From positions 248,001 to 312,000 of the forward strand of contig NZ_CP128595.1 of assembly GCF_030444335.1 (NCBI RefSeq): a DNA stretch of 64,000 nucleotides. The letters are read 5' to 3'. Below, one piece after another: positions 1 to 64,000 of the stretch (positions are counted from its first letter, which is position 1; every line of letters starts with the position of its first letter). A program made the translations under genes and the position numbers. Origin of the DNA: Polaribacter huanghezhanensis. GTDB lineage: Bacteria > Bacteroidota > Bacteroidia > Flavobacteriales > Flavobacteriaceae. The notes beneath the pieces were generated by a model, which was not told where the DNA came from, ran no database searches, and worked only from the letters and a program-made list of their open reading frames with translations.

Positions 1-1
1 A

Positions 2-778
2 TTTATTTTTTGAAGGAGAAACATTGGTGTCAAAAGTGGTGTAATCTGCAACTAAAAAAAAGAATATTGTAGGTGCTTTGTATTTCTTTTTTAAGGATAA
101 AATTGCTTTAAAAGTATTGTAAGGGTCTTGTTTAATGTTTGTAATTACGGCAAATCTATCCCAAAAATTCCGGAGTTTGAAAGTGAAGAAATCTTTGATA
201 AAAGCGCCTAAAGTTCTTACCAAACTTTTATTTTTATAAGCGTACGCATTATCAATATCTATGGTAGAAATGTATTGATATGTTCGCGTTTTATATTCAT
301 AATCAGGGAACTTTTCTTTTAGCTTTTCCAACAATTTATACGCCCAAACATCAACCAAAGGTTTTTCTAAAAAACGGTATTTAAATGCCAAACTTTGCTC
401 TGCGGTAAAGCGTTCATGCACATCTCTAACATGTGGCAAATACTCTTCGTATCTACTTAGTAAATAGAAACTTGCAGAAAAAATATCAAACGGAATTACA
501 GATTTTGATCCAGCGTTAAAAAAACACGGCGTGTCTTCCCAATGAAAAATAGTAATGTCTAAATCGTTTACGCCTTGCTCAAATAACAAATCATTACTCC
601 TAATAAAAAACTCGTTTCCAAGCGGCGTTTTAGAATAGGTCATTTTTAAACCGTTAAAAGCGATAAACTCTTCAATTTTTGTTGTAAAATCAACTGGAAT
701 TTGCAATACACGCGTAAAAATATGTTTAAAAATATAGCGTAATCTTGGTGTTATTTTATGAGTATAAACGAGTATCAA
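2..778 (-). CDS. Polysaccharide deacetylase family protein (partial, C-terminus off the left edge)
   Basis: An open frame runs without a stop from a TTG at 778 to the window edge, giving about 259 residues that begin MILVYTHKITPRLRYIFKHI. This N-terminal module, with the downstream TIDIDNAYAY and IFFFLVADYTTFDTNVSPSKNK-like stretches, is the pattern of the Bacteroidota polysaccharide deacetylase family in which the NodB-type catalytic domain follows further on; that catalytic part lies outside the window. No ATG fits the conserved start, so TTG is chosen. It lies 21 bases downstream of radC on the same strand and may be cotranscribed. Substrate is unknown; a role in cell-surface glycan deacetylation is inferred from the family. 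Confidence 0.8.
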   Translation of the reverse strand, partial: MILVYTHKITPRLRYIFKHIFTRVLQIPVDFTTKIEEFIAFNGLKMTYSKTPLGNEFFIRSNDLLFEQGVNDLDITIFHWEDTPCFFNAGSKSVIPFDIFSASFYLLSRYEEYLPHVRDVHERFTAEQSLAFKYRFLEKPLVDVWAYKLLEKLKEKFPDYEYKTRTYQYISTIDIDNAYAYKNKSLVRTLGAFIKDFFTFKLRNFWDRFAVITNIKQDPYNTFKAILSLKKKYKAPTIFFFLVADYTTFDTNVSPSKNK

Positions 779-799
779 ATTTTGTGAATTAATTAAAAA

Positions 800-1486
800 T
801 TAAAGCTTTTGGTTGTCTGCAAAGCTAAAATAATCTTTTTGTGTGATAATTAAATGATCTAGTAACTTTATATCTAAAGTTTGTCCGGCTTCTTTAATTT
901 TCTGAGTCAACAATTCGTCCGATTTACTGGGTGTTAATTTTCCTGAAGGATGATTGTGACACACAATAATACCAACCGTTGTTAATGCAACTGCTTTTTT
1001 AAACAACAATCTTACATCAACCATTGTTGCTGTAATTCCGCCTTTGCTTAATTGCTTTTTAGCAATTACTTTGTTTGAATTATTTAAATACAATACCCAA
1101 AATTCTTCGTGGTGTAATTCTCCAATAATTGGTTGCATTATTTGAAAAGCATCTGTACTACTTTTTATAATTGTTTTTTGTTCAACAGGTTCAAAATGTC
1201 TTCTTTTTCCTAACTCTAAAGCCGTAATTATACTTACTGCTTTTGCTTCTCCAATTCCTTTAAACGCTTTTAATTGTTCAAAAGTTAGAGCCGCCAACTC
1301 GTTGAGATTATTATTTACAGAGTTCAAAATTCTTTTACTCAGCTCAACAGCACTTTCTTTTTTTGTTCCAGAGCCAATTAAAATCGCAATCAATTCTGCA
1401 TCGGTTAAAACAGTTTTTCCTTGTAGGATTAGCTTTTCTCTTGGTCGATCTTCTACCGCCCAAGATTTAATAGTTAATTTTTTCAT
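800..1486 (-). CDS. radC: RadC family protein (JAMM/MPN domain)
   Basis: The 228-residue protein has an N-terminal helix-hairpin-helix-like region (residues about 60-85, with FKGIGEAKA) and a C-terminal JAB/JAMM metalloprotease-like domain. The metal-binding signature is visible: a Glu in HHEEFWVLYL (about 127), HNHPSG at 177-182 and Asp 190 in PSKSD. The family was historically linked to DNA repair, but its biochemical role is unresolved. The ATG at 1486 is preferred over an in-frame TTG three codons upstream because MKKLTIKSW matches the usual family start. It lies directly upstream of the polysaccharide deacetylase gene. Confidence 0.92.
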   Translation of the reverse strand: MKKLTIKSWAVEDRPREKLILQGKTVLTDAELIAILIGSGTKKESAVELSKRILNSVNNNLNELAALTFEQLKAFKGIGEAKAVSIITALELGKRRHFEPVEQKTIIKSSTDAFQIMQPIIGELHHEEFWVLYLNNSNKVIAKKQLSKGGITATMVDVRLLFKKAVALTTVGIIVCHNHPSGKLTPSKSDELLTQKIKEAGQTLDIKLLDHLIITQKDYFSFADNQKL

Positions 1487-1555
1487 TTTTAGCAATTTTA
1501 AGAATAAATATAAGGTTTATTTAGAAGATTAAAATTGATTAATAAATTCTTTTTT

Positions 1556-1586
1556 TTGTGGATGCGCTTAAAGAACAATACATTTG
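1556..1586 (+). promoter_or_regulatory. Bacteroidota-type promoter for trkA
   Basis: A TTG at 1556-1558 is followed after 20 bases by TACATTTG at 1579-1586, matching the Bacteroidota sigma-ABfr consensus TTG-N19-21-TAnnTTTG. The trkA ATG lies 26 bases downstream. Confidence 0.7.
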
Positions 1587-1612
1587 CAGACTATCATTCA
1601 TTTTAAACTTTT

Positions 1613-2962
1613 ATGAAAATTATAATAGCTGGCGCTGGGGATGTTGGTTTCCATTTAGCTAAATTATTGTCTTACGAAGCTCAAGACACTTATGTCGTTG
1701 ACTTTGATGGAGATAAATTAGAATACATCAATAATCATTTAGATGTATTTACTAAAAAAGGAGATGCTACTTCTATCAATCTTTTAAAAGAAATAGGAAT
1801 AGAATCTGCTGATTTATTATTAGCTGTAACCGAGTCTCAGAATACAAATTTCACAGTTTCAGTTATTGGAAAAGCTCTTGGTGTTAAAAAAACCATTGCT
1901 AGAATAGACAATCCAGAGTTTTTAAACAACACTGTTATCGACTTTAAAAAATTTGGTATCGACGTGATGATTTCACCGCAAGAATTAGCAGCAAATGAAA
2001 TAAAAATGCTGTTAAATCAATCTTCATTTAACGATACGGTTGAGTTTGAAAAAGGATTGTTTAACATCATGGGAACTACTTTAGAATACAAATCTCCTAT
2101 TTTAGATTTAACGGTTAAAGAAGCAAAAGAAAAATTTCCTTTGGTAGATTTTATTACCATTGCTATTAAACGAGAAGGAGCTTCTCAAACTATGATTCCT
2201 CGCGGAGATACTGTTTATAATATTAAAGATCAAGTCTATTTTTCTGTTCCCAAAAAAAGTATCGAAAAATTATACCAAATAATTGGCCAAAAACAAATAA
2301 CTATTAAAAATGTTATGATTTTAGGCGGAAGTAGTATTGGTTTTAAAACAGCAAGAAATCTTTGTAAAGAAAGTTATAAAGTAAAAATAATTGAAAAAAA
2401 TAAAGACAGAGCTTTAGACCTAGCAGATAAATTATCTAATGCATTGGTAATTAATGGAGATGGAAGAGATCTTGAGTTGCTAGAAGAAGAAAATATTAGA
2501 GAAATGGATGCTTTTATCGCTGTAACTGGCAATTCTGAAACCAATATAATGTCTTGTTTGGTTGCAAAATCTAAAGGTGTTAAAAAAACAATTGCTTTGG
2601 TTGAAAACATGGATTATATGAACATTTCTCAAACAATTGGGATTGATACATTAATCAACAAAAAATTATTAGCTGCAAGTAGTATTTTTAAACATATTAG
2701 AAAAGGTGAAGTACTTGCGCTTGCCAACTTACATAATATTGATGCAGAAATATTTGAGTTTGAAGTGCATGAAAACTCTAAAGTAACTCGCAAACCTATT
2801 AGCGAACTAAAATTTCCTAGAGAAGCAGTTTTTGGTGGAATTATTAGAGACGGAGAAGCATTGATGTCTTTTGGCGGATTTCAAATAAAAGCTGGCGATA
2901 AAGCAATTATTTTTTGTTTACCCGAAGCCGTTTCTATTGTAGAAGAATTATTTAAATCTTAA
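1613..2962 (+). CDS. trkA: Trk system potassium transporter TrkA
   Basis: This 449-residue cytoplasmic protein is the NAD-binding gating subunit of the Trk potassium uptake system. It has the usual duplicated layout: two Rossmann-type RCK_N domains (GAGDVG at 7-12 and a second LGGSSIG motif near residue 238), each followed by an RCK_C domain. Length fits bacterial TrkA with two RCK units. It ends only three bases before the trkH start, so the two are cotranscribed from the promoter at 1556-1586 and act as one complex at the inner membrane. Confidence 0.95.
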   Translation: MKIIIAGAGDVGFHLAKLLSYEAQDTYVVDFDGDKLEYINNHLDVFTKKGDATSINLLKEIGIESADLLLAVTESQNTNFTVSVIGKALGVKKTIARIDNPEFLNNTVIDFKKFGIDVMISPQELAANEIKMLLNQSSFNDTVEFEKGLFNIMGTTLEYKSPILDLTVKEAKEKFPLVDFITIAIKREGASQTMIPRGDTVYNIKDQVYFSVPKKSIEKLYQIIGQKQITIKNVMILGGSSIGFKTARNLCKESYKVKIIEKNKDRALDLADKLSNALVINGDGRDLELLEEENIREMDAFIAVTGNSETNIMSCLVAKSKGVKKTIALVENMDYMNISQTIGIDTLINKKLLAASSIFKHIRKGEVLALANLHNIDAEIFEFEVHENSKVTRKPISELKFPREAVFGGIIRDGEALMSFGGFQIKAGDKAIIFCLPEAVSIVEELFKS

Positions 2963-2965
2963 TAA

Positions 2966-4465
2966 ATGAATTCTTTAAACCTAAAAATTATTTACCGCTT
3001 TCTTGGCTTAACGGCTATTTTAAACGGAATTTTTATGTTTATTGCTGTGCCTTTTAGCATGTATCATCAAGAAGATGCAAAATACGGCATTTTAAATGCT
3101 GGAATTGTTACTGTTTTTTTAGGGTTGATATTGTACTTTTTCAACAAACCAACATCTACAAACATTCAAAAAAAAGAAGGGTATCTAATTGTAACTTTAG
3201 GTTGGCTTATCTTATCAATAACAGGAATGTTGCCTTATCTTTTTACGGGTGAAATCCCTAAAATTGCCGACGCTTTTTTTGAAACCTTATCTGGTTACTC
3301 TACTACAGGGTCCTCCATTCTATCAGACATAGAAAGTATGCCAAAAGGCATTTTATTTTGGCGAAGCGCAACACATTGGATTGGAGGAATGGGAATTATT
3401 GTGCTAACAATTGCCATTTTACCTTTACTAGGAATTGGCGGAATGCAATTGTTTATGGCAGAAGCTCCAGGACCATCAACAGACAAATTACATCCAAGAA
3501 TTTCTGATACTGCAAAACGATTATGGCTCATTTATGTGTTGCTTACTTTTAGTGAGTTTTTCTTGTTAAAATTTGCGGGCATGACTTGGTTTGACGCCAT
3601 TAATCATGCAATGGCAACAATGAGTACTGGTGGTTTTTCTACAAAAAACGCAAGTATCGCATATTATAATTCAATGCCATTAGTACAGTACATTATAATT
3701 CTTTTTATGTTTATTGCAGGAACAAATTTTGTACTTACTTATTTTGCTTTAAAAGGGAAAATTTATAAAATATTTCAAAGTGAAGAATTTAAATATTACT
3801 TTTTTGGAACAATAATTATTTCTACCATTATTGCGATCGTTGTCCTTTTTTATCAAGATCCAACACTTAAAACCACTATTGATCATCCAATGATTTACGG
3901 AAAAGTAGAAAGTGCAATAAGGCATTCTCTTTTTCAAGTAACTTCTGTAATTACCACAACCGGTTTTGTGAGTGCAGACTTTACCATGTGGAGTTTCTTT
4001 GCTACTGCAATTTTCTTTGCGCTTTTCTTTGTGGGCGGTTCTGCAGGATCTACAAGTGGTGGTGTAAAAGTTGTACGCCATATTATCATGCTAAAAAGTA
4101 GCTTTTTAGAATTTAAAAAAGCATTGCATCCAAATGCAATTATTCCTGTTAGATATGATGATAAACCTGTAAACCATACTATTGTATTTAATATTATTTC
4201 TTTCTTTATTATTTACATGCTTATTTTTATAGTTTCAACTGTAATCTTAACTTTTTTAGGATTAGATTTTACTTCTGCTCTTGGTGCTACTGGTTCTTCT
4301 TTAGGAAATATTGGACCAGCCTTTGGCTCTGTAAGTCCGGTAGATAATTATGCACATTTGTCTGATGCAGCAAAATGGTTTTGTGCTTTTTTAATGCTAA
4401 TTGGACGTTTAGAACTGTTTACAGTTCTAATTTTATTTTCTCCTTTTTTCTGGAGAAAAAACTAA
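2966..4465 (+). CDS. trkH: Trk potassium uptake channel TrkH
   Basis: The 499-residue integral membrane protein carries the four pore-loop repeats of the SKT family. The selectivity-filter segments can be read as TTGSS (about 112), STGGF (about 222), TTTGF (about 330) and ATGSS (about 440), between many hydrophobic helices. It forms the potassium-conducting subunit gated by TrkA, whose gene lies immediately upstream. Length and topology are normal for the family. Confidence 0.95.
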   Translation: MNSLNLKIIYRFLGLTAILNGIFMFIAVPFSMYHQEDAKYGILNAGIVTVFLGLILYFFNKPTSTNIQKKEGYLIVTLGWLILSITGMLPYLFTGEIPKIADAFFETLSGYSTTGSSILSDIESMPKGILFWRSATHWIGGMGIIVLTIAILPLLGIGGMQLFMAEAPGPSTDKLHPRISDTAKRLWLIYVLLTFSEFFLLKFAGMTWFDAINHAMATMSTGGFSTKNASIAYYNSMPLVQYIIILFMFIAGTNFVLTYFALKGKIYKIFQSEEFKYYFFGTIIISTIIAIVVLFYQDPTLKTTIDHPMIYGKVESAIRHSLFQVTSVITTTGFVSADFTMWSFFATAIFFALFFVGGSAGSTSGGVKVVRHIIMLKSSFLEFKKALHPNAIIPVRYDDKPVNHTIVFNIISFFIIYMLIFIVSTVILTFLGLDFTSALGATGSSLGNIGPAFGSVSPVDNYAHLSDAAKWFCAFLMLIGRLELFTVLILFSPFFWRKN

Positions 4466-4551
4466 CCTAAAAACACTTATAAATAAATTTCATTTGGAAT
4501 ATTAGAAAATAATTTCTTAACTTTAGCTTGTAATAATTCAAAATCAACGCT

Positions 4552-6846
4552 ATGAAAAAGAATTACTTACACCAGCATTGCTGGTGTCTAATTTTTACCT
4601 TATTTTTATTTTTTAAAGTCAACGCGCAGTCAACTGGTGATATTGCTTTTGTTGGATTTAATACAGATGGTGATAAAGACTTTGCAATTGTTGCTTTAGC
4701 TGATATAGCCGCAAATACTACTATTTATTTTACAGATGATGAAACTACAGGAGTTGGTTCCCCTAGCGCTTTAGCAGGAAGCGAAGGCACAATAACATGG
4801 GATTCAGGCTATAACATTATAAAGGCAGGGACTTTTATTGTTTTTACAGATTTAAATAGTGATGCAAATCTAGCTTTTGGAGCTTCAATTGGAACAATAA
4901 CCAGAAGTGGTGCGTTTAACCTATCAGGAAGTAAAGACGGAATAATTGCTTTTATAGGTACTGATTCTAGTACACCAACTACTTATATTGCCGCTTTACA
5001 AATTGGAAATGACAACACCCACCTTGGTCCTTTCGATGGTGATGGAATTACTCTTACAAACACAAATTTAGTTATTGGAACTTCTATAATTGTAGTTGAT
5101 AATAGTGCTTCTCCTAGTGGTGGATTTTATAACGGCTCAAGATCTAATCAAACTTCATACGTTGCTTATTATACTCTATTAAGCGATACTACTAATTGGA
5201 CTACGACTACTGTAGATGGCGAAACACTACTTCCTTTTTCACATGAAGCATTTACAATAAACTCCACTACTTGGACAGGTGCAACTAGTTCTGTATGGAG
5301 TTTACCTGGAAACTGGAACAATGGTATCCCAACAAGCTCCTCACTAATTTCAATTCCTAATGTTGCAACATCACCAATTATTAGTTCTGGAACGACAGCT
5401 CTTGCAGGCAACTTAACAATTGATGCTAGTGAAACCTTAACCATCAATTCAGCAAACTCACTAAGTGTTAAAGGTTTATTAACTATAACTGGAGATTTAA
5501 CAATAAACAGCGGAGGTTCTTTAATTGTAAATGGAACCTCTGCAGGTAATTTAACTTATAATGTAAACGTTACTGACACAAATTGGCACTTGGCTTCTTC
5601 TCCTGTTGCAGGAGAACAATATGATGATGCTTGGAATACTGCAAATTCTATTAATGTTTCTGGAGCTGGGCTTAATGATGCTGTAAGCACTTATGACAAT
5701 ACTACTTCTGCAAGTGGAAGCTGGAACTATTTTCAAACTGGTGGAACAGCAACAACTTTTAATCAAGGGCAAGGCTATTCTTTAAAAAGAACTGCAGCGG
5801 GTAATTATGGTTTTATTGGAACATTTCCAACTTCAAATATTCTACTTACAATTTCACAAGGTTTTGGAGCAATAAACAAATGGAATTTTGTTGGAAATCC
5901 ATTTCCATCTTATATAAAAGTAAGTGAATTAATTGCTGTCAATACTGCAAATCTAACTGATACTCATGAGTTTGTCTATGTTTGGAATGGCGCCAATTAT
6001 ATTGCTTTGGCTGGAACAGATTATATTCACCCTGGTCAAGGGTTTTTTGTGAATGCAGCCAATTCAAATGCAAATAATTTTTCAATTCCAGAGTCTTTGC
6101 AAAGTCATCAAACAGGAAGTACTTTTTATAAAGAAGCAAGCAATCCAACCATAAACGTTTTTGTAAATGATCAAGATAACAATCAGAAATTTACAGAAAT
6201 TAAATATGAAGATATTTCTACCAAAGCATTAGATCCTGGATTTGATGCTGGTACTTTTACTGGACAAGCTACCTATTTTAGTCTTTATTCTCATTTAGTC
6301 TCTAATAGTGATGGAGTTGATTTTATGTTGCAATCTTTACCAAAAGACGATTATGAAAACACCATCATCCCTTTAGGGTTAAATGCTGATGCCAGAAAAG
6401 AAATTACTTTTTCGATCAAGCATCAAAATTTACCAAATGGGTTGATGGTTTTTATTGAAGATACAGAAAAGAAAACGATTACTCGTTTAGATGAAAGCAG
6501 CAGCAATTATACAATTACATTAGATACTAAAAGTAATGGAATTGGACGATTTTTCTTAAGGACATCAACAACAGATGTAAGAAAAACTTTAGTTGTTGAT
6601 GATTTCAACTTAGATCAGATAAGTATGTATTTAAGTTCAGAACGTACGTTAAGAATCGCTGGGCTAAAAAGCGGTAGCGCTGCACTAACTATTTTTAATA
6701 TTTTAGGTGAAAAAGTAGTTCATAAAAATTTAAAATCTCGTTCAACCTTAGATGTTATTTTATCAAATTCTATAAAACAAGGAATTTATATAGTAAAACT
6801 TGAAACAGAGAAAGGGAGTATCAACAAGAAAATATTCTTAAACTAA
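4552..6846 (+). CDS. Secreted protein with type IX secretion C-terminal sorting domain
   Basis: The 764-residue protein starts with a Sec signal peptide (hydrophobic LIFTLFLFFKVNAQ, cleavage near residue 26). Residues about 27-230 form a lamin-tail-like module seen in flavobacterial exported proteins (GDIAFVGFNTDGDKDFAIVAL). A middle region is rich in short beta repeats such as LTIDASETLTINSANSL. The last 75 residues are a type A T9SS sorting domain (ALTIFNILGEKV, QGIYIVKLETEKG, KKIFLN). It should be carried to the cell surface or medium by the T9SS. The function is unknown. A peptide gene starts 19 bases after its stop, suggesting one transcript with the locus that follows. Confidence 0.85.
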   Translation: MKKNYLHQHCWCLIFTLFLFFKVNAQSTGDIAFVGFNTDGDKDFAIVALADIAANTTIYFTDDETTGVGSPSALAGSEGTITWDSGYNIIKAGTFIVFTDLNSDANLAFGASIGTITRSGAFNLSGSKDGIIAFIGTDSSTPTTYIAALQIGNDNTHLGPFDGDGITLTNTNLVIGTSIIVVDNSASPSGGFYNGSRSNQTSYVAYYTLLSDTTNWTTTTVDGETLLPFSHEAFTINSTTWTGATSSVWSLPGNWNNGIPTSSSLISIPNVATSPIISSGTTALAGNLTIDASETLTINSANSLSVKGLLTITGDLTINSGGSLIVNGTSAGNLTYNVNVTDTNWHLASSPVAGEQYDDAWNTANSINVSGAGLNDAVSTYDNTTSASGSWNYFQTGGTATTFNQGQGYSLKRTAAGNYGFIGTFPTSNILLTISQGFGAINKWNFVGNPFPSYIKVSELIAVNTANLTDTHEFVYVWNGANYIALAGTDYIHPGQGFFVNAANSNANNFSIPESLQSHQTGSTFYKEASNPTINVFVNDQDNNQKFTEIKYEDISTKALDPGFDAGTFTGQATYFSLYSHLVSNSDGVDFMLQSLPKDDYENTIIPLGLNADARKEITFSIKHQNLPNGLMVFIEDTEKKTITRLDESSSNYTITLDTKSNGIGRFFLRTSTTDVRKTLVVDDFNLDQISMYLSSERTLRIAGLKSGSAALTIFNILGEKVVHKNLKSRSTLDVILSNSIKQGIYIVKLETEKGSINKKIFLN

Positions 6847-6865
6847 TTTAAAGCACATTTTTGAG

Positions 6866-7042
6866 ATGAAAAAACAAACAAAAAATACAGAAGAGAGTAT
6901 TACTCGAAAAGAAGCTATTAAAAAAATTGGTAGCTATGGAAAATATGCTGCGTTAACAGCAATAGGAACCTACATCCTTTTAAACCCCAAAACAGCACAA
7001 GCTAGAAGTCCTGCTGCTCCTGGAACTGACGGTGGATTCTAA
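6866..7042 (+). CDS. Small exported-looking peptide, candidate precursor of a modification system
   Basis: An ATG at 6866 opens a 58-codon frame ending at 7042. The peptide has a charged N-terminus (MKKQTKNTEESITRKEAIKK), a hydrophobic stretch (YAALTAIGTYILL, about 27-39), an NPKTAQA segment resembling a signal-peptidase site, and a short C-terminal tail ARSPAAPGTDGGF. It follows the T9SS protein by 19 bases and precedes the PqqD/HprK-like fusion gene by 78 bases. A leader plus a short Gly/Pro tail next to a PqqD-like domain is the layout of a ribosomally made, modified peptide; this is inference. Alternatively it is simply a small secreted or membrane-attached protein. Too short for default gene-calling thresholds. 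Confidence 0.7.
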   Translation: MKKQTKNTEESITRKEAIKKIGSYGKYAALTAIGTYILLNPKTAQARSPAAPGTDGGF

Positions 7043-7057
7043 TCGTAGAACAACAAT

Positions 7058-7086
7058 AAAACTTTTGAAATTTAGAAGTTTTTTAT
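7058..7086 (+). terminator. Weak intrinsic terminator between peptide and kinase genes
   Basis: AAAACTT at 7058-7064 can pair with AAGTTTT at 7076-7082, followed by further T. The stem is AT-rich and the loop is 11 bases, so it may act as a partial terminator that keeps the downstream enzymes below the level of the peptide message. Confidence 0.4.
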
Positions 7087-7120
7087 TGATTGATTTTTTT
7101 AAAATGTATTTCGTTTTTTA

Positions 7121-8245
7121 ATGAACAAAGTAGTCGTAAAAAAAATTGAAGACAAAGAGATCGTTTGGTTTAAAAACTCAAATTCGTATTTAGTTTTAGA
7201 ACCGATTGCTGCAGCTATTTTATTGAAAATAAATAAAAATAATTCTCTTGAAGAGATAAAAACTTGGGCTTTTAAAAAAATTACTGCTCCAAAAAAGGTC
7301 GTCAAAAAATTTATTGAAGATATTTTCTTGTTATATACAGTTAATAACACTTTAAAAAAGGAAGTTCAAAATAATTCTGGAACTTATAAAATTCCAACAA
7401 AATATTATTCAGAAAAATACTATTCAATACATAATTGCATTTTTAAAATTCAATTTCAAACTGGGTTTCACCTCTTGAAAATTCACCCAATATTTGCACA
7501 TTTAGAAACAGAAAGTCAAAATAAATTTCATTTCAATTACACAATTTTTGATGACAAAGATTTCATTGTGTTTTTTAAGAATGATGCTTTTATTGGTAAG
7601 TGGAATAAAAATGAAACTCATCTTTTTGAAGGAAAACTTTCCATGCATTTGATTATTGATATTTATAAAAAACCTGAAACAGATTGGATGGGCGTTTTTC
7701 ATGCATCCGCAATTAGTAATAAAAAAGAATCTTTACTTTTTTTAGGTGATTCTGGAAATGGAAAAAGCACTTCATTAGCATTATTAAATGCAAACGGGTT
7801 TGATTGTATCGCAGATGATTTTGTTCCAATTGATAACAAAAAAAATATGTATACCTATCCGGCTGCAATGTCCATAAAAAAGAAAAGCCTAAAAACCTTG
7901 CTTCCTGTTTATCCTGAATTAAAAAATGCTGTGGAATATCATTTTAAAAAAATGAATAAAACAGTTCGTTATTTACCACCAAAAAATATCAATTATCATT
8001 TAAAACTAAAATGCAAAGCATTGGTATTTATCAAATACAATATTGAGGTTGAATTAGAAATAAACTCCATTTCAAAAATTGATGCTTTTCAGCAATTAAT
8101 TCCAGACTCTTGGATTTCTCCGCTAGAAAAAAATGTGTCTGTTTTTTTAGAGTGGTTTTTAGAATTGCCTTGTTACCAATTAACGTACTCTAACAATTTA
8201 AAAATGATTGAAACTGTTACTAAAATTTTTAATAATGACTTATAA
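7121..8245 (+). CDS. PqqD-like domain fused to an HprK-like kinase domain
   Basis: The 374-residue protein joins two modules. Residues about 1-80 resemble PqqD/RRE peptide-recognition domains (SNSYLVLEPIAAAILLKI, then a helical tail). Residues about 165-374 resemble HPr serine kinase: HASAIS at 194-199, a P-loop GDSGNGKST at 209-217 and ADDFVPI at 231-237. HprK homologues are known to phosphorylate lasso-peptide precursors in paeninodin-type clusters, and PqqD-like domains bind leader peptides. That suggests this enzyme recognises and phosphorylates the small peptide encoded just upstream; the link is inference. Its stop overlaps the next gene by 11 bases, so the two products are translationally coupled. 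No HPr is encoded nearby, so carbon-regulation HprK is unlikely. Confidence 0.75.
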   Translation: MNKVVVKKIEDKEIVWFKNSNSYLVLEPIAAAILLKINKNNSLEEIKTWAFKKITAPKKVVKKFIEDIFLLYTVNNTLKKEVQNNSGTYKIPTKYYSEKYYSIHNCIFKIQFQTGFHLLKIHPIFAHLETESQNKFHFNYTIFDDKDFIVFFKNDAFIGKWNKNETHLFEGKLSMHLIIDIYKKPETDWMGVFHASAISNKKESLLFLGDSGNGKSTSLALLNANGFDCIADDFVPIDNKKNMYTYPAAMSIKKKSLKTLLPVYPELKNAVEYHFKKMNKTVRYLPPKNINYHLKLKCKALVFIKYNIEVELEINSISKIDAFQQLIPDSWISPLEKNVSVFLEWFLELPCYQLTYSNNLKMIETVTKIFNNDL

Positions 8246-9299
8246 AGAAACCCTTCTTTTTGTCGGAAAATGCTTGACGATTACTCATGAAGAACACAAT
8301 AGAAAAATTGTTGAATTAGAAATAAAATCAGGCAATGTTAATTGGGATACTATTGTTAAATTAAGCACAACACATTATGTTTTTACAGCGTTGTATTGCA
8401 ATCTTAAAAGAGCAAACTTCCTTCGTTATTTACCTGAAGAATTGGTGAATTACATGAAGCGTATTACCGATTTAAACAGAGAACGAAATTTACAAATAAT
8501 TGAACAAGCAAAAGAGGTTAACGAATTATTATTAGCAAACAACATCACTCCTATTTTCTTAAAAGGAACAGGAAACTTACTAGAAGGTTTGTATGAAGAC
8601 ATTGCCGAAAGAATGGTTGGTGATATTGATTTTATAGTGTCAGAATTAGAGTTTAAAAATGCTATAAAAATAGCAAGTGATTTTGGTTTTGATAAAGTTC
8701 ATAATACTACTTTCACTTTTCCGTCTTTCATACATTATCCCAGGTTAAAAAAACAAGGTAAAATCGCAGGAGTTGAAATTCACAAAGAATTATTAAAAGA
8801 AAAATACTCCAAAGAATTTAATTATTTATTTGTAAAAAAAGACACTCTCTTAAAGAACAACATCACTTTTTTAAGTTTCGAAAACCAACTTTCATTATCA
8901 ATTATTGCTTATCAAATTAATGATGATGGGCAATACATTAACACTATTGCTTTAAGAAATTCTTATGATGTATTTTTACTTTCAAAGAAAGTGAATAGTT
9001 TTAAAGCAATAGAACAGTTCAATACACTATTTCATCCCTTAAACAATTATATTGCTTTGTCAAATAAGATACTAGGGCAAGTTTCTTCGCTAAAATACAA
9101 ACTAACAAAAAAATCTAGCAAGGCATTAATACTTAATAATAAACTGCTCGAAAGTGCATCTTTTAGAAAAAAGAATCAAAAAAAATGGTCTCGCTATTTG
9201 TTTATAAAAGCTCGATTAAAAATAATCTTTAAATCTATTTATGATAAACAGACTAGAGCTTGGCTTCTAAATAGGTTAATAAATGGCAGACAGAACTAA
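8235..9299 (+). CDS. Nucleotidyltransferase family protein (PF14907-like)
   Basis: The 354-residue protein has a nucleotidyltransferase core: FLKG at 108-111, a conserved Arg around 126, and DID at 130-132 as the metal-binding pair, as in the NTP_transf_5 family. The ATG at 8235 is chosen over an upstream TTG because it overlaps the kinase stop by 11 bases, the usual coupling. The family accompanies HprK-like kinases in paeninodin-type peptide clusters (PadeN beside PadeK) and also occurs near glycan genes. Here it probably works with the kinase upstream; the substrate is unknown. Its stop overlaps that of the convergent mpl gene by four bases. Confidence 0.75.
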   Translation: MTYKETLLFVGKCLTITHEEHNRKIVELEIKSGNVNWDTIVKLSTTHYVFTALYCNLKRANFLRYLPEELVNYMKRITDLNRERNLQIIEQAKEVNELLLANNITPIFLKGTGNLLEGLYEDIAERMVGDIDFIVSELEFKNAIKIASDFGFDKVHNTTFTFPSFIHYPRLKKQGKIAGVEIHKELLKEKYSKEFNYLFVKKDTLLKNNITFLSFENQLSLSIIAYQINDDGQYINTIALRNSYDVFLLSKKVNSFKAIEQFNTLFHPLNNYIALSNKILGQVSSLKYKLTKKSSKALILNNKLLESASFRKKNQKKWSRYLFIKARLKIIFKSIYDKQTRAWLLNRLINGRQN

Positions 9300-10648
9300 A
9301 CCAAACTCTTAACCTCCTCAAAATCCAATCCTCCATAATTACCAGAACTCATCAATAATAAAGCGGTATTTTCTAAATTTTGATTCAATAAAAACGTTTT
9401 AAATTCAGCTGGATTTGTATAAATAATCAAATCTTCTCGTTCAAAAGCGGCGGCTATTTGTTCTTTAGAAACGGTGTTTAACTTTTTAATTGCTATTGCA
9501 TCTGGCGAATAAAATACCACTGCTTTATCAGCAGTATCTAAAGCGCCTTTATATTCTGATAAAAATTTTGCGTTTAAACTAGAATAGGTATGCAATTCTA
9601 AACAAACCAACACTGTTCTTTCAGTGTATTGTTCTTTCACCGCTTTTGTTGTTGCAGCAACTTTACTCGGACTATGCGCAAAGTCTTTAAAAATAACGGT
9701 TGATGAGTTTTCTGCGATCTTTTCTAAACGTTTACTTGCTCCTTTAAAAGATGCAATTGCTTCATAAAAATCATCTTCATCAATTCCCATGTGTTGACAA
9801 ATCCATTTTGCACCTGCTAAGTTTTGCAAATTATGCTCTCCGAAAACCTCTAAAGGCAAATCTCCTTCTGGAGTATTTAAATAGGTAATTCCGTTTTTTA
9901 TAAAATAATCTGGAGTTTTATACGGATATTTTTTAATCGCTGATGTAGATGCCTCAACTAATTCTTTTACAATTTCATCTTCTTCATTGTAAACTAATAT
10001 TCCGCCATTTGTAATAGAATTTATAAAAATTTCAAACTGTTCTACATAGTTTTCAAACGTTGGAAACACATTAATATGATCCCACGCAATTCCGCTTAAC
10101 AAAGCAATATTTGGTTTGTATAAATGAAATTTTGGCCTCAAATCTATTGGTGAACTTAAATATTCATCGCCTTCTAATACCGTAAAATCATTTTCTTCCG
10201 TTAAATGAACCATGGTTTCAAATCCTTCTAACTGTGCGCCAACCATAAAATCAACTTCTTTTTCATGATAATGCATTACATGTAATATCATTGAGGTTAT
10301 CGTAGTTTTTCCATGTGAACCTCCAATAACTACTCTGGTTTTATCTTTAGATTGCTCAAACAAAAACTCTGGATAAGAATATATTTTTAGCCCTAATTCT
10401 TGGGCTTTTAACAATTCTGGATTGTCTTTTTTAGCATGCATTCCAAGAATTACCACATCTAAATTTAAATTGATTTTCTCTGGAAACCAACCAAATTCTT
10501 TTGGCAACAAACTATATTTTTCCAATCTAGATTTTGATGGTTCGTGAATGACATCATCACTCCCAGTAATTGCAAAGCCTTTTTTTGACAAAGCAATTGC
10601 AAGATTATGCATGGCGCTTCCACCAATTGAAATAAAATGTATGTTCAT
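9296..10648 (-). CDS. mpl: UDP-N-acetylmuramate:L-alanyl-gamma-D-glutamyl-meso-diaminopimelate ligase
   Basis: This Mur-ligase family enzyme of about 450 residues recycles murein by joining the tripeptide to UDP-MurNAc. It begins MNIHFISIGGSAMHNLA, as Mpl does, and carries the ATP-binding GGSHGKTT motif near residue 107 and the ALLSGIAWDHINVF region of the central domain. The ATG at 10648 is preferred to a TTG seven codons upstream because an AAAGGAAAA sequence sits just before it and it matches the family N-terminus. It is transcribed towards the peptide locus and shares four stop-codon bases with it. Confidence 0.92.
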   Translation of the reverse strand: MNIHFISIGGSAMHNLAIALSKKGFAITGSDDVIHEPSKSRLEKYSLLPKEFGWFPEKINLNLDVVILGMHAKKDNPELLKAQELGLKIYSYPEFLFEQSKDKTRVVIGGSHGKTTITSMILHVMHYHEKEVDFMVGAQLEGFETMVHLTEENDFTVLEGDEYLSSPIDLRPKFHLYKPNIALLSGIAWDHINVFPTFENYVEQFEIFINSITNGGILVYNEEDEIVKELVEASTSAIKKYPYKTPDYFIKNGITYLNTPEGDLPLEVFGEHNLQNLAGAKWICQHMGIDEDDFYEAIASFKGASKRLEKIAENSSTVIFKDFAHSPSKVAATTKAVKEQYTERTVLVCLELHTYSSLNAKFLSEYKGALDTADKAVVFYSPDAIAIKKLNTVSKEQIAAAFEREDLIIYTNPAEFKTFLLNQNLENTALLLMSSGNYGGLDFEEVKSLV

Positions 10649-10710
10649 TACGTTTTCCTTTAAAAGCAAAAATACAAAACAATAAAAAGAATAATTATAA
10701 AATCAATTAA

Positions 10711-10742
10711 TTGTTTAAGGTAGTTTAGTTAAGGTATCTTTG
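10711..10742 (+). promoter_or_regulatory. Bacteroidota-type promoter for the small outer-membrane protein
   Basis: TTG at 10711-10713 and TATCTTTG at 10735-10742, separated by 21 bases, fit the TTG/TAnnTTTG pattern. The gene starts 39 bases downstream. Confidence 0.65.
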
Positions 10743-10781
10743 CTATAAATAAATTTTAACATTAAAATTATTTAAGAAATT

Positions 10782-11249
10782 ATGAAAAAAACATTTTTTA
10801 GTATCGGCTTGGTATTTGCAGCATTTTTCACCATGAATGCACAAGAAGTTTCGGACAACGCAATCGGACTTCGATTTGGAGACAATAGTGGTTTAGGCGG
10901 GGAAATTTCTTATCAACATAAGTTGAGTGAAAACAACAGGTTAGAAATTGATTTGGGAATTCGTAATGGAAAAGACTCAGATTCTTTTAAAGCAACAGGA
11001 ATTTATCAATGGGTTTGGTCTTTAGAAAACAGATTTAACTGGTTCGCTGGAGTTGGTGGTGGAGTTGGAAGCATTAAATCTAGTGGAATTTCTGAAACTT
11101 TCTTTTTTGGAACTGGAGATATTGGAATTGAGTACAATTTTGAAGCACCTATTTTAATTTCTTTGGATTACAGACCAGAATTTGGTTTCACTACTGTTTA
11201 TAAAGGATTAAATTCTGACATAGCTTTAAGTATTCGTTATCAATTCTAA
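10782..11249 (+). CDS. Small outer-membrane beta-barrel protein
   Basis: The 155-residue protein has a clear signal peptide (MKKTFFSIGLVFAAFFTMNAQ) and then alternating amphipathic strands with Gly and aromatic residues (NRLEIDLGIRNG, WFAGVGGGVGSI, PILISLDYRPEFGF) ending in SIRYQF, a typical barrel C-terminus. It is probably an eight-stranded OmpX/OmpA-like barrel of unknown role. It has its own promoter and a strong bidirectional terminator behind it, so it is monocistronic. Confidence 0.75.
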   Translation: MKKTFFSIGLVFAAFFTMNAQEVSDNAIGLRFGDNSGLGGEISYQHKLSENNRLEIDLGIRNGKDSDSFKATGIYQWVWSLENRFNWFAGVGGGVGSIKSSGISETFFFGTGDIGIEYNFEAPILISLDYRPEFGFTTVYKGLNSDIALSIRYQF

Positions 11250-11266
11250 TCTTTCTTACAACACAT

Positions 11267-11304
11267 AAAAAAATCCTCTAAATTAATTTTTAGAGGATTT
11301 TTTA
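11267..11304. terminator. Bidirectional intrinsic terminator
   Basis: AAATCCTCTAAA at 11271-11282 is the inverse of TTTAGAGGATTT at 11289-11300, flanked by A on the left and T on the right. It separates the convergent barrel gene and the M28 peptidase gene and can serve both. Confidence 0.85.
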
Positions 11305-11325
11305 TTTATAGAAATATCGTTTTAC

Positions 11326-12330
11326 TTATTTCTTTTTTCTTCCCATTTCTGCATCAGTAAGTTGCACTCTTGTTGGTGTATCAGTTCCATCAATGATACT
11401 TTCTGTTCCTTTTGCAACTGCTTTAATCGTTTCTGTAATCACAGAAACATCTAGCGTTTCTGCTTCATCACTTGCTTGATGATAATCTTTATCTACATCA
11501 ATTGGTGTGGTAGAGAATGTATGCGACGGAATTCCTAAACGCGCCAAAGAAGCGTTGTCTGATCTAAAGAATAAATTTTGTTTTACATACGGATCTGGAT
11601 ACAAATGATACCCTGTTCCTTCTAAGTTTTTTTGAATAATTTTTCCAAAATCTGAACGATCAAATCCTGTTAACCAAGCTGTTTTTGGTCCAGTTGTAGG
11701 TGTTTTTCCCATCATTTCTAGATTGATTCCTGCTACAAATTTACTTGCATCAACATCTTTACCAAAATGTCTAGAACCTAACAACCCCATTTCTTCTCCA
11801 GTAAAAGCTATAAAAATAATTGTTCTTTCATTACTTCCTTTTTTCTTAAAATATTCGGCTAAAGTTAAAACTCCTGTTACGCCAGAAGCATCATCATTTG
11901 CTCCGTTGTAAATACTATCTAACTGACCTTCTTTTTTTCTAATTCCAAGATGATCGTAATGTCCAGAAATAACTACATATTCGTCTTTTCTACTTTTTCC
12001 TTCTAAAACCCCAATTATATTAAAAGCCGTAATTTCTTTTTTAGTTCTTCTGTTCGTAAATACAAACGTTTGTCTGTAATCTTTTAACGTATCGTAGGTT
12101 GTTAAGCCAATTCTTTTAAACTCTCCTTCAATATATTGAGCCGCTTTTTCAATACCTGGTGTTCCAGTGCCTCTTCCTTCCATTTCATCGGAAGCCAACG
12201 TGTATAAATGTTCTCTAACTGTTGTAGTATCAATACTATCTAAAGTAACTTCTTGATTGGCATTTTTCTTTTCTGTTTTGCAAGAATACATCAATACAAA
12301 AACGAAAAGTAGCATTATAATTTTTTTCAT
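11326..12330 (-). CDS. M28 family zinc peptidase lipoprotein
   Basis: The 334-residue protein begins with a lipoprotein signal (MKKIIMLLFVFVLMYSC), so it should be membrane-anchored outside the cytoplasm. The M28 fold is shown by SGHYDHLG, NGANDDASG and FTGEEMGLLGS, which supply the His, Asp and Glu zinc ligands and the catalytic Glu. A C-terminal HTFSTTPIDVDKDYHQASDE segment contributes the last ligand. Aminopeptidase activity on peptides is expected from the family. It is transcribed away from kdsA. Confidence 0.88.
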   Translation of the reverse strand: MKKIIMLLFVFVLMYSCKTEKKNANQEVTLDSIDTTTVREHLYTLASDEMEGRGTGTPGIEKAAQYIEGEFKRIGLTTYDTLKDYRQTFVFTNRRTKKEITAFNIIGVLEGKSRKDEYVVISGHYDHLGIRKKEGQLDSIYNGANDDASGVTGVLTLAEYFKKKGSNERTIIFIAFTGEEMGLLGSRHFGKDVDASKFVAGINLEMMGKTPTTGPKTAWLTGFDRSDFGKIIQKNLEGTGYHLYPDPYVKQNLFFRSDNASLARLGIPSHTFSTTPIDVDKDYHQASDEAETLDVSVITETIKAVAKGTESIIDGTDTPTRVQLTDAEMGRKKK

Positions 12331-12406
12331 GGTTCTAAATTTAAAGGCTAAAGATATGAATTCAAAAGCAATATTTATTTTGTATTTTTGCTAAAATTAT
12401 TTTTCG

Positions 12407-13225
12407 ATGGATATCACACTAATTCCCAATATTAAACACACCAATTCTAACAACTTTTTTTTACTTGCCGGACCTTGTTCTATTGAAGGTGAAGATATGG
12501 CAATGCGAATTGCAGAAAAAGTGTTGCAAGTAACTGACAAACTAGAAATTCCGTTTATTTTTAAAGGAAGTTTTAAAAAAGCAAACAGAAGCAGAGTGGA
12601 TAGTTTTACTGGAATTGGAGATGAAAAAGCATTGAAAATTTTACGCAAAGTTTCAGAAACATTTAACGTGCCAACCATTACAGATATTCATGAAGCATCA
12701 GACGCAGAAAGAGCTGCGCAATATGTTGATGTATTGCAAATTCCTGCTTTTTTAGTTCGTCAAACCGATTTGGTGGTTGCTGCGGCAAAAACAGGAAAAG
12801 TGGTCAACTTAAAAAAAGGACAATTTATGAGTCCGTCTGCAATGAAACACGCCGTTCAAAAAGTAATTGATTCTGGAAATTCGCAAGTAATGATTACCGA
12901 TAGAGGAACAATGTTTGGCTATCAAGACATGATTGTTGACTTTAGAGGAATTCCTGAAATGCGTAAATTTGCGCCAACAGTTTTAGATATAACTCATTCA
13001 CTACAACAACCAAATCAAGATTCTGGAGTTACTGGTGGAAGACCAGATATGATAGAAACGATTGCAAGAGCTGGCGTTGTGAATAATGTTGATGGACTAT
13101 TTTTAGAAACACATTTTGATCCTACAAATGCAAAAAGTGATGGTGCAAATATGTTGCATTTAGATCATTTAGAGAGTTTACTCAGCAATTTAGTTGCCAT
13201 CAGAAAAACGGTAAATAAATTATAA
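12407..13225 (+). CDS. kdsA: 3-deoxy-8-phosphooctulonate synthase
   Basis: The 272-residue enzyme condenses phosphoenolpyruvate with arabinose 5-phosphate to Kdo-8-phosphate, the first committed step to the lipopolysaccharide core sugar Kdo. The DAHP-synthase-type barrel is recognisable by FLLAGPCSIEGEDMAM, FKGSFKKANRSRVDSF, GKVVNLKKGQFMSP and ITDRGTMFGYQDMIVDFRGIP. A TATTTTTG element at 12383-12390 lies close upstream and may be its -7 box. No other Kdo genes are adjacent. Confidence 0.95.
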   Translation: MDITLIPNIKHTNSNNFFLLAGPCSIEGEDMAMRIAEKVLQVTDKLEIPFIFKGSFKKANRSRVDSFTGIGDEKALKILRKVSETFNVPTITDIHEASDAERAAQYVDVLQIPAFLVRQTDLVVAAAKTGKVVNLKKGQFMSPSAMKHAVQKVIDSGNSQVMITDRGTMFGYQDMIVDFRGIPEMRKFAPTVLDITHSLQQPNQDSGVTGGRPDMIETIARAGVVNNVDGLFLETHFDPTNAKSDGANMLHLDHLESLLSNLVAIRKTVNKL

Positions 13226-13417
13226 TAAAAGATAACATTGTAACTAAAATCTTTAAAACACAAAAAATCTGTTTATAAGGATGTCCAATTAATAACTAAT
13301 AGAAAAAGAACTTTCTATGAATAACTTCAAATGCAATAAAATAGAACGAAAAGGTTCTGCCTGATTTAATAGATATACTTCTACTAGTTTCATTTTTGTA
13401 TATTAGCTTTACAGGTT

Positions 13418-14002
13418 ATGGCTAAAAACAGGGATTTAATAAAGAACACAAATTTCAACTTTTCATTAAAAGGAAGACCTAGTATTTTTATTGGAATTTA
13501 TATTCTAATGGGTGCTTTATTAATAAAAACAACTATTGAAGGTTTTAGCACAGATGGGTCTCCGTTTGGATTCTTAACCGTCAATTTTTTAGAAGGATTT
13601 ATCGTCATTATTACGGTATTGGTTGTGTTATTTTCTATGCTCGCATTATTTTTTGGAAACAGAAAATTTCAACGAAAAATAGGCAATAAAATTTGGAATC
13701 GGAATTCAAAAAAATCAATGATTCTTTTAATTGGACTTCTTACATTGCTCTACTTTATTGAGTTTTACTTCTTAAGAATTGGAGAAGAGCAATTTTTAAT
13801 TCCTGCTTTTTTAATTGGATTTGGAGGTGTTTTAATGATTTTAAATTTTAGCAAATCAACAACTTTGTATTACTTATCAATGATTTCTGTTTCGCTAGGA
13901 ATTATTGCTTTGTACACAAACGGAATGAATTTTTACCTTTTAATGAGTCTTGGAGTTGCCCAGATTTTTTATGGATTCTTTACAAGAAAAGCAGTTCAAT
14001 AA
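13418..14002 (+). CDS. Hypothetical membrane protein
   Basis: The 194-residue protein is not recognised. It has about five to six hydrophobic segments (for example IFIGIYILMGALL, GFIVIITVLVVLFSMLALFF, MILLIGLLTLLYFIEFYFL, FLIPAFLIGFGGVLMIL) and ends with basic residues, so it should sit in the inner membrane. There is no catalytic motif. It stands alone between kdsA, 190 bases upstream, and a convergent small gene. Confidence 0.65.
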   Translation: MAKNRDLIKNTNFNFSLKGRPSIFIGIYILMGALLIKTTIEGFSTDGSPFGFLTVNFLEGFIVIITVLVVLFSMLALFFGNRKFQRKIGNKIWNRNSKKSMILLIGLLTLLYFIEFYFLRIGEEQFLIPAFLIGFGGVLMILNFSKSTTLYYLSMISVSLGIIALYTNGMNFYLLMSLGVAQIFYGFFTRKAVQ

Positions 14003-14026
14003 TTAAAAAAATCTACATCAAGATTT

Positions 14027-14248
14027 TTAATATTGATGTCTTATTTTTCTGACAATATCTTCCAAGCCATTTAGCTTTAATTCATACACCAAACCCAACA
14101 TCAATCCAAGTTTCCCTTTCGGAAAGCCTTTGTTATTATACCAAACCACATAATGTTCTGGTAAATCAATTAGAAAAGTGCCTTTGTATTTTCCGTACGG
14201 CATTTTCATTTTTGATACATCAATAAGAAATTGTTGATTTTGTTCCAT
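14027..14248 (-). CDS. DUF3820 family protein
   Basis: The 73-residue protein has the DUF3820 pattern MPYGKYKGTFLIDLPEHYVVWY followed by FPKGKLGLMLGLVYELKLNGL. Members are small, often nuclease-associated proteins of unknown function. It lies convergent to the membrane protein gene and upstream of a palindromic repeat. Confidence 0.8.
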   Translation of the reverse strand: MEQNQQFLIDVSKMKMPYGKYKGTFLIDLPEHYVVWYNNKGFPKGKLGLMLGLVYELKLNGLEDIVRKIRHQY

Positions 14249-14269
14249 TTAATTTTAAGAGTAAATAAA

Positions 14270-14294
14270 CCTTTCGACTGCGCTCAAGGAGACA
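14270..14294. repeat. Palindromic intergenic repeat, TCGACTGCGCTCGA family
   Basis: The segment CTTTCGACTGCGCTCAAGG followed by AGACA is a degenerate copy of the palindromic element that recurs in the trp operon and elsewhere in the window. It lies between the DUF3820 gene and the dehydrogenase gene. Confidence 0.8.
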
Positions 14295-14306
14295 GTTCTA
14301 ATAAAA

Positions 14307-15512
14307 CTATTCTTTTCCGTCAACGTAATCTTGCAAATACGAAAAACGCGCTGTCAAATTTCCGTTTTCTGTCATTTTTGCTCTAGCTAAAACTCCGTTT
14401 TCATCATCGTTATAAAAAGCCGGAATTACATTTTCTAAAAACAATTCTCCAAAACCTACACTTGCGTCTTTTGGTAATTCGCAGGGTAAATTATCAACAG
14501 CCATTACAACAATTGCATTTTCATCTTTATAATTAACTTCTGATGCTGTTTGTGGATTGTAACCATAAATTGGATCTGCAATCGTTGATGCTCTTACGGT
14601 TGATGCCACTGGTCCATCAATATCACAAGAAATATCTGCCACTAATTGGATATTAAAATCGTTAGATTTTGCATCTTCTCTGGTAAATAAATACGGAGCA
14701 CCATCTCCAAAAAAATGTCCAGCAATAAAATAATCTGTCACTTTTGCAAAACGCATAAAATTAGATTCGTAGTTTTCTGGATACTTATAAAAATCTATTC
14801 TACCTAAAACTTGATTGTCTTTACGTTTGTTGTAATCTAGTACATCAATTATACAATATACAGGTTCGTTAAAAACATCATTTAAATACGATTTAACAGA
14901 AACCTTTTTAATGTGCATGGCATCTAACATTTCTTTTGCTCCGTGAGCAACTTTTCCACTCCCAGTTAATAAGATTTTAAGATTTGGTAACTTAATTTTA
15001 TTCAGTTCATCAATCAAGTTTTTCTGATCAGCCAATGTTTCTGCTTTTGGTAAATGAAAGCTTTCATGTTTTAATCCGAAAGCTCTAAAACCATTATACG
15101 CACCAACAATTCCGGCATAACGCCCAAAACCAATTAAACGAGTTCCGTTTTCTTTAACAATGGTTTCGTGATCGTACAATTCGATATTTTTTTCTAAAAT
15201 TGCGACTAATAAATTTCTATTATATGGTTGCTTTTTTATCGTATGAGAAAAGAAAAAATATTTTTTATTCGGAATTAAAAATTCAATTGGAACTTCTTTT
15301 ACGCCTAACAATACATTACAGTCAGAAATATCTTTTACAACTTCAAATCCTGCTTTTACATAATCTTCATCAGAAAACACTCTAATATCAGAACTTTCTA
15401 CTTTTATGATTGCTTTTGGATATTTTTTTTGAAACTCTTGTAATTTTTCTGGTGAAAAAACCACTCTTCTATCTGGCGGATTTTTACGTTCTTTAATAAT
15501 TCCAAACTTCAT
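14307..15512 (-). CDS. AlaDH/PNT-type NAD-dependent oxidoreductase, saccharopine dehydrogenase-like
   Basis: The 401-residue protein begins MKFGIIKERKNPPDRRVVFSP, the N-terminal domain shared by alanine dehydrogenase, transhydrogenase alpha subunit and NAD-dependent lysine-forming saccharopine dehydrogenase. The GFGRYAGIVGAYNGFRAFG segment and the ILLTGSGKVAHGAKEML nucleotide-binding motif follow, then DISCDIDGPVASTVRAST. The combination resembles saccharopine dehydrogenase (L-lysine-forming) more than alanine dehydrogenase. The substrate is not proven. It lies alone on the minus strand. Confidence 0.75.
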   Translation of the reverse strand: MKFGIIKERKNPPDRRVVFSPEKLQEFQKKYPKAIIKVESSDIRVFSDEDYVKAGFEVVKDISDCNVLLGVKEVPIEFLIPNKKYFFFSHTIKKQPYNRNLLVAILEKNIELYDHETIVKENGTRLIGFGRYAGIVGAYNGFRAFGLKHESFHLPKAETLADQKNLIDELNKIKLPNLKILLTGSGKVAHGAKEMLDAMHIKKVSVKSYLNDVFNEPVYCIIDVLDYNKRKDNQVLGRIDFYKYPENYESNFMRFAKVTDYFIAGHFFGDGAPYLFTREDAKSNDFNIQLVADISCDIDGPVASTVRASTIADPIYGYNPQTASEVNYKDENAIVVMAVDNLPCELPKDASVGFGELFLENVIPAFYNDDENGVLARAKMTENGNLTARFSYLQDYVDGKE

Positions 15513-15592
15513 AATTCTAAGTGTACTAAATTTTGCTCGAAGATATCGATTTTATAAAGATGTACAAACGCTATTTTTAGCAATTTTATTAT

Positions 15593-15600
15593 TAAATTTG
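15593..15600 (+). promoter_or_regulatory. Possible -7 element for ssrA
   Basis: TAAATTTG matches TAnnTTTG and lies about 100 bases before the mature tmRNA. No clear TTG is seen at the right distance, so it is a candidate only. A perfect 7-bp hairpin (TCCCAAA/TTTGGGA, 15643-15661) lies in the resulting 5' leader. Confidence 0.4.
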
Positions 15601-15701
15601 CAGACTGTTCTTTGGAATAGAATTTGAAATAGATTGATGCGCTCCCAAATCAAGTTTGGGATTAATTCAATTACGTGAAATTAATTTTACTATTTCATTA
15701 A

Positions 15702-16095
15702 GGGGACGACTGGTTTTGACAGCGAGACGCGTTAGAATGTAAGCATACCGAGGAATGAAATCACCACTCGTTAAACTTATTTCAACCTTTTTAAACGGCG
15801 AAGATAACTACGCTTTAGCTGCTTAATCCGAATTACAGTAGGATTGGCCTCGGCACACTAGGTGTGTAAGCTTTATGTCCACGAAAAGCCTTGGTTTACG
15901 GCGTTTCACTTTTGGGCATCGTAAATGTAAACATAGAAATTTTGGCACTTCGACAAAATTTTGAAACTAAAGAAGATAAGCTTTTAGTGGATTGTTTTTA
16001 ATCAGCTAAGAGACGAAAATTAATTAAAAACTAAGTATGTAGAAAGCCTTTTGGCCGCTTGTTTGGACCCGAGTTCGATTCTCGGCGTCTCCACC
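15702..16095 (+). ncRNA. ssrA: Transfer-messenger RNA (tmRNA)
   Basis: The 5' end GGGGACG and the 3' end CGTCTCC form the tRNA-like acceptor stem, and GAGTTCGATTCTC just before it is the T-arm. The tag reading frame at 15797-15826 encodes GEDNYALAA and stops with TAA, matching the Bacteroidota tag type. It rescues stalled ribosomes together with SmpB. The final CCA is not fully encoded (the genome reads ACCT after the stem), so processing must complete it; the exact 3' end is uncertain by a few bases. Confidence 0.95.
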
Positions 16096-16098
16096 TCC

Positions 16099-16138
16099 GC
16101 CCTACGAAGTTCCAAGTTTACGAGGAACGAAGTAGGGC
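16099..16138. repeat. Inverted repeat directly behind ssrA
   Basis: GCCCTACGAAGTTCC at 16099-16113 faces GGAACGAAGTAGGGC at 16124-16138; the outer seven bases are perfectly complementary and the arms diverge in the middle. It begins six bases after the tmRNA and is followed by TTATTATTT, so it could double as the ssrA terminator, or be a mobile palindromic repeat. Confidence 0.65.
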
Positions 16139-16277
16139 TTATTATTTAAAAAAAATCCTTTTCAATATAATTATAGGCTTCGGCGGACACGTCCTTATTC
16201 TAATTACCTTCTTTATTTATGAACATGCACAATAAGAATTATTAATAATTCATTATTTTTATTATAAAATAAATGTT

Positions 16278-16526
16278 ATGATGATTTTACCTTACGCTGT
16301 TTACATTCTAAAATGTAATGATAACACTTATTATACTGGATTTTCTAGTGATATCATGAATCGATTAAAATCTCACCATTCTGGTGAAGTAAAATACACA
16401 AAGAGTAGATTACCTGTAGAATTGATTCATATAACCTATTATAAAGAAAAACAAAAAGCGTATGATTTTGAACGTTATTTAAAAACAGGGTCGGGAATTG
16501 CTTTCCGAAATAAACGTTTTTTGTAA
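16278..16526 (+). CDS. GIY-YIG nuclease family protein
   Basis: The 82-residue protein is a single GIY-YIG domain: YAVYILKCNDNTYYTGFSSDI gives the GIY...YIG-like pair, followed by an Arg-containing helix (NRLKSHHSGEVKYT) and the terminal Glu in FERYLKTGSG. These short UPF0213-like proteins are common in Bacteroidota and have no settled role. Two consecutive ATG codons are possible starts. Confidence 0.88.
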   Translation: MMILPYAVYILKCNDNTYYTGFSSDIMNRLKSHHSGEVKYTKSRLPVELIHITYYKEKQKAYDFERYLKTGSGIAFRNKRFL

Positions 16527-16573
16527 TTTAAACCCCTATTTCACGACCAACTATCGAATTTAAAAATTAAAGA

Positions 16574-17020
16574 ATGACTTGGAAAGATGTAATCAATTAC
16601 GCTACAAAAGGCAACCCAACACCAGACAGCATTGTTGTTAAAACAGATGCTGAATGGAAAGCGCAATTAACACCAGAACAATATCAAATTACACGTTTAA
16701 AAGGAACTGAACGCGCTTTTACAGGAGAACATTGTACTACGTACGAAACAGGAAAATACGTTTGTACTTGTTGTAATACCGAATTGTTTGATTCGAGTAT
16801 TAAATTTGACTCTAGCAGCGGTTGGCCAAGTTTTACAGAACCGATTAAAGAAAACGCTGTAAAATATCATAAAGACACCACACACGGAATGATTCGTGTT
16901 GAGATTTTATGCAATACTTGCGATGCACATTTAGGGCATATTTTTCCTGATGGACCAGCACCAAGCGGATTGCGTTTTTGTGTAAATTCGATTTCAATAC
17001 AATTAAAAAATGAAAAGTAA
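16574..17020 (+). CDS. msrB: Peptide-methionine (R)-S-oxide reductase MsrB
   Basis: The 148-residue enzyme reduces methionine-R-sulfoxide in proteins. Two CxxC pairs bind structural zinc (C64/C67 and C113/C116), and the catalytic Cys is C136 in LRFCVNS. SSSGWPSF and DAHLGHIFPDGP are family landmarks. Its end overlaps the msrA start by 11 bases, so the two stereospecific reductases are made together. Confidence 0.95.
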   Translation: MTWKDVINYATKGNPTPDSIVVKTDAEWKAQLTPEQYQITRLKGTERAFTGEHCTTYETGKYVCTCCNTELFDSSIKFDSSSGWPSFTEPIKENAVKYHKDTTHGMIRVEILCNTCDAHLGHIFPDGPAPSGLRFCVNSISIQLKNEK

Positions 17021-17546
17021 TTTACAAACTGCCATTCTTGGCGGCGGATGTTTTTGGTGTACAGAAGCCGTTTTTCAAGAAGTTAAAGGCGTAGAAAAAG
17101 TAGTTTCTGGTTATTCTGGCGGAACAGTTCCTGGGAAACCAACGTATAGAGAAATTTGCTCTGGATTAACGGGTCATGCAGAAGTGATTCAAATTACTTT
17201 TGATGCAGCCATTATTTCTTTTGAGGATATTCTCATCATTTTTATGACAACTCACAATCCGACAACTTTAAATCAACAAGGAGCAGACAGAGGAACACAA
17301 TATCGCTCTGTCATTTTTTTTCAAAATAAGACTCAAAAAGAAATTTCAGAAAAAGTACTTCATCAATTAGCTGAAATTTACGAAGATAAAATAGTAACTG
17401 AAATTAGTCCGCTTACTATTTTTTATGAAGCAGAAATGGAACATCAAAATTATTATAGAGAAAATACAGAACAAGGATATTGTAGTTATGTAATTACACC
17501 AAAACTGAATACACTCAGAAAATTACATGCTGATAAATTGAAGTAA
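17010..17546 (+). CDS. msrA: Peptide-methionine (S)-S-oxide reductase MsrA
   Basis: The 178-residue enzyme reduces methionine-S-sulfoxide. The active-site motif GGGCFWCTEAVF holds the catalytic C14. GYSGGTVPGKPTYREICSG and GHAEVIQI follow as in the family, and QNYYRENTEQGYC lies near the end. It overlaps msrB by 11 bases and is followed by an intrinsic terminator at 17614. Confidence 0.95.
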   Translation: MKSNLQTAILGGGCFWCTEAVFQEVKGVEKVVSGYSGGTVPGKPTYREICSGLTGHAEVIQITFDAAIISFEDILIIFMTTHNPTTLNQQGADRGTQYRSVIFFQNKTQKEISEKVLHQLAEIYEDKIVTEISPLTIFYEAEMEHQNYYRENTEQGYCSYVITPKLNTLRKLHADKLK

Positions 17547-17613
17547 AATCATAAATTTTTGTTAAAGTAAATATCTGACAGTAAGTTTTTTACAAAAACA
17601 GGGTCTAAGTATG

Positions 17614-17640
17614 TGATAAGAGTTTCTTATCATTCTTTTT
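17614..17640 (+). terminator. Intrinsic terminator of msrBA
   Basis: TGATAAGA at 17614-17621 pairs with TCTTATCA at 17625-17632 and is followed by TTCTTTTT. Confidence 0.75.
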
Positions 17641-17652
17641 CATAGCAATTTT

Positions 17653-17687
17653 CCCGCTTCGTTTTTATTAATGAGGCGGGTTTTTTT
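17653..17687 (+). terminator. Second intrinsic terminator behind msrBA
   Basis: CCCGCTTC at 17653-17660 pairs with GAGGCGGG at 17673-17680, followed by seven T. The ATG at 17671 that could open the next gene lies in the 3' arm, which argues against that start. Confidence 0.8.
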
Positions 17688-17712
17688 ATATCTTGCGTTA
17701 AAAGTATTCTTC

Positions 17713-18801
17713 TTGAAAAATATTATAATTTCTGTTACCAACGACTTAACAACTGATCAAAGGGTTGAAAAAATATGTGATACTCTTTTTTTAAATAATT
17801 ACAATATTATTCTTGTTGGCAGAAAGTTAAAAAATAACATTCCTCTTTCAAGAAAATATAAAACTAAAAGAATGCGTTTATTTTTTAATAACGGATTTTT
17901 GTTTTATGCAGAATATAACATTCGCCTTTTCTTTAAGTTGCTATTTCTCAAAAAAGACATCTTAGTTTCAAATGATTTAGATACTCTTTTACCAAATTAT
18001 TTGGTGAGTAAATTGCAATCAAAAATAATTATTTACGATAGTCATGAACTATTTACAGAAATTCCTGAATTGGTTCATAGACCAAGAGTAAAAAAAATAT
18101 GGGAAAGCATTGAGCAAAAGATCATTCCTAATTTAAAAAATTGTTACACTGTTAGTGATTCTATTGCAGATTATTATCAAAATAAATACAATACTCATTT
18201 TGAAACCATACGAAATGTACCAAAAACGAAAAAGAGCACTACCGGTATTTTTCCTTTTGATACAAGAGGAAAAACAATAATTTTATATCAAGGAGCTGTT
18301 AATATTGGTAGAGGTTTAGAACTTATGCTTGATACAATGAAACATCTCGAAAAACATATTTTTGTAGTGATTGGTTCTGGTGATATTTTTGAAAAAGTAA
18401 AAACAAAAGCTTCACAACTTATTACAAATAACAAAGTTTATTTTTTAGGAAAACTGACTCCGCCAGAAATAAACGCATTAACTCCACTCGCAAATATTGG
18501 CATTTCTTTAGAAGAAGATTTAGGTTTGAATTATAGATATGCTTTACCCAATAAGTTGTTTGACTATTTACACGCAGAAGTTCCTGTTTTGGTTTCTAAT
18601 TTACCCGAAATGAAAAAAATAATTGACGAATATAAATTTGGAGAAATTGTAGAAAACAGGAACTCAAAATTGTTAGCAAAACAAATTGAGAAATTTTCTT
18701 TAAAAAAACATTCAGCAGAAATTAAGAGTGCAAAAAAAGTCCTTAACTGGGAAAATGAGGAGAAAAAATTAATTTCAATCTATCAAAATGTCAAACAGTA
18801 A
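17713..18801 (+). CDS. Glycosyltransferase, GT4-like
   Basis: The protein of about 362 residues looks like a GT-B fold glycosyltransferase: MKNIIISVTNDLTTDQRVEKICDTL at the N-terminus, ILYQGAVNIGRGLELMLDTM in the middle, and a donor-binding region near NIGISLEEDLGLNYRYALPNKLFDYLHAEVPVL. A TTG at 17713 is chosen because the only upstream ATG (17671) is inside a terminator hairpin and would add residues foreign to the family. It overlaps the next gene by 14 bases. It probably adds a sugar in surface glycan synthesis; donor and acceptor are unknown. Confidence 0.8.
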   Translation: MKNIIISVTNDLTTDQRVEKICDTLFLNNYNIILVGRKLKNNIPLSRKYKTKRMRLFFNNGFLFYAEYNIRLFFKLLFLKKDILVSNDLDTLLPNYLVSKLQSKIIIYDSHELFTEIPELVHRPRVKKIWESIEQKIIPNLKNCYTVSDSIADYYQNKYNTHFETIRNVPKTKKSTTGIFPFDTRGKTIILYQGAVNIGRGLELMLDTMKHLEKHIFVVIGSGDIFEKVKTKASQLITNNKVYFLGKLTPPEINALTPLANIGISLEEDLGLNYRYALPNKLFDYLHAEVPVLVSNLPEMKKIIDEYKFGEIVENRNSKLLAKQIEKFSLKKHSAEIKSAKKVLNWENEEKKLISIYQNVKQ

Positions 18802-19903
18802 AAGGTTACATATTGTTTCTTTTAATATTCCATATCCACCAAGTTATGGAGGAGTAATTGATGTTTTTTATAAAATAAAAGAACTGCATCAATTAAATAT
18901 TGAAATTTATTTGCATTGTTTTGAATACGATAGACCTCAACAAAAAGAATTAGAAAAATACTGTACAAAAGTTTTTTATTACAACAGAGCTTCAAAAATA
19001 AAAAGCTTGTTTTCTTCGATTCCTTTTATTATTAAAAACAGAGAAAATAATTTGTTAATTAATACATTAAAAAAGATTAAAGCTCCTATTTTATTTGAAG
19101 GATTACACACAACTTTTCCGCTTACCAAAACAATTTTCGATTCAAAAACTTTTGTTAGAACGCACAATATTGAGCACAATTATTTTAAAGAATTAGCAAA
19201 AAGCGAGGCTAATGTTTTTAAAAAATTATTCTACCAATTAGAAGCTATTAAACTTAAAAAATACGAATCCGTTTTAAAAAATGTAACTGGTGTTTTCTCA
19301 ATTTCTCCATTTGAACAAGAATACTTTTCATCAAAATATGGAGAAAAATGTGATTATATTCCTGCTTTTCATGAAGCAAAACTTATAAAAAATCATTCTA
19401 CAAAAGGAAGTTTTATTTTATATCATGGTGATTTAAGAATATCAGATAATATTAAAGCTGCATTGTTTTTAATAGATGTTTATAAAGAAAGTTCTTTTAA
19501 ATTGGTAATTGCAAGTAGCGATAAATCTTCTGTTATTAAAGAAATAGATACACATCAAAATATTGATTTTAAATCCATTAACAATCAAAACGAATTAAAA
19601 ATCTTATTTAAAAAAGCCCATATAAATACATTAATAACTTTTCAAAAAACAGGAATAAAATTAAAGTTATTAAATTCTCTTTATCAAGGTAAGTTTATAA
19701 TAGGAAACTCTAAAATGATTGCTGATACAGGCTTAGAAGACTTGTGCGAGTTAGCAAACACAAAAGAAGAAATTTTACAAAAAACAGGATTATTATTTTC
19801 TAAAGAATTTTCTGAATCTGAAATAGAAAAACGCAAAGAAAAACTAAAATCTTTCAGCCCAAATAATTCAGCAAAAAAAATGATGGAAATTATTTTTAAA
19901 TAA
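18788..19903 (+). CDS. Glycosyltransferase-like protein
   Basis: The 371-residue protein begins LHIVSFNIPYPPSYGGVIDVFYKIKEL, the N-terminal nucleotide-sugar enzyme pattern of GT4-type transferases. It contains RTHNIEHNYFKELA and FILYHGDLRISDNIKAALFLI, where a GT-B second domain begins. The C-terminal donor region is weaker (NTLITFQKTGIKLKLLNSLYQGKFIIGN). It overlaps the upstream glycosyltransferase gene, so the two act in one pathway. Its stop overlaps that of the convergent ftsE by eight bases. Confidence 0.75.
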   Translation: MSNSKRLHIVSFNIPYPPSYGGVIDVFYKIKELHQLNIEIYLHCFEYDRPQQKELEKYCTKVFYYNRASKIKSLFSSIPFIIKNRENNLLINTLKKIKAPILFEGLHTTFPLTKTIFDSKTFVRTHNIEHNYFKELAKSEANVFKKLFYQLEAIKLKKYESVLKNVTGVFSISPFEQEYFSSKYGEKCDYIPAFHEAKLIKNHSTKGSFILYHGDLRISDNIKAALFLIDVYKESSFKLVIASSDKSSVIKEIDTHQNIDFKSINNQNELKILFKKAHINTLITFQKTGIKLKLLNSLYQGKFIIGNSKMIADTGLEDLCELANTKEEILQKTGLLFSKEFSESEIEKRKEKLKSFSPNNSAKKMMEIIFK

Positions 19904-20582
19904 CCGCTTGTTGCACCACTTCAAATACCTCGCCGCCTTCACACTTAATTGTTTTTTGTTTAAACTTTACAATCAACGCATAATCATGCGTTGCCATTAA
20001 AATCGATTTTCCGCTTTGATGAATTCCGTTTAGCAATTCCATTACTTCTAACGACGTTTTTGGATCTAAATTTCCTGTTGGTTCATCGGCTAAAATTAAA
20101 TCTGGATCGTTTAGCAAAGCTCTTGCAATGGCAACACGTTGTTGTTCTCCGCCAGAAAGCTCAAAAGGTTTTTTGTAGTATTTGGTTTTCATGTCCACTT
20201 TTTCTAAAACTTCATGAATTTTAGCGGTCATTTTTTCTTTGTCTTTCCAGCCAGTTGCTTTTAACACAAACAATAAATTATCAAACACAGTTCTGTCATT
20301 TAACAATTTAAAATCTTGAAATACAATTCCGATTTTTCTTCTTAAAAACGGAATGTCTTTTTCTTTTAATTGCTTTAAATCAAAATCTACTACAGCACCT
20401 TTTCCGCGTTTTAAATTTAAATCGCCGTACAAGGTTTTCATCAAGCTACTTTTACCGCTTCCTGTTTTACCGATCAAGTAAAAAAACTCGCCTTTTTCAA
20501 TTTTTAAATTGACTTTAGAAAGCACTAAATTATCTCTTTGGTAAATATCTGCGTCTTCTAAATGTAAAATTGCATCAGCCAT
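19896..20582 (-). CDS. ftsE: Cell division ATP-binding protein FtsE
   Basis: The 228-residue ABC ATPase has Walker [10 protein letters not shown] near 37-45, signature [15 protein letters not shown], Walker [10 protein letters not shown] and the FtsE-like features [18 protein letters not shown] and ATHDYALI. FtsE pairs with the membrane protein FtsX to control peptidoglycan hydrolysis at the septum. No ftsX is adjacent; in this group the two genes are often apart, so the assignment rests on sequence alone. Confidence 0.85.
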
Positions 20583-20660
20583 AAAAAAGTAGTTTCTACA
20601 AACTTATAATTTTCTTATCAGTTTAAAGAAATATTAAGAGAATTAATCTTTAACTATTTT

Positions 20661-20668
20661 TATCTTTG
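20661..20668 (+). promoter_or_regulatory. Possible -7 element for the TPR gene
   Basis: TATCTTTG matches TAnnTTTG and is about 98 bases before the TPR gene start. No good TTG is seen 19-21 bases upstream, so support is partial. Confidence 0.4.
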
Positions 20669-20765
20669 ATTTTTAAACCAACGTTTGTTTTTTTGGATGT
20701 GAATCAAACAAAATAAAAAAATCTGCGTTATAGTTTTCAAATAGCCAAAAAACCCTTTAAGAAAA

Positions 20766-23700
20766 ATGAATATTCGCTTTTTTAAAAAATTCGCTTTTTT
20801 AGTTTTAATCACCGTAAGTTCTAGCGTTGTTTCTGCACAGCAAACAGAAATGGATACAAATAGTTTAGCTGCTTATAACGATGCCATTACATTGTACAAC
20901 AACAAGGCCTATGCTGCTGCTCAAAAAACATTTAAAGAAGTTGCTTTAAAGAATAAAAGTACATCTGCGTTAAAGTCAGACTCTGAATATTATACCGCCA
21001 TGTGTGCTATCAAATTGAATCAGACAGAAGCCGACAAAATGGTATTGAATTTTGTAGAGAACAATCCAAATAGCAACAAAAAAGAAAAAGCATTTTTAAA
21101 TGTTGGTAATTACTATTTTGCAAATAAAAAAGCTGCCTATGCTTTAAAGTGGTATTCTAAAGTAAATAGAGAAGTGCTATCAACCGAGAATAAAAAAGAG
21201 CTCGATTTTAAAATGGGTTACGCATTACTATCGACCGGAAATTTAAAATTAGCTAGAAAAAAATTCTTTCCATTAATTAATGATGCTCGTTACGGAAACG
21301 ATTCTAGATATTACTACGGATTTATCGCTTACAAACAAGCAGATTACGAAACGGCAGAAATCCATTTACAAGAAATCGCAAAACAAGCTTCGTATAAAAG
21401 TGAAGTAACGTATTATTTATTAGACATCAGTTTTAAAGATGGACGATTTGAAAAATGTATCGAAATTGGAAAAAACCTATTAAAGGATCCGAAGCAAAAA
21501 GAAATTTCTGACATTTCTAAAATTGTTGGTGAAAGTTATTTTAATTTAAAAAAATACAAAGAAGCCTTGCCATATTTAAGTGCTTATAAAGGCAAACGTG
21601 GTAAATGGAACAATACCGATTATTATCAATTAGGATATGCATATTACAAACAAAACGATTTTGAAAATGCTGTAAAAAATTTTAATAAAATTATTGGCGA
21701 TAAAAACAGTGTTTCTCAAAATGCCTATTATCATTTAGCAGAATGTTATTTGTATTTAGAAAGAAAACCTGAAGCGTTAAATGCTTTTAAAAGCGCTAGC
21801 GAAATGGATTTCGACGCAAAAATTAAAGAAGATGCTTTTTTAAATTATGCCAAATTAAGTTACGAACAAGGAAATCCATATAAAAGTGTTGCAGATGTGT
21901 TGCAAGATTTTTTAACTGCATATCCAAAATCGCCTTTTTACCAAGAAATAAATCAATTGGTGGTAACTTCTTATTTACATCAGCAAGATTACCAAGGAGC
22001 TTTAGATTATTTAGCAAAAAAGAAAAGCAACGAAAACAGAGCATTGACCAAAGAGGTGTCTTATTACCGTGGCGTTCAATTATTCAATTTGAAAAAATTA
22101 CAAGAAGCCTATCCTTATTTTTCTGCAGCAACAACTTCTACTGATAACAAAATAAGAGTTTCGGCTTTGTATTGGAAAGCAGAAACAGATTTTCAATTGT
22201 CTAATTTTCAAAAATCTTTAGACGGATTTACAACCTTTAAGAAAACTTCTGGAGCATCACAGATTGATGCTTTTAACACCGTCGATTACAATATTGCTTA
22301 CAGTCATTTTAAATTGAAAGAGTATACAAAAGCAGTGAGTTCATTCAATAGTTTTATCAGAAAAACAAAAGAAGACAATCCGTTATTAGACGATGCAAAT
22401 ATCCGTTTAGCAGATTGTTATTTTGTAACTAAAAAATATGCAAATGCAATTTCTGCTTACGATAAAGTAATTAATAATTTAGGTGTTGGATCTGATTATG
22501 CTATGTATCAAAAAGCAATTAGTTTTGGATTTTTAGGAGATAATGCTAAAAAAATTAGCACGCTTAACGATTTAGTGACCAATTACGAATTCACCAATTT
22601 ACAAGATGATGCTTTGTTTCAATTAGCAAATACCTACGTTGCTGTAAAAAACAATGCAAAAGCGCACAAAACCTTTAACACACTTTTATCTCAGCACACC
22701 AAAAGTTCTTATATTCCAAATGCATTATTGCGTCAAGGTTTGCTCTTTTATAATGAAAACTACAATGCAAAAGCTTTAGAACGATTTAAAAGAATTGTAA
22801 GTGAATATCCAAATTCTAACGAAGCAAGAGGTGCAGTTACAAATGCCAGAAATGTGTATGTTGATTTAGGGCAAGTTGATCTATATGCTGCTTGGGTAAA
22901 AAACATTTCGTTTGTAAACGTTACTGATGCAGATTTAGATAATACAACATATGAAGCTGCCGAAAATAAATTTCTAGAAAACAATGCTGAAAAAGCAATC
23001 GAAGGATTTAAAAAATACATTGCTGCTTTTCCGAACGGATTAAATGCTTTAAAAGCTAATTTTTATTTGGCGCAATCTTTATCAAAAACAAATCAAAACG
23101 AAAAAGCTGCTCCATATTATGAATATGTCGTCGATCAAAATTTTAGTGAGTTTAGCGAAGAATCTTTAAATAAATTAGCGCAAATTTATTTAGAAAAAGC
23201 AGATTGGAAAAATGCAACTCCGCTTTTAATTCGTTTAGAACAAGAAGCAAATTATCCGCAGAATATTTTATTTGCACAAAGTAATTTAATGAAAAGTTAC
23301 TACGAATCAAATGAATTTAAAGAAGCAGTTGCCTATGCAGAAAAAGTATTGCAGAAAGACAAATTAGAAGAAAATGTTGAGTTTGATGCCAAAACAATTA
23401 TTGCGCGTTCTGCTTTTAAAACAGACGATTTAAAAACCGCAGAAGAATTTTACAACGAAGTTGAACGCAATGCGAGTGGCGAATTAAAAGCAGAAGCACT
23501 ATATTTTAATGCGTACTTTAAAAATCAGAATAAAAAATATGCCGAATCTAATAAAATAGTACAAACATTAATTGCAGATTATTCTACTTACAAATATTGG
23601 GGCGTAAAAAGTTATATCATAATGGCGAAAAACTATTATGGTTTAAAAGATGCATATCAAGCAACCTATATTTTAGAAAACATTATTAAAAATTTTACAC

Positions 23701-23798
23701 AATTTGATGATGTTATTTTAGAAGCTAAGAAAGAGCTTTCTACCATAAAAACGACCGAAGCAAAAACAAATGAATCTGTAACTCCTAACAACAAATAA
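20766..23798 (+). CDS. Large exported tetratricopeptide-repeat protein
   Basis: The 1010-residue protein has a signal peptide ending ...SSSVVSAQQ and then consists almost wholly of TPR units (for example AYALKWYSKVNRE, YYQLGYAYYKQNDFENAVKNFNKII, ALFQLANTYVAVKNNAKAHKTFNTL, AALYFNAYFKNQNKKYAES-like repeats). It should be periplasmic or outer-membrane bound and serve as a protein scaffold. It is followed after 13 bases by an outer-membrane barrel gene, and the pair is commonly conserved in flavobacteria, implying they work together. No catalytic motif is visible. Confidence 0.85.
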   Translation: MNIRFFKKFAFLVLITVSSSVVSAQQTEMDTNSLAAYNDAITLYNNKAYAAAQKTFKEVALKNKSTSALKSDSEYYTAMCAIKLNQTEADKMVLNFVENNPNSNKKEKAFLNVGNYYFANKKAAYALKWYSKVNREVLSTENKKELDFKMGYALLSTGNLKLARKKFFPLINDARYGNDSRYYYGFIAYKQADYETAEIHLQEIAKQASYKSEVTYYLLDISFKDGRFEKCIEIGKNLLKDPKQKEISDISKIVGESYFNLKKYKEALPYLSAYKGKRGKWNNTDYYQLGYAYYKQNDFENAVKNFNKIIGDKNSVSQNAYYHLAECYLYLERKPEALNAFKSASEMDFDAKIKEDAFLNYAKLSYEQGNPYKSVADVLQDFLTAYPKSPFYQEINQLVVTSYLHQQDYQGALDYLAKKKSNENRALTKEVSYYRGVQLFNLKKLQEAYPYFSAATTSTDNKIRVSALYWKAETDFQLSNFQKSLDGFTTFKKTSGASQIDAFNTVDYNIAYSHFKLKEYTKAVSSFNSFIRKTKEDNPLLDDANIRLADCYFVTKKYANAISAYDKVINNLGVGSDYAMYQKAISFGFLGDNAKKISTLNDLVTNYEFTNLQDDALFQLANTYVAVKNNAKAHKTFNTLLSQHTKSSYIPNALLRQGLLFYNENYNAKALERFKRIVSEYPNSNEARGAVTNARNVYVDLGQVDLYAAWVKNISFVNVTDADLDNTTYEAAENKFLENNAEKAIEGFKKYIAAFPNGLNALKANFYLAQSLSKTNQNEKAAPYYEYVVDQNFSEFSEESLNKLAQIYLEKADWKNATPLLIRLEQEANYPQNILFAQSNLMKSYYESNEFKEAVAYAEKVLQKDKLEENVEFDAKTIIARSAFKTDDLKTAEEFYNEVERNASGELKAEALYFNAYFKNQNKKYAESNKIVQTLIADYSTYKYWGVKSYIIMAKNYYGLKDAYQATYILENIIKNFTQFDDVILEAKKELSTIKTTEAKTNESVTPNNK

Positions 23799-23811
23799 AG
23801 AGATTAAAACA

Positions 23812-25575
23812 ATGCGAAAAATTGTATTAACACTTTGCTTATGTACTTTAAGTACACTTGTAATTGCTCAAACTAAAAAGGCAAAAGACACGATAAAAAC
23901 TGAGGTAATCAATGTTGTTACTTCTTATACTCCAACGATTTCTGATGCTTTTAAAATCAAGAAAAATCCTAAAATTCAGTTGGGCGCAAAAAACCAAAAG
24001 AAGCAATTAAAATATCAGATTTTTTCTGCGCCAGTTGCCTCCACTTTTATTCCTAAAAGCGGTGTTGCAAAAGGAATTAATATGGGCGTTAAAGAGCGTT
24101 TGTACAAAAATTATTTAGCTGCTGGTTTTGGAAATAATTCAACGCCTTTTGTAGAAGCATTTTTGCATCATGCAACGCGATTTAAAAACGATTTTGGTTT
24201 GTATGCAAAATACATTTCATCAGAAAATAGTATTGATACAACTCCGCTAAACAGCAATTTATCTAACATGAAATTTGGCGCATATTACAAACAAGAAGAA
24301 CGTTATTTTTCTTGGAAAGTTGCAACAAATTACGAACAAAACAAGTACAACTGGTATGGTTTACCAAGTACAATCACCTTTTCTCCTACTACAACTTCTG
24401 CCATAAACGAAGAACAAACCTATACTAATTTTGAAACAGAAGGAGAAATTAATTTTGAAGATTTCTTGATCAATTCTAGCAAAGTACATCTTTCGTTTTT
24501 CTCTGACGGATTATCGAGTAAAGAATTGCGTTTTGTACTTGAACCACAATTTAAAATAGCATTAAAAAACTTCGGAAGAAAATTTAACGATTTAATTGTA
24601 GATACTTCTTTTGATTATGTAAATGGAGAATTTGCACAGTCGTATAGCGCAGCTACAAAATTAGAACACAGCTTTTTTACCGTTGGTGTTGCTCCAAAAT
24701 ACAATTTTGAATACAAAGATTTTACATTTAGAATTGGAACAAAACTCTATTTTACATCAGATTTAGAACATAAAGTAAGTCAAGTTTTTGTGTATCCAGA
24801 CATCAATATTCATTATCCTTTAGTTGCCAATTATGTAAATGTGTTTATTGGTGCTGGCGGAGATTTAAATACAAATACATATAAAAGTTTTAGTGATGAA
24901 AATCCGTACATTTCTCCAACACAATTTATTACACAAACCAATAAAAAATATGAATTCTTTGGTGGATTAAACGGGAAATTATCTCCAAATGTAATCTACG
25001 ATCTAAAAGCAAGTTATCGAGATGAAGAAGACAAGGCCTTGTATCTAAGAAACAATTCTAAATCAGACGGAACAACAAGTATCTCAAATTCTGTTCCTTT
25101 AAAAGGCTATGAATACGGAAATTCTTTTTCGGTAATCTATGATGATGTTAAAACACTTTCTTTCTTCGGGGAATTTACCGTTGATGTAAACAAAAATTTA
25201 GTGTTTGGTGCCAACGGGGAGTTTAATTCGTACACATTAACAAACCAAGCTGAAGCATGGAATTTGCCAACAATGAATGCCGAGATATTTGGAAATTACA
25301 AAACCACAAAGTGGTATACAGACATCAATATTTTCTTTGTTTCTGACAGAAAAGATGTTACGTATAGCGGAACATATCCATCTACAATAAACGGAACAAA
25401 AACCTTAAAATCTTTTGTGGATGTAAACATCAATGGAGGCTATCATTTTAATGATAAGTTTACTGCTTTCTTAAAAATGAATAATGTCTTAAATTCAGAA
25501 TATCAACAGTTCAGTAATTTTGATGTGCAAGGTTTTCAAGTTTTAGCAGGAATTAGCTATAAGTTTGATTTTTGA
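23812..25575 (+). CDS. Outer-membrane TonB-dependent-receptor-like barrel protein
   Basis: The 587-residue protein has a signal peptide (MRKIVLTLCLCTLSTLVIAQ), then a short segment TEVINVVTSYTPTISDAFKIKKNPKI and a long run of beta strands ending in FQVLAGISYKFDF, with the terminal Phe typical of outer-membrane barrels. DKFTAFLKMNNVLNSEYQQF resembles the C-terminal strands of TonB-dependent receptors, but no plug domain with a TonB box is evident, and it is short. It follows the TPR gene by 13 bases and is probably its partner in the outer membrane. Confidence 0.8.
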   Translation: MRKIVLTLCLCTLSTLVIAQTKKAKDTIKTEVINVVTSYTPTISDAFKIKKNPKIQLGAKNQKKQLKYQIFSAPVASTFIPKSGVAKGINMGVKERLYKNYLAAGFGNNSTPFVEAFLHHATRFKNDFGLYAKYISSENSIDTTPLNSNLSNMKFGAYYKQEERYFSWKVATNYEQNKYNWYGLPSTITFSPTTTSAINEEQTYTNFETEGEINFEDFLINSSKVHLSFFSDGLSSKELRFVLEPQFKIALKNFGRKFNDLIVDTSFDYVNGEFAQSYSAATKLEHSFFTVGVAPKYNFEYKDFTFRIGTKLYFTSDLEHKVSQVFVYPDINIHYPLVANYVNVFIGAGGDLNTNTYKSFSDENPYISPTQFITQTNKKYEFFGGLNGKLSPNVIYDLKASYRDEEDKALYLRNNSKSDGTTSISNSVPLKGYEYGNSFSVIYDDVKTLSFFGEFTVDVNKNLVFGANGEFNSYTLTNQAEAWNLPTMNAEIFGNYKTTKWYTDINIFFVSDRKDVTYSGTYPSTINGTKTLKSFVDVNINGGYHFNDKFTAFLKMNNVLNSEYQQFSNFDVQGFQVLAGISYKFDF

Positions 25576-25683
25576 CGATAGCATGGTCAGAAATCAAACT
25601 AATTTAGTTACAAGGAACACAAACATCTTCTTTATCTCATTGATTTTATGTAGATTTATACACTTTATATAAAACTATAACCA

Positions 25684-27111
25684 ATGAAAAAATTATCGAT
25701 CCTTTTTCTTTTTGCAATATTAGCAATCGCGTGTACCAAAAAGAAAGAAACAAAAACTACTTCAAACGAACTAACAGCAGCAGAAAAAGTAGATGCTACA
25801 ATCATTAAAGAAATATTTGATACCGCGTTGTTAAACGGTAAATCGCACGAATGGCTTCGTGATTTAACAACAAATGTTGGCGGAAGATTATCTGGTTCTC
25901 CAGAAGCAGCAATGGCTGTAAAATGGGGAGAACACGTAATGAAAGAAGCCGGTTTAGATTCGGTTTGGCTACAACCTGCAATGGTTCCACATTGGATTAG
26001 AGGAGAAAAAGAAGTTGCGTATTATATTTCTGACGGAAAGAAATTTGACATGGCGGTTTGCGCTTTAGGTGGTTCAATTTCAACTCCAAGAGACGGAGTT
26101 ATGGCAGAGGTTATCGAAGTAAAAAGCATCAAAGAAGCAGAAGCTTTGGGAGCAATAGCAAAAGGAAAAATCATCTTTTTTAACAGACCGTTTGACAACA
26201 CATTAATCAACACTTTTAGTGCTTATGGCGGTTCTGTAGATCAAAGAGGAAGCGGAGCAAAAACTGTGGGAAAATTTGGAGCATTGGCAGTAATTGTTCG
26301 TTCTATGACAAATAACATTGACAATTATCCTCATACAGGAACCATGCGTTATGGAGATATTCCTGAGAGCGAATACATTCCTGCTGCTGCAATTAGCACA
26401 TTGGCTGCCGAGAATTTAAGTAAGAGTTTAAAAGAAAATCCGAATTTAAAAGTGTATTTAAAACAAAGTAGTAAAAACTTACCAAAAGAAAAATCATTTA
26501 ATGTAATTGGCGAAATTAGAGGTTCAGAAAACCCTGAAAAAGTAATTGTTGTTGGCGGACATTTAGATTCTTGGGATCTAGGTGATGGTGCACATGATGA
26601 CGGAACTGGAATTGTACAATCTTTAGAAGTGTTGCATCTTTTTAAAACAAACAAAATCAAACCAAAAAATACCATTCGTGTGGTTTTCTTTATGGATGAA
26701 GAACAAGGTGGTAGTGGTTCAAAAGCGTATGCGAAAAATGTTAAAACAACAAAAGAAATACATATTGGCGGTGTAGAATCTGATTCAGGTGGATTTACTC
26801 CTAGAGGTTTTACAATCGATGCGAATTCAGCAAACACAGATTTATTAAAAAGCTGGAAAAAATTATTAGCTCCATACGGATTACACGATATTAATAAAGG
26901 TGGAAGCGGCGCAGATGTTGGTAAATTAAAATCGGAAGGGGTAACATTAGTTGGTTATCGTCCAGATTCTCAACGTTATTTTGATTATCATCATGCGGCA
27001 ACAGATACGTTTGATAAAGTAAACAAACGTGAACTCGAATTAGGAAGTGCTTCAATGGCAAGTATGATTTATTTAATGGACAAATATCTATACAACAACG
27101 CGCCAAACTAA
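25684..27111 (+). CDS. M28 family peptidase lipoprotein
   Basis: The 475-residue protein starts with a lipobox (FLFAILAIACTKKK). It has a PA-domain-like insertion (about 130-260, with KGKIIFFNRPFDNTLINTF) followed by the M28 catalytic domain: GGHLDSWDLGDGAHDDGTG gives His and Asp ligands and FFMDEEQGGSGSKAY the Glu pair; DYHHAATDTFDKV supplies the last His. It resembles glutamate carboxypeptidase-like M28 enzymes that degrade peptides outside the cytoplasm. It is followed after 11 bases by the amidohydrolase gene, probably one operon for peptide or amide breakdown. Confidence 0.88.
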   Translation: MKKLSILFLFAILAIACTKKKETKTTSNELTAAEKVDATIIKEIFDTALLNGKSHEWLRDLTTNVGGRLSGSPEAAMAVKWGEHVMKEAGLDSVWLQPAMVPHWIRGEKEVAYYISDGKKFDMAVCALGGSISTPRDGVMAEVIEVKSIKEAEALGAIAKGKIIFFNRPFDNTLINTFSAYGGSVDQRGSGAKTVGKFGALAVIVRSMTNNIDNYPHTGTMRYGDIPESEYIPAAAISTLAAENLSKSLKENPNLKVYLKQSSKNLPKEKSFNVIGEIRGSENPEKVIVVGGHLDSWDLGDGAHDDGTGIVQSLEVLHLFKTNKIKPKNTIRVVFFMDEEQGGSGSKAYAKNVKTTKEIHIGGVESDSGGFTPRGFTIDANSANTDLLKSWKKLLAPYGLHDINKGGSGADVGKLKSEGVTLVGYRPDSQRYFDYHHAATDTFDKVNKRELELGSASMASMIYLMDKYLYNNAPN

Positions 27112-27122
27112 AGAATAATACA

Positions 27123-28754
27123 ATGAAAAAAATTATTTTATCACTCGTAATTTTAAGTTCTTTTTTTGCTTGTCAACAACAAGAAAAAGCTGATTTAATT
27201 GTTATCAATGCAAATGCATATACCGTAAATACTAATTTTGACAAAGCGCAAAGTTTTGCAATTAAAGACGGAAAATTTATTGCAGTTGGCACCAACGACG
27301 AAATCCAAAAAAAATACGCAACATTAAAAACTATCGATGCAAAAGATCAAACAATCGTGCCTGGATTGATTGATGCACATTGTCATTTCTTTGGATTAGG
27401 TTTGGCTTTACAAAAAGTAGATTTAAGAGGTACAAAAAGCTACGACGAAGTCTTAGAAAAACTAGCGGCATTTAAAAAAGAAAAAAATGCAGATTATATT
27501 ACAGGTCGTGGTTGGGATCAGAACGATTGGAAAGTAAAAGAATTCCCAACAAAAGAAAAATTAGACAAGTTATTTCCGAATACACCTGTTGCAATCAGAA
27601 GAGTTGATGGGCATGCATTATTAGTAAATGAAGCTGCTTTAAAATATTCTAGTTTGTCTAGCAGAAAATTTCCTAAGAAAATATCTGGAGGAGAATTTAT
27701 TCAGAAAAACGGAAAATTAACTGGTGTTTTAATTGATGCTGCGATGAGTTACATCAAAACTCCAAACACAACAAAAAAAGAAGAAATTCAAGGTTTACTT
27801 GACGCACAAAAAGTAGCTTTTAGTTATGGTTTAACAACTGTTGATGATGCTGGAGTTGGAAAATCTACCATCGATTTAATGGATAGTTTACAAAAAACTG
27901 GAGATTTAAAAATGCGTATTTACGCAATGGTTTCTGTGAGTCAGAAAAATTTAGATTACTTTATTCCGAAAGGAATTATTAAAACAGACCGATTAAATGT
28001 GCGTTCTTTTAAAGTGTATGGCGATGGAGCTTTAGGCTCACGTGGAGCTGCAATGCGCAAACCGTATAGCGACAGAGATCATCATTTTGGAGCATTAATT
28101 TTTGAACCAAAAAAATATACAGAAATTGCTGCACAAATTGCAAAATCAGACTACCAAATGAATACACACGCCATTGGTGATTCTGCTAATTATTGGATGT
28201 TAAAAACGTACAAAACAGCTTTAAAAGGACAAAAAGATAGACGCTGGAGAATAGAACATGCGCAAATTATTTCTCCAGAAGATTTTAATTTGTTTGACAA
28301 TATTGTTCCTTCGGTACAACCAACACATGCAACTTCTGATATGTATTGGGCAGAAACTAGAATTGGAAAAAAACGCATGAAAGGAGCATATGCATTCAAA
28401 GATTTGCTAAACAAATACGGAAGCGTAGCCTTGGGAACTGATTTCCCTGTAGAAAGAGTAAGTCCGTTTTTAACATTTTCTTCAGCAGTAACTCGTCAAG
28501 ACACAGATGGTTATCCAAAAGGCGGATTTCAAATGGAAAATGCATTAACCAGAAAAGAAACGTTACGCGGAATGACCATTTGGGCAGCACATGCCAATTT
28601 TGAAGAAAATGAAAAAGGAAGTATTGAAGTTGGTAAATTTGCTGATTTTGTAATTCTGAACCAAAACATTATGGCAGTTGAAGGAAGAAAAATACATGAA
28701 ACTAAAGTTGTTGCTACCTATGTAAATGGGGAAAATGTTTACAATTTGAAATAA
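27123..28754 (+). CDS. Amidohydrolase family lipoprotein (YtcJ/LAF3-like)
   Basis: The 543-residue protein begins with a lipoprotein signal (LVILSSFFACQQQ). The composite amidohydrolase-3 domain is shown by TIVPGLIDAHCHFFGLG (HxH metal site, about 77-90), DYITGRGWDQNDWK, MNTHAIGDSAN, RRWRIEHAQII and LGTDFPVERVSP (terminal Asp). Such enzymes hydrolyse amide or carbamoyl bonds; the substrate is unknown. The last 115 codons are duplicated as a decayed fragment at 29489-29833 on the other side of the next gene. Confidence 0.88.
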   Translation: MKKIILSLVILSSFFACQQQEKADLIVINANAYTVNTNFDKAQSFAIKDGKFIAVGTNDEIQKKYATLKTIDAKDQTIVPGLIDAHCHFFGLGLALQKVDLRGTKSYDEVLEKLAAFKKEKNADYITGRGWDQNDWKVKEFPTKEKLDKLFPNTPVAIRRVDGHALLVNEAALKYSSLSSRKFPKKISGGEFIQKNGKLTGVLIDAAMSYIKTPNTTKKEEIQGLLDAQKVAFSYGLTTVDDAGVGKSTIDLMDSLQKTGDLKMRIYAMVSVSQKNLDYFIPKGIIKTDRLNVRSFKVYGDGALGSRGAAMRKPYSDRDHHFGALIFEPKKYTEIAAQIAKSDYQMNTHAIGDSANYWMLKTYKTALKGQKDRRWRIEHAQIISPEDFNLFDNIVPSVQPTHATSDMYWAETRIGKKRMKGAYAFKDLLNKYGSVALGTDFPVERVSPFLTFSSAVTRQDTDGYPKGGFQMENALTRKETLRGMTIWAAHANFEENEKGSIEVGKFADFVILNQNIMAVEGRKIHETKVVATYVNGENVYNLK

Positions 28755-28830
28755 CAATAATTTTACACACAAAAATTATCAATTTAAAATCCATATATCA
28801 GCATAATTTTTGAAATCTTAAAATATAAAC

Positions 28831-29460
28831 ATGAAAACTCAAAAACTATTTACATTTCTTTTATTAATAACCTTCTCTTTTTCAAATTTTGCGCAAAAAT
28901 CAGAGAAAATAGAATTTTCAATAAAAGTTAGAGATGATAAAAACAAAGCAGTTCCTGGGGCTTTAATCCTAATTGATAATATCAAGCAAAGTAGAAAAAC
29001 CAATAGTAAAGGAATTTTTAAAATTCGATTAAATAAAACTCCAAAAGAAATTACAGTATTTTCTCCTCTTTTAGGTATTAAAAAAGTAAAATACACTGGG
29101 CAAAAAAATATTTTTGCGAGATTAGGAAAAAACAATGGAATAGATTCAGTTGTTGATATTAATCCCAATAATAAAAACACTGGCACCATTCAATTTCAAG
29201 ACATTTATGACTATTTAAGAGGTAAAGTAGCAGGTGTAAATATTGGAAGCGACAACACTATAAGAATTAGAGGATTTGCGAATTTTTCTGGCGGTGACGG
29301 ACCGTTACTAGTATTAAATGGAACACAAGTAGATCTTACAACTTTTGGAGACATAGAGCCAAGCACTATTAAGAAAGTAAAAGTATTAAAAGGACCAGAT
29401 GCTGCAATATATGGTTTAAGAGGCGCAAATGGTGTAATTGAAGTAACTACAGCTTTTTAA
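28831..29460 (+). CDS. Stand-alone TonB-receptor plug / carboxypeptidase-regulatory-like protein
   Basis: The 209-residue protein has a signal peptide (MKTQKLFTFLLLITFSFSNFAQ), a beta-sandwich region of the CarboxypepD_reg type (about 30-95: VRDDKNKAVPGALILIDN) and a SusC-like plug (QDIYDYLRGKVAGVNIGSDNTIRIRGF ... KKVKVLKGPDAAIYGLRGANGVIEVTT). The outer-membrane barrel that normally follows is absent, and the gene ends cleanly with a stop, so this is a barrel-less plug rather than a broken receptor. It lies between the amidohydrolase gene and a fragment of that gene. Its role is unknown; it could act as a decoy, a partner or a soluble adaptor in the periplasm. Confidence 0.8.
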   Translation: MKTQKLFTFLLLITFSFSNFAQKSEKIEFSIKVRDDKNKAVPGALILIDNIKQSRKTNSKGIFKIRLNKTPKEITVFSPLLGIKKVKYTGQKNIFARLGKNNGIDSVVDINPNNKNTGTIQFQDIYDYLRGKVAGVNIGSDNTIRIRGFANFSGGDGPLLVLNGTQVDLTTFGDIEPSTIKKVKVLKGPDAAIYGLRGANGVIEVTTAF

Positions 29461-29488
29461 ACCACAATCTAAAAACTATTTTTTTACA

Positions 29489-29833
29489 ATGAAAATAAAA
29501 AAATATGGAAGTGTAGCATTGTGAACTGATTTTCCAGTAGAACAAGTTAATCCGTTTTTAACTTTTTCTTCAGTAGTAACTCGTCATGACACTGAAGGTT
29601 ATCCAAAAGATGGATTTCAAATGGAAAACGCATTAACTAGAAAAGAAACGTTACGAGGAATGACCATTTGGGCAGCACATGCCAATTTTGAAGAAAACGA
29701 AAAAGGAAATATTGAAGTGGGTAAATTTGCTGATTTTGTAATTCTGAACCAAAATATTATGGAAGTTGAAGGAAGTAAAATTCATGAAACGAAAGTTGTT
29801 GCTACCTATGTAAATGGGGAGAAGGTTTATTAA
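29489..29833 (+). pseudogene. Decayed partial copy of the amidohydrolase gene
   Basis: From about 29500 the sequence matches the last 340 bases of the amidohydrolase gene (28413-28754) with scattered substitutions. Its first codons read ATG AAA ATA AAA AAA TAT GGA, but a G-to-T change turns the Gly codon after GSVAL into TGA, so the frame stops at once. The rest stays open to 29833 and still encodes MENALTRKETLRGMTIWAAH. No catalytic residues remain except the terminal region. It is a remnant of a segmental duplication spanning or flanking the plug gene. Confidence 0.85.
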
Positions 29834-29852
29834 ATTTCTTAATCATAGAATT

Positions 29853-29884
29853 AAAAAAAGCGAACCAAATCGTTCGCTTTTTTT
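29853..29884. terminator. Bidirectional intrinsic terminator
   Basis: AAAAAAAGCGAAC at 29853-29865 is the inverse of GTTCGCTTTTTTT starting at 29872, with a six-base loop. It separates the pseudogene from the convergent CDGSH gene. Confidence 0.85.
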
Positions 29885-29902
29885 ATTAAAATTTTATTTC
29901 AT

Positions 29903-30136
29903 CTACTTGTGTGAACCATCACAAAATGGTTGATTTCCTGTTGCTTTACAAGCACATAAATATTTTGTTTCTGTATTTTCTGCTGTAAATACATCTGGAC
30001 TCATTCCTGTTCCTCTGTGTTTTCCATCACATAACGGTTGGGATTGAGACAATCCACAAGCACACCAAGCGTAATTTTTTCCTGCTTCTAACGCTACTGC
30101 TACTGGTCCATTTCCAGCTCTTTTTGGTAATTCCAT
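29903..30136 (-). CDS. Double CDGSH iron-sulfur domain protein
   Basis: The 77-residue protein carries two CDGSH motifs. The cluster ligands are C25, C27, C36 and H40 in the first and C61, C63, C72 and H76 in the second, each fitting the CxC-x8-CDG(K/S)H spacing for a [2Fe-2S] cluster. Paired CDGSH proteins are typical of bacteria and thought to act in redox or cluster transfer. It lies 60 bases downstream of trpA on the same strand. Confidence 0.92.
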   Translation of the reverse strand: MELPKRAGNGPVAVALEAGKNYAWCACGLSQSQPLCDGKHRGTGMSPDVFTAENTETKYLCACKATGNQPFCDGSHK

Positions 30137-30195
30137 TATTCTTGTTTTTAGAATTTCAATATAATTGTTTTTTAAACACTTATCATATTAAATAA

Positions 30196-30960
30196 TTAAT
30201 ATTTTATGTTTTTTATAAAGCTCGTGATTGATTCTACGCTATTACTCTTTAAATGCTTAATAAAAGCCGAACCAATAATTGCTCCATTTGCATATTGACA
30301 AGCTGTATCAAAAGTTTCTTTGTCAGAAATACCAAAACCAATAATCAACTTACTTTTTAAATTCATGAATTTGATACGCTCAAAATAATCAATCTGTTGA
30401 TTTGATATTTCTCCTTTTGCTCCAGTAATTGAAGCCGAAGCAACTACATAAATAAAAGCATCTGTTAACGCATCTATTTTTCTGATTCGTTCTTCGGATG
30501 TGTGTGGCGTAATTAAAAACACATTCGTCAATCGATATTTTTTAAACAATTGCTGATAATGATTTTCATATTCAATCATTGGTAAATCTGGAAGAATTAC
30601 TGTTTCAATTCCGCATTCTACACAAGCTCTACAAAATTTATCTTCTCCGTATTTAATAAGTTGATTCAAATACCCCATTAAAACTAATGGAGTTGAATTT
30701 GTATCTTTTATTGCTTTTAATTGTTCAAAAACGATGTCTAAATTCATTCCGTTTTGCAACGCAACTTGACTACTTTCTTGAATCGTTGGGCCGTCTGCTA
30801 AAGGATCAGAATAAGGCAAACCAACTTCAATAAAATCAACTTGATTTTTACTTAATTCTGAAATGATTTGTGCTGTGTCATTTAAATTTGGATAACCAGC
30901 AGTAAAAAAAATTGATAATAAATTTTTCTTTTCTTGAAATATGTTTTTTAATGATTTCAT
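30196..30960 (-). CDS. trpA: Tryptophan synthase alpha chain
   Basis: The 254-residue TIM barrel cleaves indole-3-glycerol phosphate to indole, which passes to TrpB. Signature segments are FFTAGYPNLNDT, the catalytic Glu in VDFIEVGLPYSDPLADGPTIQ (which also supplies the Asp), LMGYLNQLIKYG, and the phosphate-binding IGFGISDKET. It is the last gene of the trp operon, separated from trpB by a 134-base spacer filled with palindromic repeats. Confidence 0.95.
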   Translation of the reverse strand: MKSLKNIFQEKKNLLSIFFTAGYPNLNDTAQIISELSKNQVDFIEVGLPYSDPLADGPTIQESSQVALQNGMNLDIVFEQLKAIKDTNSTPLVLMGYLNQLIKYGEDKFCRACVECGIETVILPDLPMIEYENHYQQLFKKYRLTNVFLITPHTSEERIRKIDALTDAFIYVVASASITGAKGEISNQQIDYFERIKFMNLKSKLIIGFGISDKETFDTACQYANGAIIGSAFIKHLKSNSVESITSFIKNIKY

Positions 30961-30976
30961 GTTCTTTTTGTATTTG

Positions 30977-31090
30977 TCTGTTCGAGTGATTTTCTGTCAT
31001 ATCGAGCGGAGTCGAGATAAAAGAAAATTGTATCGAGAACTAATTGCATCTCGATACATCACGCTTTGGCGTGACACTCGATGTGACATT
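30977..31090. repeat. Composite palindromic repeat between trpB and trpA
   Basis: The spacer holds TCGAGCGGAGTCGAGAT, TTGTATCGAGAAC...TCTCGATACA and CACGCTTTGGCGTG stem-loops and ends with GTGACATTCG. It has the same order of parts as the repeat at 33792-33918 between trpD and trpC. Confidence 0.8.
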
Positions 31091-31094
31091 CGTT

Positions 31095-32279
31095 TTACTT
31101 TTCTAAATGATTGATATAGGTTTCTAAATCTTTATCACCTCTTCCTGATAAATTAATTACCACAACTTGCTCTTTTTTCAACTTCATTTTAAGTAAAACC
31201 GCCAACGCATGCGCGCTTTCTAAAGCTGGAATGATTCCTTCTAGCTGAGTCAATTCAAAAGCAGCATCCAATGCTTCTTTATCTGTTGCGTTCATAAATT
31301 TTGCGCGTTTTGTTTCGTGTAAATAAGCATGTAAAGGTCCAACGCCAGGATAATCCAATCCAGCAGAAATAGAATACGGCTCTGTAATTTGCCCGTATTC
31401 ATCTTGCATTAAAATGGTTTTACTTCCGTGAATAACACCCACTTCACCTAATTGAGAAGTCGCTGCACTTTCTCCTGAATCAACTCCTAAACCAGCTGCT
31501 TCAACAGCAATTAACTCTACATTTTTATCATCTAAATAATGATAAAATGCTCCAGCAGCATTTGATCCGCCACCAACACAAGCAATAATTGTATCAGGAT
31601 TTTCATTTCCAGTTTGTTTTTTCAATTGCACTTTCATTTCCTCAGAAATCACCGCTTGCAATCGCGCAACCATATCTGGATACGGATGCGGTCCAACAAC
31701 AGATCCGATTAAATAATAGGTTTCTGGATGTTGAATCCAATAACGAATCGCTTCATTTGTAGCATCTTTTAAGGTTTTACTTCCGCTTGTTGCTGGAATC
31801 ACCTTTGCTCCTAACATTTTCATACGAGCTACATTTGGCGCTTGACGTTTGATATCGGTTTCTCCCATAAAAACAACACATTCAAGATTCATTAGTGCGC
31901 AAACGGTTGCGGTTGCAACGCCATGTTGCCCTGCTCCTGTTTCAGCAATAATTTTTGTTTTTCCTAAATGTTTGGCAACTAGAATTTGACCAATGGTATT
32001 GTTTATTTTATGCGCTCCAGTATGATTTAAATCTTCGCGTTTTAAATAAATGGTTGCGCCATATTTTTCTGACAATCGTTTTGCTAAATACAACGGACTT
32101 GGGCGACCAACATAATGCTGTAACAAATCCTTGTATTCTTTTTGAAATGCATCAGAAGATAAAATATCTAAATAATTATCTTCCAATTCTTTTACATTTG
32201 GATATAACAATTCCGGAATAAACGCTCCTCCAAACTGCCCGTAATATCCTTCTTTAGTGGGTTGAAATTTTGATTTCAT
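31095..32279 (-). CDS. trpB: Tryptophan synthase beta chain
   Basis: The 394-residue PLP enzyme joins indole and serine to tryptophan. It shows [19 protein letters not shown], the PLP lysine in [25 protein letters not shown] and the phosphate-binding [10 protein letters not shown] loop. Length is normal for TrpB1. Its start lies inside the 3' end of trpF (26-base overlap), so it is coupled to trpF. Confidence 0.96.
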
Positions 32280-32898
32280 TTTTAAATTTTTCTATATTAT
32301 CTACTGATTTTAAACCAGCTTTTATTTCAAATTGACTATTAATGTCTAATGCGTAACAATATTTAGATTCCTGCTTTCGCAGGAATGACTGTAAAACTTT
32401 AACTTCACCCAATCCAATGCCACCACTTAAAAAAAACGGTTTTGTAAAAGGATATTTTTCTAAAACCTTCCAATCAAACGTAATTCCATTTCCGCCTCGT
32501 TCTTTTCCTTTGGTGTCGAATAAAAAATAATCGACAACTTCTAGATATGGTTTTAAAACATCAAAATCGAATTTGTCTTTTATTCCGAACACTTTGATAA
32601 TTTCTAGTTCTCGACTGCGCTCGAACAGACATTTTAGTTCATTAATATAATTCACACTTTCATCACCATGCAACTGAACTGCTTGTAAATTGTATTGTTT
32701 TATTTTTGAAACCACTTCATCAATTTTTGCATTGACAAAAACGCCCGTTTTTTTAATTGATTTTGGAAGTTCTGGAATCATTCCATCAAAATTTCTTTTT
32801 GATTTATCATAGAAAATAAAACCCAAATAATCAGGTTGCAAAGCTGCAACTTGTTGGATATTTTCTACATATTTCATTCCGCAAACTTTTAATTTCAT
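32254..32898 (-). CDS. trpF: Phosphoribosylanthranilate isomerase with two repeat-derived segments
   Basis: The 214-residue barrel converts phosphoribosylanthranilate to the carboxyphenylamino-ribulose phosphate. Cys and Asp landmarks are [44 protein letters not shown] and [12 protein letters not shown]. Two stretches look foreign: residues about 90-99 ([10 protein letters not shown]) and 171-178 (SFLRKQES). Each is encoded by a copy of one of the palindromic intergenic repeats found elsewhere in the operon (32605-32630 and 32365-32390). Both keep the frame, so the enzyme is probably active, with altered surface loops or helices. It overlaps trpB. Confidence 0.9.
32365..32390. repeat. Palindromic repeat (ATTCCTGCnnnnGCAGGAAT type) inside trpF
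   Basis: The plus-strand text ATTCCTGCTTTCGCAGGAAT is a near-perfect palindrome of the same family as the ends of 32907-32985. On the coding strand it yields SFLRKQES, residues 171-178 of TrpF. Confidence 0.8.
32605..32630. repeat. Palindromic repeat (TCGACTGCGCTCGA type) inside trpF
   Basis: GTTCTCGACTGCGCTCGAAC is the core of the repeat that elsewhere is intergenic (34951-35010, 37332-37408). Here it encodes part of [10 protein letters not shown], residues 90-99 of TrpF. Confidence 0.8.
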
Positions 32899-32906
32899 TT
32901 TATTCT

Positions 32907-32985
32907 TGTCATTCCTACGAAGGCAGGAATCTATTTTTAATTATGTATTCTCTTTATGAGATTCCTGCCTGCGCAGGAATGACAT
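32907..32985. repeat. Palindromic repeat between trpC and trpF
   Basis: TGTCATTCCTACGAAGGCAGGAATC at the left and GATTCCTGCCTGCGCAGGAATGACA at the right form long inverted ends around an AT-rich centre. It fills almost all of the 94-base trpC-trpF spacer. Confidence 0.85.
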
Positions 32986-32992
32986 TTATTTA

Positions 32993-33781
32993 TTATCTAA
33001 TTTGACTAATAAACTCTTGACATGCCAAACCTGGATCTTCTTCTTTCATGAAATTTTCTCCAATTAAAAATCCTTGAAAACCGTATTCTTTTAATCCTGT
33101 AATAATTCTTGGATCTGAAATTCCGCTTTCAGAAACTTTTACAGAAGTGTCAGAAATTTGATTTGCCAACTTAATAGAATGTTCTAAATCAACTTCAAAA
33201 GTCTTTAAATTTCTGTTATTTATTCCGATGATTTTATTGTCCAGATCATTGATTTTATCCAAATCTTCTTGCGTATGCACTTCATACAACACTTCCAATC
33301 CAAGTTCGGATGCAAGTTTTCCATAATTTTTTAGCTCAACAGAAGTCAAACAAGAAGCAATTAATAAAATTACATCTGCACCAATTGCTTTGGCTTCTAC
33401 AATTTGAAATCCATCAACAATAAAATCTTTTCTTAAGATTGGTTTTTGCTGGTTGATAACTCTTGCCTCCATTAAATCTGCCATCGTCCCACCAAAAAAT
33501 GAAGTATCTGTCAAAATAGATTGCGCTGCTACATTTGCGTCTAAATATCCATTAGTTACCTCAGCAATTGTTGCTTTGTCGTTGATAATTCCTTTGGATG
33601 GGGATTGACGTTTAAACTCTGCAATAATTCCGGTTGAACCAACTTCTAACAATGATTTTTTTAGTGAAAATACTTTTCTGTCAAAATTTGGGCTTTCTAC
33701 TAATTTCTTCAAAGGAACTTCTGCTTTAATCTTGGCTATTTCCTTCTTTTTAAATGCGATTATTTTATCCAGTATAGTCAT
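32993..33781 (-). CDS. trpC: Indole-3-glycerol phosphate synthase
   Basis: The 262-residue barrel closes the indole ring. Catalytic landmarks are IIAEFKRQSPSKG (Glu and Lys), ILTDTSFFGGTMADL, PILRKDFIVDGFQIVEA (Lys), GINNRNLKTFEVDL and SESGISDP. Length and order are normal for a monofunctional TrpC. It lies between trpD and trpF and is framed by repeat-filled spacers. Confidence 0.95.
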   Translation of the reverse strand: MTILDKIIAFKKKEIAKIKAEVPLKKLVESPNFDRKVFSLKKSLLEVGSTGIIAEFKRQSPSKGIINDKATIAEVTNGYLDANVAAQSILTDTSFFGGTMADLMEARVINQQKPILRKDFIVDGFQIVEAKAIGADVILLIASCLTSVELKNYGKLASELGLEVLYEVHTQEDLDKINDLDNKIIGINNRNLKTFEVDLEHSIKLANQISDTSVKVSESGISDPRIITGLKEYGFQGFLIGENFMKEEDPGLACQEFISQIR

Positions 33782-33791
33782 ATTTTATTCT

Positions 33792-33918
33792 TTTTGTCAC
33801 TTCGAGTGATTTTCTGTCATATCGAACGGGGTCGAGATAAAAGAAATTTGTATCGAGAAGTCTCATTGTTCTCGATACAAATTTGTTCGTTCCTCGCAAA
33901 TTCACTCGAACTGACATT
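33792..33918. repeat. Composite palindromic repeat between trpD and trpC
   Basis: The spacer carries TCACTTCGAGTGA, TCGAACGGGGTCGAGAT, TTGTATCGAGAAG...TCTCGATACAA and a terminal CACTCGAACTGACATTC. The arrangement repeats that at 30977-31090, so the two spacers are copies of one composite element. Confidence 0.8.
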
Positions 33919-33928
33919 CTATTTAATT

Positions 33929-34921
33929 TTAATAATTCGTAATTATTCTATTTAAACTTTGTTTTGCTTTTCCTGAAAGCAAAGATTCTTTTGCTTCTTC
34001 AAACGCTTCTTTAAATGATTTTTGATCATCAACTATTTTCAGAGCAAAAGCGGCATTTGTCAACACCACATTGTTTTGTGCTTCGCTCCCATTCCCTTCA
34101 ATAATATTCTTGAAAATTTTTGCTGCATCAGCAACCGAATTTCCTCCAAATATTTCTGACTGCGCTATATTTTTAAAACCTAAATCTTCTGGAGTAATTA
34201 ATTGCTCTCCTTGTTTTGTAAACAATTTAAACGCACCAGTTAACGATATTTCATCATAACCATCCAATGCATGCACAATTCCGTAATTGCCTCCTTCTTC
34301 TTGTAAAATATAATTGTACAAACGCGCTACTTCTAAGTTAAAAGTCCCTAACAATTGATTTTGTGGCGAACTCGGATTTACCAACGGACCTAACATATTA
34401 AAAAATGTTTTTAATGCCAAGGCTTTTCGTGTTGGCCCAACGGCTTTCATCGCTGGATGAAATTTTGGTGCATGTAAAAAACAAATATTTGCTTCTTCCA
34501 ATTGTTGTTTTAAAATGCTTTCATCATTCGTAAATTCATATCCAAAACTCTCCAACATGTCTGAAGAACCCGATTGTGAAGACACCGAATAGTTTCCGTG
34601 TTTCGCCACTTTTTGTCCAGTTCCGGCAACAATAAATGAAGTTAAAGTTGATATATTAAACGTGTCTTTTCCATCGCCACCAGTTCCAACAATATCGATG
34701 GTGTTAAAATCAGATAAATCAACTTTTATCGCCAATTCTTTTAAAGCATCTCTAAAACCAGAAAGCTCATCAACTGTAATTGGACGCATCATAAAAACGG
34801 TCATAAACGATGCTAAATGTGCATCGTTGTATTGTTCGTTTGCAATGTTGATTAAAACCTCTTTTGCTTGCGATTTTGACAAGGTTTTTTGTTGATATAA
34901 ATCGTTTAAAATTGCTTTCAT
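33929..34921 (-). CDS. trpD: Anthranilate phosphoribosyltransferase
   Basis: The 330-residue enzyme transfers phosphoribose from PRPP to anthranilate. The PRPP-binding GTGGDGKDTFNIST loop, KHGNYSVSSQSGSSDML, and FLHAPKFHPAMKAVGPTRKAL are clear. It lies between trpG and trpC in the usual order, with palindromic repeats in both flanking spacers. Confidence 0.95.
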   Translation of the reverse strand: MKAILNDLYQQKTLSKSQAKEVLINIANEQYNDAHLASFMTVFMMRPITVDELSGFRDALKELAIKVDLSDFNTIDIVGTGGDGKDTFNISTLTSFIVAGTGQKVAKHGNYSVSSQSGSSDMLESFGYEFTNDESILKQQLEEANICFLHAPKFHPAMKAVGPTRKALALKTFFNMLGPLVNPSSPQNQLLGTFNLEVARLYNYILQEEGGNYGIVHALDGYDEISLTGAFKLFTKQGEQLITPEDLGFKNIAQSEIFGGNSVADAAKIFKNIIEGNGSEAQNNVVLTNAAFALKIVDDQKSFKEAFEEAKESLLSGKAKQSLNRIITNY

Positions 34922-34950
34922 TTTATGCTGAATTTATTTCAGTTTCTTTT

Positions 34951-35010
34951 TGTCAGGTCGAGCGCAGTCGAGACCTAATTAAAACCTCTCGACTGCGCTC
35001 GAGGAGACAA
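34951..35010. repeat. Paired palindromic repeat between trpG and trpD
   Basis: GTCAGGTCGAGCGCAGTCGAGACC and CCTCTCGACTGCGCTCGAGG form an inverted pair that ends with AGACAA at the trpG stop. The TATGCTGAATTTATTTCAG preceding it (from 34924) also precedes the repeat at 37332. Confidence 0.85.
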
Positions 35011-35011
35011 T

Positions 35012-35590
35012 TTACTTTTTAATGTTTTCTAAAAAATTCCGAACAATTTGCTCTCCAACTTCTGTCAATATTGATTCTGGGTGAAATTGTACTGCCGACA
35101 CATTAAATTCCTTATGTTCAATTGCCTGAATGGCTCTGTCTTCATCAACAGCAGTTATTGCAATTGTTCTAGGGAAATTCTCGTTGGATGCAATCCAAGA
35201 ATGATACCTGGCTGCTTCAAATTTTTGCGGAATTCCTTTAAAAATAACAGCCTCTTTTTTAATGATTTCCATTTCTGTAGCAACTCCGTGAAAAACTTCT
35301 CCCATATTTTCAATGTGTCCGCCAAAAACTTCTGTAATTGCTTGCAGCCCTAAACAAACTCCAAAAATTGGAATTCTTCCAGCATATGTTGCAATGACTT
35401 CTTTTAAAATTCCTGCTTCATCCGGAATTCCTGGACCTGGAGATAAAATTATCACATCATATCTCTGAATTTCTTCAACAGTAATTTCATCATTTCTAAA
35501 AACATCTGGTAAATTTCCAGTAATATCTTCTACCATGTGAACTAGGTTGTAGGTAAAAGAATCGTAGTTGTCTAGTATTAATATGTTCAT
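35012..35590 (-). CDS. trpG: Anthranilate synthase component II (glutamine amidotransferase)
   Basis: The 192-residue class I amidotransferase supplies ammonia to TrpE. The catalytic Cys is in FGVCLGLQAI and the His-Glu pair in VQFHPESIL; LILDNYDSFTYNLVHMVE starts the domain. It follows TrpE after a small unknown gene. Confidence 0.95.
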   Translation of the reverse strand: MNILILDNYDSFTYNLVHMVEDITGNLPDVFRNDEITVEEIQRYDVIILSPGPGIPDEAGILKEVIATYAGRIPIFGVCLGLQAITEVFGGHIENMGEVFHGVATEMEIIKKEAVIFKGIPQKFEAARYHSWIASNENFPRTIAITAVDEDRAIQAIEHKEFNVSAVQFHPESILTEVGEQIVRNFLENIKK

Positions 35591-35631
35591 CTTATTGTTT
35601 AATCGTTTATGTGTGTAATTGTTTATTCGTT

Positions 35632-35877
35632 TTAAAACACTTTATACATTATAAAAATCACGATAGTAATATTAATAATGTTCCAAACATCTAAGCTTAT
35701 GAAAACTGATTTCTGAAAATAATTCATACTTTCCAAACTCATGTATTCTCCTTTACTTTCTTCATAGAAATCATCGTAGTCCATCATTGCAGTTCCCAAA
35801 AAAATATAAACAGCCAAATCAATAAGAATGAAAAATATTCCTAAAATTATTCTTTTAACTGTAAAATATCTTTTCAT
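35632..35877 (-). CDS. Hypothetical small membrane protein in the trp operon
   Basis: The 81-residue protein is not recognised. It has two hydrophobic segments (IILGIFFILIDLAVYIFLGTAM at about 9-30 and VFISLDVWNIINITIVIFIMYKVF at the C-terminus) around an acidic stretch (MDYDDFYEESKGEYMSLESM). It lies between trpE and trpG with 34 and 41 bases on either side. It is flanked by short AT-rich repeat motifs, so it may be a later insertion into the operon. No function is suggested. Confidence 0.6.
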   Translation of the reverse strand: MKRYFTVKRIILGIFFILIDLAVYIFLGTAMMDYDDFYEESKGEYMSLESMNYFQKSVFISLDVWNIINITIVIFIMYKVF

Positions 35878-35911
35878 CTTTAATTGTTTACTGATAACTG
35901 TTCACTGATTA

Positions 35912-37303
35912 CTAAATATTTTCCGCTAGCAACAACGCCTTTTTTAACGCTGCTAATTTATTATTTACTTCTTGTAATTCTTTTTCTTCATCTGAATGGA
36001 TGACAATTCCTGCGCCAGCTTGATAATACAACACATTGCTTTTACTCACAAAAGAACGAATTGCGATGGCTAAATTTACCGAACCATCCAATCCTATAAT
36101 TCCGACTGCTCCGCCATAAAATCCGCGAGATTGATTTTCATATTGATCAATTAATTGCATCGCTTTGTATTTTGGTGCGCCGCTCAACGTTCCGGCAGGA
36201 AAAGTATCTCCAACAATATTTATCGGATTTCCTTTTATGTTGCCTTGCACTGTAGAAACCAAATGAATTACATGACTAAAATATTGCACTTCTTTAAACA
36301 CTTCAACTTTTACATTTTCGGCATGTTTGCTTAAATCATTTCTAGCCAAATCTACCAACATTACGTGTTCTGCAGTTTCTTTTTTATCTTCGGATAATTT
36401 CTTCCCCAATTTGATGTCTTCAGCCATATCACCAGTTCTTCGAAACGTCCCTGCTATTGGATTGATGATTGCTTTACCTGCGGATATTTTAATTTGTGCT
36501 TCTGGCGAAGAGCCCATCAATTTAAAAGATCCATAATCAAAATAAAACAAATAAGGAGACGGATTTATAGAACGCAAAGCTCTATACACATTAAATTCAT
36601 CGCCTTTAAATGCTTGTTGAAACTGACGTGATAATACCAACTGAAAAACATCGCCACGTTTACAATGTGCTTTTGCTTTGACTACATATTCTTTAAAATC
36701 TTCGTCGGTACAATTGGAAGTTTCATCACCTTTAATTTCAAATTTTTGGGTATTAAAAGTTTGCGCTTTTATGATGGTTTCAATTTCTGAAATTCTTGAT
36801 TCCGTTCCTTGTTCAATATTTTCAATCAAAGTCATTTCATCATTAAAATGATTGATGGCAATAATAAATCGATAAAAACTGTATTGCATTAACGGAATTT
36901 TAGACGGCGCATCTTTTACATTCAGTTGAATATTTTCAAAATACTGAACGCTATCATAGGTTGTATATCCGTACAATCCGTTGAATGATTTTAGTTTTGC
37001 ATCACAATCTAAATCAATAGACTTTGAAAAATTATCAAACAATTCATAAAAATTTTTATCAATAGAATGCTTATCAATTGTTTTTCCTTTTTGCGAAACC
37101 ACAAAATTGTGATTTTCAACTTTCATGGTTACGATTGGTTCAATACATATAAAAGAAAAACTTTCTTCTTTACTGTGATAATCTGAACTTTCTAATAACA
37201 GCGAATTGGCGTATGCATCTCTAAATCTTAAGTACAAACCAACCGGAGTTACCGTATCTGAAATTCGAGTTGTGCTAGTCGTTTTAAATTGTAATTTTTT
37301 CAT
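35912..37303 (-). CDS. trpE: Anthranilate synthase component I
   Basis: The 463-residue chorismate-binding enzyme makes anthranilate from chorismate and ammonia. It shows the N-terminal regulatory part (SLLLESSD, a tryptophan feedback motif LLES) and the catalytic core KRGDVFQLVLSRQF, SPSPYLFYFDYG-like PSPYLFY, GSSPEAQIKI, NPIAGTFRRT, HVMLVDLARNDLS and the end FPAGTLSGAPKYKAM. It is the first structural gene of the trp operon, 118 bases after the attenuator terminator. Confidence 0.95.
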   Translation of the reverse strand: MKKLQFKTTSTTRISDTVTPVGLYLRFRDAYANSLLLESSDYHSKEESFSFICIEPIVTMKVENHNFVVSQKGKTIDKHSIDKNFYELFDNFSKSIDLDCDAKLKSFNGLYGYTTYDSVQYFENIQLNVKDAPSKIPLMQYSFYRFIIAINHFNDEMTLIENIEQGTESRISEIETIIKAQTFNTQKFEIKGDETSNCTDEDFKEYVVKAKAHCKRGDVFQLVLSRQFQQAFKGDEFNVYRALRSINPSPYLFYFDYGSFKLMGSSPEAQIKISAGKAIINPIAGTFRRTGDMAEDIKLGKKLSEDKKETAEHVMLVDLARNDLSKHAENVKVEVFKEVQYFSHVIHLVSTVQGNIKGNPINIVGDTFPAGTLSGAPKYKAMQLIDQYENQSRGFYGGAVGIIGLDGSVNLAIAIRSFVSKSNVLYYQAGAGIVIHSDEEKELQEVNNKLAALKKALLLAENI

Positions 37304-37331
37304 GTATGCTGAATTTATTTCAGTATCCTTT

Positions 37332-37408
37332 TGTCAGGTCGAGCGCAGTCGAGACCTTTTTAATTTTATCCTCCTTAATAACCTCTCGACTGCGCTCGAG
37401 GTGACATT
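37332..37408. repeat. Paired palindromic repeat between attenuator and trpE
   Basis: TGTCAGGTCGAGCGCAGTCGAGACC and ACCTCTCGACTGCGCTCGAGG flank a 28-base AT-rich centre. It is nearly the same element, including the upstream TGCTGAATTTATTTCAGT, as the one at 34951-35010. Confidence 0.85.
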
Positions 37409-37422
37409 TGAACATTAAAAAC

Positions 37423-37453
37423 AAAAAAGGCTTATCGTGAGATAAGCCTTTTT
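37423..37453 (-). terminator. trp attenuator terminator
   Basis: On the minus strand AAAGGCTTATC pairs with GATAAGCCTTT around a TCAC loop and is followed by a run of T. It lies 36 bases after the leader peptide stop. The loop CTCAC (37441-37437) can pair instead with GTGAG (37488-37484) just after the leader stop, a candidate antiterminator core. Confidence 0.85.
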
Positions 37454-37488
37454 AATTATGTTATATATACATATAGGTTTTTCCTCAC

Positions 37489-37536
37489 TTAACGTTTAAG
37501 AGAGTTCCACCACCATATGTTTTGTGTATTTATCAT
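37489..37536 (-). CDS. trpL: trp operon leader peptide
   Basis: A 15-codon frame reads MINTQNIWWWNSLKR and stops with TAA. Three consecutive TGG codons at 37515-37507 are the hallmark of a tryptophan-sensing leader: ribosome stalling there when charged tRNA-Trp is short would change folding of the downstream RNA and allow transcription past the terminator at 37423-37453 into trpE. A strong promoter ends eight bases before its ATG, so the message is almost leaderless. The reading is direct; the mechanism follows from known trp attenuators. Confidence 0.88.
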   Translation of the reverse strand: MINTQNIWWWNSLKR

Positions 37537-37543
37537 TGAGCTA

Positions 37544-37573
37544 CAAATGTATGATAGATTTTTAAATGACCAA
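37544..37573 (-). promoter_or_regulatory. trp operon promoter
   Basis: On the minus strand TTG (37573-37571), a 19-base spacer and TACATTTG (37551-37544) match the Bacteroidota consensus exactly. The leader peptide ATG follows seven bases later, so transcription starts at or near that codon. Confidence 0.8.
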
Positions 37574-37772
37574 ACAAATCTTTTAAAAAATTTATCTTGA
37601 TAACAAATTTCTATTTTTTAGCTCTTTTTTTCCACCACAAGTTACATATTGTCTTAAATTATACGTTTAAAGTATATTTTTTAAATCAATAATGATATTT
37701 ACATTTAATAACAACAATAGTAATTGTTTATTTGCATCATAATTATAATAAAAATTACAAAATAGATAGATT

Positions 37773-39436
37773 ATGTGTGGAATTGTTTGTGCGTTCGATT
37801 TAAAAGAAAAAGCTGATATATTAAGACCTCAACTATTAGAAATGTCTAAAAAATTAGACATCGTGGTCCAGATTGGAGCGGAATTTACAGTGATGAAAAA
37901 GCCATTTTAGCACACGAGCGCTTGGCAATTGTAGATCCAGCATCAGGAAAACAACCTTTATTTAGTGAAGATAAAAAATTGATTTTAGCCGCAAACGGAG
38001 AAATTTATAATCACAGAGAATTGCGCAAACAATTTGATGGCTCTTACAGTTTTCAAACAGCTTCAGATTGCGAAATTATTTTAGCGCTGTACAAAGAAAA
38101 AGGGACCTCTTTTTTAGACGAATTAAACGGAATCTTCGGTTTTGCAATTTACGACGTCGAAAAAGATGAATATTTTGTAGCAAGAGATCACATGGGAATT
38201 ATTCCGTTATATGTTGGTTGGGATGAAAACGGAACATTTTATGTCGCTTCAGAATTAAAAGCCTTGGAAGGAGTTTGTACAAAAATCGAGTTATTTCCTC
38301 CAGGGCATTATTTATCTAGCAAAGATGGAGTTTACAAAAAATGGTATGCTCGCGATTGGACGGAATTTGATGCTGTAAAGGAAAATGAAACGTCGATTGA
38401 TGAAATTCACGATGCATTAGAAGCTGCTGTTCACAGACAATTAATGTCTGATGTTCCTTACGGAGTTTTACTTTCTGGCGGATTGGATTCTTCAATTATT
38501 TCTGCAATCGCTAAAAAACATTCCGAAAAAAGAATAGAATCGGATGATACACAAGCTGCTTGGTGGCCGCAATTACATTCATTTTCTGTTGGATTAGAAG
38601 GTTCGCCAGATTTGGCTGCTGCACAAAAAGTTGCAAAACATATTGATACTGTTCATCATGAAATTAAATTTACCATTCAAGAAGGTTTAGATGCTATAAA
38701 AGATGTTATTTACAATTTAGAAACCTACGATATTACTACAATTAGAGCTTCTACTCCAATGTATTTAATGGCAAGAGTTATCAAATCCATGGGTGTAAAA
38801 ATGGTGTTATCTGGCGAAGGCGCAGACGAATTGTTCGGTGGATATTTATATTTTCACAAAGCACCAAATGCTGAAGAATTTCATAAAGAAACCGTTCGTA
38901 AATTGGACAAATTACACATGTATGATTGTTTGCGAGCTAACAAATCTTTAGCAGCTTGGGGAATTGAAGGTCGTGTTCCGTTTTTAGACAAAGAGTTTAT
39001 GGATGTTGCCATGCGCATCAACCCAAAAGATAAAATGATCAACGGAGAACGCATGGAAAAATGGGTCATCAGAAAAGCGTTTGAAAAATATTTACCAGAA
39101 AGTGTAGCGTGGCGACAAAAAGAGCAATTTTCTGACGGCGTTGGTTACGATTGGATTGATACCTTAAAAGAAGTTGTAAATTCTAAAATTTCTGACGAAC
39201 AATTAGCAAATGCTAAATTCAGATTCCCAATTCAAACGCCAACTACCAAAGAAGAATTTTATTATCGCTCAATTTTTGCAGGACATTTTCCGAGTGATAC
39301 TGCTGCAGTATGTGTTCCTCAAGAACCATCAATCGCATGTAGTTCTAGAATAGCATTAGAATGGGATGAAAGTTTTAAAAACCAAAACGAACCTTCTGGA
39401 AGAGCTATTAAAATGGTTCATGAAGATGCGTATTAA
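37773..39436 (+). pseudogene. asnB: Asparagine synthase B, frameshifted in the glutaminase domain
   Basis: The gene starts at ATG 37773 with MCGIVCAFDLKEKADILRPQLLEMSKK, where C2 is the nucleophile of the class II amidotransferase domain. The frame then shifts at about 37846-37856: the text TCTAAAAAATTAGACATCGTGG would give SKKIRHRG if the A run had seven rather than six bases. In the given sequence the first frame stops at 37910 after 45 codons. The rest, from about 37860 to 39436, encodes WSGIYSDEKAILAHERLAIVD onwards through the synthetase domain (LLSGGLDSSI, MVLSGEGADELFGGY). The intact product would be about 554 residues. A homopolymer error in the assembly and a true frameshift cannot be told apart here. 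Confidence 0.88.
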
Positions 39437-39529
39437 AAAGAATAACGAAGAAGCTTGTTAACAATTATTAAAATCTTTATTCTGTAATAGCTTCTCAAAT
39501 TAGTAACTTTATCTCATAAAAAAAATTAT

Positions 39530-42500
39530 ATGAAAATTAAAAAAGTCCTTGTTGCTAATAGAGGCGAAATTGCCATCAGAATTTTTAGAGCCTGTACAGA
39601 AATAAATGTAAAAACTGTAGGTGTTTTTACCTTTGAAGATCGCTATTCCCTTCACAGATATAAGGCCGATGAATCTTACCAAATTGGAGAAGACAACGAG
39701 CCGTTAAAGCCCTATTTAAACATCAATGAACTTATAAAAGTAGCTTTAGAATGTGGCGCTGATGCCATTCATCCTGGTTACGGATTTTTATCAGAAAATG
39801 CACAATTTGCTCAGAAATGTGAAGAAAACGGCATTATTTTCGTCGGGCCAAAGGTATCTGTTCTTACATCTCTTGGCGATAAAATTACTGCGAAAGAAGT
39901 AGCCGCTGCGAATCACATTCCAATTATCAGAAGCAACAAAAAATCGTTAAAAGATATTGAAACTGCTTTAAGTGAAGCAGAAATCATCGGATATCCAATT
40001 ATGCTAAAAGCCGCTTCTGGTGGTGGTGGAAGAGGAATGCGTGTGATTAGAGAATCTTCAGAGTTAAAAGGCGCTTTTAACGAAAGTAAACGTGAAGCTT
40101 TAAATGCGTTTGGAGACGATACCGTTTTTTTAGAAAAATTTGTTGAAAACCCGAAGCACATAGAAATTCAGATTGTAGCCGATAATTACGGAAATATCGT
40201 TCATTTATTTGAACGTGATTGTTCGGTACAACGTCGTTATCAAAAAGTGATTGAGTTCGCGCCTTCTTACGATTTAAAACAAGAAACAAAAGAGGCTCTT
40301 TACAACTATGCAATTAAGATTTGTAAAGCTGTCGATTATAACAATATTGGTACGGTTGAATTTTTAGTTGATGATGATGGTTCTATTTATTTTATTGAAG
40401 TAAATCCGAGAATTCAAGTAGAACACACCGTTACGGAAGTAGTTACCAATATCGATTTGGTAAAAACGCAATTGTTTATTGCCGGAGGATATAAATTAGC
40501 CGATCAGCAAATAAAAATTCCAAATCAAGAAGCTATTAAAGTTACTGGTTATGCGTTGCAATGTAGAATTACTACCGAAGATCCACAGAACGATTTTAAA
40601 CCAGATTATGGCGAAATTACAACCTATAGAAGTGCTTCAGGATTCGGAATTCGATTAGATGCAGGATCTGTTTATCAAGGTGCAATTGTGTCTCCATTTT
40701 TCGATTCTATGTTGGTAAAAGTAACTGCAAATAGTAGAACTTTAGACGGAGCGTGTAGAAAAGTACGCCGTGCTTTAGCAGAATTTAGAATTAGAGGAGT
40801 AAAAACAAACATGCCTTTTTTAGATAATATTTTAAAACACGAAACTTTTAGAAAAGGAGAAGTAACTGTTAATTTTATCAAAAAAAATCCAGATTTATTT
40901 ATTTTTAAAGCCCCTAGAAACAGAGCTACCAAATTAGTAACCTATTTAGGCGATGTCATTGTGAACGGAAATGCGGATGTCAAAAAAATTCATCCTACAA
41001 AAACATTTGTAAAACCTGTTGTCCCAAGATTTGATACACATTCAGTACATCCAAAAGGCACAAAAGATTTACTAACAACATTAGGTCCAGATAAATTTTC
41101 TCAATGGTTAAAAGCTGAAAAGAAAATACATTATACAGACACCACCATGCGTGATGCGCATCAAAGTTTGTTAGCTACCAGAATGCGAACTTTTGATATG
41201 CTAAAAGTTGCTGAGGGATATTCTAAAAACAATCCTGATATTTTTAGCATGGAAGTTTGGGGAGGCGCAACCTTTGATGTTTGTTTGCGTTTTTTACAAG
41301 AAAATCCATGGGAACGCTTACAATTATTACGTAAAGCAATGCCAAACACGCTTTTACAAATGCTTCTTAGAGGCTCAAACGGTGTTGGTTACACAGCGTA
41401 TCCTGATAATTTAATCGAACAATTTGTAGAACAATCTTGGGAAAATGGTGTCGATATTTTTAGAATTTTTGATTCTTTAAACTGGATGAAATCCATTGCT
41501 CCTTGTATTGAGCATGTCAGAAACAGAACGAATGGTTTAGCCGAAGGATCTATCTGTTATACTGGCGATATTTTAAATCCGAAGAACACCAAATACAACT
41601 TAAAATACTATACAAGTTTAGCAAAAGATATTGAAAATGCTGGAGCACATATTTTAGCCATTAAAGACATGGCTGGTTTGTTAAAACCCTATGCTGCTTT
41701 TGAGTTGGTTTCGGCATTAAAACAAGAAATTAACATTCCAATTCATTTACATACGCATGATACTTCGTCAATTCAGTCTGCCACCTATTTAAAAGCGATT
41801 GAAGCTGGCATTGATGTTGTTGATGTGGCTCTTGGTGGTTTATCTGGATTGACATCGCAACCCAATTTTAATTCGGTTGTAGAAATGATGAAATTTAATG
41901 AACGTGAAAACCCTTTGAATATTGATTCATTGAACGAATATTCAAACTATTGGGAAACGGTTCGAGAATTTTATTATCCGTTTGAATCGGGTTTAAAATC
42001 GGGTTCTGGAGAAGTCTTTAAACACGAAATTCCTGGCGGACAATATTCCAATTTAAAACCACAAGCACAAGCCTTAGGATTGGAAGACCGATTTCATGAA
42101 ATTACCGCAATGTACGCTGATGTTAACATGCTTTTTGGCGATATTGTAAAAGTTACACCAAGCTCTAAGGTTGTTGGGGATATGGCGCAATATTTAGTGA
42201 GCAACAACTTAACGGTTCAAGATGTATTAGAAAAAGGAGATTCAATTTCCTTTCCACAATCTGTGGTAAGTTTCTTTAAAGGAGATTTAGGTCAGCCTGT
42301 TGGCGGCTTTCCAAAAGAACTTCAAAAGTTAATTTTAAAAAACGAAAAACCATATACGGATAGACCAAATGCGCACATGGCTCCTTTAGATATTGAAGCT
42401 GAATACAAAGAATTTAAAAAAATATTTGAGCAAGATTTAAGCAGACCAATTAATTTAACCGATTTTCTGTCGTACAAATTGTATCCAAAAGTTTTTACAG

Positions 42501-42982
42501 ATTCGTATAACAAACATTTGAAGTATGACAACCTAATGAATTTACCAACCAAAAATTTCTTTTACGGAATGGAAATTGGTGAAGAAATTATTGTTGAATT
42601 AGACAAAGGAAAAACATTACTTATTACTTTAGATTCTGTTGGCGAACCAAATGAAGATGGTTTTGTTACGGTTTATTTTAAAGTAAACGGGCAAGGTAGG
42701 TCTGTACAAATAAAAGACGCATCTATTAAGGTTGATAAAGTAGAACATGTAAAAGCAGACAAATCAAATCCAAAAGAAATAGGCGCTCCATTACAAGGAA
42801 TGTTGTCTACAATTTTAGTAAAAGAAGGAGAAGAAATTACTAAAAATCAACCTTTATTTATTATTGAAGCCATGAAAATGGAAACGACCATTACAGCAAA
42901 TGAAGACACCACCATTCAACAAGTGATTTTAAAACCAGGAGTTATGGTGAATTCTGAAGATTTAATTATTCGATTATCATAA
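39530..42982 (+). CDS. pyc: Pyruvate carboxylase
   Basis: This single-chain enzyme of 1150 residues makes oxaloacetate from pyruvate. Order of domains: biotin carboxylase (about 1-455, with VLVANRGEIAIRIFRAC, AASGGGGRGMRV and FIEVNPRIQVEHTVTE), carboxyltransferase (about 530-800, YTDTTMRDAHQSLLATRMRT), a PYC_OADA region, and a C-terminal biotinyl domain with EAMKM, in which K1116 is biotinylated. It feeds anaplerosis into the TCA cycle. It lies 93 bases after asnB and is followed by an intrinsic terminator. Confidence 0.96.
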   Translation: MKIKKVLVANRGEIAIRIFRACTEINVKTVGVFTFEDRYSLHRYKADESYQIGEDNEPLKPYLNINELIKVALECGADAIHPGYGFLSENAQFAQKCEENGIIFVGPKVSVLTSLGDKITAKEVAAANHIPIIRSNKKSLKDIETALSEAEIIGYPIMLKAASGGGGRGMRVIRESSELKGAFNESKREALNAFGDDTVFLEKFVENPKHIEIQIVADNYGNIVHLFERDCSVQRRYQKVIEFAPSYDLKQETKEALYNYAIKICKAVDYNNIGTVEFLVDDDGSIYFIEVNPRIQVEHTVTEVVTNIDLVKTQLFIAGGYKLADQQIKIPNQEAIKVTGYALQCRITTEDPQNDFKPDYGEITTYRSASGFGIRLDAGSVYQGAIVSPFFDSMLVKVTANSRTLDGACRKVRRALAEFRIRGVKTNMPFLDNILKHETFRKGEVTVNFIKKNPDLFIFKAPRNRATKLVTYLGDVIVNGNADVKKIHPTKTFVKPVVPRFDTHSVHPKGTKDLLTTLGPDKFSQWLKAEKKIHYTDTTMRDAHQSLLATRMRTFDMLKVAEGYSKNNPDIFSMEVWGGATFDVCLRFLQENPWERLQLLRKAMPNTLLQMLLRGSNGVGYTAYPDNLIEQFVEQSWENGVDIFRIFDSLNWMKSIAPCIEHVRNRTNGLAEGSICYTGDILNPKNTKYNLKYYTSLAKDIENAGAHILAIKDMAGLLKPYAAFELVSALKQEINIPIHLHTHDTSSIQSATYLKAIEAGIDVVDVALGGLSGLTSQPNFNSVVEMMKFNERENPLNIDSLNEYSNYWETVREFYYPFESGLKSGSGEVFKHEIPGGQYSNLKPQAQALGLEDRFHEITAMYADVNMLFGDIVKVTPSSKVVGDMAQYLVSNNLTVQDVLEKGDSISFPQSVVSFFKGDLGQPVGGFPKELQKLILKNEKPYTDRPNAHMAPLDIEAEYKEFKKIFEQDLSRPINLTDFLSYKLYPKVFTDSYNKHLKYDNLMNLPTKNFFYGMEIGEEIIVELDKGKTLLITLDSVGEPNEDGFVTVYFKVNGQGRSVQIKDASIKVDKVEHVKADKSNPKEIGAPLQGMLSTILVKEGEEITKNQPLFIIEAMKMETTITANEDTTIQQVILKPGVMVNSEDLIIRLS

Positions 42983-43004
42983 AAAGTAATTATTCGTCAA
43001 TTAA

Positions 43005-43029
43005 AAATCCCGCAAAAGCGGGATTTTTT
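43005..43029 (+). terminator. Intrinsic terminator of pyc
   Basis: AAATCCCGC at 43005-43013 pairs with GCGGGATTT after an AAAA loop, followed by T. Confidence 0.88.
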
Positions 43030-43083
43030 GTTTTATATTAGCTGAACAATTTTTAAATACTGAAACTGTTTAACTTTTTTAAT

Positions 43084-43791
43084 ATGTTAGGATTATTCGT
43101 AATAATACTAGTTTCGTGGTTGCTGTTGCATTTCATCGAAAAAAAGAATATTGCTGTTTTAGGAATCATTCCAAACCGCAAAAGAACCACTCAGTTTTTT
43201 ATAGGTTTTGTATTTACAATTCTTCTTTGTTTATTAACTATTTATATTGAAACACTAATTTTATCTGTAAAATGGCAACTAAATTCGGGAATACATTATC
43301 AAACTATTTTAAACGCATTGGTGTATCATTTAAGATCTGCTTTAACAGAAGATTTGGTTTTTAGAGGCGCTATTCTTTATATTCTTATTCGAAAAATTGG
43401 CACACAAAAAGCGATTCTTATCTCAGCTTTATGCTTCGGGATTTATCATATTTTTTCGTACGGAATGTTAGGAAGCGGAATTATATCAATAGTATATGTT
43501 ATCATTATAACAGGATTTACTGGTTATGTTTGGGCGTACACATTTGCAAAAACAAATTCTATATTAATGCCTTTAGGATTTCATTTGGGATGGAATCTTA
43601 TGCTTACATTTTTCATGCAATCTCAACCTTATGGAGAACTTCTATTTACAGAAGTCTCAAGAATGGAATTATCTGAATGGAATGGATTGTACTTTTCGCT
43701 TTTCAAAGGCCTTTTTCCTTCTTTAGTCACATTTATTTTTGTAAAACAATATCTGCATTATAATGAAAGGCTTAAAATTAGAAAACTTTAA
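43084..43791 (+). CDS. CPBP family intramembrane metalloprotease-like protein
   Basis: The 235-residue membrane protein has about seven hydrophobic segments. The CPBP (CAAX/Rce1-like) motifs are SALTEDLVFRGAILY (E89, R94), FGIYHIFSYG (H122) and GFHLGWNLML (a second His). The usual motif is EExxxR; here the second Glu is Asp (D90), a conservative change that may or may not affect activity. Its substrates are unknown; bacterial members are linked to prenylated-protein processing or peptide immunity. Confidence 0.8.
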   Translation: MLGLFVIILVSWLLLHFIEKKNIAVLGIIPNRKRTTQFFIGFVFTILLCLLTIYIETLILSVKWQLNSGIHYQTILNALVYHLRSALTEDLVFRGAILYILIRKIGTQKAILISALCFGIYHIFSYGMLGSGIISIVYVIIITGFTGYVWAYTFAKTNSILMPLGFHLGWNLMLTFFMQSQPYGELLFTEVSRMELSEWNGLYFSLFKGLFPSLVTFIFVKQYLHYNERLKIRKL

Positions 43792-46079
<2,288 letters not shown>

Positions 46080-46110
46080 AAGACTACGATATTTGTTGTA
46101 TTTTTATCAA

Positions 46111-46138
46111 AAAATACACCTTCTTAGGTGTGTTTTTT
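46111..46138 (+). terminator. Intrinsic terminator of gyrB
   Basis: ACACCT at 46116-46121 pairs with AGGTGT at 46126-46131, followed by GTTTTTT. Confidence 0.8.
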
Positions 46139-46200
46139 ATTTTCTTACTATATTAGCATTAATAAAATGAAACAACAAATTTTAACTAAACTTTTATATT

Positions 46201-47199
46201 ATGAAAAAGTACATTTTAATTTTTATCAGCGTATTTGCACTAAGCAATACTGCTAAAGCACAAGATGGTTTTGAAGGATATCTTCTTGCGGGCGACAGTG
46301 ATAGAGGTAAATTGATTGATGCATATATCAATCCAGCAATGAAAGGATTAATTCACTCTATGAATAATGGTTGGTACCATACAGCAAAAGTTCATAAAAA
46401 ATTTGGTTTTGATATTTCAATTAGTTTAAATGCATCAATAGTTCCTACAAAAGACGAAATGTTTACCTTATCTGGTTTAACATCAATAAATACAGGTTCT
46501 ATAACTGCTGCAACAGTTTCTGGATCCGAAAAAACAACCCCTATTACTACTGTCAACTATGTTTATAATGGCACAACATATTCAACAACATTTAATGCAC
46601 CAGGCGGTGTCAAAGAAAAATTACCATCAAATGCTATACCAGCACCAGCTGTTCAATTAAGCATAGGATTGCCTTTTAAAATGGATGCAATGTTGCGTTA
46701 TGTCCCAAAAGTTGGTTCTGATAATGTAAAAGGAGATTTACTTGGTTTAGGTATAAAAAAAGAAATAACAAGTTGGTTTGGCCCTTTAGATAAATTACCT
46801 TTACATGTTTCTTTATTAGCTGCATATACCACAATGAATGTGGACTATAATATTACCAATACTGGAAGTGTTAATGTAACAAATGGTGTTGCAGAATTTG
46901 AACTGAAATCTTATACTGTTCAAGCAATTGCCTCATTAAATTTCCCTTTTATCAATTTTTATGGAGGTTTAGGATACGGATCAGGAAGTTCAACTCTTAA
47001 AATGCTAGGGAATTATACATTATCTTATGGCCCTCTAACTAGAACGATTAAGGACCCTATTAATTCAAAATTTGATGCAAATGGTTTTAGATCAACAATA
47101 GGAACTAGACTAAGCTTAGGTTTTTTAAAGATTTTTGGAAGTTTTACTTTCCAAGAATACAATACAGCAAATCTTGGTTTTGCCATAAGTATTAGATAA
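46201..47199 (+). CDS. DUF6588-like exported protein, probable outer-membrane barrel
   Basis: The 332-residue protein has a signal peptide (MKKYILIFISVFALSNTAKAQ) and the pattern GFEGYLLAGDSDRGKLIDAYINPAMKGLIHSMNNGWYHTAKVHKKFGFDI, typical of the DUF6588 family in Bacteroidota. The rest alternates short strands (AIPAPAVQLSIGLPFKMDAMLRYVPKVG, FPFINFYGGLGYGSG) and ends FAISIR, fitting a beta-barrel. The function is unknown. It is monocistronic, with a terminator at 47222. Confidence 0.78.
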   Translation: MKKYILIFISVFALSNTAKAQDGFEGYLLAGDSDRGKLIDAYINPAMKGLIHSMNNGWYHTAKVHKKFGFDISISLNASIVPTKDEMFTLSGLTSINTGSITAATVSGSEKTTPITTVNYVYNGTTYSTTFNAPGGVKEKLPSNAIPAPAVQLSIGLPFKMDAMLRYVPKVGSDNVKGDLLGLGIKKEITSWFGPLDKLPLHVSLLAAYTTMNVDYNITNTGSVNVTNGVAEFELKSYTVQAIASLNFPFINFYGGLGYGSGSSTLKMLGNYTLSYGPLTRTIKDPINSKFDANGFRSTIGTRLSLGFLKIFGSFTFQEYNTANLGFAISIR

Positions 47200-47221
47200 T
47201 ATACTAAATAAACAAAAGTAC

Positions 47222-47250
47222 AAAAGGCTGCGAAATTCGCAGCCTTTTTT
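47222..47250 (+). terminator. Intrinsic terminator before mdh
   Basis: AAAAGGCTGCGAA pairs with TTCGCAGCCTTTT in a nearly loop-free hairpin, followed by T. It covers the spurious long start of mdh at 47249. Confidence 0.88.
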
Positions 47251-47285
47251 GATTTACATCAAAGCTTATTTACAATTATTTATAG

Positions 47286-47293
47286 TACTTTTG
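47286..47293 (+). promoter_or_regulatory. -7 element of the mdh promoter
   Basis: TACTTTTG matches TAnnTTTG and lies 36 bases before the mdh ATG at 47330. A TTG partner is not clear. Confidence 0.5.
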
Positions 47294-47329
47294 TACAACA
47301 AAATTTATTCAACACAAAACAAAAATAAA

Positions 47330-48256
47330 ATGAAAGTAACAGTTGTAGGCGCAGGTGCAGTTGGCGCAAGTTGTGCAGAGTACATCGCTATTAAAAATTT
47401 CGCATCAGAAGTTGTAATCTTAGACATTAAAGAAGGTTTTGCAGAAGGTAAGGCAATGGATTTAATGCAAACAGCTTCCTTAAACGGATTTGACACTAAA
47501 ATTACAGGATCAACAAACGATTATTCTAAAACAGCAGATTCAAATATTTGTGTAATTACTTCTGGAATTCCTAGGAAACCAGGAATGACACGTGAAGAAT
47601 TAATTGGAATTAATGCAGGAATTGTAAAAATGGTTTCTGCTAGCTTGATAGCACATTCTCCAAACACTATCATCATTGTGGTTTCTAATCCTATGGATAC
47701 CATGACGTATTTAGTACATAAAACGACTGGTTTACCTAAAAATAGAATTATTGGAATGGGTGGCGCTTTAGATTCTGCTCGTTTTAAATATAGATTGGCA
47801 GAGGCATTAGAAGCACCAATTTCTGATGTTGACGGAATGGTAATTGGTGGTCATTCTGACAAAGGAATGGTTCCATTAACTCGTTTAGCAACTAGAAATT
47901 CTGTTCCTGTTTCAGAATTTATTTCTACAGAAAGATTACAACAAGTTTTAGAAGATACCAAAGTTGGTGGAGCAACATTAACTGGATTATTAGGAACTTC
48001 TGCTTGGTACGCTCCAGGTGCCGCAGTTTCTGGTTTGGTACAAGCAATTGCTTGTGATCAACAAAAAATATTTCCTTGTTCTACGTTGTTAGAAGGAGAA
48101 TATGGATTGAACGATTTATGTATTGGGGTTCCTGTTGTTTTAGGTAAAAACGGAATCGAAAAAATCGTTGAAATTCATTTAAGTGATGCTGAAAAAGCAC
48201 ATTTAAAAGCATCTGCAGAAGGTGTTAAAAAAACAAACGGATTGTTAGAATTATAA
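47330..48256 (+). CDS. mdh: Malate dehydrogenase
   Basis: The 308-residue lactate/malate dehydrogenase family enzyme oxidises malate in the TCA cycle. It begins MKVTVVGAGAVGASCAEY (NAD-binding Gly motif), has the substrate-binding Arg residues in SGIPRKPGMTREEL, VSNPMDTMTYL, and the catalytic His in VIGGHSDKGMVPL. A longer frame from 47249 is rejected because it would start inside a terminator and add 27 atypical residues. Confidence 0.95.
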   Translation: MKVTVVGAGAVGASCAEYIAIKNFASEVVILDIKEGFAEGKAMDLMQTASLNGFDTKITGSTNDYSKTADSNICVITSGIPRKPGMTREELIGINAGIVKMVSASLIAHSPNTIIIVVSNPMDTMTYLVHKTTGLPKNRIIGMGGALDSARFKYRLAEALEAPISDVDGMVIGGHSDKGMVPLTRLATRNSVPVSEFISTERLQQVLEDTKVGGATLTGLLGTSAWYAPGAAVSGLVQAIACDQQKIFPCSTLLEGEYGLNDLCIGVPVVLGKNGIEKIVEIHLSDAEKAHLKASAEGVKKTNGLLEL

Positions 48257-48299
48257 CTGATTAGCTTTTGGCAATTTGCCTTTAGCTATTAGTTTTGAA

Positions 48300-48329
48300 A
48301 AAAATCTAGCCATTTGGCTGGATTTTTTT
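48300..48329 (+). terminator. Intrinsic terminator of mdh
   Basis: AAAATC-AGCCA pairs with GGCT-GATTTTT around a short TTT loop, followed by T. Confidence 0.75.
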
Positions 48330-48398
48330 ATTCTATAAAATTCTCAGAATAAAACTTAATTTTTCCCTTTGGGGAAATGCCAGAAAGGCAAAGGGGAT

Positions 48399-50075
48399 TT
48401 AAGACAACCCAGAAATAACACCATTATTATCAATCGTCATTCCTTCTGATGCTGGTTTTGCTGGTAAACCTGGCATACGCATCATTTTCCCTAAAATAGG
48501 AATGATAAATTGTGCTCCAGCAGCAATTTCAATTTCACGAACCGTAACAGAAAACCCTGTTGGTCTTCCTATTAACTTATCATCATCTGAAAAAGATTTT
48601 TGAGTTTTTGCCATACAAATCGCAAAATCATTAAATCCTAAACGATCTATTCTTCGTAAATTTAATTCTGCTTTTTTATCATAAATAACACCATCTGCTC
48701 CGTAAATTTCTTTTGCGATAATTGCTATTTTTTCTTTTACAGGACTTTTCCAATCATATAAAGGTTTAAACTGCGTTGCTTTATTTTCTACCACATCTAC
48801 AACCGCAGTTGCTAACTCTTTGGTTCCTTCTCCTCCTTTTGCCCAACCTTCAGACAATACAGCCTGAACTCCTAAACTAACACACGTATCTTTTACAAAC
48901 TGTACTTCTTCATCAGAATCTGAAACAAATGAATTGATTGCCACAACGGGTTCAATATTAAACTTGCGGATGTTTTCGATGTGCTTTTCTAGATTCTTAA
49001 ACCCCTCTGTAACTCTTTCTATACTTGGCGTGTTATATTCGTCTGGTTTTGCACCTCCATGATGACGCAATGCTCTAATTGTTGCAACTAAAACCACACA
49101 TTTCGGATTTAATCCTCCAAAAGCTGATTTGATATTTAAAAATTTTTCTGCGCCTAAATCTGCTCCAAAACCAGCTTCTGTTACTACGTAATTAGATAAA
49201 CTTAATCCCATTTTTGTAGCTAAAAGCGTATTTGTTCCTTGTGCAATATTTGCAAATGGTCCACCATGAATAATTGCAGGGTTTTCTTCTAAGGTTTGTA
49301 CTAAATTTGGTTTGATGGCATCTTTTAATAAAATTGCCATCGCATTTTCTGCTTTTAAATCGCGTGCAAAAACAGGTTTTTTATCAAAAGTAAAACCGAT
49401 AAAAATATCTCCTAAACGTTTTTTAAGGTTTTCAAAGTCTGTTGCCATACACAAGATTGCCATCACTTCTGACGCTGGTGTAATGTTAAATCCGTCTTGT
49501 CTTGGAATTCCGTTTCCCGTTCCACCCAAACCAATTGTAATATCTCGTAAAGCTCTATCATTCATATCAATTACACGTTTCCATAAAATAGTACGCGGAT
49601 CAATATTTAAGTTATTTACAGCACTTTGTAAATTGTTATCTATTAAAGCTGATAAAAGGTTGTTGGCTTTTTCAATGGCGTTAAAATCACCTGTAAAGTG
49701 CAAATTAATATCTTCCATTGGCACAACTTGCGAATATCCTCCACCGGCTGCTCCTCCTTTTATTCCAAAAACAGGTCCTAAAGAAGGCTCTCTTAAAACT
49801 ACCGTTGCTTGTTTGCCTATTTTATTCAATCCCTCTGTCAATCCAATAGAAACAGTTGTTTTTCCTTCTCCTGCTGGCGTTGGAGTTAAGGCTGTAACAA
49901 GGACAAGATTATTTTGTTTTATTTTATCTTCATCTATTAAACTTAAAGGTAATTTGGCTTTGTACTTGCCGTACATTTCCATAGTATCTTCATCAATATT
50001 TAATTTTGCAGCAATTTCTTTAATATGCACTAAGGTTTTAGCCTGTGCTATTTCAATATCAGATTGATAAGCCAT
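48399..50075 (-). CDS. fhs: Formate--tetrahydrofolate ligase
   Basis: The 558-residue enzyme makes 10-formyltetrahydrofolate from formate, ATP and tetrahydrofolate. The P-loop TPTPAGEGKTTVSIGL, LREPSLGPVFGIKGGAAGGG, MNDRALRDITIGLGG and MRMPGLPAKPA (near the end) are family signatures. It supplies one-carbon units for purines. It is convergent to mdh and divergent from secDF. Confidence 0.96.
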   Translation of the reverse strand: MAYQSDIEIAQAKTLVHIKEIAAKLNIDEDTMEMYGKYKAKLPLSLIDEDKIKQNNLVLVTALTPTPAGEGKTTVSIGLTEGLNKIGKQATVVLREPSLGPVFGIKGGAAGGGYSQVVPMEDINLHFTGDFNAIEKANNLLSALIDNNLQSAVNNLNIDPRTILWKRVIDMNDRALRDITIGLGGTGNGIPRQDGFNITPASEVMAILCMATDFENLKKRLGDIFIGFTFDKKPVFARDLKAENAMAILLKDAIKPNLVQTLEENPAIIHGGPFANIAQGTNTLLATKMGLSLSNYVVTEAGFGADLGAEKFLNIKSAFGGLNPKCVVLVATIRALRHHGGAKPDEYNTPSIERVTEGFKNLEKHIENIRKFNIEPVVAINSFVSDSDEEVQFVKDTCVSLGVQAVLSEGWAKGGEGTKELATAVVDVVENKATQFKPLYDWKSPVKEKIAIIAKEIYGADGVIYDKKAELNLRRIDRLGFNDFAICMAKTQKSFSDDDKLIGRPTGFSVTVREIEIAAGAQFIIPILGKMMRMPGLPAKPASEGMTIDNNGVISGLS

Positions 50076-50212
50076 TTGAAATAATTTTATTTTTATTGAT
50101 TAATTCTCTTATTTTTGGTGAGTAAATATATAAAAAATTAAAGGTTCTTATTTGTCATTTTTTTTAAAGCTTTGAAAAACAAGAATCTTATACTACAAAT
50201 ATGACAAAACAA

Positions 50213-50243
50213 TTGGCTACTCTTTTTTGAAATACTATATTTG
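50213..50243 (+). promoter_or_regulatory. Bacteroidota-type promoter for secDF
   Basis: TTG at 50213-50215 and TATATTTG at 50236-50243 are 20 bases apart and fit the consensus. The secDF ATG follows 44 bases downstream. Confidence 0.68.
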
Positions 50244-50287
50244 CACGTTTTTACAAAGAAAAGAAGTCGATTAAAATTAAATAGAAG

Positions 50288-53200
50288 ATGCAAAACAAAG
50301 GACTTATCAGATTATTCGCTATCCTTTTTGGATTAGTAAGTTTATATCAATTATCATTTACCTATTTCGCAGGGAATGTTGAAGATGCCGCAAAGGTGTA
50401 TGCGAAAGAAAAAGCTACCAATAATGATGGTAAAGCTATAGCTAAGTTTGAAAAAAAATACTTAGATAGTGTTGGTAACATTAAAATCATCAATCTAGGA
50501 GTTGCTGAATATAGCTATAACGATATTAGAGACAAAGAAATGAATCTTGGTCTTGATTTAAAAGGTGGAATTAATGCAGTTTTACAAGTATCTGTAAAAG
50601 ATATTTTAATTGGATTGTCTAACGAATCTAAAAGTGTCGTTTTTAATCAAGCACTAACTGCTGCAGATGCTGCACAAAAAAGTAGTACAGATACGTATTT
50701 AAATTTATTCTTTTCAGAATTTGAAAAATTAAGTAATGGAACTGTTAAGTTAAGTGATCCTTCTATTTTCGGAACTAAAACATTAGCTGAAAAAGGAATT
50801 AACTTTAAAAAAACAAATGCGCAGGTTAAGCCAATCATCCAAACTGAAATAGACAATTCTATTGATACTGCTTTTGAAGTATTACGTAGTAGAATTGATA
50901 AATTTGGTGTAACACAACCAAGTATTCAACGTGTTGGAAACTCTGGTAGAATTCAAATTGAATTGCCTGGCGCAAAAGATATTGACCGTGTAAAGAGATT
51001 ATTAGAAAGTACTGCCAAATTACAATTTTGGGAAGTGTTTACTAATAGAGAATTACAAAGTTTTTTCTTTACCGCTGACGCTAAAGTCGCTCAACTTTTA
51101 AAAGATGAAAATCCTACAGCAAACGATACCATCAAAAAAGATGATATCGATAACTTATTAGGGAAAAAAGATTCTACAGAAGTAAACAGTCAAAAAACAT
51201 TATTTACTTATTTACAATTTCCTAATTATCAAATTAACGATCAACTTAGAAGTTCCATTGTAGCAGATGCTAAAGTAAAAGACACAGCCATGGTTAATAA
51301 ACTACTAGCAATGAAAGGTGTTAGATCTTTACTACCTAGCAACTTAAGGTACGTTAAGTTTTTATGGGACTATAAAGCTTTCACTCCTACTCAACAAGCT
51401 GGACAACCTCAATTAGCTGCTGAGCAAAAATCAGAAAGAATAAACCTTTACGCAATCAAATCAAACAGAAAAGATAAAGCAACTATAGAAGGTGATGTAA
51501 TTATAGATGCTGCTCAGGTTTTTGACCAATTAGGAAACAAACCAGAAGTTAGCATGGCTATGAATAGTAGTGGTTCTAAACAATGGGAAAAAATGACCAC
51601 AGACAATGCTGGTAAATTTGTTGCAGTTGTTTTAGATGATTATGTATATACAGCTCCTTCTGTAAATCAACCAATTGTTGGTGGTAGAACTTCTATTTCT
51701 GGTGGGTCAATGACCATTACAGAAGCACAAGATATTGCAACGGTTTTAAAAGCGGGTAAATTACCTGCTGCAGCTAGAATAATTCAAGCGCAAGTTGTTG
51801 GTCCTTCTTTAGGGCAAGAATCAATTGATCGTAGTATCAATTCATTTGGATTGGCTATTGGATTGGTATTAATTTGGATGTTATTTTACTACGGTAAAGC
51901 TGGTGGATTTGCAAACATTGCATTGGCGGTAAACATTTTATTTATCTTCGGAATTTTAGCATCGTTTAGTGCAGTATTAACTTTACCAGGAATTGCAGGT
52001 ATTATCTTAACAATTGGGATGTCTGTTGATGCAAATGTTATCATTTTTGAAAGGATTAAAGAAGGATTAAGAGGAGGAAAAGGATTAAAATTAGCGGTAG
52101 AAGATGGCTTTAGTGTAAAAGGAGCATTATCTGCAATTATTGATGCAAATATTACCACTTTATTAACAGGTATTATCTTATACGTTTTTGGTACTGGACC
52201 AATTAAAGGTTTTGCATTAACATTAATGATTGGTATTGCAACATCATTATTTACTGCAGTATTTATTACACGTATGTTAATTGATGGAGCTGTAAATAAA
52301 AATAGTAATTTAACATTTAACACTTCTATTTCTAAAGGTTGGTTCCAAAATATCAATATAGAATTCTTAAGAAAACGTAAAATTGCTTACGTTATTTCTG
52401 GAGCTATTATTATTGGAGGAATTGTTTCTATGGCAACTTTAGGATTAAAACAAGGAGTTGATTTTAAAGGTGGTCGTTCTTATGTTGTACATTTTGACAA
52501 ACCAATGAACTCAACGAAGGTTGCTGAAGAATTAAAAGCTGTGTTTGGTTCTGCTCCAGAAGTAAAAACGTACGGTTCTTCAAATCAATTAAAAATAACA
52601 ACTGCATACAAAATAGATGACGAAGGTTTAACAGCTGATGAAGAAGTTCAAGCTGCTTTATACAACGGATTAAAACCTTATTTAACAACAACTACTTACG
52701 AAAGCTTTAAACCAGGTTTCGAAAAAGCTGAAAATGCAAGTGGAATTATGAGCTACATGAAAGTAGATCCAACCATAGCAGATGATATTAAAGTAGATGC
52801 ACTTTGGGCTGTATTTGGTTCTCTTTTAGTGGTGTTCTTATATATCTTATTGCGTTTCAGAAAAGTATCATTTAGTATTGGAGCTGTAGTTGCAGTTTTC
52901 CACGATGTATTAATTGTATTAGGTGTTTTCTCTATCTTGTACAAGTTTATGCCTTTTGATATGGAAATGGATCAATCATTTATAGCGGCCATATTAACCG
53001 TTGTTGGATATTCTTTAAATGATACTGTAATTATTTTTGATAGAGTTAGAGAATTTACAGGAATTCATACAAAATGGAAATATACTGAGATTGTAGACAA
53101 AGCATTAAGTTCTACCTTAGGAAGAACCATCAATACGTCATTAACAACATTACTAGTAATGTTAGCAATTTTCTTATTTGGAGGAGATTCTATTAAAGGA

Positions 53201-53308
53201 TTTATGTTTGCATTAATTATTGGTGTTGTAGTTGGAACATACTCTTCATTATTTATTGCAACTCCTATAATGTTTGATACTTCTAAAAAAGTAGAAGAAA
53301 AAGAATAA
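50288..53308 (+). CDS. secDF: Protein translocase SecDF (fused subunits)
   Basis: The 1006-residue inner-membrane protein is a fusion of SecD and SecF, RND-type motors that use the proton gradient to pull proteins through SecYEG. SecD motifs: LGLDLKGGINAVLQV, VEVLRSRIDKFGVTQP-like FEVLRSRIDKFGVTQPSIQ, and IGMSVDANVIIFERIKEGL in the membrane part. SecF motifs: LKQGVDFKGGRSYVV and VGYSLNDTVIIFDRVREF. Twelve or so membrane helices fit the fused type, which is usual in Bacteroidota. A terminator follows at 53326. Confidence 0.95.
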   Translation: MQNKGLIRLFAILFGLVSLYQLSFTYFAGNVEDAAKVYAKEKATNNDGKAIAKFEKKYLDSVGNIKIINLGVAEYSYNDIRDKEMNLGLDLKGGINAVLQVSVKDILIGLSNESKSVVFNQALTAADAAQKSSTDTYLNLFFSEFEKLSNGTVKLSDPSIFGTKTLAEKGINFKKTNAQVKPIIQTEIDNSIDTAFEVLRSRIDKFGVTQPSIQRVGNSGRIQIELPGAKDIDRVKRLLESTAKLQFWEVFTNRELQSFFFTADAKVAQLLKDENPTANDTIKKDDIDNLLGKKDSTEVNSQKTLFTYLQFPNYQINDQLRSSIVADAKVKDTAMVNKLLAMKGVRSLLPSNLRYVKFLWDYKAFTPTQQAGQPQLAAEQKSERINLYAIKSNRKDKATIEGDVIIDAAQVFDQLGNKPEVSMAMNSSGSKQWEKMTTDNAGKFVAVVLDDYVYTAPSVNQPIVGGRTSISGGSMTITEAQDIATVLKAGKLPAAARIIQAQVVGPSLGQESIDRSINSFGLAIGLVLIWMLFYYGKAGGFANIALAVNILFIFGILASFSAVLTLPGIAGIILTIGMSVDANVIIFERIKEGLRGGKGLKLAVEDGFSVKGALSAIIDANITTLLTGIILYVFGTGPIKGFALTLMIGIATSLFTAVFITRMLIDGAVNKNSNLTFNTSISKGWFQNINIEFLRKRKIAYVISGAIIIGGIVSMATLGLKQGVDFKGGRSYVVHFDKPMNSTKVAEELKAVFGSAPEVKTYGSSNQLKITTAYKIDDEGLTADEEVQAALYNGLKPYLTTTTYESFKPGFEKAENASGIMSYMKVDPTIADDIKVDALWAVFGSLLVVFLYILLRFRKVSFSIGAVVAVFHDVLIVLGVFSILYKFMPFDMEMDQSFIAAILTVVGYSLNDTVIIFDRVREFTGIHTKWKYTEIVDKALSSTLGRTINTSLTTLLVMLAIFLFGGDSIKGFMFALIIGVVVGTYSSLFIATPIMFDTSKKVEEKE

Positions 53309-53325
53309 CACAAAAAGACTAAAAT

Positions 53326-53363
53326 AAAAAAACCGTTTTGAACTTAATTCAAAACGGTTTTTT
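53326..53363 (+). terminator. Intrinsic terminator of secDF
   Basis: AAAAAAACCGTTTTGAA at 53326-53342 pairs with TTCAAAACGGTTTTTT around CTTAA. Confidence 0.88.
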
Positions 53364-53381
53364 CATTCAATAACAAGAACG

Positions 53382-53389
53382 TATCTTTG
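53382..53389 (+). promoter_or_regulatory. -7 element placed four bases before the hpt start codon
   Basis: TATCTTTG matches TAnnTTTG. With the usual distance to the transcript start, the hpt message would begin at or next to its ATG at 53394, i.e. be leaderless or nearly so. No good TTG is seen upstream. Confidence 0.55.
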
Positions 53390-53393
53390 CAAA

Positions 53394-53942
53394 ATGAACA
53401 CCATTAAATTGCACGATTTAAGTTTTAAATCATTTATTGATGAAGATGAAATCAAAAACATCGTTGACTCTTTAGCGGTACAAGTTGCGAAAGACTGCGA
53501 AGGAGAAACTCCGTTGTTTATTGGAATTTTAAATGGTTCATTCATGTTTGTTTCAGATTTTGCGAAAGCTTACAAAAAAGATTGCGAAATTTCTTTTGTA
53601 AAATTAGCTTCTTATGAAGGCACCTCATCAACAGAAAAAGTAAAACAACTCGTTGGACTTAATGAAAATATTGAAGGTAGAACTGTCGTTATTTTAGAAG
53701 ATATTATTGACACAGGAAATACACTAGAAGAGATTTACGAGATTTTTAAAGACAAAAAAGTAAAACAATTAAAAATTGCTACCCTTTTCTTTAAACCAGA
53801 TGTATTTAAAAAAGATTTACCAATAGATTATATTGGAAAAAGCATTCCAGATAAATTTATTGTCGGCTACGGCTTAGATTACAATGGATTGGGAAGGAAC
53901 TATCCTGCCATTTATCAACTAACAACAACACAACAAGAATAA
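53394..53942 (+). CDS. hpt: Hypoxanthine phosphoribosyltransferase
   Basis: The 182-residue purine salvage enzyme converts hypoxanthine and PRPP to IMP. The PRPP loop VVILEDIIDTGNTLEEI (about 100-116), LFIGILNGSFMFVSDF and SFVKLASYEG are the type I PRTase landmarks. Its stop is five bases before adk, so the two nucleotide enzymes are cotranscribed; in some relatives, as I recall, the two are fused. The start codon sits next to a -7 promoter box. Confidence 0.92.
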   Translation: MNTIKLHDLSFKSFIDEDEIKNIVDSLAVQVAKDCEGETPLFIGILNGSFMFVSDFAKAYKKDCEISFVKLASYEGTSSTEKVKQLVGLNENIEGRTVVILEDIIDTGNTLEEIYEIFKDKKVKQLKIATLFFKPDVFKKDLPIDYIGKSIPDKFIVGYGLDYNGLGRNYPAIYQLTTTQQE

Positions 53943-53947
53943 AAATT

Positions 53948-54520
53948 ATGAAAAACATTGTATTATTTGGCCCTCCAGGAGCAGGAAAAGGTACACAAGC
54001 AACGTTGCTAAAAGAAAGATACCATCTAATTCACATTTCTACCGGAGATGTTTTTAGATACAATATTAAAAACCAAACGAAACTAGGGTTACTTGCTAAA
54101 AAATACATGGATGAAGGAGATTTAGTTCCAGATGAAGTAACTATTGAAATGCTAAAAGCAGAAGTACATAAAAATGCAGACGCAAACGGTTTTATTTTTG
54201 ATGGTTTTCCAAGAACAGAATCTCAAGCAAAAGCTTTGGATGTTTTTTTAGCTGAAAAAGGAGAAAAAATAAATGGAATGGTCGCTTTAGAAGTTTCTGA
54301 AGATTTACTAGTTGAACGCTTATTAGAAAGAGGAAAAACAAGCGGAAGAACGGACGATACTGACGAAAATAAAATCAGAAATCGTTTTAACGAATACAAC
54401 ACAAAAACGGCAGTTTTAAAAGACTATTACCAAGCACAAGGAAACTATTATGGTGTAAATGGCGTTGGTAGTATTAGCGAAATTACAAATCGTTTGGCAA
54501 CAGTTTTTGACAAACTTTAA
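53948..54520 (+). CDS. adk: Adenylate kinase
   Basis: The 190-residue kinase interconverts ATP, AMP and ADP. The P-loop GPPGAGKGT lies at 8-16, followed by STGDVFRYNIK (AMP site), GFIFDGFPRTESQA and the lid region LLERGKTSGRTDDTD, a short lid without zinc cysteines. It follows hpt by five bases. Confidence 0.95.
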   Translation: MKNIVLFGPPGAGKGTQATLLKERYHLIHISTGDVFRYNIKNQTKLGLLAKKYMDEGDLVPDEVTIEMLKAEVHKNADANGFIFDGFPRTESQAKALDVFLAEKGEKINGMVALEVSEDLLVERLLERGKTSGRTDDTDENKIRNRFNEYNTKTAVLKDYYQAQGNYYGVNGVGSISEITNRLATVFDKL

Positions 54521-54537
54521 ACAACTGTTTATGCGTT

Positions 54538-54570
54538 AAATCGTTTATGTGTTTATCAAAAACACAAATA
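54538..54570. repeat. AT-rich inverted repeat between adk and obgE
   Basis: ATCGTTTATGTGTTT and AAAACACAAATAAAC form an imperfect hairpin around ATC. Similar TTTATGTGT text occurs between trpG and the small membrane gene at about 35597-35628. Confidence 0.5.
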
Positions 54571-54607
54571 AACTATGAAACAAATCAACATATAAACAAT
54601 AGAAATA

Positions 54608-55597
54608 ATGACTGAGGGAAATTTTGTTGACTACATAAAAGTGTACGCAACTTCTGGTAAAGGAGGAAGCGGATCGATGCACTTACACAGAGAAAAATTT
54701 ATTACCAAAGGTGGTCCAGATGGTGGAGATGGTGGTCGTGGTGGACATGTTATTTTGCGTGGAAATAAAAATATGTGGACATTATTTCACTTAAAGTTTA
54801 AAAAACACTTTAGAGCAGATCATGGTGGTTCTGGAAGTAAAAGTAGAAGTACCGGACACGACGGTAGCGATGTGTATGTAGATGTGCCTTTAGGGACAAT
54901 TGTTAGAGATGCAGACACCAACGAAATCCTTTTTGAAATTACAGATAATATGCAAGAAGTTGTCTTATTACGCGGTGGAAAAGGCGGCTTAGGAAACTGG
55001 CATTTTAAATCTTCTACAAATCAAACACCAAGATATTCGCAACCAGGAATGGATGGAATTGAAGGCTGGTATTTGTTAGAATTAAAATTATTGGCTGATG
55101 TTGGTTTGGTTGGATTTCCGAATGCAGGAAAATCTACTTTATTATCCGTAATTACATCAGCAAAACCAAAAATTGCTGATTACGCGTTTACAACTCTAAA
55201 ACCCAATTTAGGAATTGTAGAACATAGAAATCATCAAACTTTTGTCATGGCAGATATTCCTGGAATTATAGAAGGAGCTGCAGAAGGAAAAGGTTTAGGA
55301 TTTCGATTTTTACGTCATATAGAACGGAATTCTACGTTGTTGTTTTTAATACCTGCGGATAGTGAAGACATCAATAAAGAATATAAAATTTTATTGAACG
55401 AACTAAAAACACACAATCCAGAATTGTTAGATAAAAACAGGCTGTTGGCAATTTCTAAGGATGATATGTTAGATGATGAATTAAGAGCAGAAATTACCAA
55501 AGATTTACCTGATGGCGTTCCGCATATATTTTTCTCTTCGTTAGCAAACACAGGTTTGACAGAATTGAAAGATCAACTTTGGAAAATGTTGAATTAA
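54608..55597 (+). CDS. obgE: GTPase ObgE/CgtA
   Basis: The 329-residue protein has the glycine-rich Obg fold ([38 protein letters not shown]) and a G domain with G1 [11 protein letters not shown] (near 168), G3 [17 protein letters not shown] and a G4-like ISKDD. There is no C-terminal OCT domain, as in other Bacteroidota. It acts in ribosome assembly and stress control. It is 87 bases after adk; the gap holds an imperfect inverted repeat (GTTTATGTGTTT with AAACACAAATAAAC). Confidence 0.95.
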
Positions 55598-55605
55598 CAA
55601 CACAA

Positions 55606-55683
55606 TTGTCTGTTCGAGCCGAGTCGAGAACTCTGCTTTAAAATTAAAAAATAGATTTCTCGCTTCGCTTCGAAATGACAACA
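55606..55683. repeat. Palindromic repeat behind obgE
   Basis: TGTCTGTTCGAGCCGAGTCGAGAAC and TTCTCGCTTCGCTTCGAAATGACA are diverged arms of the TCGACTGCGCTCGA family around an AT-rich centre. Confidence 0.7.
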
Positions 55684-55691
55684 ACTTTATA

Positions 55692-55725
55692 AAAAATAGA
55701 TTTTCGGAAACGGAAATCTATTTTT
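55692..55725. terminator. Bidirectional terminator between obgE and the minus-strand locus
   Basis: AAAAATAGATTT at 55692-55703 is the inverse of AAATCTATTTTT at 55714-55725. It reaches the stop codon of the convergent gene at 55724. Confidence 0.8.
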
Positions 55726-56197
55726 AGTTTACGTTAATTTGAATCGGAATTTGATATTGAGTAGCAACCGGAATTCCTCTTTTGGTTGCCGGAGAAAGCC
55801 TTGGTAAATCGCGCAAGCTTATTGTAATTAAACTATCAATTGTAGGAATTTCTTTTTTTAGAATTTCAGAAGAAGTGATTTTCTGAATAGAAACAGCACC
55901 TTTATTGTTGATTAAAACCACAACATGGATTATTTCATTTACTGGATTTTTAACTTCTAGTTGGTGTTTTGCCAAACTTTCAGAAATGTGTTTATGAATG
56001 GTGTTTCTAAAGCAGTCCGTTTTTTTTGCTTTATCGATAAAATTTTTACACGCTTCAAATGTTGGAAAAACATCGACAGAAGAAAAATCGATAATGGTAT
56101 CTACTTCTTGTAATTGCGATTTCTTTTTAAAATTAAAATACTCGCAAGAAGTACCAACCAAAATAATGAAGAAAAGAGAAAGTACTCGAAAACGCAT
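55724..56197 (-). CDS. Lipoprotein with TonB_C-like domain
   Basis: The 157-residue protein starts with a lipobox (FFIILVGTSCEYFNF). The rest resembles the TonB C-terminal-like module of the neighbours: VFPTFEACKNF...CFRNTIHKHISESL, then VVVLINNKGAVSIQKI and LPRLSPATKRGIPVATQYQIPIQINV, closely parallel to the end of the M56 protein at 57518. It is the last gene of the M56/BlaI group, 56 bases after the TPR gene. It is too short to be a full TonB; a sensor or ligand-binding role is inferred. Confidence 0.75.
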   Translation of the reverse strand: MRFRVLSLFFIILVGTSCEYFNFKKKSQLQEVDTIIDFSSVDVFPTFEACKNFIDKAKKTDCFRNTIHKHISESLAKHQLEVKNPVNEIIHVVVLINNKGAVSIQKITSSEILKKEIPTIDSLITISLRDLPRLSPATKRGIPVATQYQIPIQINVN

Positions 56198-56253
56198 GTG
56201 ATAAATTTACAAGGTAAAAGTACAATTTATAAACTGTTTTAAAAAACGAATCA

Positions 56254-57507
56254 TTATTCCACTTTTTCTCCTTTTAAAAACAATCCTTTTTTTATTTCTT
56301 TCATTCTCTTTTTTACGAAAGCGGTAAAATCTTTATCCGTCTTTTTAAACCTCGAAATGTACTCTTCGTAATATTTATACGCTATCTTTTTATCTTTATA
56401 ATAAGAATCGGAAGTCAAAGCTAATTGATATAAAACCTTATGTTGTCTGTTATTTTCTTTAATAGACATTTTAAACATTTCAATAGCCGCCTTTGGTTTT
56501 TTTATTTCTAAATACAATAGTGCTAAACTATAATACTCTTCGGCTCTAGGTTTTTTACCAATTGTTGTTGCCATTTTATAAGTAAAAATTGCATTGGCAT
56601 ATTTTTTTTCGGCTTTATAAATATGACCCAAATAAGTCAAAATTTTAAAATCTTTTTTATCAATATTTCTTGCGGACTTAAAATAAGTTCTGGCTAAATC
56701 TAACGAATCGATATTAAAATAAGATCTTCCTAACATCTTTTTATTATAAAGATTATTAGGGGTTATGAAGTCTAATTTTTTTAAACGAAGTATCGCTTTT
56801 TTATATTTTTTATCCCGAAAAAGTTCATTGATTTTTAGCCTATTTAAATTGATATGTAAACTATCTAATCGCAAACCTATATCGGTAAATAACCTTGACG
56901 AATCTCTTTTTCTTATCAACGAAAATGTTCTTGCTAATTGATACACCGATTTTAGATGTGTGCTATCGCTTTTATAAGCTTTTAAAAAATTATCTAACAT
57001 TCCGTTTCCATCAGCCTTGTTCGCAGAAATTAGTCCAAGTTGATAATAATAATTAGGATTATTTTTATCTTTTTCAGAAAGTAATGTAAAAATTTGTACC
57101 GCTTTATCTAAATCGTTTGTAGCAAAATATAATTTACCTAATTGATAGGTGATAATTAAGTTTTCCGAATCTTTTTCTAAAAGTTTTTCATAAATCTGAA
57201 TGGCATTTTTATATTTTTTTTCTTTACGATACGCATTCGCTAATGATAGTTGCACTTTAAAGCTTTCTTTAAAAACCAACGCTTTTTTATAGTACGCAAT
57301 GGCATTTTTAAAATCATCAACAGAGGCATAAATATTTCCAATTTTATAATTAGAAGTATCTTGCAAAGTATCAATCGTTTTTAATTGCGTTAATGCTAAC
57401 TCATATCTTCCTTTTTCTAACAAACTATCTGCACGAGAAAAAGTAGAAGTTTGCGCTCCTACTTTTATACTCACACATACTAAGAGTAGTATATATACCT
57501 TTTCCAT
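56254..57507 (-). CDS. Exported tetratricopeptide-repeat protein of the M56/BlaI locus
   Basis: The 417-residue protein has a signal peptide (VYILLLVCVSIKVGAQ) and about ten TPR units (ADSLLEKGRYELALTQLKTI, LSLANAYRKEKKYKNAIQIYEKLLEKD, ILTYLGHIYKAEKKYANAIFTYKMA). The C-terminus is very basic (FVKKRMKEIKKGLFLKGEK). It follows the M56 gene after 10 bases and should act with it outside the cytoplasm, perhaps as a scaffold. Confidence 0.82.
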   Translation of the reverse strand: MEKVYILLLVCVSIKVGAQTSTFSRADSLLEKGRYELALTQLKTIDTLQDTSNYKIGNIYASVDDFKNAIAYYKKALVFKESFKVQLSLANAYRKEKKYKNAIQIYEKLLEKDSENLIITYQLGKLYFATNDLDKAVQIFTLLSEKDKNNPNYYYQLGLISANKADGNGMLDNFLKAYKSDSTHLKSVYQLARTFSLIRKRDSSRLFTDIGLRLDSLHINLNRLKINELFRDKKYKKAILRLKKLDFITPNNLYNKKMLGRSYFNIDSLDLARTYFKSARNIDKKDFKILTYLGHIYKAEKKYANAIFTYKMATTIGKKPRAEEYYSLALLYLEIKKPKAAIEMFKMSIKENNRQHKVLYQLALTSDSYYKDKKIAYKYYEEYISRFKKTDKDFTAFVKKRMKEIKKGLFLKGEKVE

Positions 57508-57517
57508 TTGTGCTTTT

Positions 57518-58885
57518 TTATCCTACATTTAAAGAAATTGGCAAGGTATATTTAACTCCAACTGCTTTTCCTCGTTGCAAACCAGGTTTCATTTTTGGTA
57601 ATGTTTTAACAACTCGTATTGCTTCTGCTGAAAGTTTTTGATGTGGAGATTTTATGACATTTATATCTACAATATTTCCATTTTCATCAATTCTAAACTG
57701 AGTCCAAATCTTTGCTCTTCCTTTAGGCAACCCTAAATCTTTAATGAAATCTGCATTAAAATTTTTAATAATAGTATGTCTAATTTTTTCATTTAAGCAA
57801 TCCATTTTATCTTTTCTTGTTCCTTCTTCACAACCAGGAAAAACGGGAACATTTTCTATTATTGCAAGAGGAATATCAAACTTGTTTTCTGGATTTTGTG
57901 TTCTTGACAATGAATCCGTTTTTCTCAATAAATAATTCATCAAACCACTTTGAATTTCATTCCGTAATTCTAAATCTTTAATTGTTTGTTTTAGATGTTC
58001 AACTTCCTGGTCTTGAGGATTTATTGAATCTTCAATATTACACGAAGTATAAACCAACATACTCGCCAATAAAGGCAATAACAATAAATACTTTGCCTTT
58101 TTAATTTGTTTTGATTTGTTTTTTGTCATCATAATAATTCTTTTTTTAATGAGTGAATGTTTGTAAAATTGATTGACAAACGAAATGTTTTCAACCTGAA
58201 AGGTTTGGCTTAGTAAAGTGTTAAAATATTGATGTTTTTTGGTGTCCTTTATAATTTCTGCATCAGATATATATTCGTGTAACAAAGTAATTCTATGTTG
58301 ATAAAAATAAATCAATGGATTAAACCACATCACAATTTTTAGCAGTTCAAAAAACAATAAATCTAACGTATGCTTTTGTTTTGCGTGAATTAATTCGTGA
58401 TCAATAATTGATGCTTGTTTTTCTATCGGAATATTTTTCCCTAAAAAAATATAATTAAAAAACGAAAAGGCATTGTCTTGTTTTGGCAGTAAAACCAATT
58501 TATAGAAATGTTTTTGTATGGTTTCATTCTTTGTAATTAACTGAATAATTTTAAATAGTTTTATCAGAAATACGATTGTAAATAATAAAGTTCCAATCCA
58601 AAATAAAAGATTTAGATAATTGATAGATCCATCCCTATAAAAGGTCGTTTTCTCTATTACTTTTTGTGGTGATAACATTACTTCTGGGAGTAAAATCATA
58701 ATTTCTTGCGGTACGGCTCTTTGAAAAGTAGGAATCTTTATCAAAGGCAACACAAAAGACAAAATGGGTGTTCCTAACAAATACCATCTGTTATACTTGT
58801 AAAACGTTTCTTTGCTTAAAAAGAAATCGTACACCGCTAAAAATAGTATTTGAAATAAAACGACTTGAATACTATAAGTTATCAT
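57518..58885 (-). CDS. M56 (BlaR1-like) membrane metalloprotease with C-terminal TonB_C-like domain
   Basis: The 455-residue protein has four membrane helices in its first 275 residues, with the zinc motif HELIH at 163-167 in the cytoplasmic loop, then WFNPLIYFYQHRITLLHEYISDAE, a typical M56 core. After the last helix (YLLLLPLLASMLVYTSC) a coiled stretch leads to a TonB_C-like sensor domain (VPVFPGCEEGTRKDKMDCLNEKIRH ... KMKPGLQRGKAVGVKYTLPISL). In the BlaR1/MecR1 family such proteases respond to an outside signal and inactivate the BlaI-type repressor encoded just upstream. The signal here is unknown. Confidence 0.88.
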   Translation of the reverse strand: MITYSIQVVLFQILFLAVYDFFLSKETFYKYNRWYLLGTPILSFVLPLIKIPTFQRAVPQEIMILLPEVMLSPQKVIEKTTFYRDGSINYLNLLFWIGTLLFTIVFLIKLFKIIQLITKNETIQKHFYKLVLLPKQDNAFSFFNYIFLGKNIPIEKQASIIDHELIHAKQKHTLDLLFFELLKIVMWFNPLIYFYQHRITLLHEYISDAEIIKDTKKHQYFNTLLSQTFQVENISFVNQFYKHSLIKKRIIMMTKNKSKQIKKAKYLLLLPLLASMLVYTSCNIEDSINPQDQEVEHLKQTIKDLELRNEIQSGLMNYLLRKTDSLSRTQNPENKFDIPLAIIENVPVFPGCEEGTRKDKMDCLNEKIRHTIIKNFNADFIKDLGLPKGRAKIWTQFRIDENGNIVDINVIKSPHQKLSAEAIRVVKTLPKMKPGLQRGKAVGVKYTLPISLNVG

Positions 58886-58900
58886 AGTTTTAGTTTTTTA

Positions 58901-58956
58901 TGTCAGGTCGAGCGGAGTCGAGACCTAAATGACCTCTCGACTCCGCTCGAGGAGAC
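58901..58956. repeat. Palindromic repeat between blaI-like and M56 genes
   Basis: TGTCAGGTCGAGCGGAGTCGAGACC and ACCTCTCGACTCCGCTCGAGG form a well-preserved inverted pair of the same family as in the trp operon. It fills almost the whole 73-base spacer. Confidence 0.85.
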
Positions 58957-58958
58957 AA

Positions 58959-59324
58959 TTAATTTTCTTTCTTATTAATCTCTTTTAAAATTGTTTCTAG
59001 TTCAGCAATATCCATATCGTTCTTTTTCACAAAAAAGGAAACCATACTTTTAAACGAACCATCAAAATAACCATCCACAACTTTATGCAAAGTTTGGTTG
59101 CTATACACATCTTTATCTACAATTGGATAATACACATACCCTCTTCCTTTCGCTTTGTGATGTACAAATTCTTTGGTTTCTAAAATTCTAATAATTGTAG
59201 AAACAGTATTATATGCGGGTTTTGGTTTTGGAAGTTGTTCTATAATTTCTTTTACAGACGCTTCTCCTAAACCCCATAAAACCTGCATAAACTGCTCTTC
59301 TGCTTTTGTTAATTGCTTTATCAT
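58959..59324 (-). CDS. BlaI/MecI/CopY family transcriptional repressor
   Basis: The 121-residue winged-helix protein starts MIKQLTKAEEQFMQVLWGLGEASVKEI and shows the recognition-helix region PKPAYNTVSTIIRILETKEFVHHKAKGRGYVYYPIV. It should bind DNA as a dimer and be cleaved or released by the adjacent M56 protease. ATG at 59324 is chosen over a TTG two codons upstream. The perfect palindrome at 59357-59396 lies right before it and is the likely operator, so the locus is probably autoregulated. Confidence 0.92.
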   Translation of the reverse strand: MIKQLTKAEEQFMQVLWGLGEASVKEIIEQLPKPKPAYNTVSTIIRILETKEFVHHKAKGRGYVYYPIVDKDVYSNQTLHKVVDGYFDGSFKSMVSFFVKKNDMDIAELETILKEINKKEN

Positions 59325-59356
59325 ATTCAACTAAGTTTTTAGTTTAAAAAAACAAA

Positions 59357-59396
59357 TATAACTAAAAGATTAGTTTAAACTAATCTTTTAGTTATA
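59357..59396. promoter_or_regulatory. Perfect 40-bp palindrome, likely BlaI-type operator
   Basis: The left half TATAACTAAAAGATTAGTTT is exactly the inverse complement of the right half AAACTAATCTTTTAGTTATA, with no central gap. It lies 33 bases before the repressor start and behind the gene at 59458-59913, so a dimer or pair of dimers bound there would block transcription of the repressor and the genes after it. Confidence 0.75.
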
Positions 59397-59457
59397 AATT
59401 TATTAAAAACAAAAAAATAAGAAAGATTTTCTAATTTAATCTTTAGACAAACTGCAA

Positions 59458-59913
59458 TTACTCAACCATAAAAGAAAGAGGAATTAAATATCTTATAGCA
59501 ATAGGCTTGCCTCTTTGAGTTGCGGGCTTCATCTTAGGAATTATTGATACAACTCTTTCAATTTCTTTTACAATGTCTGGATGTGGAGCTTTAATTTTAA
59601 TAGTTTCAGAATATCCAGATGTTTTTATTCTGAATGATATCAAAAACTGAAATTTACCTGCTGGCAAATCTAACTTCTGTATTAAAGAGGAATCAAAGTT
59701 GTTTACAATAAATTTTCTGATACTAAGATCTAGGCATTTCTTTCGTTCTTTAAAAGTTCCAATACACCCAGGATAGGTTGGCCCATTTTCTATTATTGTA
59801 AAAGGAACATCTTTTTTAGAGTTTTGAGTTGTATTAGATTCTTCTCCTTCAGATTGTGAAAAAGCTTGAGTAGAAAAAAGGAATGCAAAAAAAAGCAGTT
59901 TTAAAGACCTCAT
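59458..59913 (-). CDS. Exported TonB_C-like domain protein
   Basis: The 151-residue protein has a signal peptide (LLFFAFLFSTQAFSQS) and one TonB_C-like module (GPTYPGCIGTFKERKKCLDLSIRKFIVNNF ... IIPKMKPATQRGKPIAIRYLIPLSF), clearly similar to the C-terminus of the M56 protein and to the lipoprotein at 55724. It precedes the repressor gene on the same strand but is separated from it by the palindrome, so it may belong to the same response without being in the same transcript. Confidence 0.8.
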   Translation of the reverse strand: MRSLKLLFFAFLFSTQAFSQSEGEESNTTQNSKKDVPFTIIENGPTYPGCIGTFKERKKCLDLSIRKFIVNNFDSSLIQKLDLPAGKFQFLISFRIKTSGYSETIKIKAPHPDIVKEIERVVSIIPKMKPATQRGKPIAIRYLIPLSFMVE

Positions 59914-60011
59914 ACTAACAGTTTTAAAGACGAAAGGTAGTAATTTACTTTCAAAATGAAAAAACCACCAGTAACAAACTTTTTGTATTTTCGTCTTACA
60001 ATAAAAAATTA

Positions 60012-60515
60012 ATGGACATTTTTTTACTTTTCTTAGGATTTATCTTTATTTTTTTAGGAATCATCGGTGCTTTTTTACCCATTTTACCCGGACCGTTAAC
60101 GGGTTGGGTTGGTTTATTACTACTTCATTTTACATCAACCGTTCCAAAAGATTGGACTTTTTTAAGTATTACACTTTTTGTTGCTGCCTTGGTTTGGGTG
60201 CTCGATTATTTTATTCCAGCCATGGGAACAAAACGTTTTGGTGGAAGTAAATCTGGAGTATACGGAACCACAATTGGGTTGATCATTGGCCTGTTCTCTC
60301 CTATTCCGTTTGGTATTTTAATTGGTGCTTTTGTGGGTGCATTTATTGGCGAAATGATGAACAACAGTAAAGATACAGACCGGGCATTAAAAGCATCTTT
60401 TGGTTCTTTACTCGGATTTTTTGTATCCGCAAGTTTAAAATTTGGTGTTGGCTTGGTGTATTTCTGGTTTTTTATCAGCACTTTTTGGGAATATAAATCG
60501 GCTTTCTTTAGTTAG
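60012..60515 (+). CDS. DUF456 family membrane protein
   Basis: The 167-residue protein has about five hydrophobic segments and the DUF456 pattern LGIIGAFLPILPGPLTGWVGLLLLHF ... YFIPAMGTKRFGGSKSGVYGTTIGLIIGLF with a Gly-rich end. It should be an inner-membrane protein of unknown function. It stands alone between divergent and convergent neighbours. Confidence 0.85.
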   Translation: MDIFLLFLGFIFIFLGIIGAFLPILPGPLTGWVGLLLLHFTSTVPKDWTFLSITLFVAALVWVLDYFIPAMGTKRFGGSKSGVYGTTIGLIIGLFSPIPFGILIGAFVGAFIGEMMNNSKDTDRALKASFGSLLGFFVSASLKFGVGLVYFWFFISTFWEYKSAFFS

Positions 60516-60520
60516 TTTTA

Positions 60521-60547
60521 GCTAAAGGCTAAAGGCTAAAGGCTAAA
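60521..60547 (+). repeat. Short tandem repeat, GCTAAAG x 3.9
   Basis: Four near-perfect copies of the 7-base unit GCTAAAG stand just after the DUF456 gene stop. Confidence 0.9.
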
Positions 60548-60575
60548 ATAAAAAGATATAACTGAAAGCGGGAAA

Positions 60576-60594
60576 CCTGCCTGCGGCAGGCAGG
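60576..60594. repeat. GC-rich palindrome
   Basis: CCTGCCTGCGGCAGGCAGG is a near-perfect palindrome in otherwise AT-rich DNA, related to the ATTCCTGC/GCAGGAAT repeat family. It lies just beyond the T run of the small RNA at 60614-60723. Confidence 0.75.
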
Positions 60595-60613
60595 CAGCTT
60601 CAAAAAAAAAAGC

Positions 60614-60723
60614 AAAAAAAAAGCGTCCCATCTCAGGGAAGCTTTCCATTGGTTAACAAAACCACGACACTTTTATGAAAGTGCCAAAACAACACAACTA
60701 AATGCTACTTTTATAAAAAGCAG
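60614..60723 (-). ncRNA. Probable structured small RNA
   Basis: On the minus strand a consensus promoter (60728-60757) is followed by about 110 bases that fold into successive hairpins: GCTGCTTTT with AAAAGTAGC, CACTTT with AAAGTG around CATA, TGGTT with AACCA, and an intrinsic terminator (AGCTTCCC at 60643-60636 with GGGACGCT at 60629-60622, then T). There is no reading frame of note. The element lies between the DUF456 gene and divergent lysS. No known RNA family is recognised. The ends are approximate. Confidence 0.65.
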
Positions 60724-60727
60724 CCTG

Positions 60728-60757
60728 CAAATGTACACGCTTTTTTAAATATAACAA
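60728..60757 (-). promoter_or_regulatory. Promoter of the small RNA
   Basis: On the minus strand TTG (60757-60755), 19 bases, and TACATTTG (60735-60728) match the Bacteroidota consensus with the same spacing as the trp promoter. Confidence 0.75.
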
Positions 60758-60797
60758 TATATTTTTATAAAAATTTACAAAACTACTTTAATGCTGA

Positions 60798-60828
60798 TTG
60801 CTTAATTATGTAATTGATTGTATCTTTG
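60798..60828 (+). promoter_or_regulatory. Bacteroidota-type promoter for lysS
   Basis: TTG at 60798-60800 and TATCTTTG at 60821-60828 are 20 bases apart. The lysS ATG at 60869 is 40 bases downstream. Confidence 0.7.
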
Positions 60829-60868
60829 CGGCTTTATTATAATTATCCTTTTAAAGAAGCTAAACAAT

Positions 60869-62566
60869 ATGCAATTATCAGAACAAGAAGTTGTACGAAG
60901 AGAAAAACTATCCAAATTACGTGAGTTAGGAATCAATCCTTATCCTGCAGATTTATTTCCAGTAAATCACACTTCAAAACAGATTAAGGAAAACTTTACT
61001 GAAGAAAAACAAGTAATTATTGCTGGTAGATTAGTATCTATAAACATACAAGGAAAAGCTTCTTTTGCACAATTGCAAGATTCGGAAGGCAGAATTCAGG
61101 TGTATTTTAATAGAGATGTGATTTGTGAAGGTGATGACAAAACAAAATACAACGATGTCTTTAAAAAATTATTAGACTTAGGAGATTTTGTGGGGATTGA
61201 AGGAGAATTATTTACAACGAAAGTTGGCGAAAAAACAGTACGAGTTAAAGACTTTACTCTATTAAGCAAAGCGTTAAAACCATTGCCTTTACCAAAAGAA
61301 AAGGACGGGGTTGTGTATGATGCTTTTACAGATCCAGAAATGCGTTACCGACAACGTTATGCAGATTTGGCTGTAAATCCACATGTAAAAGAAGTTTTTG
61401 TAAAAAGAACAAAACTGTTCAACGCCATGCGCGATTTCTTTAATACCGCTGGGTATTTTGAAGTTGAAACTCCAATTTTACAACCAATTCCGGGTGGCGC
61501 AGCAGCAAGACCCTTTATAACACATCACAATTCTTTAGACATTCCGTTGTACATGAGAATTGCCAACGAATTGTATTTAAAAAGATTGATTGTTGGTGGA
61601 TTTGACGGTGTGTATGAGTTTTCTAAAAACTTTAGAAACGAAGGAATGGACAGAACGCACAATCCAGAATTTACAGCCATGGAAATCTATGTTGCCTACA
61701 AAGATTACAATTGGATGATGGATTTCTGTGAACAATTATTAGAACATTGTGCAATCGCCGTAAACGGAACTACGGAAGCAACTTTCGGAGCACACAAAAT
61801 AGATTTTAAGGCGCCATACGCAAGAGTAACCATGGCTGACTCTATCAAACATTTTACAAGGTTTGACATTACTGATAAAACAGAAGATGAAATTAGAACA
61901 GCTGCAAAAAGTATGGGAATTGAAGTGGATGCAACCATGGGGAAAGGGAAATTAATTGATGAAATTTTTGGTGAAAAATGTGAAGGAAATTACATTCAGC
62001 CAACTTTTATTACTGATTACCCGAAAGAAATGTCTCCGTTGTGTAAAGAACACAGAGACAATCCAGAATTAACCGAACGTTTTGAATTGATGGTTTGTGG
62101 TAAAGAAATTGCCAATGCATATTCTGAATTAAACGATCCGATAGATCAACGTGAGCGTTTTGAACATCAATTAAAATTAGCTGAAAAAGGAGACGATGAA
62201 GCTACAGAATTTATTGACGAAGACTTTTTACGTGCCTTAGAATACGGAATGCCACCAACTTCTGGAATGGGAATTGGAATGGACCGTTTGATTATGTTTT
62301 TAACGAACAATCAATCCATTCAAGAAGTATTATTCTTCCCTCAAATGAGACCAGAGCAGCGAATCGCTGCAGATGTTGCACTTACTGATGACGAGAAAGC
62401 GCTACTAGCTATCATCACAAAAACAGAAAAAATAGCTTTGAATGAATTGAAAACGCAATCTGGTTTATCAAATAAAAAATGGGACAAAACCATTAAAGGA
62501 TTAACCAAGAAAGAGGTTGCAAAAGTTTCTAAAACAGACGAAGGTTTGTTTGTGGAAGTTGTGTAA
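60869..62566 (+). CDS. lysS: Lysyl-tRNA synthetase (class II)
   Basis: The 565-residue enzyme charges tRNA-Lys. An OB-fold anticodon domain (about 50-170) precedes the class II core: motif 1 near [26 protein letters not shown], motif 2 [23 protein letters not shown] and motif 3 [16 protein letters not shown]-terminal extension of about 60 residues ([25 protein letters not shown]) after motif 3 looks like a winged-helix-type module, seen in other flavobacterial LysRS. The start at 60869 is chosen over an upstream TTG frame from 60818 that lies in the promoter. Confidence 0.95.
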
Positions 62567-62590
62567 ATCTATTTTAGATAAAAATATTAA

Positions 62591-62624
62591 AAAAGGAATT
62601 ACAGCAATGTAGTTCCTTTTTTTT
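62591..62624 (+). terminator. Intrinsic terminator of lysS
   Basis: AAAAGGAATTACA pairs with TGTAGTTCCTTTT around GCAA, followed by T. Confidence 0.85.
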
Positions 62625-62647
62625 ATCTTTAATTTTTAAAAAAAACA

Positions 62648-63922
62648 ATGAGCAATAAAAAAATTGAATTAAAAGAAGCCATTTCTATCGGAATTGGCGG
62701 AATGGTTGGTGGCGGAATTTTTGCTGTTCTTGGTTTAGCCGTATCATTAGCAAAAGGAGGAACTCCAATTGCTTTTTTAATTGCGGGAATTATTGCATTG
62801 CTAACATCTTATAGTTACGTAAAACTTTCTCAAACTTTTCCTGATAGAGGCGGAACCGTTAAATTTATAAACAAAGGTTTTGGCATGGGGGTTTTTAGCG
62901 GAACTACCAACAACTTACTTTGGATTAGTTATATTATTATGTTAGCCCTTTATGCTTCTGCTTTTGGTTCTTATGCTCCAAATTTATTAAAATTAACAAG
63001 CAACAAAACGATAGATGCTCATCTCTATGCTACTTCCATAATTCTCTTTGCTACTACAATAAATTACTACAGTATTAAAGTTGTTGGCCAAATTGAATCT
63101 TATGCGGTAATCATTAAATTAATAATCTTATTAGGATTTGTTGTTATTGGTATTTATGGCCTTTTTGGCAATCCAAATTTAGAACAGCTAGCTATTTCTA
63201 ATTGGAAATCTCCTAGTAGTTTATTGGCATCCGGAATGGTAATCTTTGTTGCTTACGAGGGCTTTGAATTAATTGCGAATGCAGCTCCAGACATTATCAA
63301 TCCGATAAAAAACATTCCAAAAGCCTATTACTATTCTGTAATTTTTGTCATTTTTTTATACATAACTATTGCCGCAATTACAGTTGGATCGCTTCCTTTT
63401 GCTAAAATTGCTGAAGCACAAGAATATGTTTTGGCAGAAGCTGCAAAACCACTTTTAGGAAAAATTGGTTTTACAACAATTACAATAGCCGCATTAATTT
63501 CGACTTTTTCGGCAATAAATGCATCCCTTTATGGAGGCAGCAGAGTGAGTTATGAAATTGCAGAAGATGATGAGTTGCCTCACGAATTAACAAGTAAACT
63601 TTGGAATCAGCCAATAGGTTTATTAATTACTGCCATATCAACAATCATTTTAGTAAATGTATTAAACCTAGAAAGTATTTCTATAACCGGAAGTATTGGA
63701 TTTTTACTCATTTTTGCAATAGTAAACTATATCGGTTTTAAACTTTCAAAAAAAATAAATGGAAATAAAATCATTCCTCTTATTGGGTTTATTTCTTGTA
63801 TTATTGCACTCATAACTCTAATCACACAACAGTACAAAACAAATTCCGTTGGAATTTTAATTTCAGTATTAATTTTGATTAGTTGTTTTATTTTTGAGTT
63901 GATATACAAAAAACAACGCTGA
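62648..63922 (+). CDS. APC family amino acid permease
   Basis: The 424-residue inner-membrane protein has about twelve hydrophobic helices. The N-terminal AISIGIGGMVGGGIFAVLG motif is the substrate-binding unwound helix of APC transporters, and VAYEGFELIANAAPDIINPIKNIPKA is the conserved helix 6 region. It should import amino acids or related amines; the substrate is unknown. A lipoprotein gene begins 14 bases after its stop. Confidence 0.88.
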   Translation: MSNKKIELKEAISIGIGGMVGGGIFAVLGLAVSLAKGGTPIAFLIAGIIALLTSYSYVKLSQTFPDRGGTVKFINKGFGMGVFSGTTNNLLWISYIIMLALYASAFGSYAPNLLKLTSNKTIDAHLYATSIILFATTINYYSIKVVGQIESYAVIIKLIILLGFVVIGIYGLFGNPNLEQLAISNWKSPSSLLASGMVIFVAYEGFELIANAAPDIINPIKNIPKAYYYSVIFVIFLYITIAAITVGSLPFAKIAEAQEYVLAEAAKPLLGKIGFTTITIAALISTFSAINASLYGGSRVSYEIAEDDELPHELTSKLWNQPIGLLITAISTIILVNVLNLESISITGSIGFLLIFAIVNYIGFKLSKKINGNKIIPLIGFISCIIALITLITQQYKTNSVGILISVLILISCFIFELIYKKQR

Positions 63923-63936
63923 TTCGTTACTAAATT

Positions 63937-64000
63937 ATGATTCGTAAAATTTTTCTTCTAAGCATTTCTTTAATGACTTTACTTTCTTGTACTGAAAGTG
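63937..64000 (+). CDS. Lipoprotein (partial, N-terminus only)
   Basis: An ATG at 63937 opens MIRKIFLLSISLMTLLSCTES, a lipoprotein signal with a lipobox LLSC, and runs off the right edge after 21 codons. It lies 14 bases after the permease stop and may be cotranscribed. Nothing can be said of its function. Confidence 0.7.
   Translation, partial: MIRKIFLLSISLMTLLSCTES

Follow-up and report, generated by a model that had tools for sequence, protein, structure and literature searches.

What does a putative peptide-modifying enzyme pair of the lasso type do at a locus that encodes no lasso-making enzymes? This question is raised by a short peptide gene and the two enzyme genes behind it in the window analysed here, a stretch of 64,000 nucleotides from the genome of Polaribacter huanghezhanensis. 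We have compared this locus with those of its relatives. In the scanned genomes four families, namely a subfamily of RemA-like type A adhesins, the precursor peptide, a fusion of an RRE domain with a kinase and a PF14907 nucleotidyltransferase, are nearly always present together or all absent. The reading that we favour, with a probability of about 55%, is that the locus encodes the tailoring part of a lasso-type system, with the lasso-making enzymes absent. This module would phosphorylate, and probably glycosylate or nucleotidylate, a Ser of a peptide that is exported and specifically serves RemA-like adhesins of the type 9 secretion system (T9SS).

All four genes are read from the + strand. 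The peptide gene (6866-7042), the fusion (7121-8245) and the nucleotidyltransferase, with its end at 9299, sit where the preliminary description had placed them. Alignment with relatives indicates that the nucleotidyltransferase (8235-9299) likely starts at the ATG at 8235 and not at the TTG at 8208; from this ATG it overlaps the fusion gene by 11 bases, an overlap that had already been described. Directly 5' of the peptide gene is the gene for a T9SS type A surface protein of 764 residues, a RemA-like adhesin (4552-6846), which lay outside the span of the preliminary description and belongs to the system. A scan of positions 4300-9500 found 23 promoter-like sites (22.7 in shuffles) and 5 terminator-like sites (2.1 in shuffles, sd 1.2); none of these sites falls on the + strand between the four genes. 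An Rfam search gave no match.

The 58-residue peptide is a real gene under selection and a member of a very large unnamed family, as befits the short leader-bearing precursor that had been proposed. Searches returned 339 homologous clusters at E ≤ 0.01 and, with a profile, at least 7,650 clusters at E ≤ 1; the sources among the matches listed include Polaribacter, Tenacibaculum, Winogradskyella, Psychroserpens and a Flavobacterium genome bin. Leader codons are under purifying selection, with a mean pS of 0.63 vs a mean pN of 0.11 (10 long-leader copies, 45 pairs). Throughout the family a near-fixed leader is followed by a variable core with one nearly invariant Ser. In the window the leader comprises residues 1-46 (6866-7003), reads (T/S)RKxAIKK..GKYAALTAxGT....NPKKAQA and is signal-peptide-like, with A-x-A at its end. 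The core comprises residues 47-58 (7004-7039; RSPAAPGTDGGF), and the Ser at its second position, Ser48 (codon 7007-7009), is the proposed modification site. Core length is mostly 9-16 residues, and many cores deviate little from S-P-x-x-P-G-x-G-F. Position 2 is Ser in 140 of 142 parsed cores in one set, the exceptions being one Thr and one Ile, and in all 119 of a second set (259/261 when pooled). Peptides that could not be parsed (2/144 and 1/120, respectively) all contain the Ser by eye. Five locus copies were excluded from the set of 142; four of them (G033, G097, G149, G197) carry the Ser and the fifth, G151, has no core. We also considered molecular mimicry between core and adhesin, as the APGQGF of some cores recurs within APGQGFFV, a conserved motif of the adhesin module. 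This idea was set aside, since divergent genomes retain the module motif while the core shifts to forms such as PPDPGGDPF.

The fusion protein (374 residues) had been described as a PqqD-like domain joined to an HprK-like kinase, and both parts are borne out. Its residues 1-80 (7121-7360) are, on the evidence of modelling, an RRE/PqqD-fold domain like that of lasso B1 proteins. Structure prediction gives three strands and then three helices for residues 4-76, with pLDDT block means of 88-96 over residues 1-70, and Foldseek matches this domain to the leader-bound lasso B1 protein TbiB1 (5v1v, 5v1u; TM by target 0.67-0.71, E 0.002-0.003). TbiB1 is a stand-alone chain, whereas its counterpart here is fused to a kinase, with about 16% identity over the aligned part. 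Alignment of the domain with four lasso-type B1 proteins by hhalign had an E value of 1.6e-4 and a probability of 50.8, and PF05402 was found in 5 of 46 fusion members, with a best E of 0.0087. Leader binding is proposed for this domain. The kinase part (7370-8242) has the fold, the catalytic P-loop (GDSGNGKST, 7745-7771) and the acidic pair of HprK/PEPCK-fold kinases, and its residues H194, K215, S216, D232 and D233 are invariant across the 46 sequences. Its best NCBIfam match is HprK-related kinase A, TIGR04352 (6.6e-11), from which the fusion differs both by the attached RRE and by a score of 41.8 bits, far under the cut-off of 200. It aligns with PEPCK over more residues than with HprK. 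The third protein clearly matches PF14907 (NTP_transf_5; 7.9e-32, 111.2 bits, cut-off 31.2), and the nucleotidyltransferase motif KG...R..GD.D and E.H is invariant in 16 sequences; Pfam names this family as uncharacterised.

RRE-dependent RiPP systems combine a precursor of conserved leader and variable core with genes for an RRE protein and a modifying enzyme, a combination also seen here; the nearest known systems are the pseudomycoidin and paeninodin clusters (PadeK, PsmK, PsmN). In the excerpts of the literature consulted, these likewise combine a B1/RRE binder, an HprK-like kinase, a nucleotidyltransferase and a short precursor; the kinase phosphorylates a Ser of the peptide and PsmN then adds hexoses (PMC8498205, PMC9266682). 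The likeness can be seen directly in tblastn searches of 36 loci, in which a lasso-type kinase matched the fusion of the window (8e-11), a lasso B1 protein matched the fusions of G131 (6e-5) and G494, and a lasso N protein matched the nucleotidyltransferase of G131 (5e-8). In contrast to these clusters, the RRE is here fused to the kinase, the leader is signal-peptide-like, the Ser is the second residue of the core, and the system is linked to a T9SS adhesin. No lasso-making parts were found, as had been noted for the window. The B2 protease (PF13471) was found in none of the 20 fusion genomes, several of which are 82-87% complete, and searches of 33 neighbourhoods and of L151 revealed neither a cyclase (tblastn with four cyclases, E ≤ 1e-3) nor a lasso-type exporter; lasso-cluster controls were positive in 3 of 3 cases for both protease and cyclase. 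The leader differs as well: the excerpts of PMC10368454 give a rule of a penultimate Thr for lasso leaders, with one exception reported, whereas here, with the leader end taken at A-x-A, Q or H occupies this position in 236 of 240 peptides and Thr in 0 of 238 parsed.

Co-occurrence was assessed in 199 genomes of the family of the window (Flavobacteriaceae), which represent 198 different genera. Fusion and peptide are both present in 19 genomes, the fusion only in 1, the peptide only in 1 and neither in 178. The corresponding numbers for fusion and nucleotidyltransferase are 18, 2, 0 and 179, and for fusion and adhesin module 19, 1, 2 and 177 by single-sequence search or 20, 0, 2 and 177 with a profile at the observed gap. 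Relatives that keep the enzymes thus conserve the small frame as well (present in 19 of 20 fusion genomes vs 1 of 179 others), a point on which the preliminary description hinged. Weak matches were excluded: G141 in the fusion search (P-loop only, 4.6e-6), G054 (E 0.06), G112 (E 0.03) and G152 (0.0041 over 23 residues) in the peptide search, and module matches weaker than 1e-15 in the single-sequence set, the best of which was 1.1e-9. The Fisher test on these counts treats genomes as independent, with shared ancestry still in the counts. Several loci are at a common chromosomal place, five of them beside FtsA/FtsZ, and since some occupy the same place the loci are not independent. The housekeeping neighbours FtsA, FtsZ, YqeY and an M90 peptidase are a marker of this common place and not of function.

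The peptide gene mostly keeps its place behind an adhesin gene. Among the 26 peptide copies for which the preceding gene is visible, 22 immediately follow such an adhesin gene, and an intact one is absent in three (the second copy of G123, G136 and G197). Besides the enzymes, the adhesin module subfamily (cluster c0) is the most recurrent partner, in 22 of 33 neighbourhoods. The peptide still adjoins the adhesin at loci where the enzymes lie elsewhere: in G131, six of the seven module genes, spread over three contigs, are each followed by a peptide gene, and the fusion and nucleotidyltransferase are on a fourth contig. One enzyme pair can therefore serve several peptide-adhesin pairs in trans. 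Peptide and adhesin do not always occur 1:1. A single peptide accompanies 13 whole-adhesin matches in G157 and 11 in G045 (at least 9 and at least 6 module matches, respectively), and module genes are found without peptide or fusion in G066 (80% complete) and G121 (99%).

The adhesin carries a TIGR04183 sorting domain (33.3 bits, cut-off 23) at the end of a C-terminal module of residues 240-764 (5269-6843), and 27 of the 28 rows of the module alignment (A4) match TIGR04183 at E ≤ 0.01. This whole module, including the type A CTD, is shared with the type A T9SS substrates RemA, a gliding adhesin (E 2.2e-55), and RemZ (1.7e-40) of Flavobacterium johnsoniae (PDB 8gl6, 8gl8). The structure model of the module has a pLDDT of 81.6 and its CTD matches that of RemA; in the VIA-align 2 rows listed for the module, coverage is of the C-terminal Ig-like domain. 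RemA-like modules at large occur in 137 of the 199 genomes, most of them without the peptide, so that such adhesins do not require the peptide as such. The subfamily found here is more restricted. On a profile of alignment A4, full-length modules that belong to the system reach 390-621 bits, whereas RemA scores like relatives from genomes without the system (191.7 bits, with 212.6 for the best of these relatives), and scores above 213 bits are confined to the 20 fusion genomes and two others; the profile was built mostly from fusion genomes and favours them, and the gap at 213 bits was chosen afterwards. Five genomes outside A4 (G048, G055, G067, G066 and G121) nevertheless have best module matches of 270-580 bits. 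The T9SS protein that had been named as a possible export partner or target has thus become more credible as a partner and is now specified as a RemA-like adhesin module, with export partner and target left as alternatives beside binding partner.

In the mechanism that we favour, the RRE domain would grip the conserved leader in the cytoplasm and position the core in the kinase, which would phosphorylate the Ser two residues past A-x-A. This position conflicts with that of known lasso kinases, since the Ser is here near the N-terminus of the core and the lasso kinases known so far, according to the excerpts of PMC8498205, target a C-terminal Ser. By analogy with PsmN on pseudomycoidin, the nucleotidyltransferase may then load a sugar or nucleotide onto the Ser phosphate. 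The leader would also be the export signal, with signal peptidase cutting after A-x-A and so replacing the lasso B2 protease. Once released, the tagged core could reach the outer membrane and act there with the adhesin encoded beside it, as a bound ligand, a cap or an attachment point of the conserved C-terminal module. In a bolder version, which we think quite unlikely, the phospho-sugar or nucleotidyl peptide would be joined to or docked in the C-terminal module as a dedicated anchor or acceptor that replaces the lipopolysaccharide of other type A substrates.

The peptide might instead be an exported modified signal or antagonist, a pheromone or antimicrobial RiPP, with the adhesin co-produced for the same surface-attached state and never in physical contact with it. 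Release is common among RiPPs, lasso peptides included. A fixed leader with cores that vary, together with multiple copies within a genome (six in G131), would suit a diversifying signal, and a receptor-like gene (SusC-like by eye, cluster c15) is present in 3 of 33 neighbourhoods. We nevertheless consider this unlikely, given the lack of a lasso-type exporter at the 33 neighbourhoods and L151, the recurrence of one adhesin subfamily as the main non-enzyme partner, and the many cores that stay close to a single pattern. It is just as unlikely that the peptide stays unmodified and serves the adhesin as a small accessory protein, with the enzymes acting on another substrate, for instance the adhesin module or a glycan precursor. 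The enzymes are separable from peptide and adhesin (G131, G123, G149), Pfam calls the PF14907 family uncharacterised, and sugar-nucleotide genes (epimerase, UDP-glucose/GDP-mannose dehydrogenase) are found near the enzymes, which would suit the favoured reading as well. These genes occur in 4 loci only, 3 of which have the peptide beside the enzymes, contrary to the refuting outcome named in the preliminary description, that the enzymes always accompany glycan genes and no peptide. An RRE of the leader-binding lasso B1 type fused to the kinase, the retention of the Ser and the single strong peptide match in 179 fusion-negative genomes all argue for a modified peptide, and adhesins work outside the cell, beyond the reach of a cytoplasmic kinase.

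Export by the Tat machinery, with the TRKxAIKK motif serving that machinery only, appears rather improbable. TatC is present in the genome, some database names read Tat signal, and the hydrophobic stretch is weaker in the peptide leader than in adhesin signal peptides (1.94 vs 2.61), which would fit. The Tat consensus, however, is a twin-arginine pair, and among 240 peptides the pair is Arg-Lys in 236, Arg-Asn in 4 and Arg-Arg in none. This reading concerns export only and could coexist with tailoring. Least probable by far is a decayed lasso cluster that has lost its cyclase and protease and retains a precursor, B1, kinase and nucleotidyltransferase. The phylum, Bacteroidota, does contain related lasso-type clusters that are still intact, with B1, B2 and C beside the kinase and nucleotidyltransferase (L145, L146, L150), and a few copies of the system are damaged (G040, G149, G151). 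We reject decay because the parts are conserved and selected: the system is retained in 20 of 199 genomes and nearly as many genera, its catalytic residues are invariant, and one near-constant leader is shared by thousands of peptides.

Relatives nearly always have all four genes or none of them, a pattern that suggests an undescribed mechanism by which a peptide is tagged to work with surface proteins of bacteria. Within the excerpts of the literature searched on HprK- and PqqD-like proteins, lasso tailoring and T9SS, there was no description of a peptide-enzyme-adhesin system. The locus joins two fields that are separate in that literature, peptide tailoring that relies on a lasso-type kinase and nucleotidyltransferase, and the export of surface adhesins through the T9SS. 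The benefit of such tags on lasso peptides has been termed unclear (excerpts of PMC7533575); their purpose becomes testable here, because a specific partner protein accompanies the related enzymes. The system also provides a way to study how RemA-like type A adhesins stay on or leave the surface. One further neighbour, a protein of about 190 residues (cluster c5; no Pfam match in the one member scanned), is absent at the locus of the window; it looks by eye like an outer-membrane barrel and recurs in 9 of 33 neighbourhoods.

The four genes lie on the plus strand of the window, whose host genome is complete (2,587,874 bases in a single contig). A T9SS protein gene (4552-6846) is followed, after a gap of 19 bases, by the gene for the 58-residue peptide (6866-7042) and, 78 bases further 3', by that for the fusion of a PqqD-like domain to an HprK-like kinase (7121-8245). 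The nucleotidyltransferase gene (8235-9299), the start of which was placed by alignment, overlaps the fusion gene by 11 bases. The short peptide gene, fusion and overlapping PF14907 gene of the preliminary description are thus confirmed as plus-strand frames. Fusion and peptide are each present in one copy in this genome.

The peptide belongs to a large family. A first search found 339 clusters of homologues at E ≤ 0.01, and a profile built from 17 diverse members matched at least 7,650 clusters at E ≤ 1. Leader codons are under constraint (mean pS 0.63 and pN 0.11 over the 45 pairs of ten long-type leaders), and the peptide is a real gene. Residues R14, K15, A17, Y27, T31, A32, G34, T35, L39 and P41 of the leader are invariant in the peptide alignment, as are S48 and P52 of the core. 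AQA directly precedes the core in 205 of 240 peptides, with a near variant in most others. The cores that follow A-x-A vary (for example RSPAAPGTDGGF, SSPPDPGGNPFD, QSLPPDPGGDFD and QSPPAPGDGW); most are 9-16 residues long and some 20-55. Of the 142 cores parsed, 140 have serine at position 2 and the remaining two have Thr and Ile; in a second peptide set all 119 cores have serine there. A near-fixed leader, A-x-A and a variable core with Ser form a pattern that, judged from the sequences, is that of a RiPP precursor whose leader would double as export signal. Cores of 50-55 residues behind a standard leader were seen in two genomes, G013 (L065, 7680-7931 and 9169-9426) and G014 (L067, 8172-8414); one of these has a GKPGKP repeat and one is rich in Thr and Ser.

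Co-occurrence of peptide and enzymes was surveyed in 199 Flavobacteriaceae genomes from 198 genera, weak matches being left out. Fusion and peptide were each found in 20 genomes and the nucleotidyltransferase in 18. Both fusion and peptide are present in 19 genomes, fusion only in one, peptide only in one and neither in 178; the corresponding counts for fusion and nucleotidyltransferase are 18, 2, 0 and 179. The exceptions to the fusion/peptide pairing are mild: in the genome with fusion only (G048, 82% complete) a contig begins at the fusion, and the genome with peptide only (G136) has a completeness of 84%. Searching with the peptide profile recovers the 20 peptide genomes again and adds a single match, 23 residues long (E 0.0041). 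The genomes are not independent, as FtsA and FtsZ adjoin five loci and another neighbour is common to the window, L003 and L058.

The T9SS gene upstream encodes a type A CTD and shares a 525-residue C-terminal module with T9SS genes beside the peptide in other genomes. Thirty peptide copies were examined, four of them at contig starts or ends with the upstream gene out of view. In 22 of the 26 informative copies the module gene is the next upstream frame on the same strand, and one (G013) sits behind another peptide copy that itself follows a module gene. The other three are G136, G197 and the second G123 copy, which follows a 77-residue T9SS protein remnant (L061, 7664-7897); in this frame a signal peptide runs directly into a type A T9SS-like tail, as if an adhesin gene had lost its body. 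G131, of the same genus as the window, has seven module genes and six peptides, the latter on three contigs and each behind a module gene (one peptide-linked copy contains an internal stop); its fusion and nucleotidyltransferase are on a fourth, where neither a peptide nor a module gene adjoins them. In G494, another member of the genus, the frames listed over the 16 kb around the enzymes include neither peptide nor adhesin, and G123 and G149 likewise have enzymes apart from peptides. Adhesin and peptide are the stable unit, and the enzymes would act in trans. A T9SS partner had been proposed, and a specific one was found in the module gene; the pairing is not one to one, since G157 (13 matches to the whole adhesin, at least nine to the module) and G045 (11 and at least six) each have one peptide.

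In a profile search of PDB sequences the whole module was matched by Flavobacterium johnsoniae RemA (E 2.2e-55, residues 892-1436) and RemZ (E 1.7e-40). Related modules occur at E ≤ 1e-10 in 137 of the 199 genomes. Matches above 213 bits are confined to the 20 genomes with the fusion and two more, G066 and G121, which have module genes and in which neither peptide nor fusion was found, the best score in any other genome being 212.6; fusion genomes supplied most of the profile and the gap was chosen post hoc, and five genomes outside the profile still exceed it. RemA itself, homologous over the whole module, scores 191.7 bits. The peptide-linked adhesins thus form a subfamily of RemA-like proteins. 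Type A CTDs confer anchoring or release, according to the available part of PMC12618676, which names no peptide alongside. In many peptides closest to that of the window, the core end APGxGF resembles the module motif APGQGFFV (7004-7039 against 5269-6843 in the window), a likeness that disappears in divergent genomes.

The nucleotidyltransferase matches PF14907 (E 7.9e-32), and KG, R, GD.D, E.H and D254 are invariant across 16 sequences. Fusion-profile matches at E ≤ 0.001 were found in 147 of 395 genomes of the phylum. Among the matches listed, full-length ones come from four genomes only, all of the window's family; the remainder mostly cover the region of the P-loop, a pattern also shown by HprK-like proteins; two are short separate PqqD-like frames. 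Damaged copies include a fusion split over two frames (G040), a fusion match with a stop (G149) and a peptide that stops at the leader (G151). Lasso-type clusters comprising B1, B2, cyclase, kinase, nucleotidyltransferase and exporter occur at three loci of the phylum outside the family (L145, L146 and L150). Parts of such clusters are detectably related to the system of the window by tblastn over 36 loci (8e-11 between kinase and window fusion, 6e-5 between B1 and the G131 fusion, 5e-8 between nucleotidyltransferase and that of G131). In line with the preliminary description, neither lasso cyclase nor B2 protease was found: PF13471, the B2 family, had no match in the 20 fusion genomes (three of three control genomes positive), and no cyclase, exporter or B2 was detected at 33 neighbourhoods and locus L151 (controls again three of three).

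In our assessment, lasso-type tailoring enzymes, unaccompanied by the lasso-making ones, probably act here on a peptide that is exported and linked to RemA-like T9SS adhesins. The four genes are linked, the leader and the core Ser are conserved, the fusion has a leader-binding fold, and the kinase and nucleotidyltransferase motifs are intact. Residues 1-80 of the fusion would capture the leader, the kinase would phosphorylate Ser48, and a sugar or nucleotide may then be added onto the phosphate. Precedent for this chemistry comes from PMC8498205 and PMC9266682, in which lasso kinases phosphorylate a peptide Ser and PsmN adds one or two hexoses to it; genuine nucleotidyl transfer, with a host glycosyltransferase acting afterwards, may also account for the latter. 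The modified peptide would be exported by Sec or Tat, cut after A-x-A, and act with the adhesin module. Both routes are candidates: TatC is present in the window genome and the hydrophobic stretch is weaker in the leader than in the adhesins (1.94 vs 2.61), whereas the leader pair is Arg-Lys in 236 of 240 peptides, Arg-Asn in four and Arg-Arg in none. The preliminary reading of a reduced lasso-type peptide-tagging system largely stands; the adhesin is now added to it as a specific partner, and the phosphate and sugar or nucleotide chemistry is putative.

Four loci (L062, L065, L067 and L072) encode an epimerase and a UDP-glucose/GDP-mannose dehydrogenase close to the enzymes. These sugar-nucleotide genes could point to a sugar donor or to a glycan role of the enzymes. 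A glycan reading does not displace the peptide reading, because peptides adjoin the enzymes in three of the four; the enzymes are thus not always found with glycan genes and no peptide. A protein (cluster c5), ~190 residues long in most cases and outer-membrane-barrel-like by eye, is encoded in nine loci (L074, 10083-10679; L075, 9762-10346; and seven others), often just downstream of the nucleotidyltransferase, and is missing at the window locus. L061 (G123) contains, some 4 kb away from one of its peptide genes, five tandem near-identical units of ~391 bases (2080-4003), each with a 119-residue frame that we take to resemble a GIY-YIG protein and that starts MVRAHVGPQ or LVRAHVGPQ, presumably resembling a translated tRNA end.
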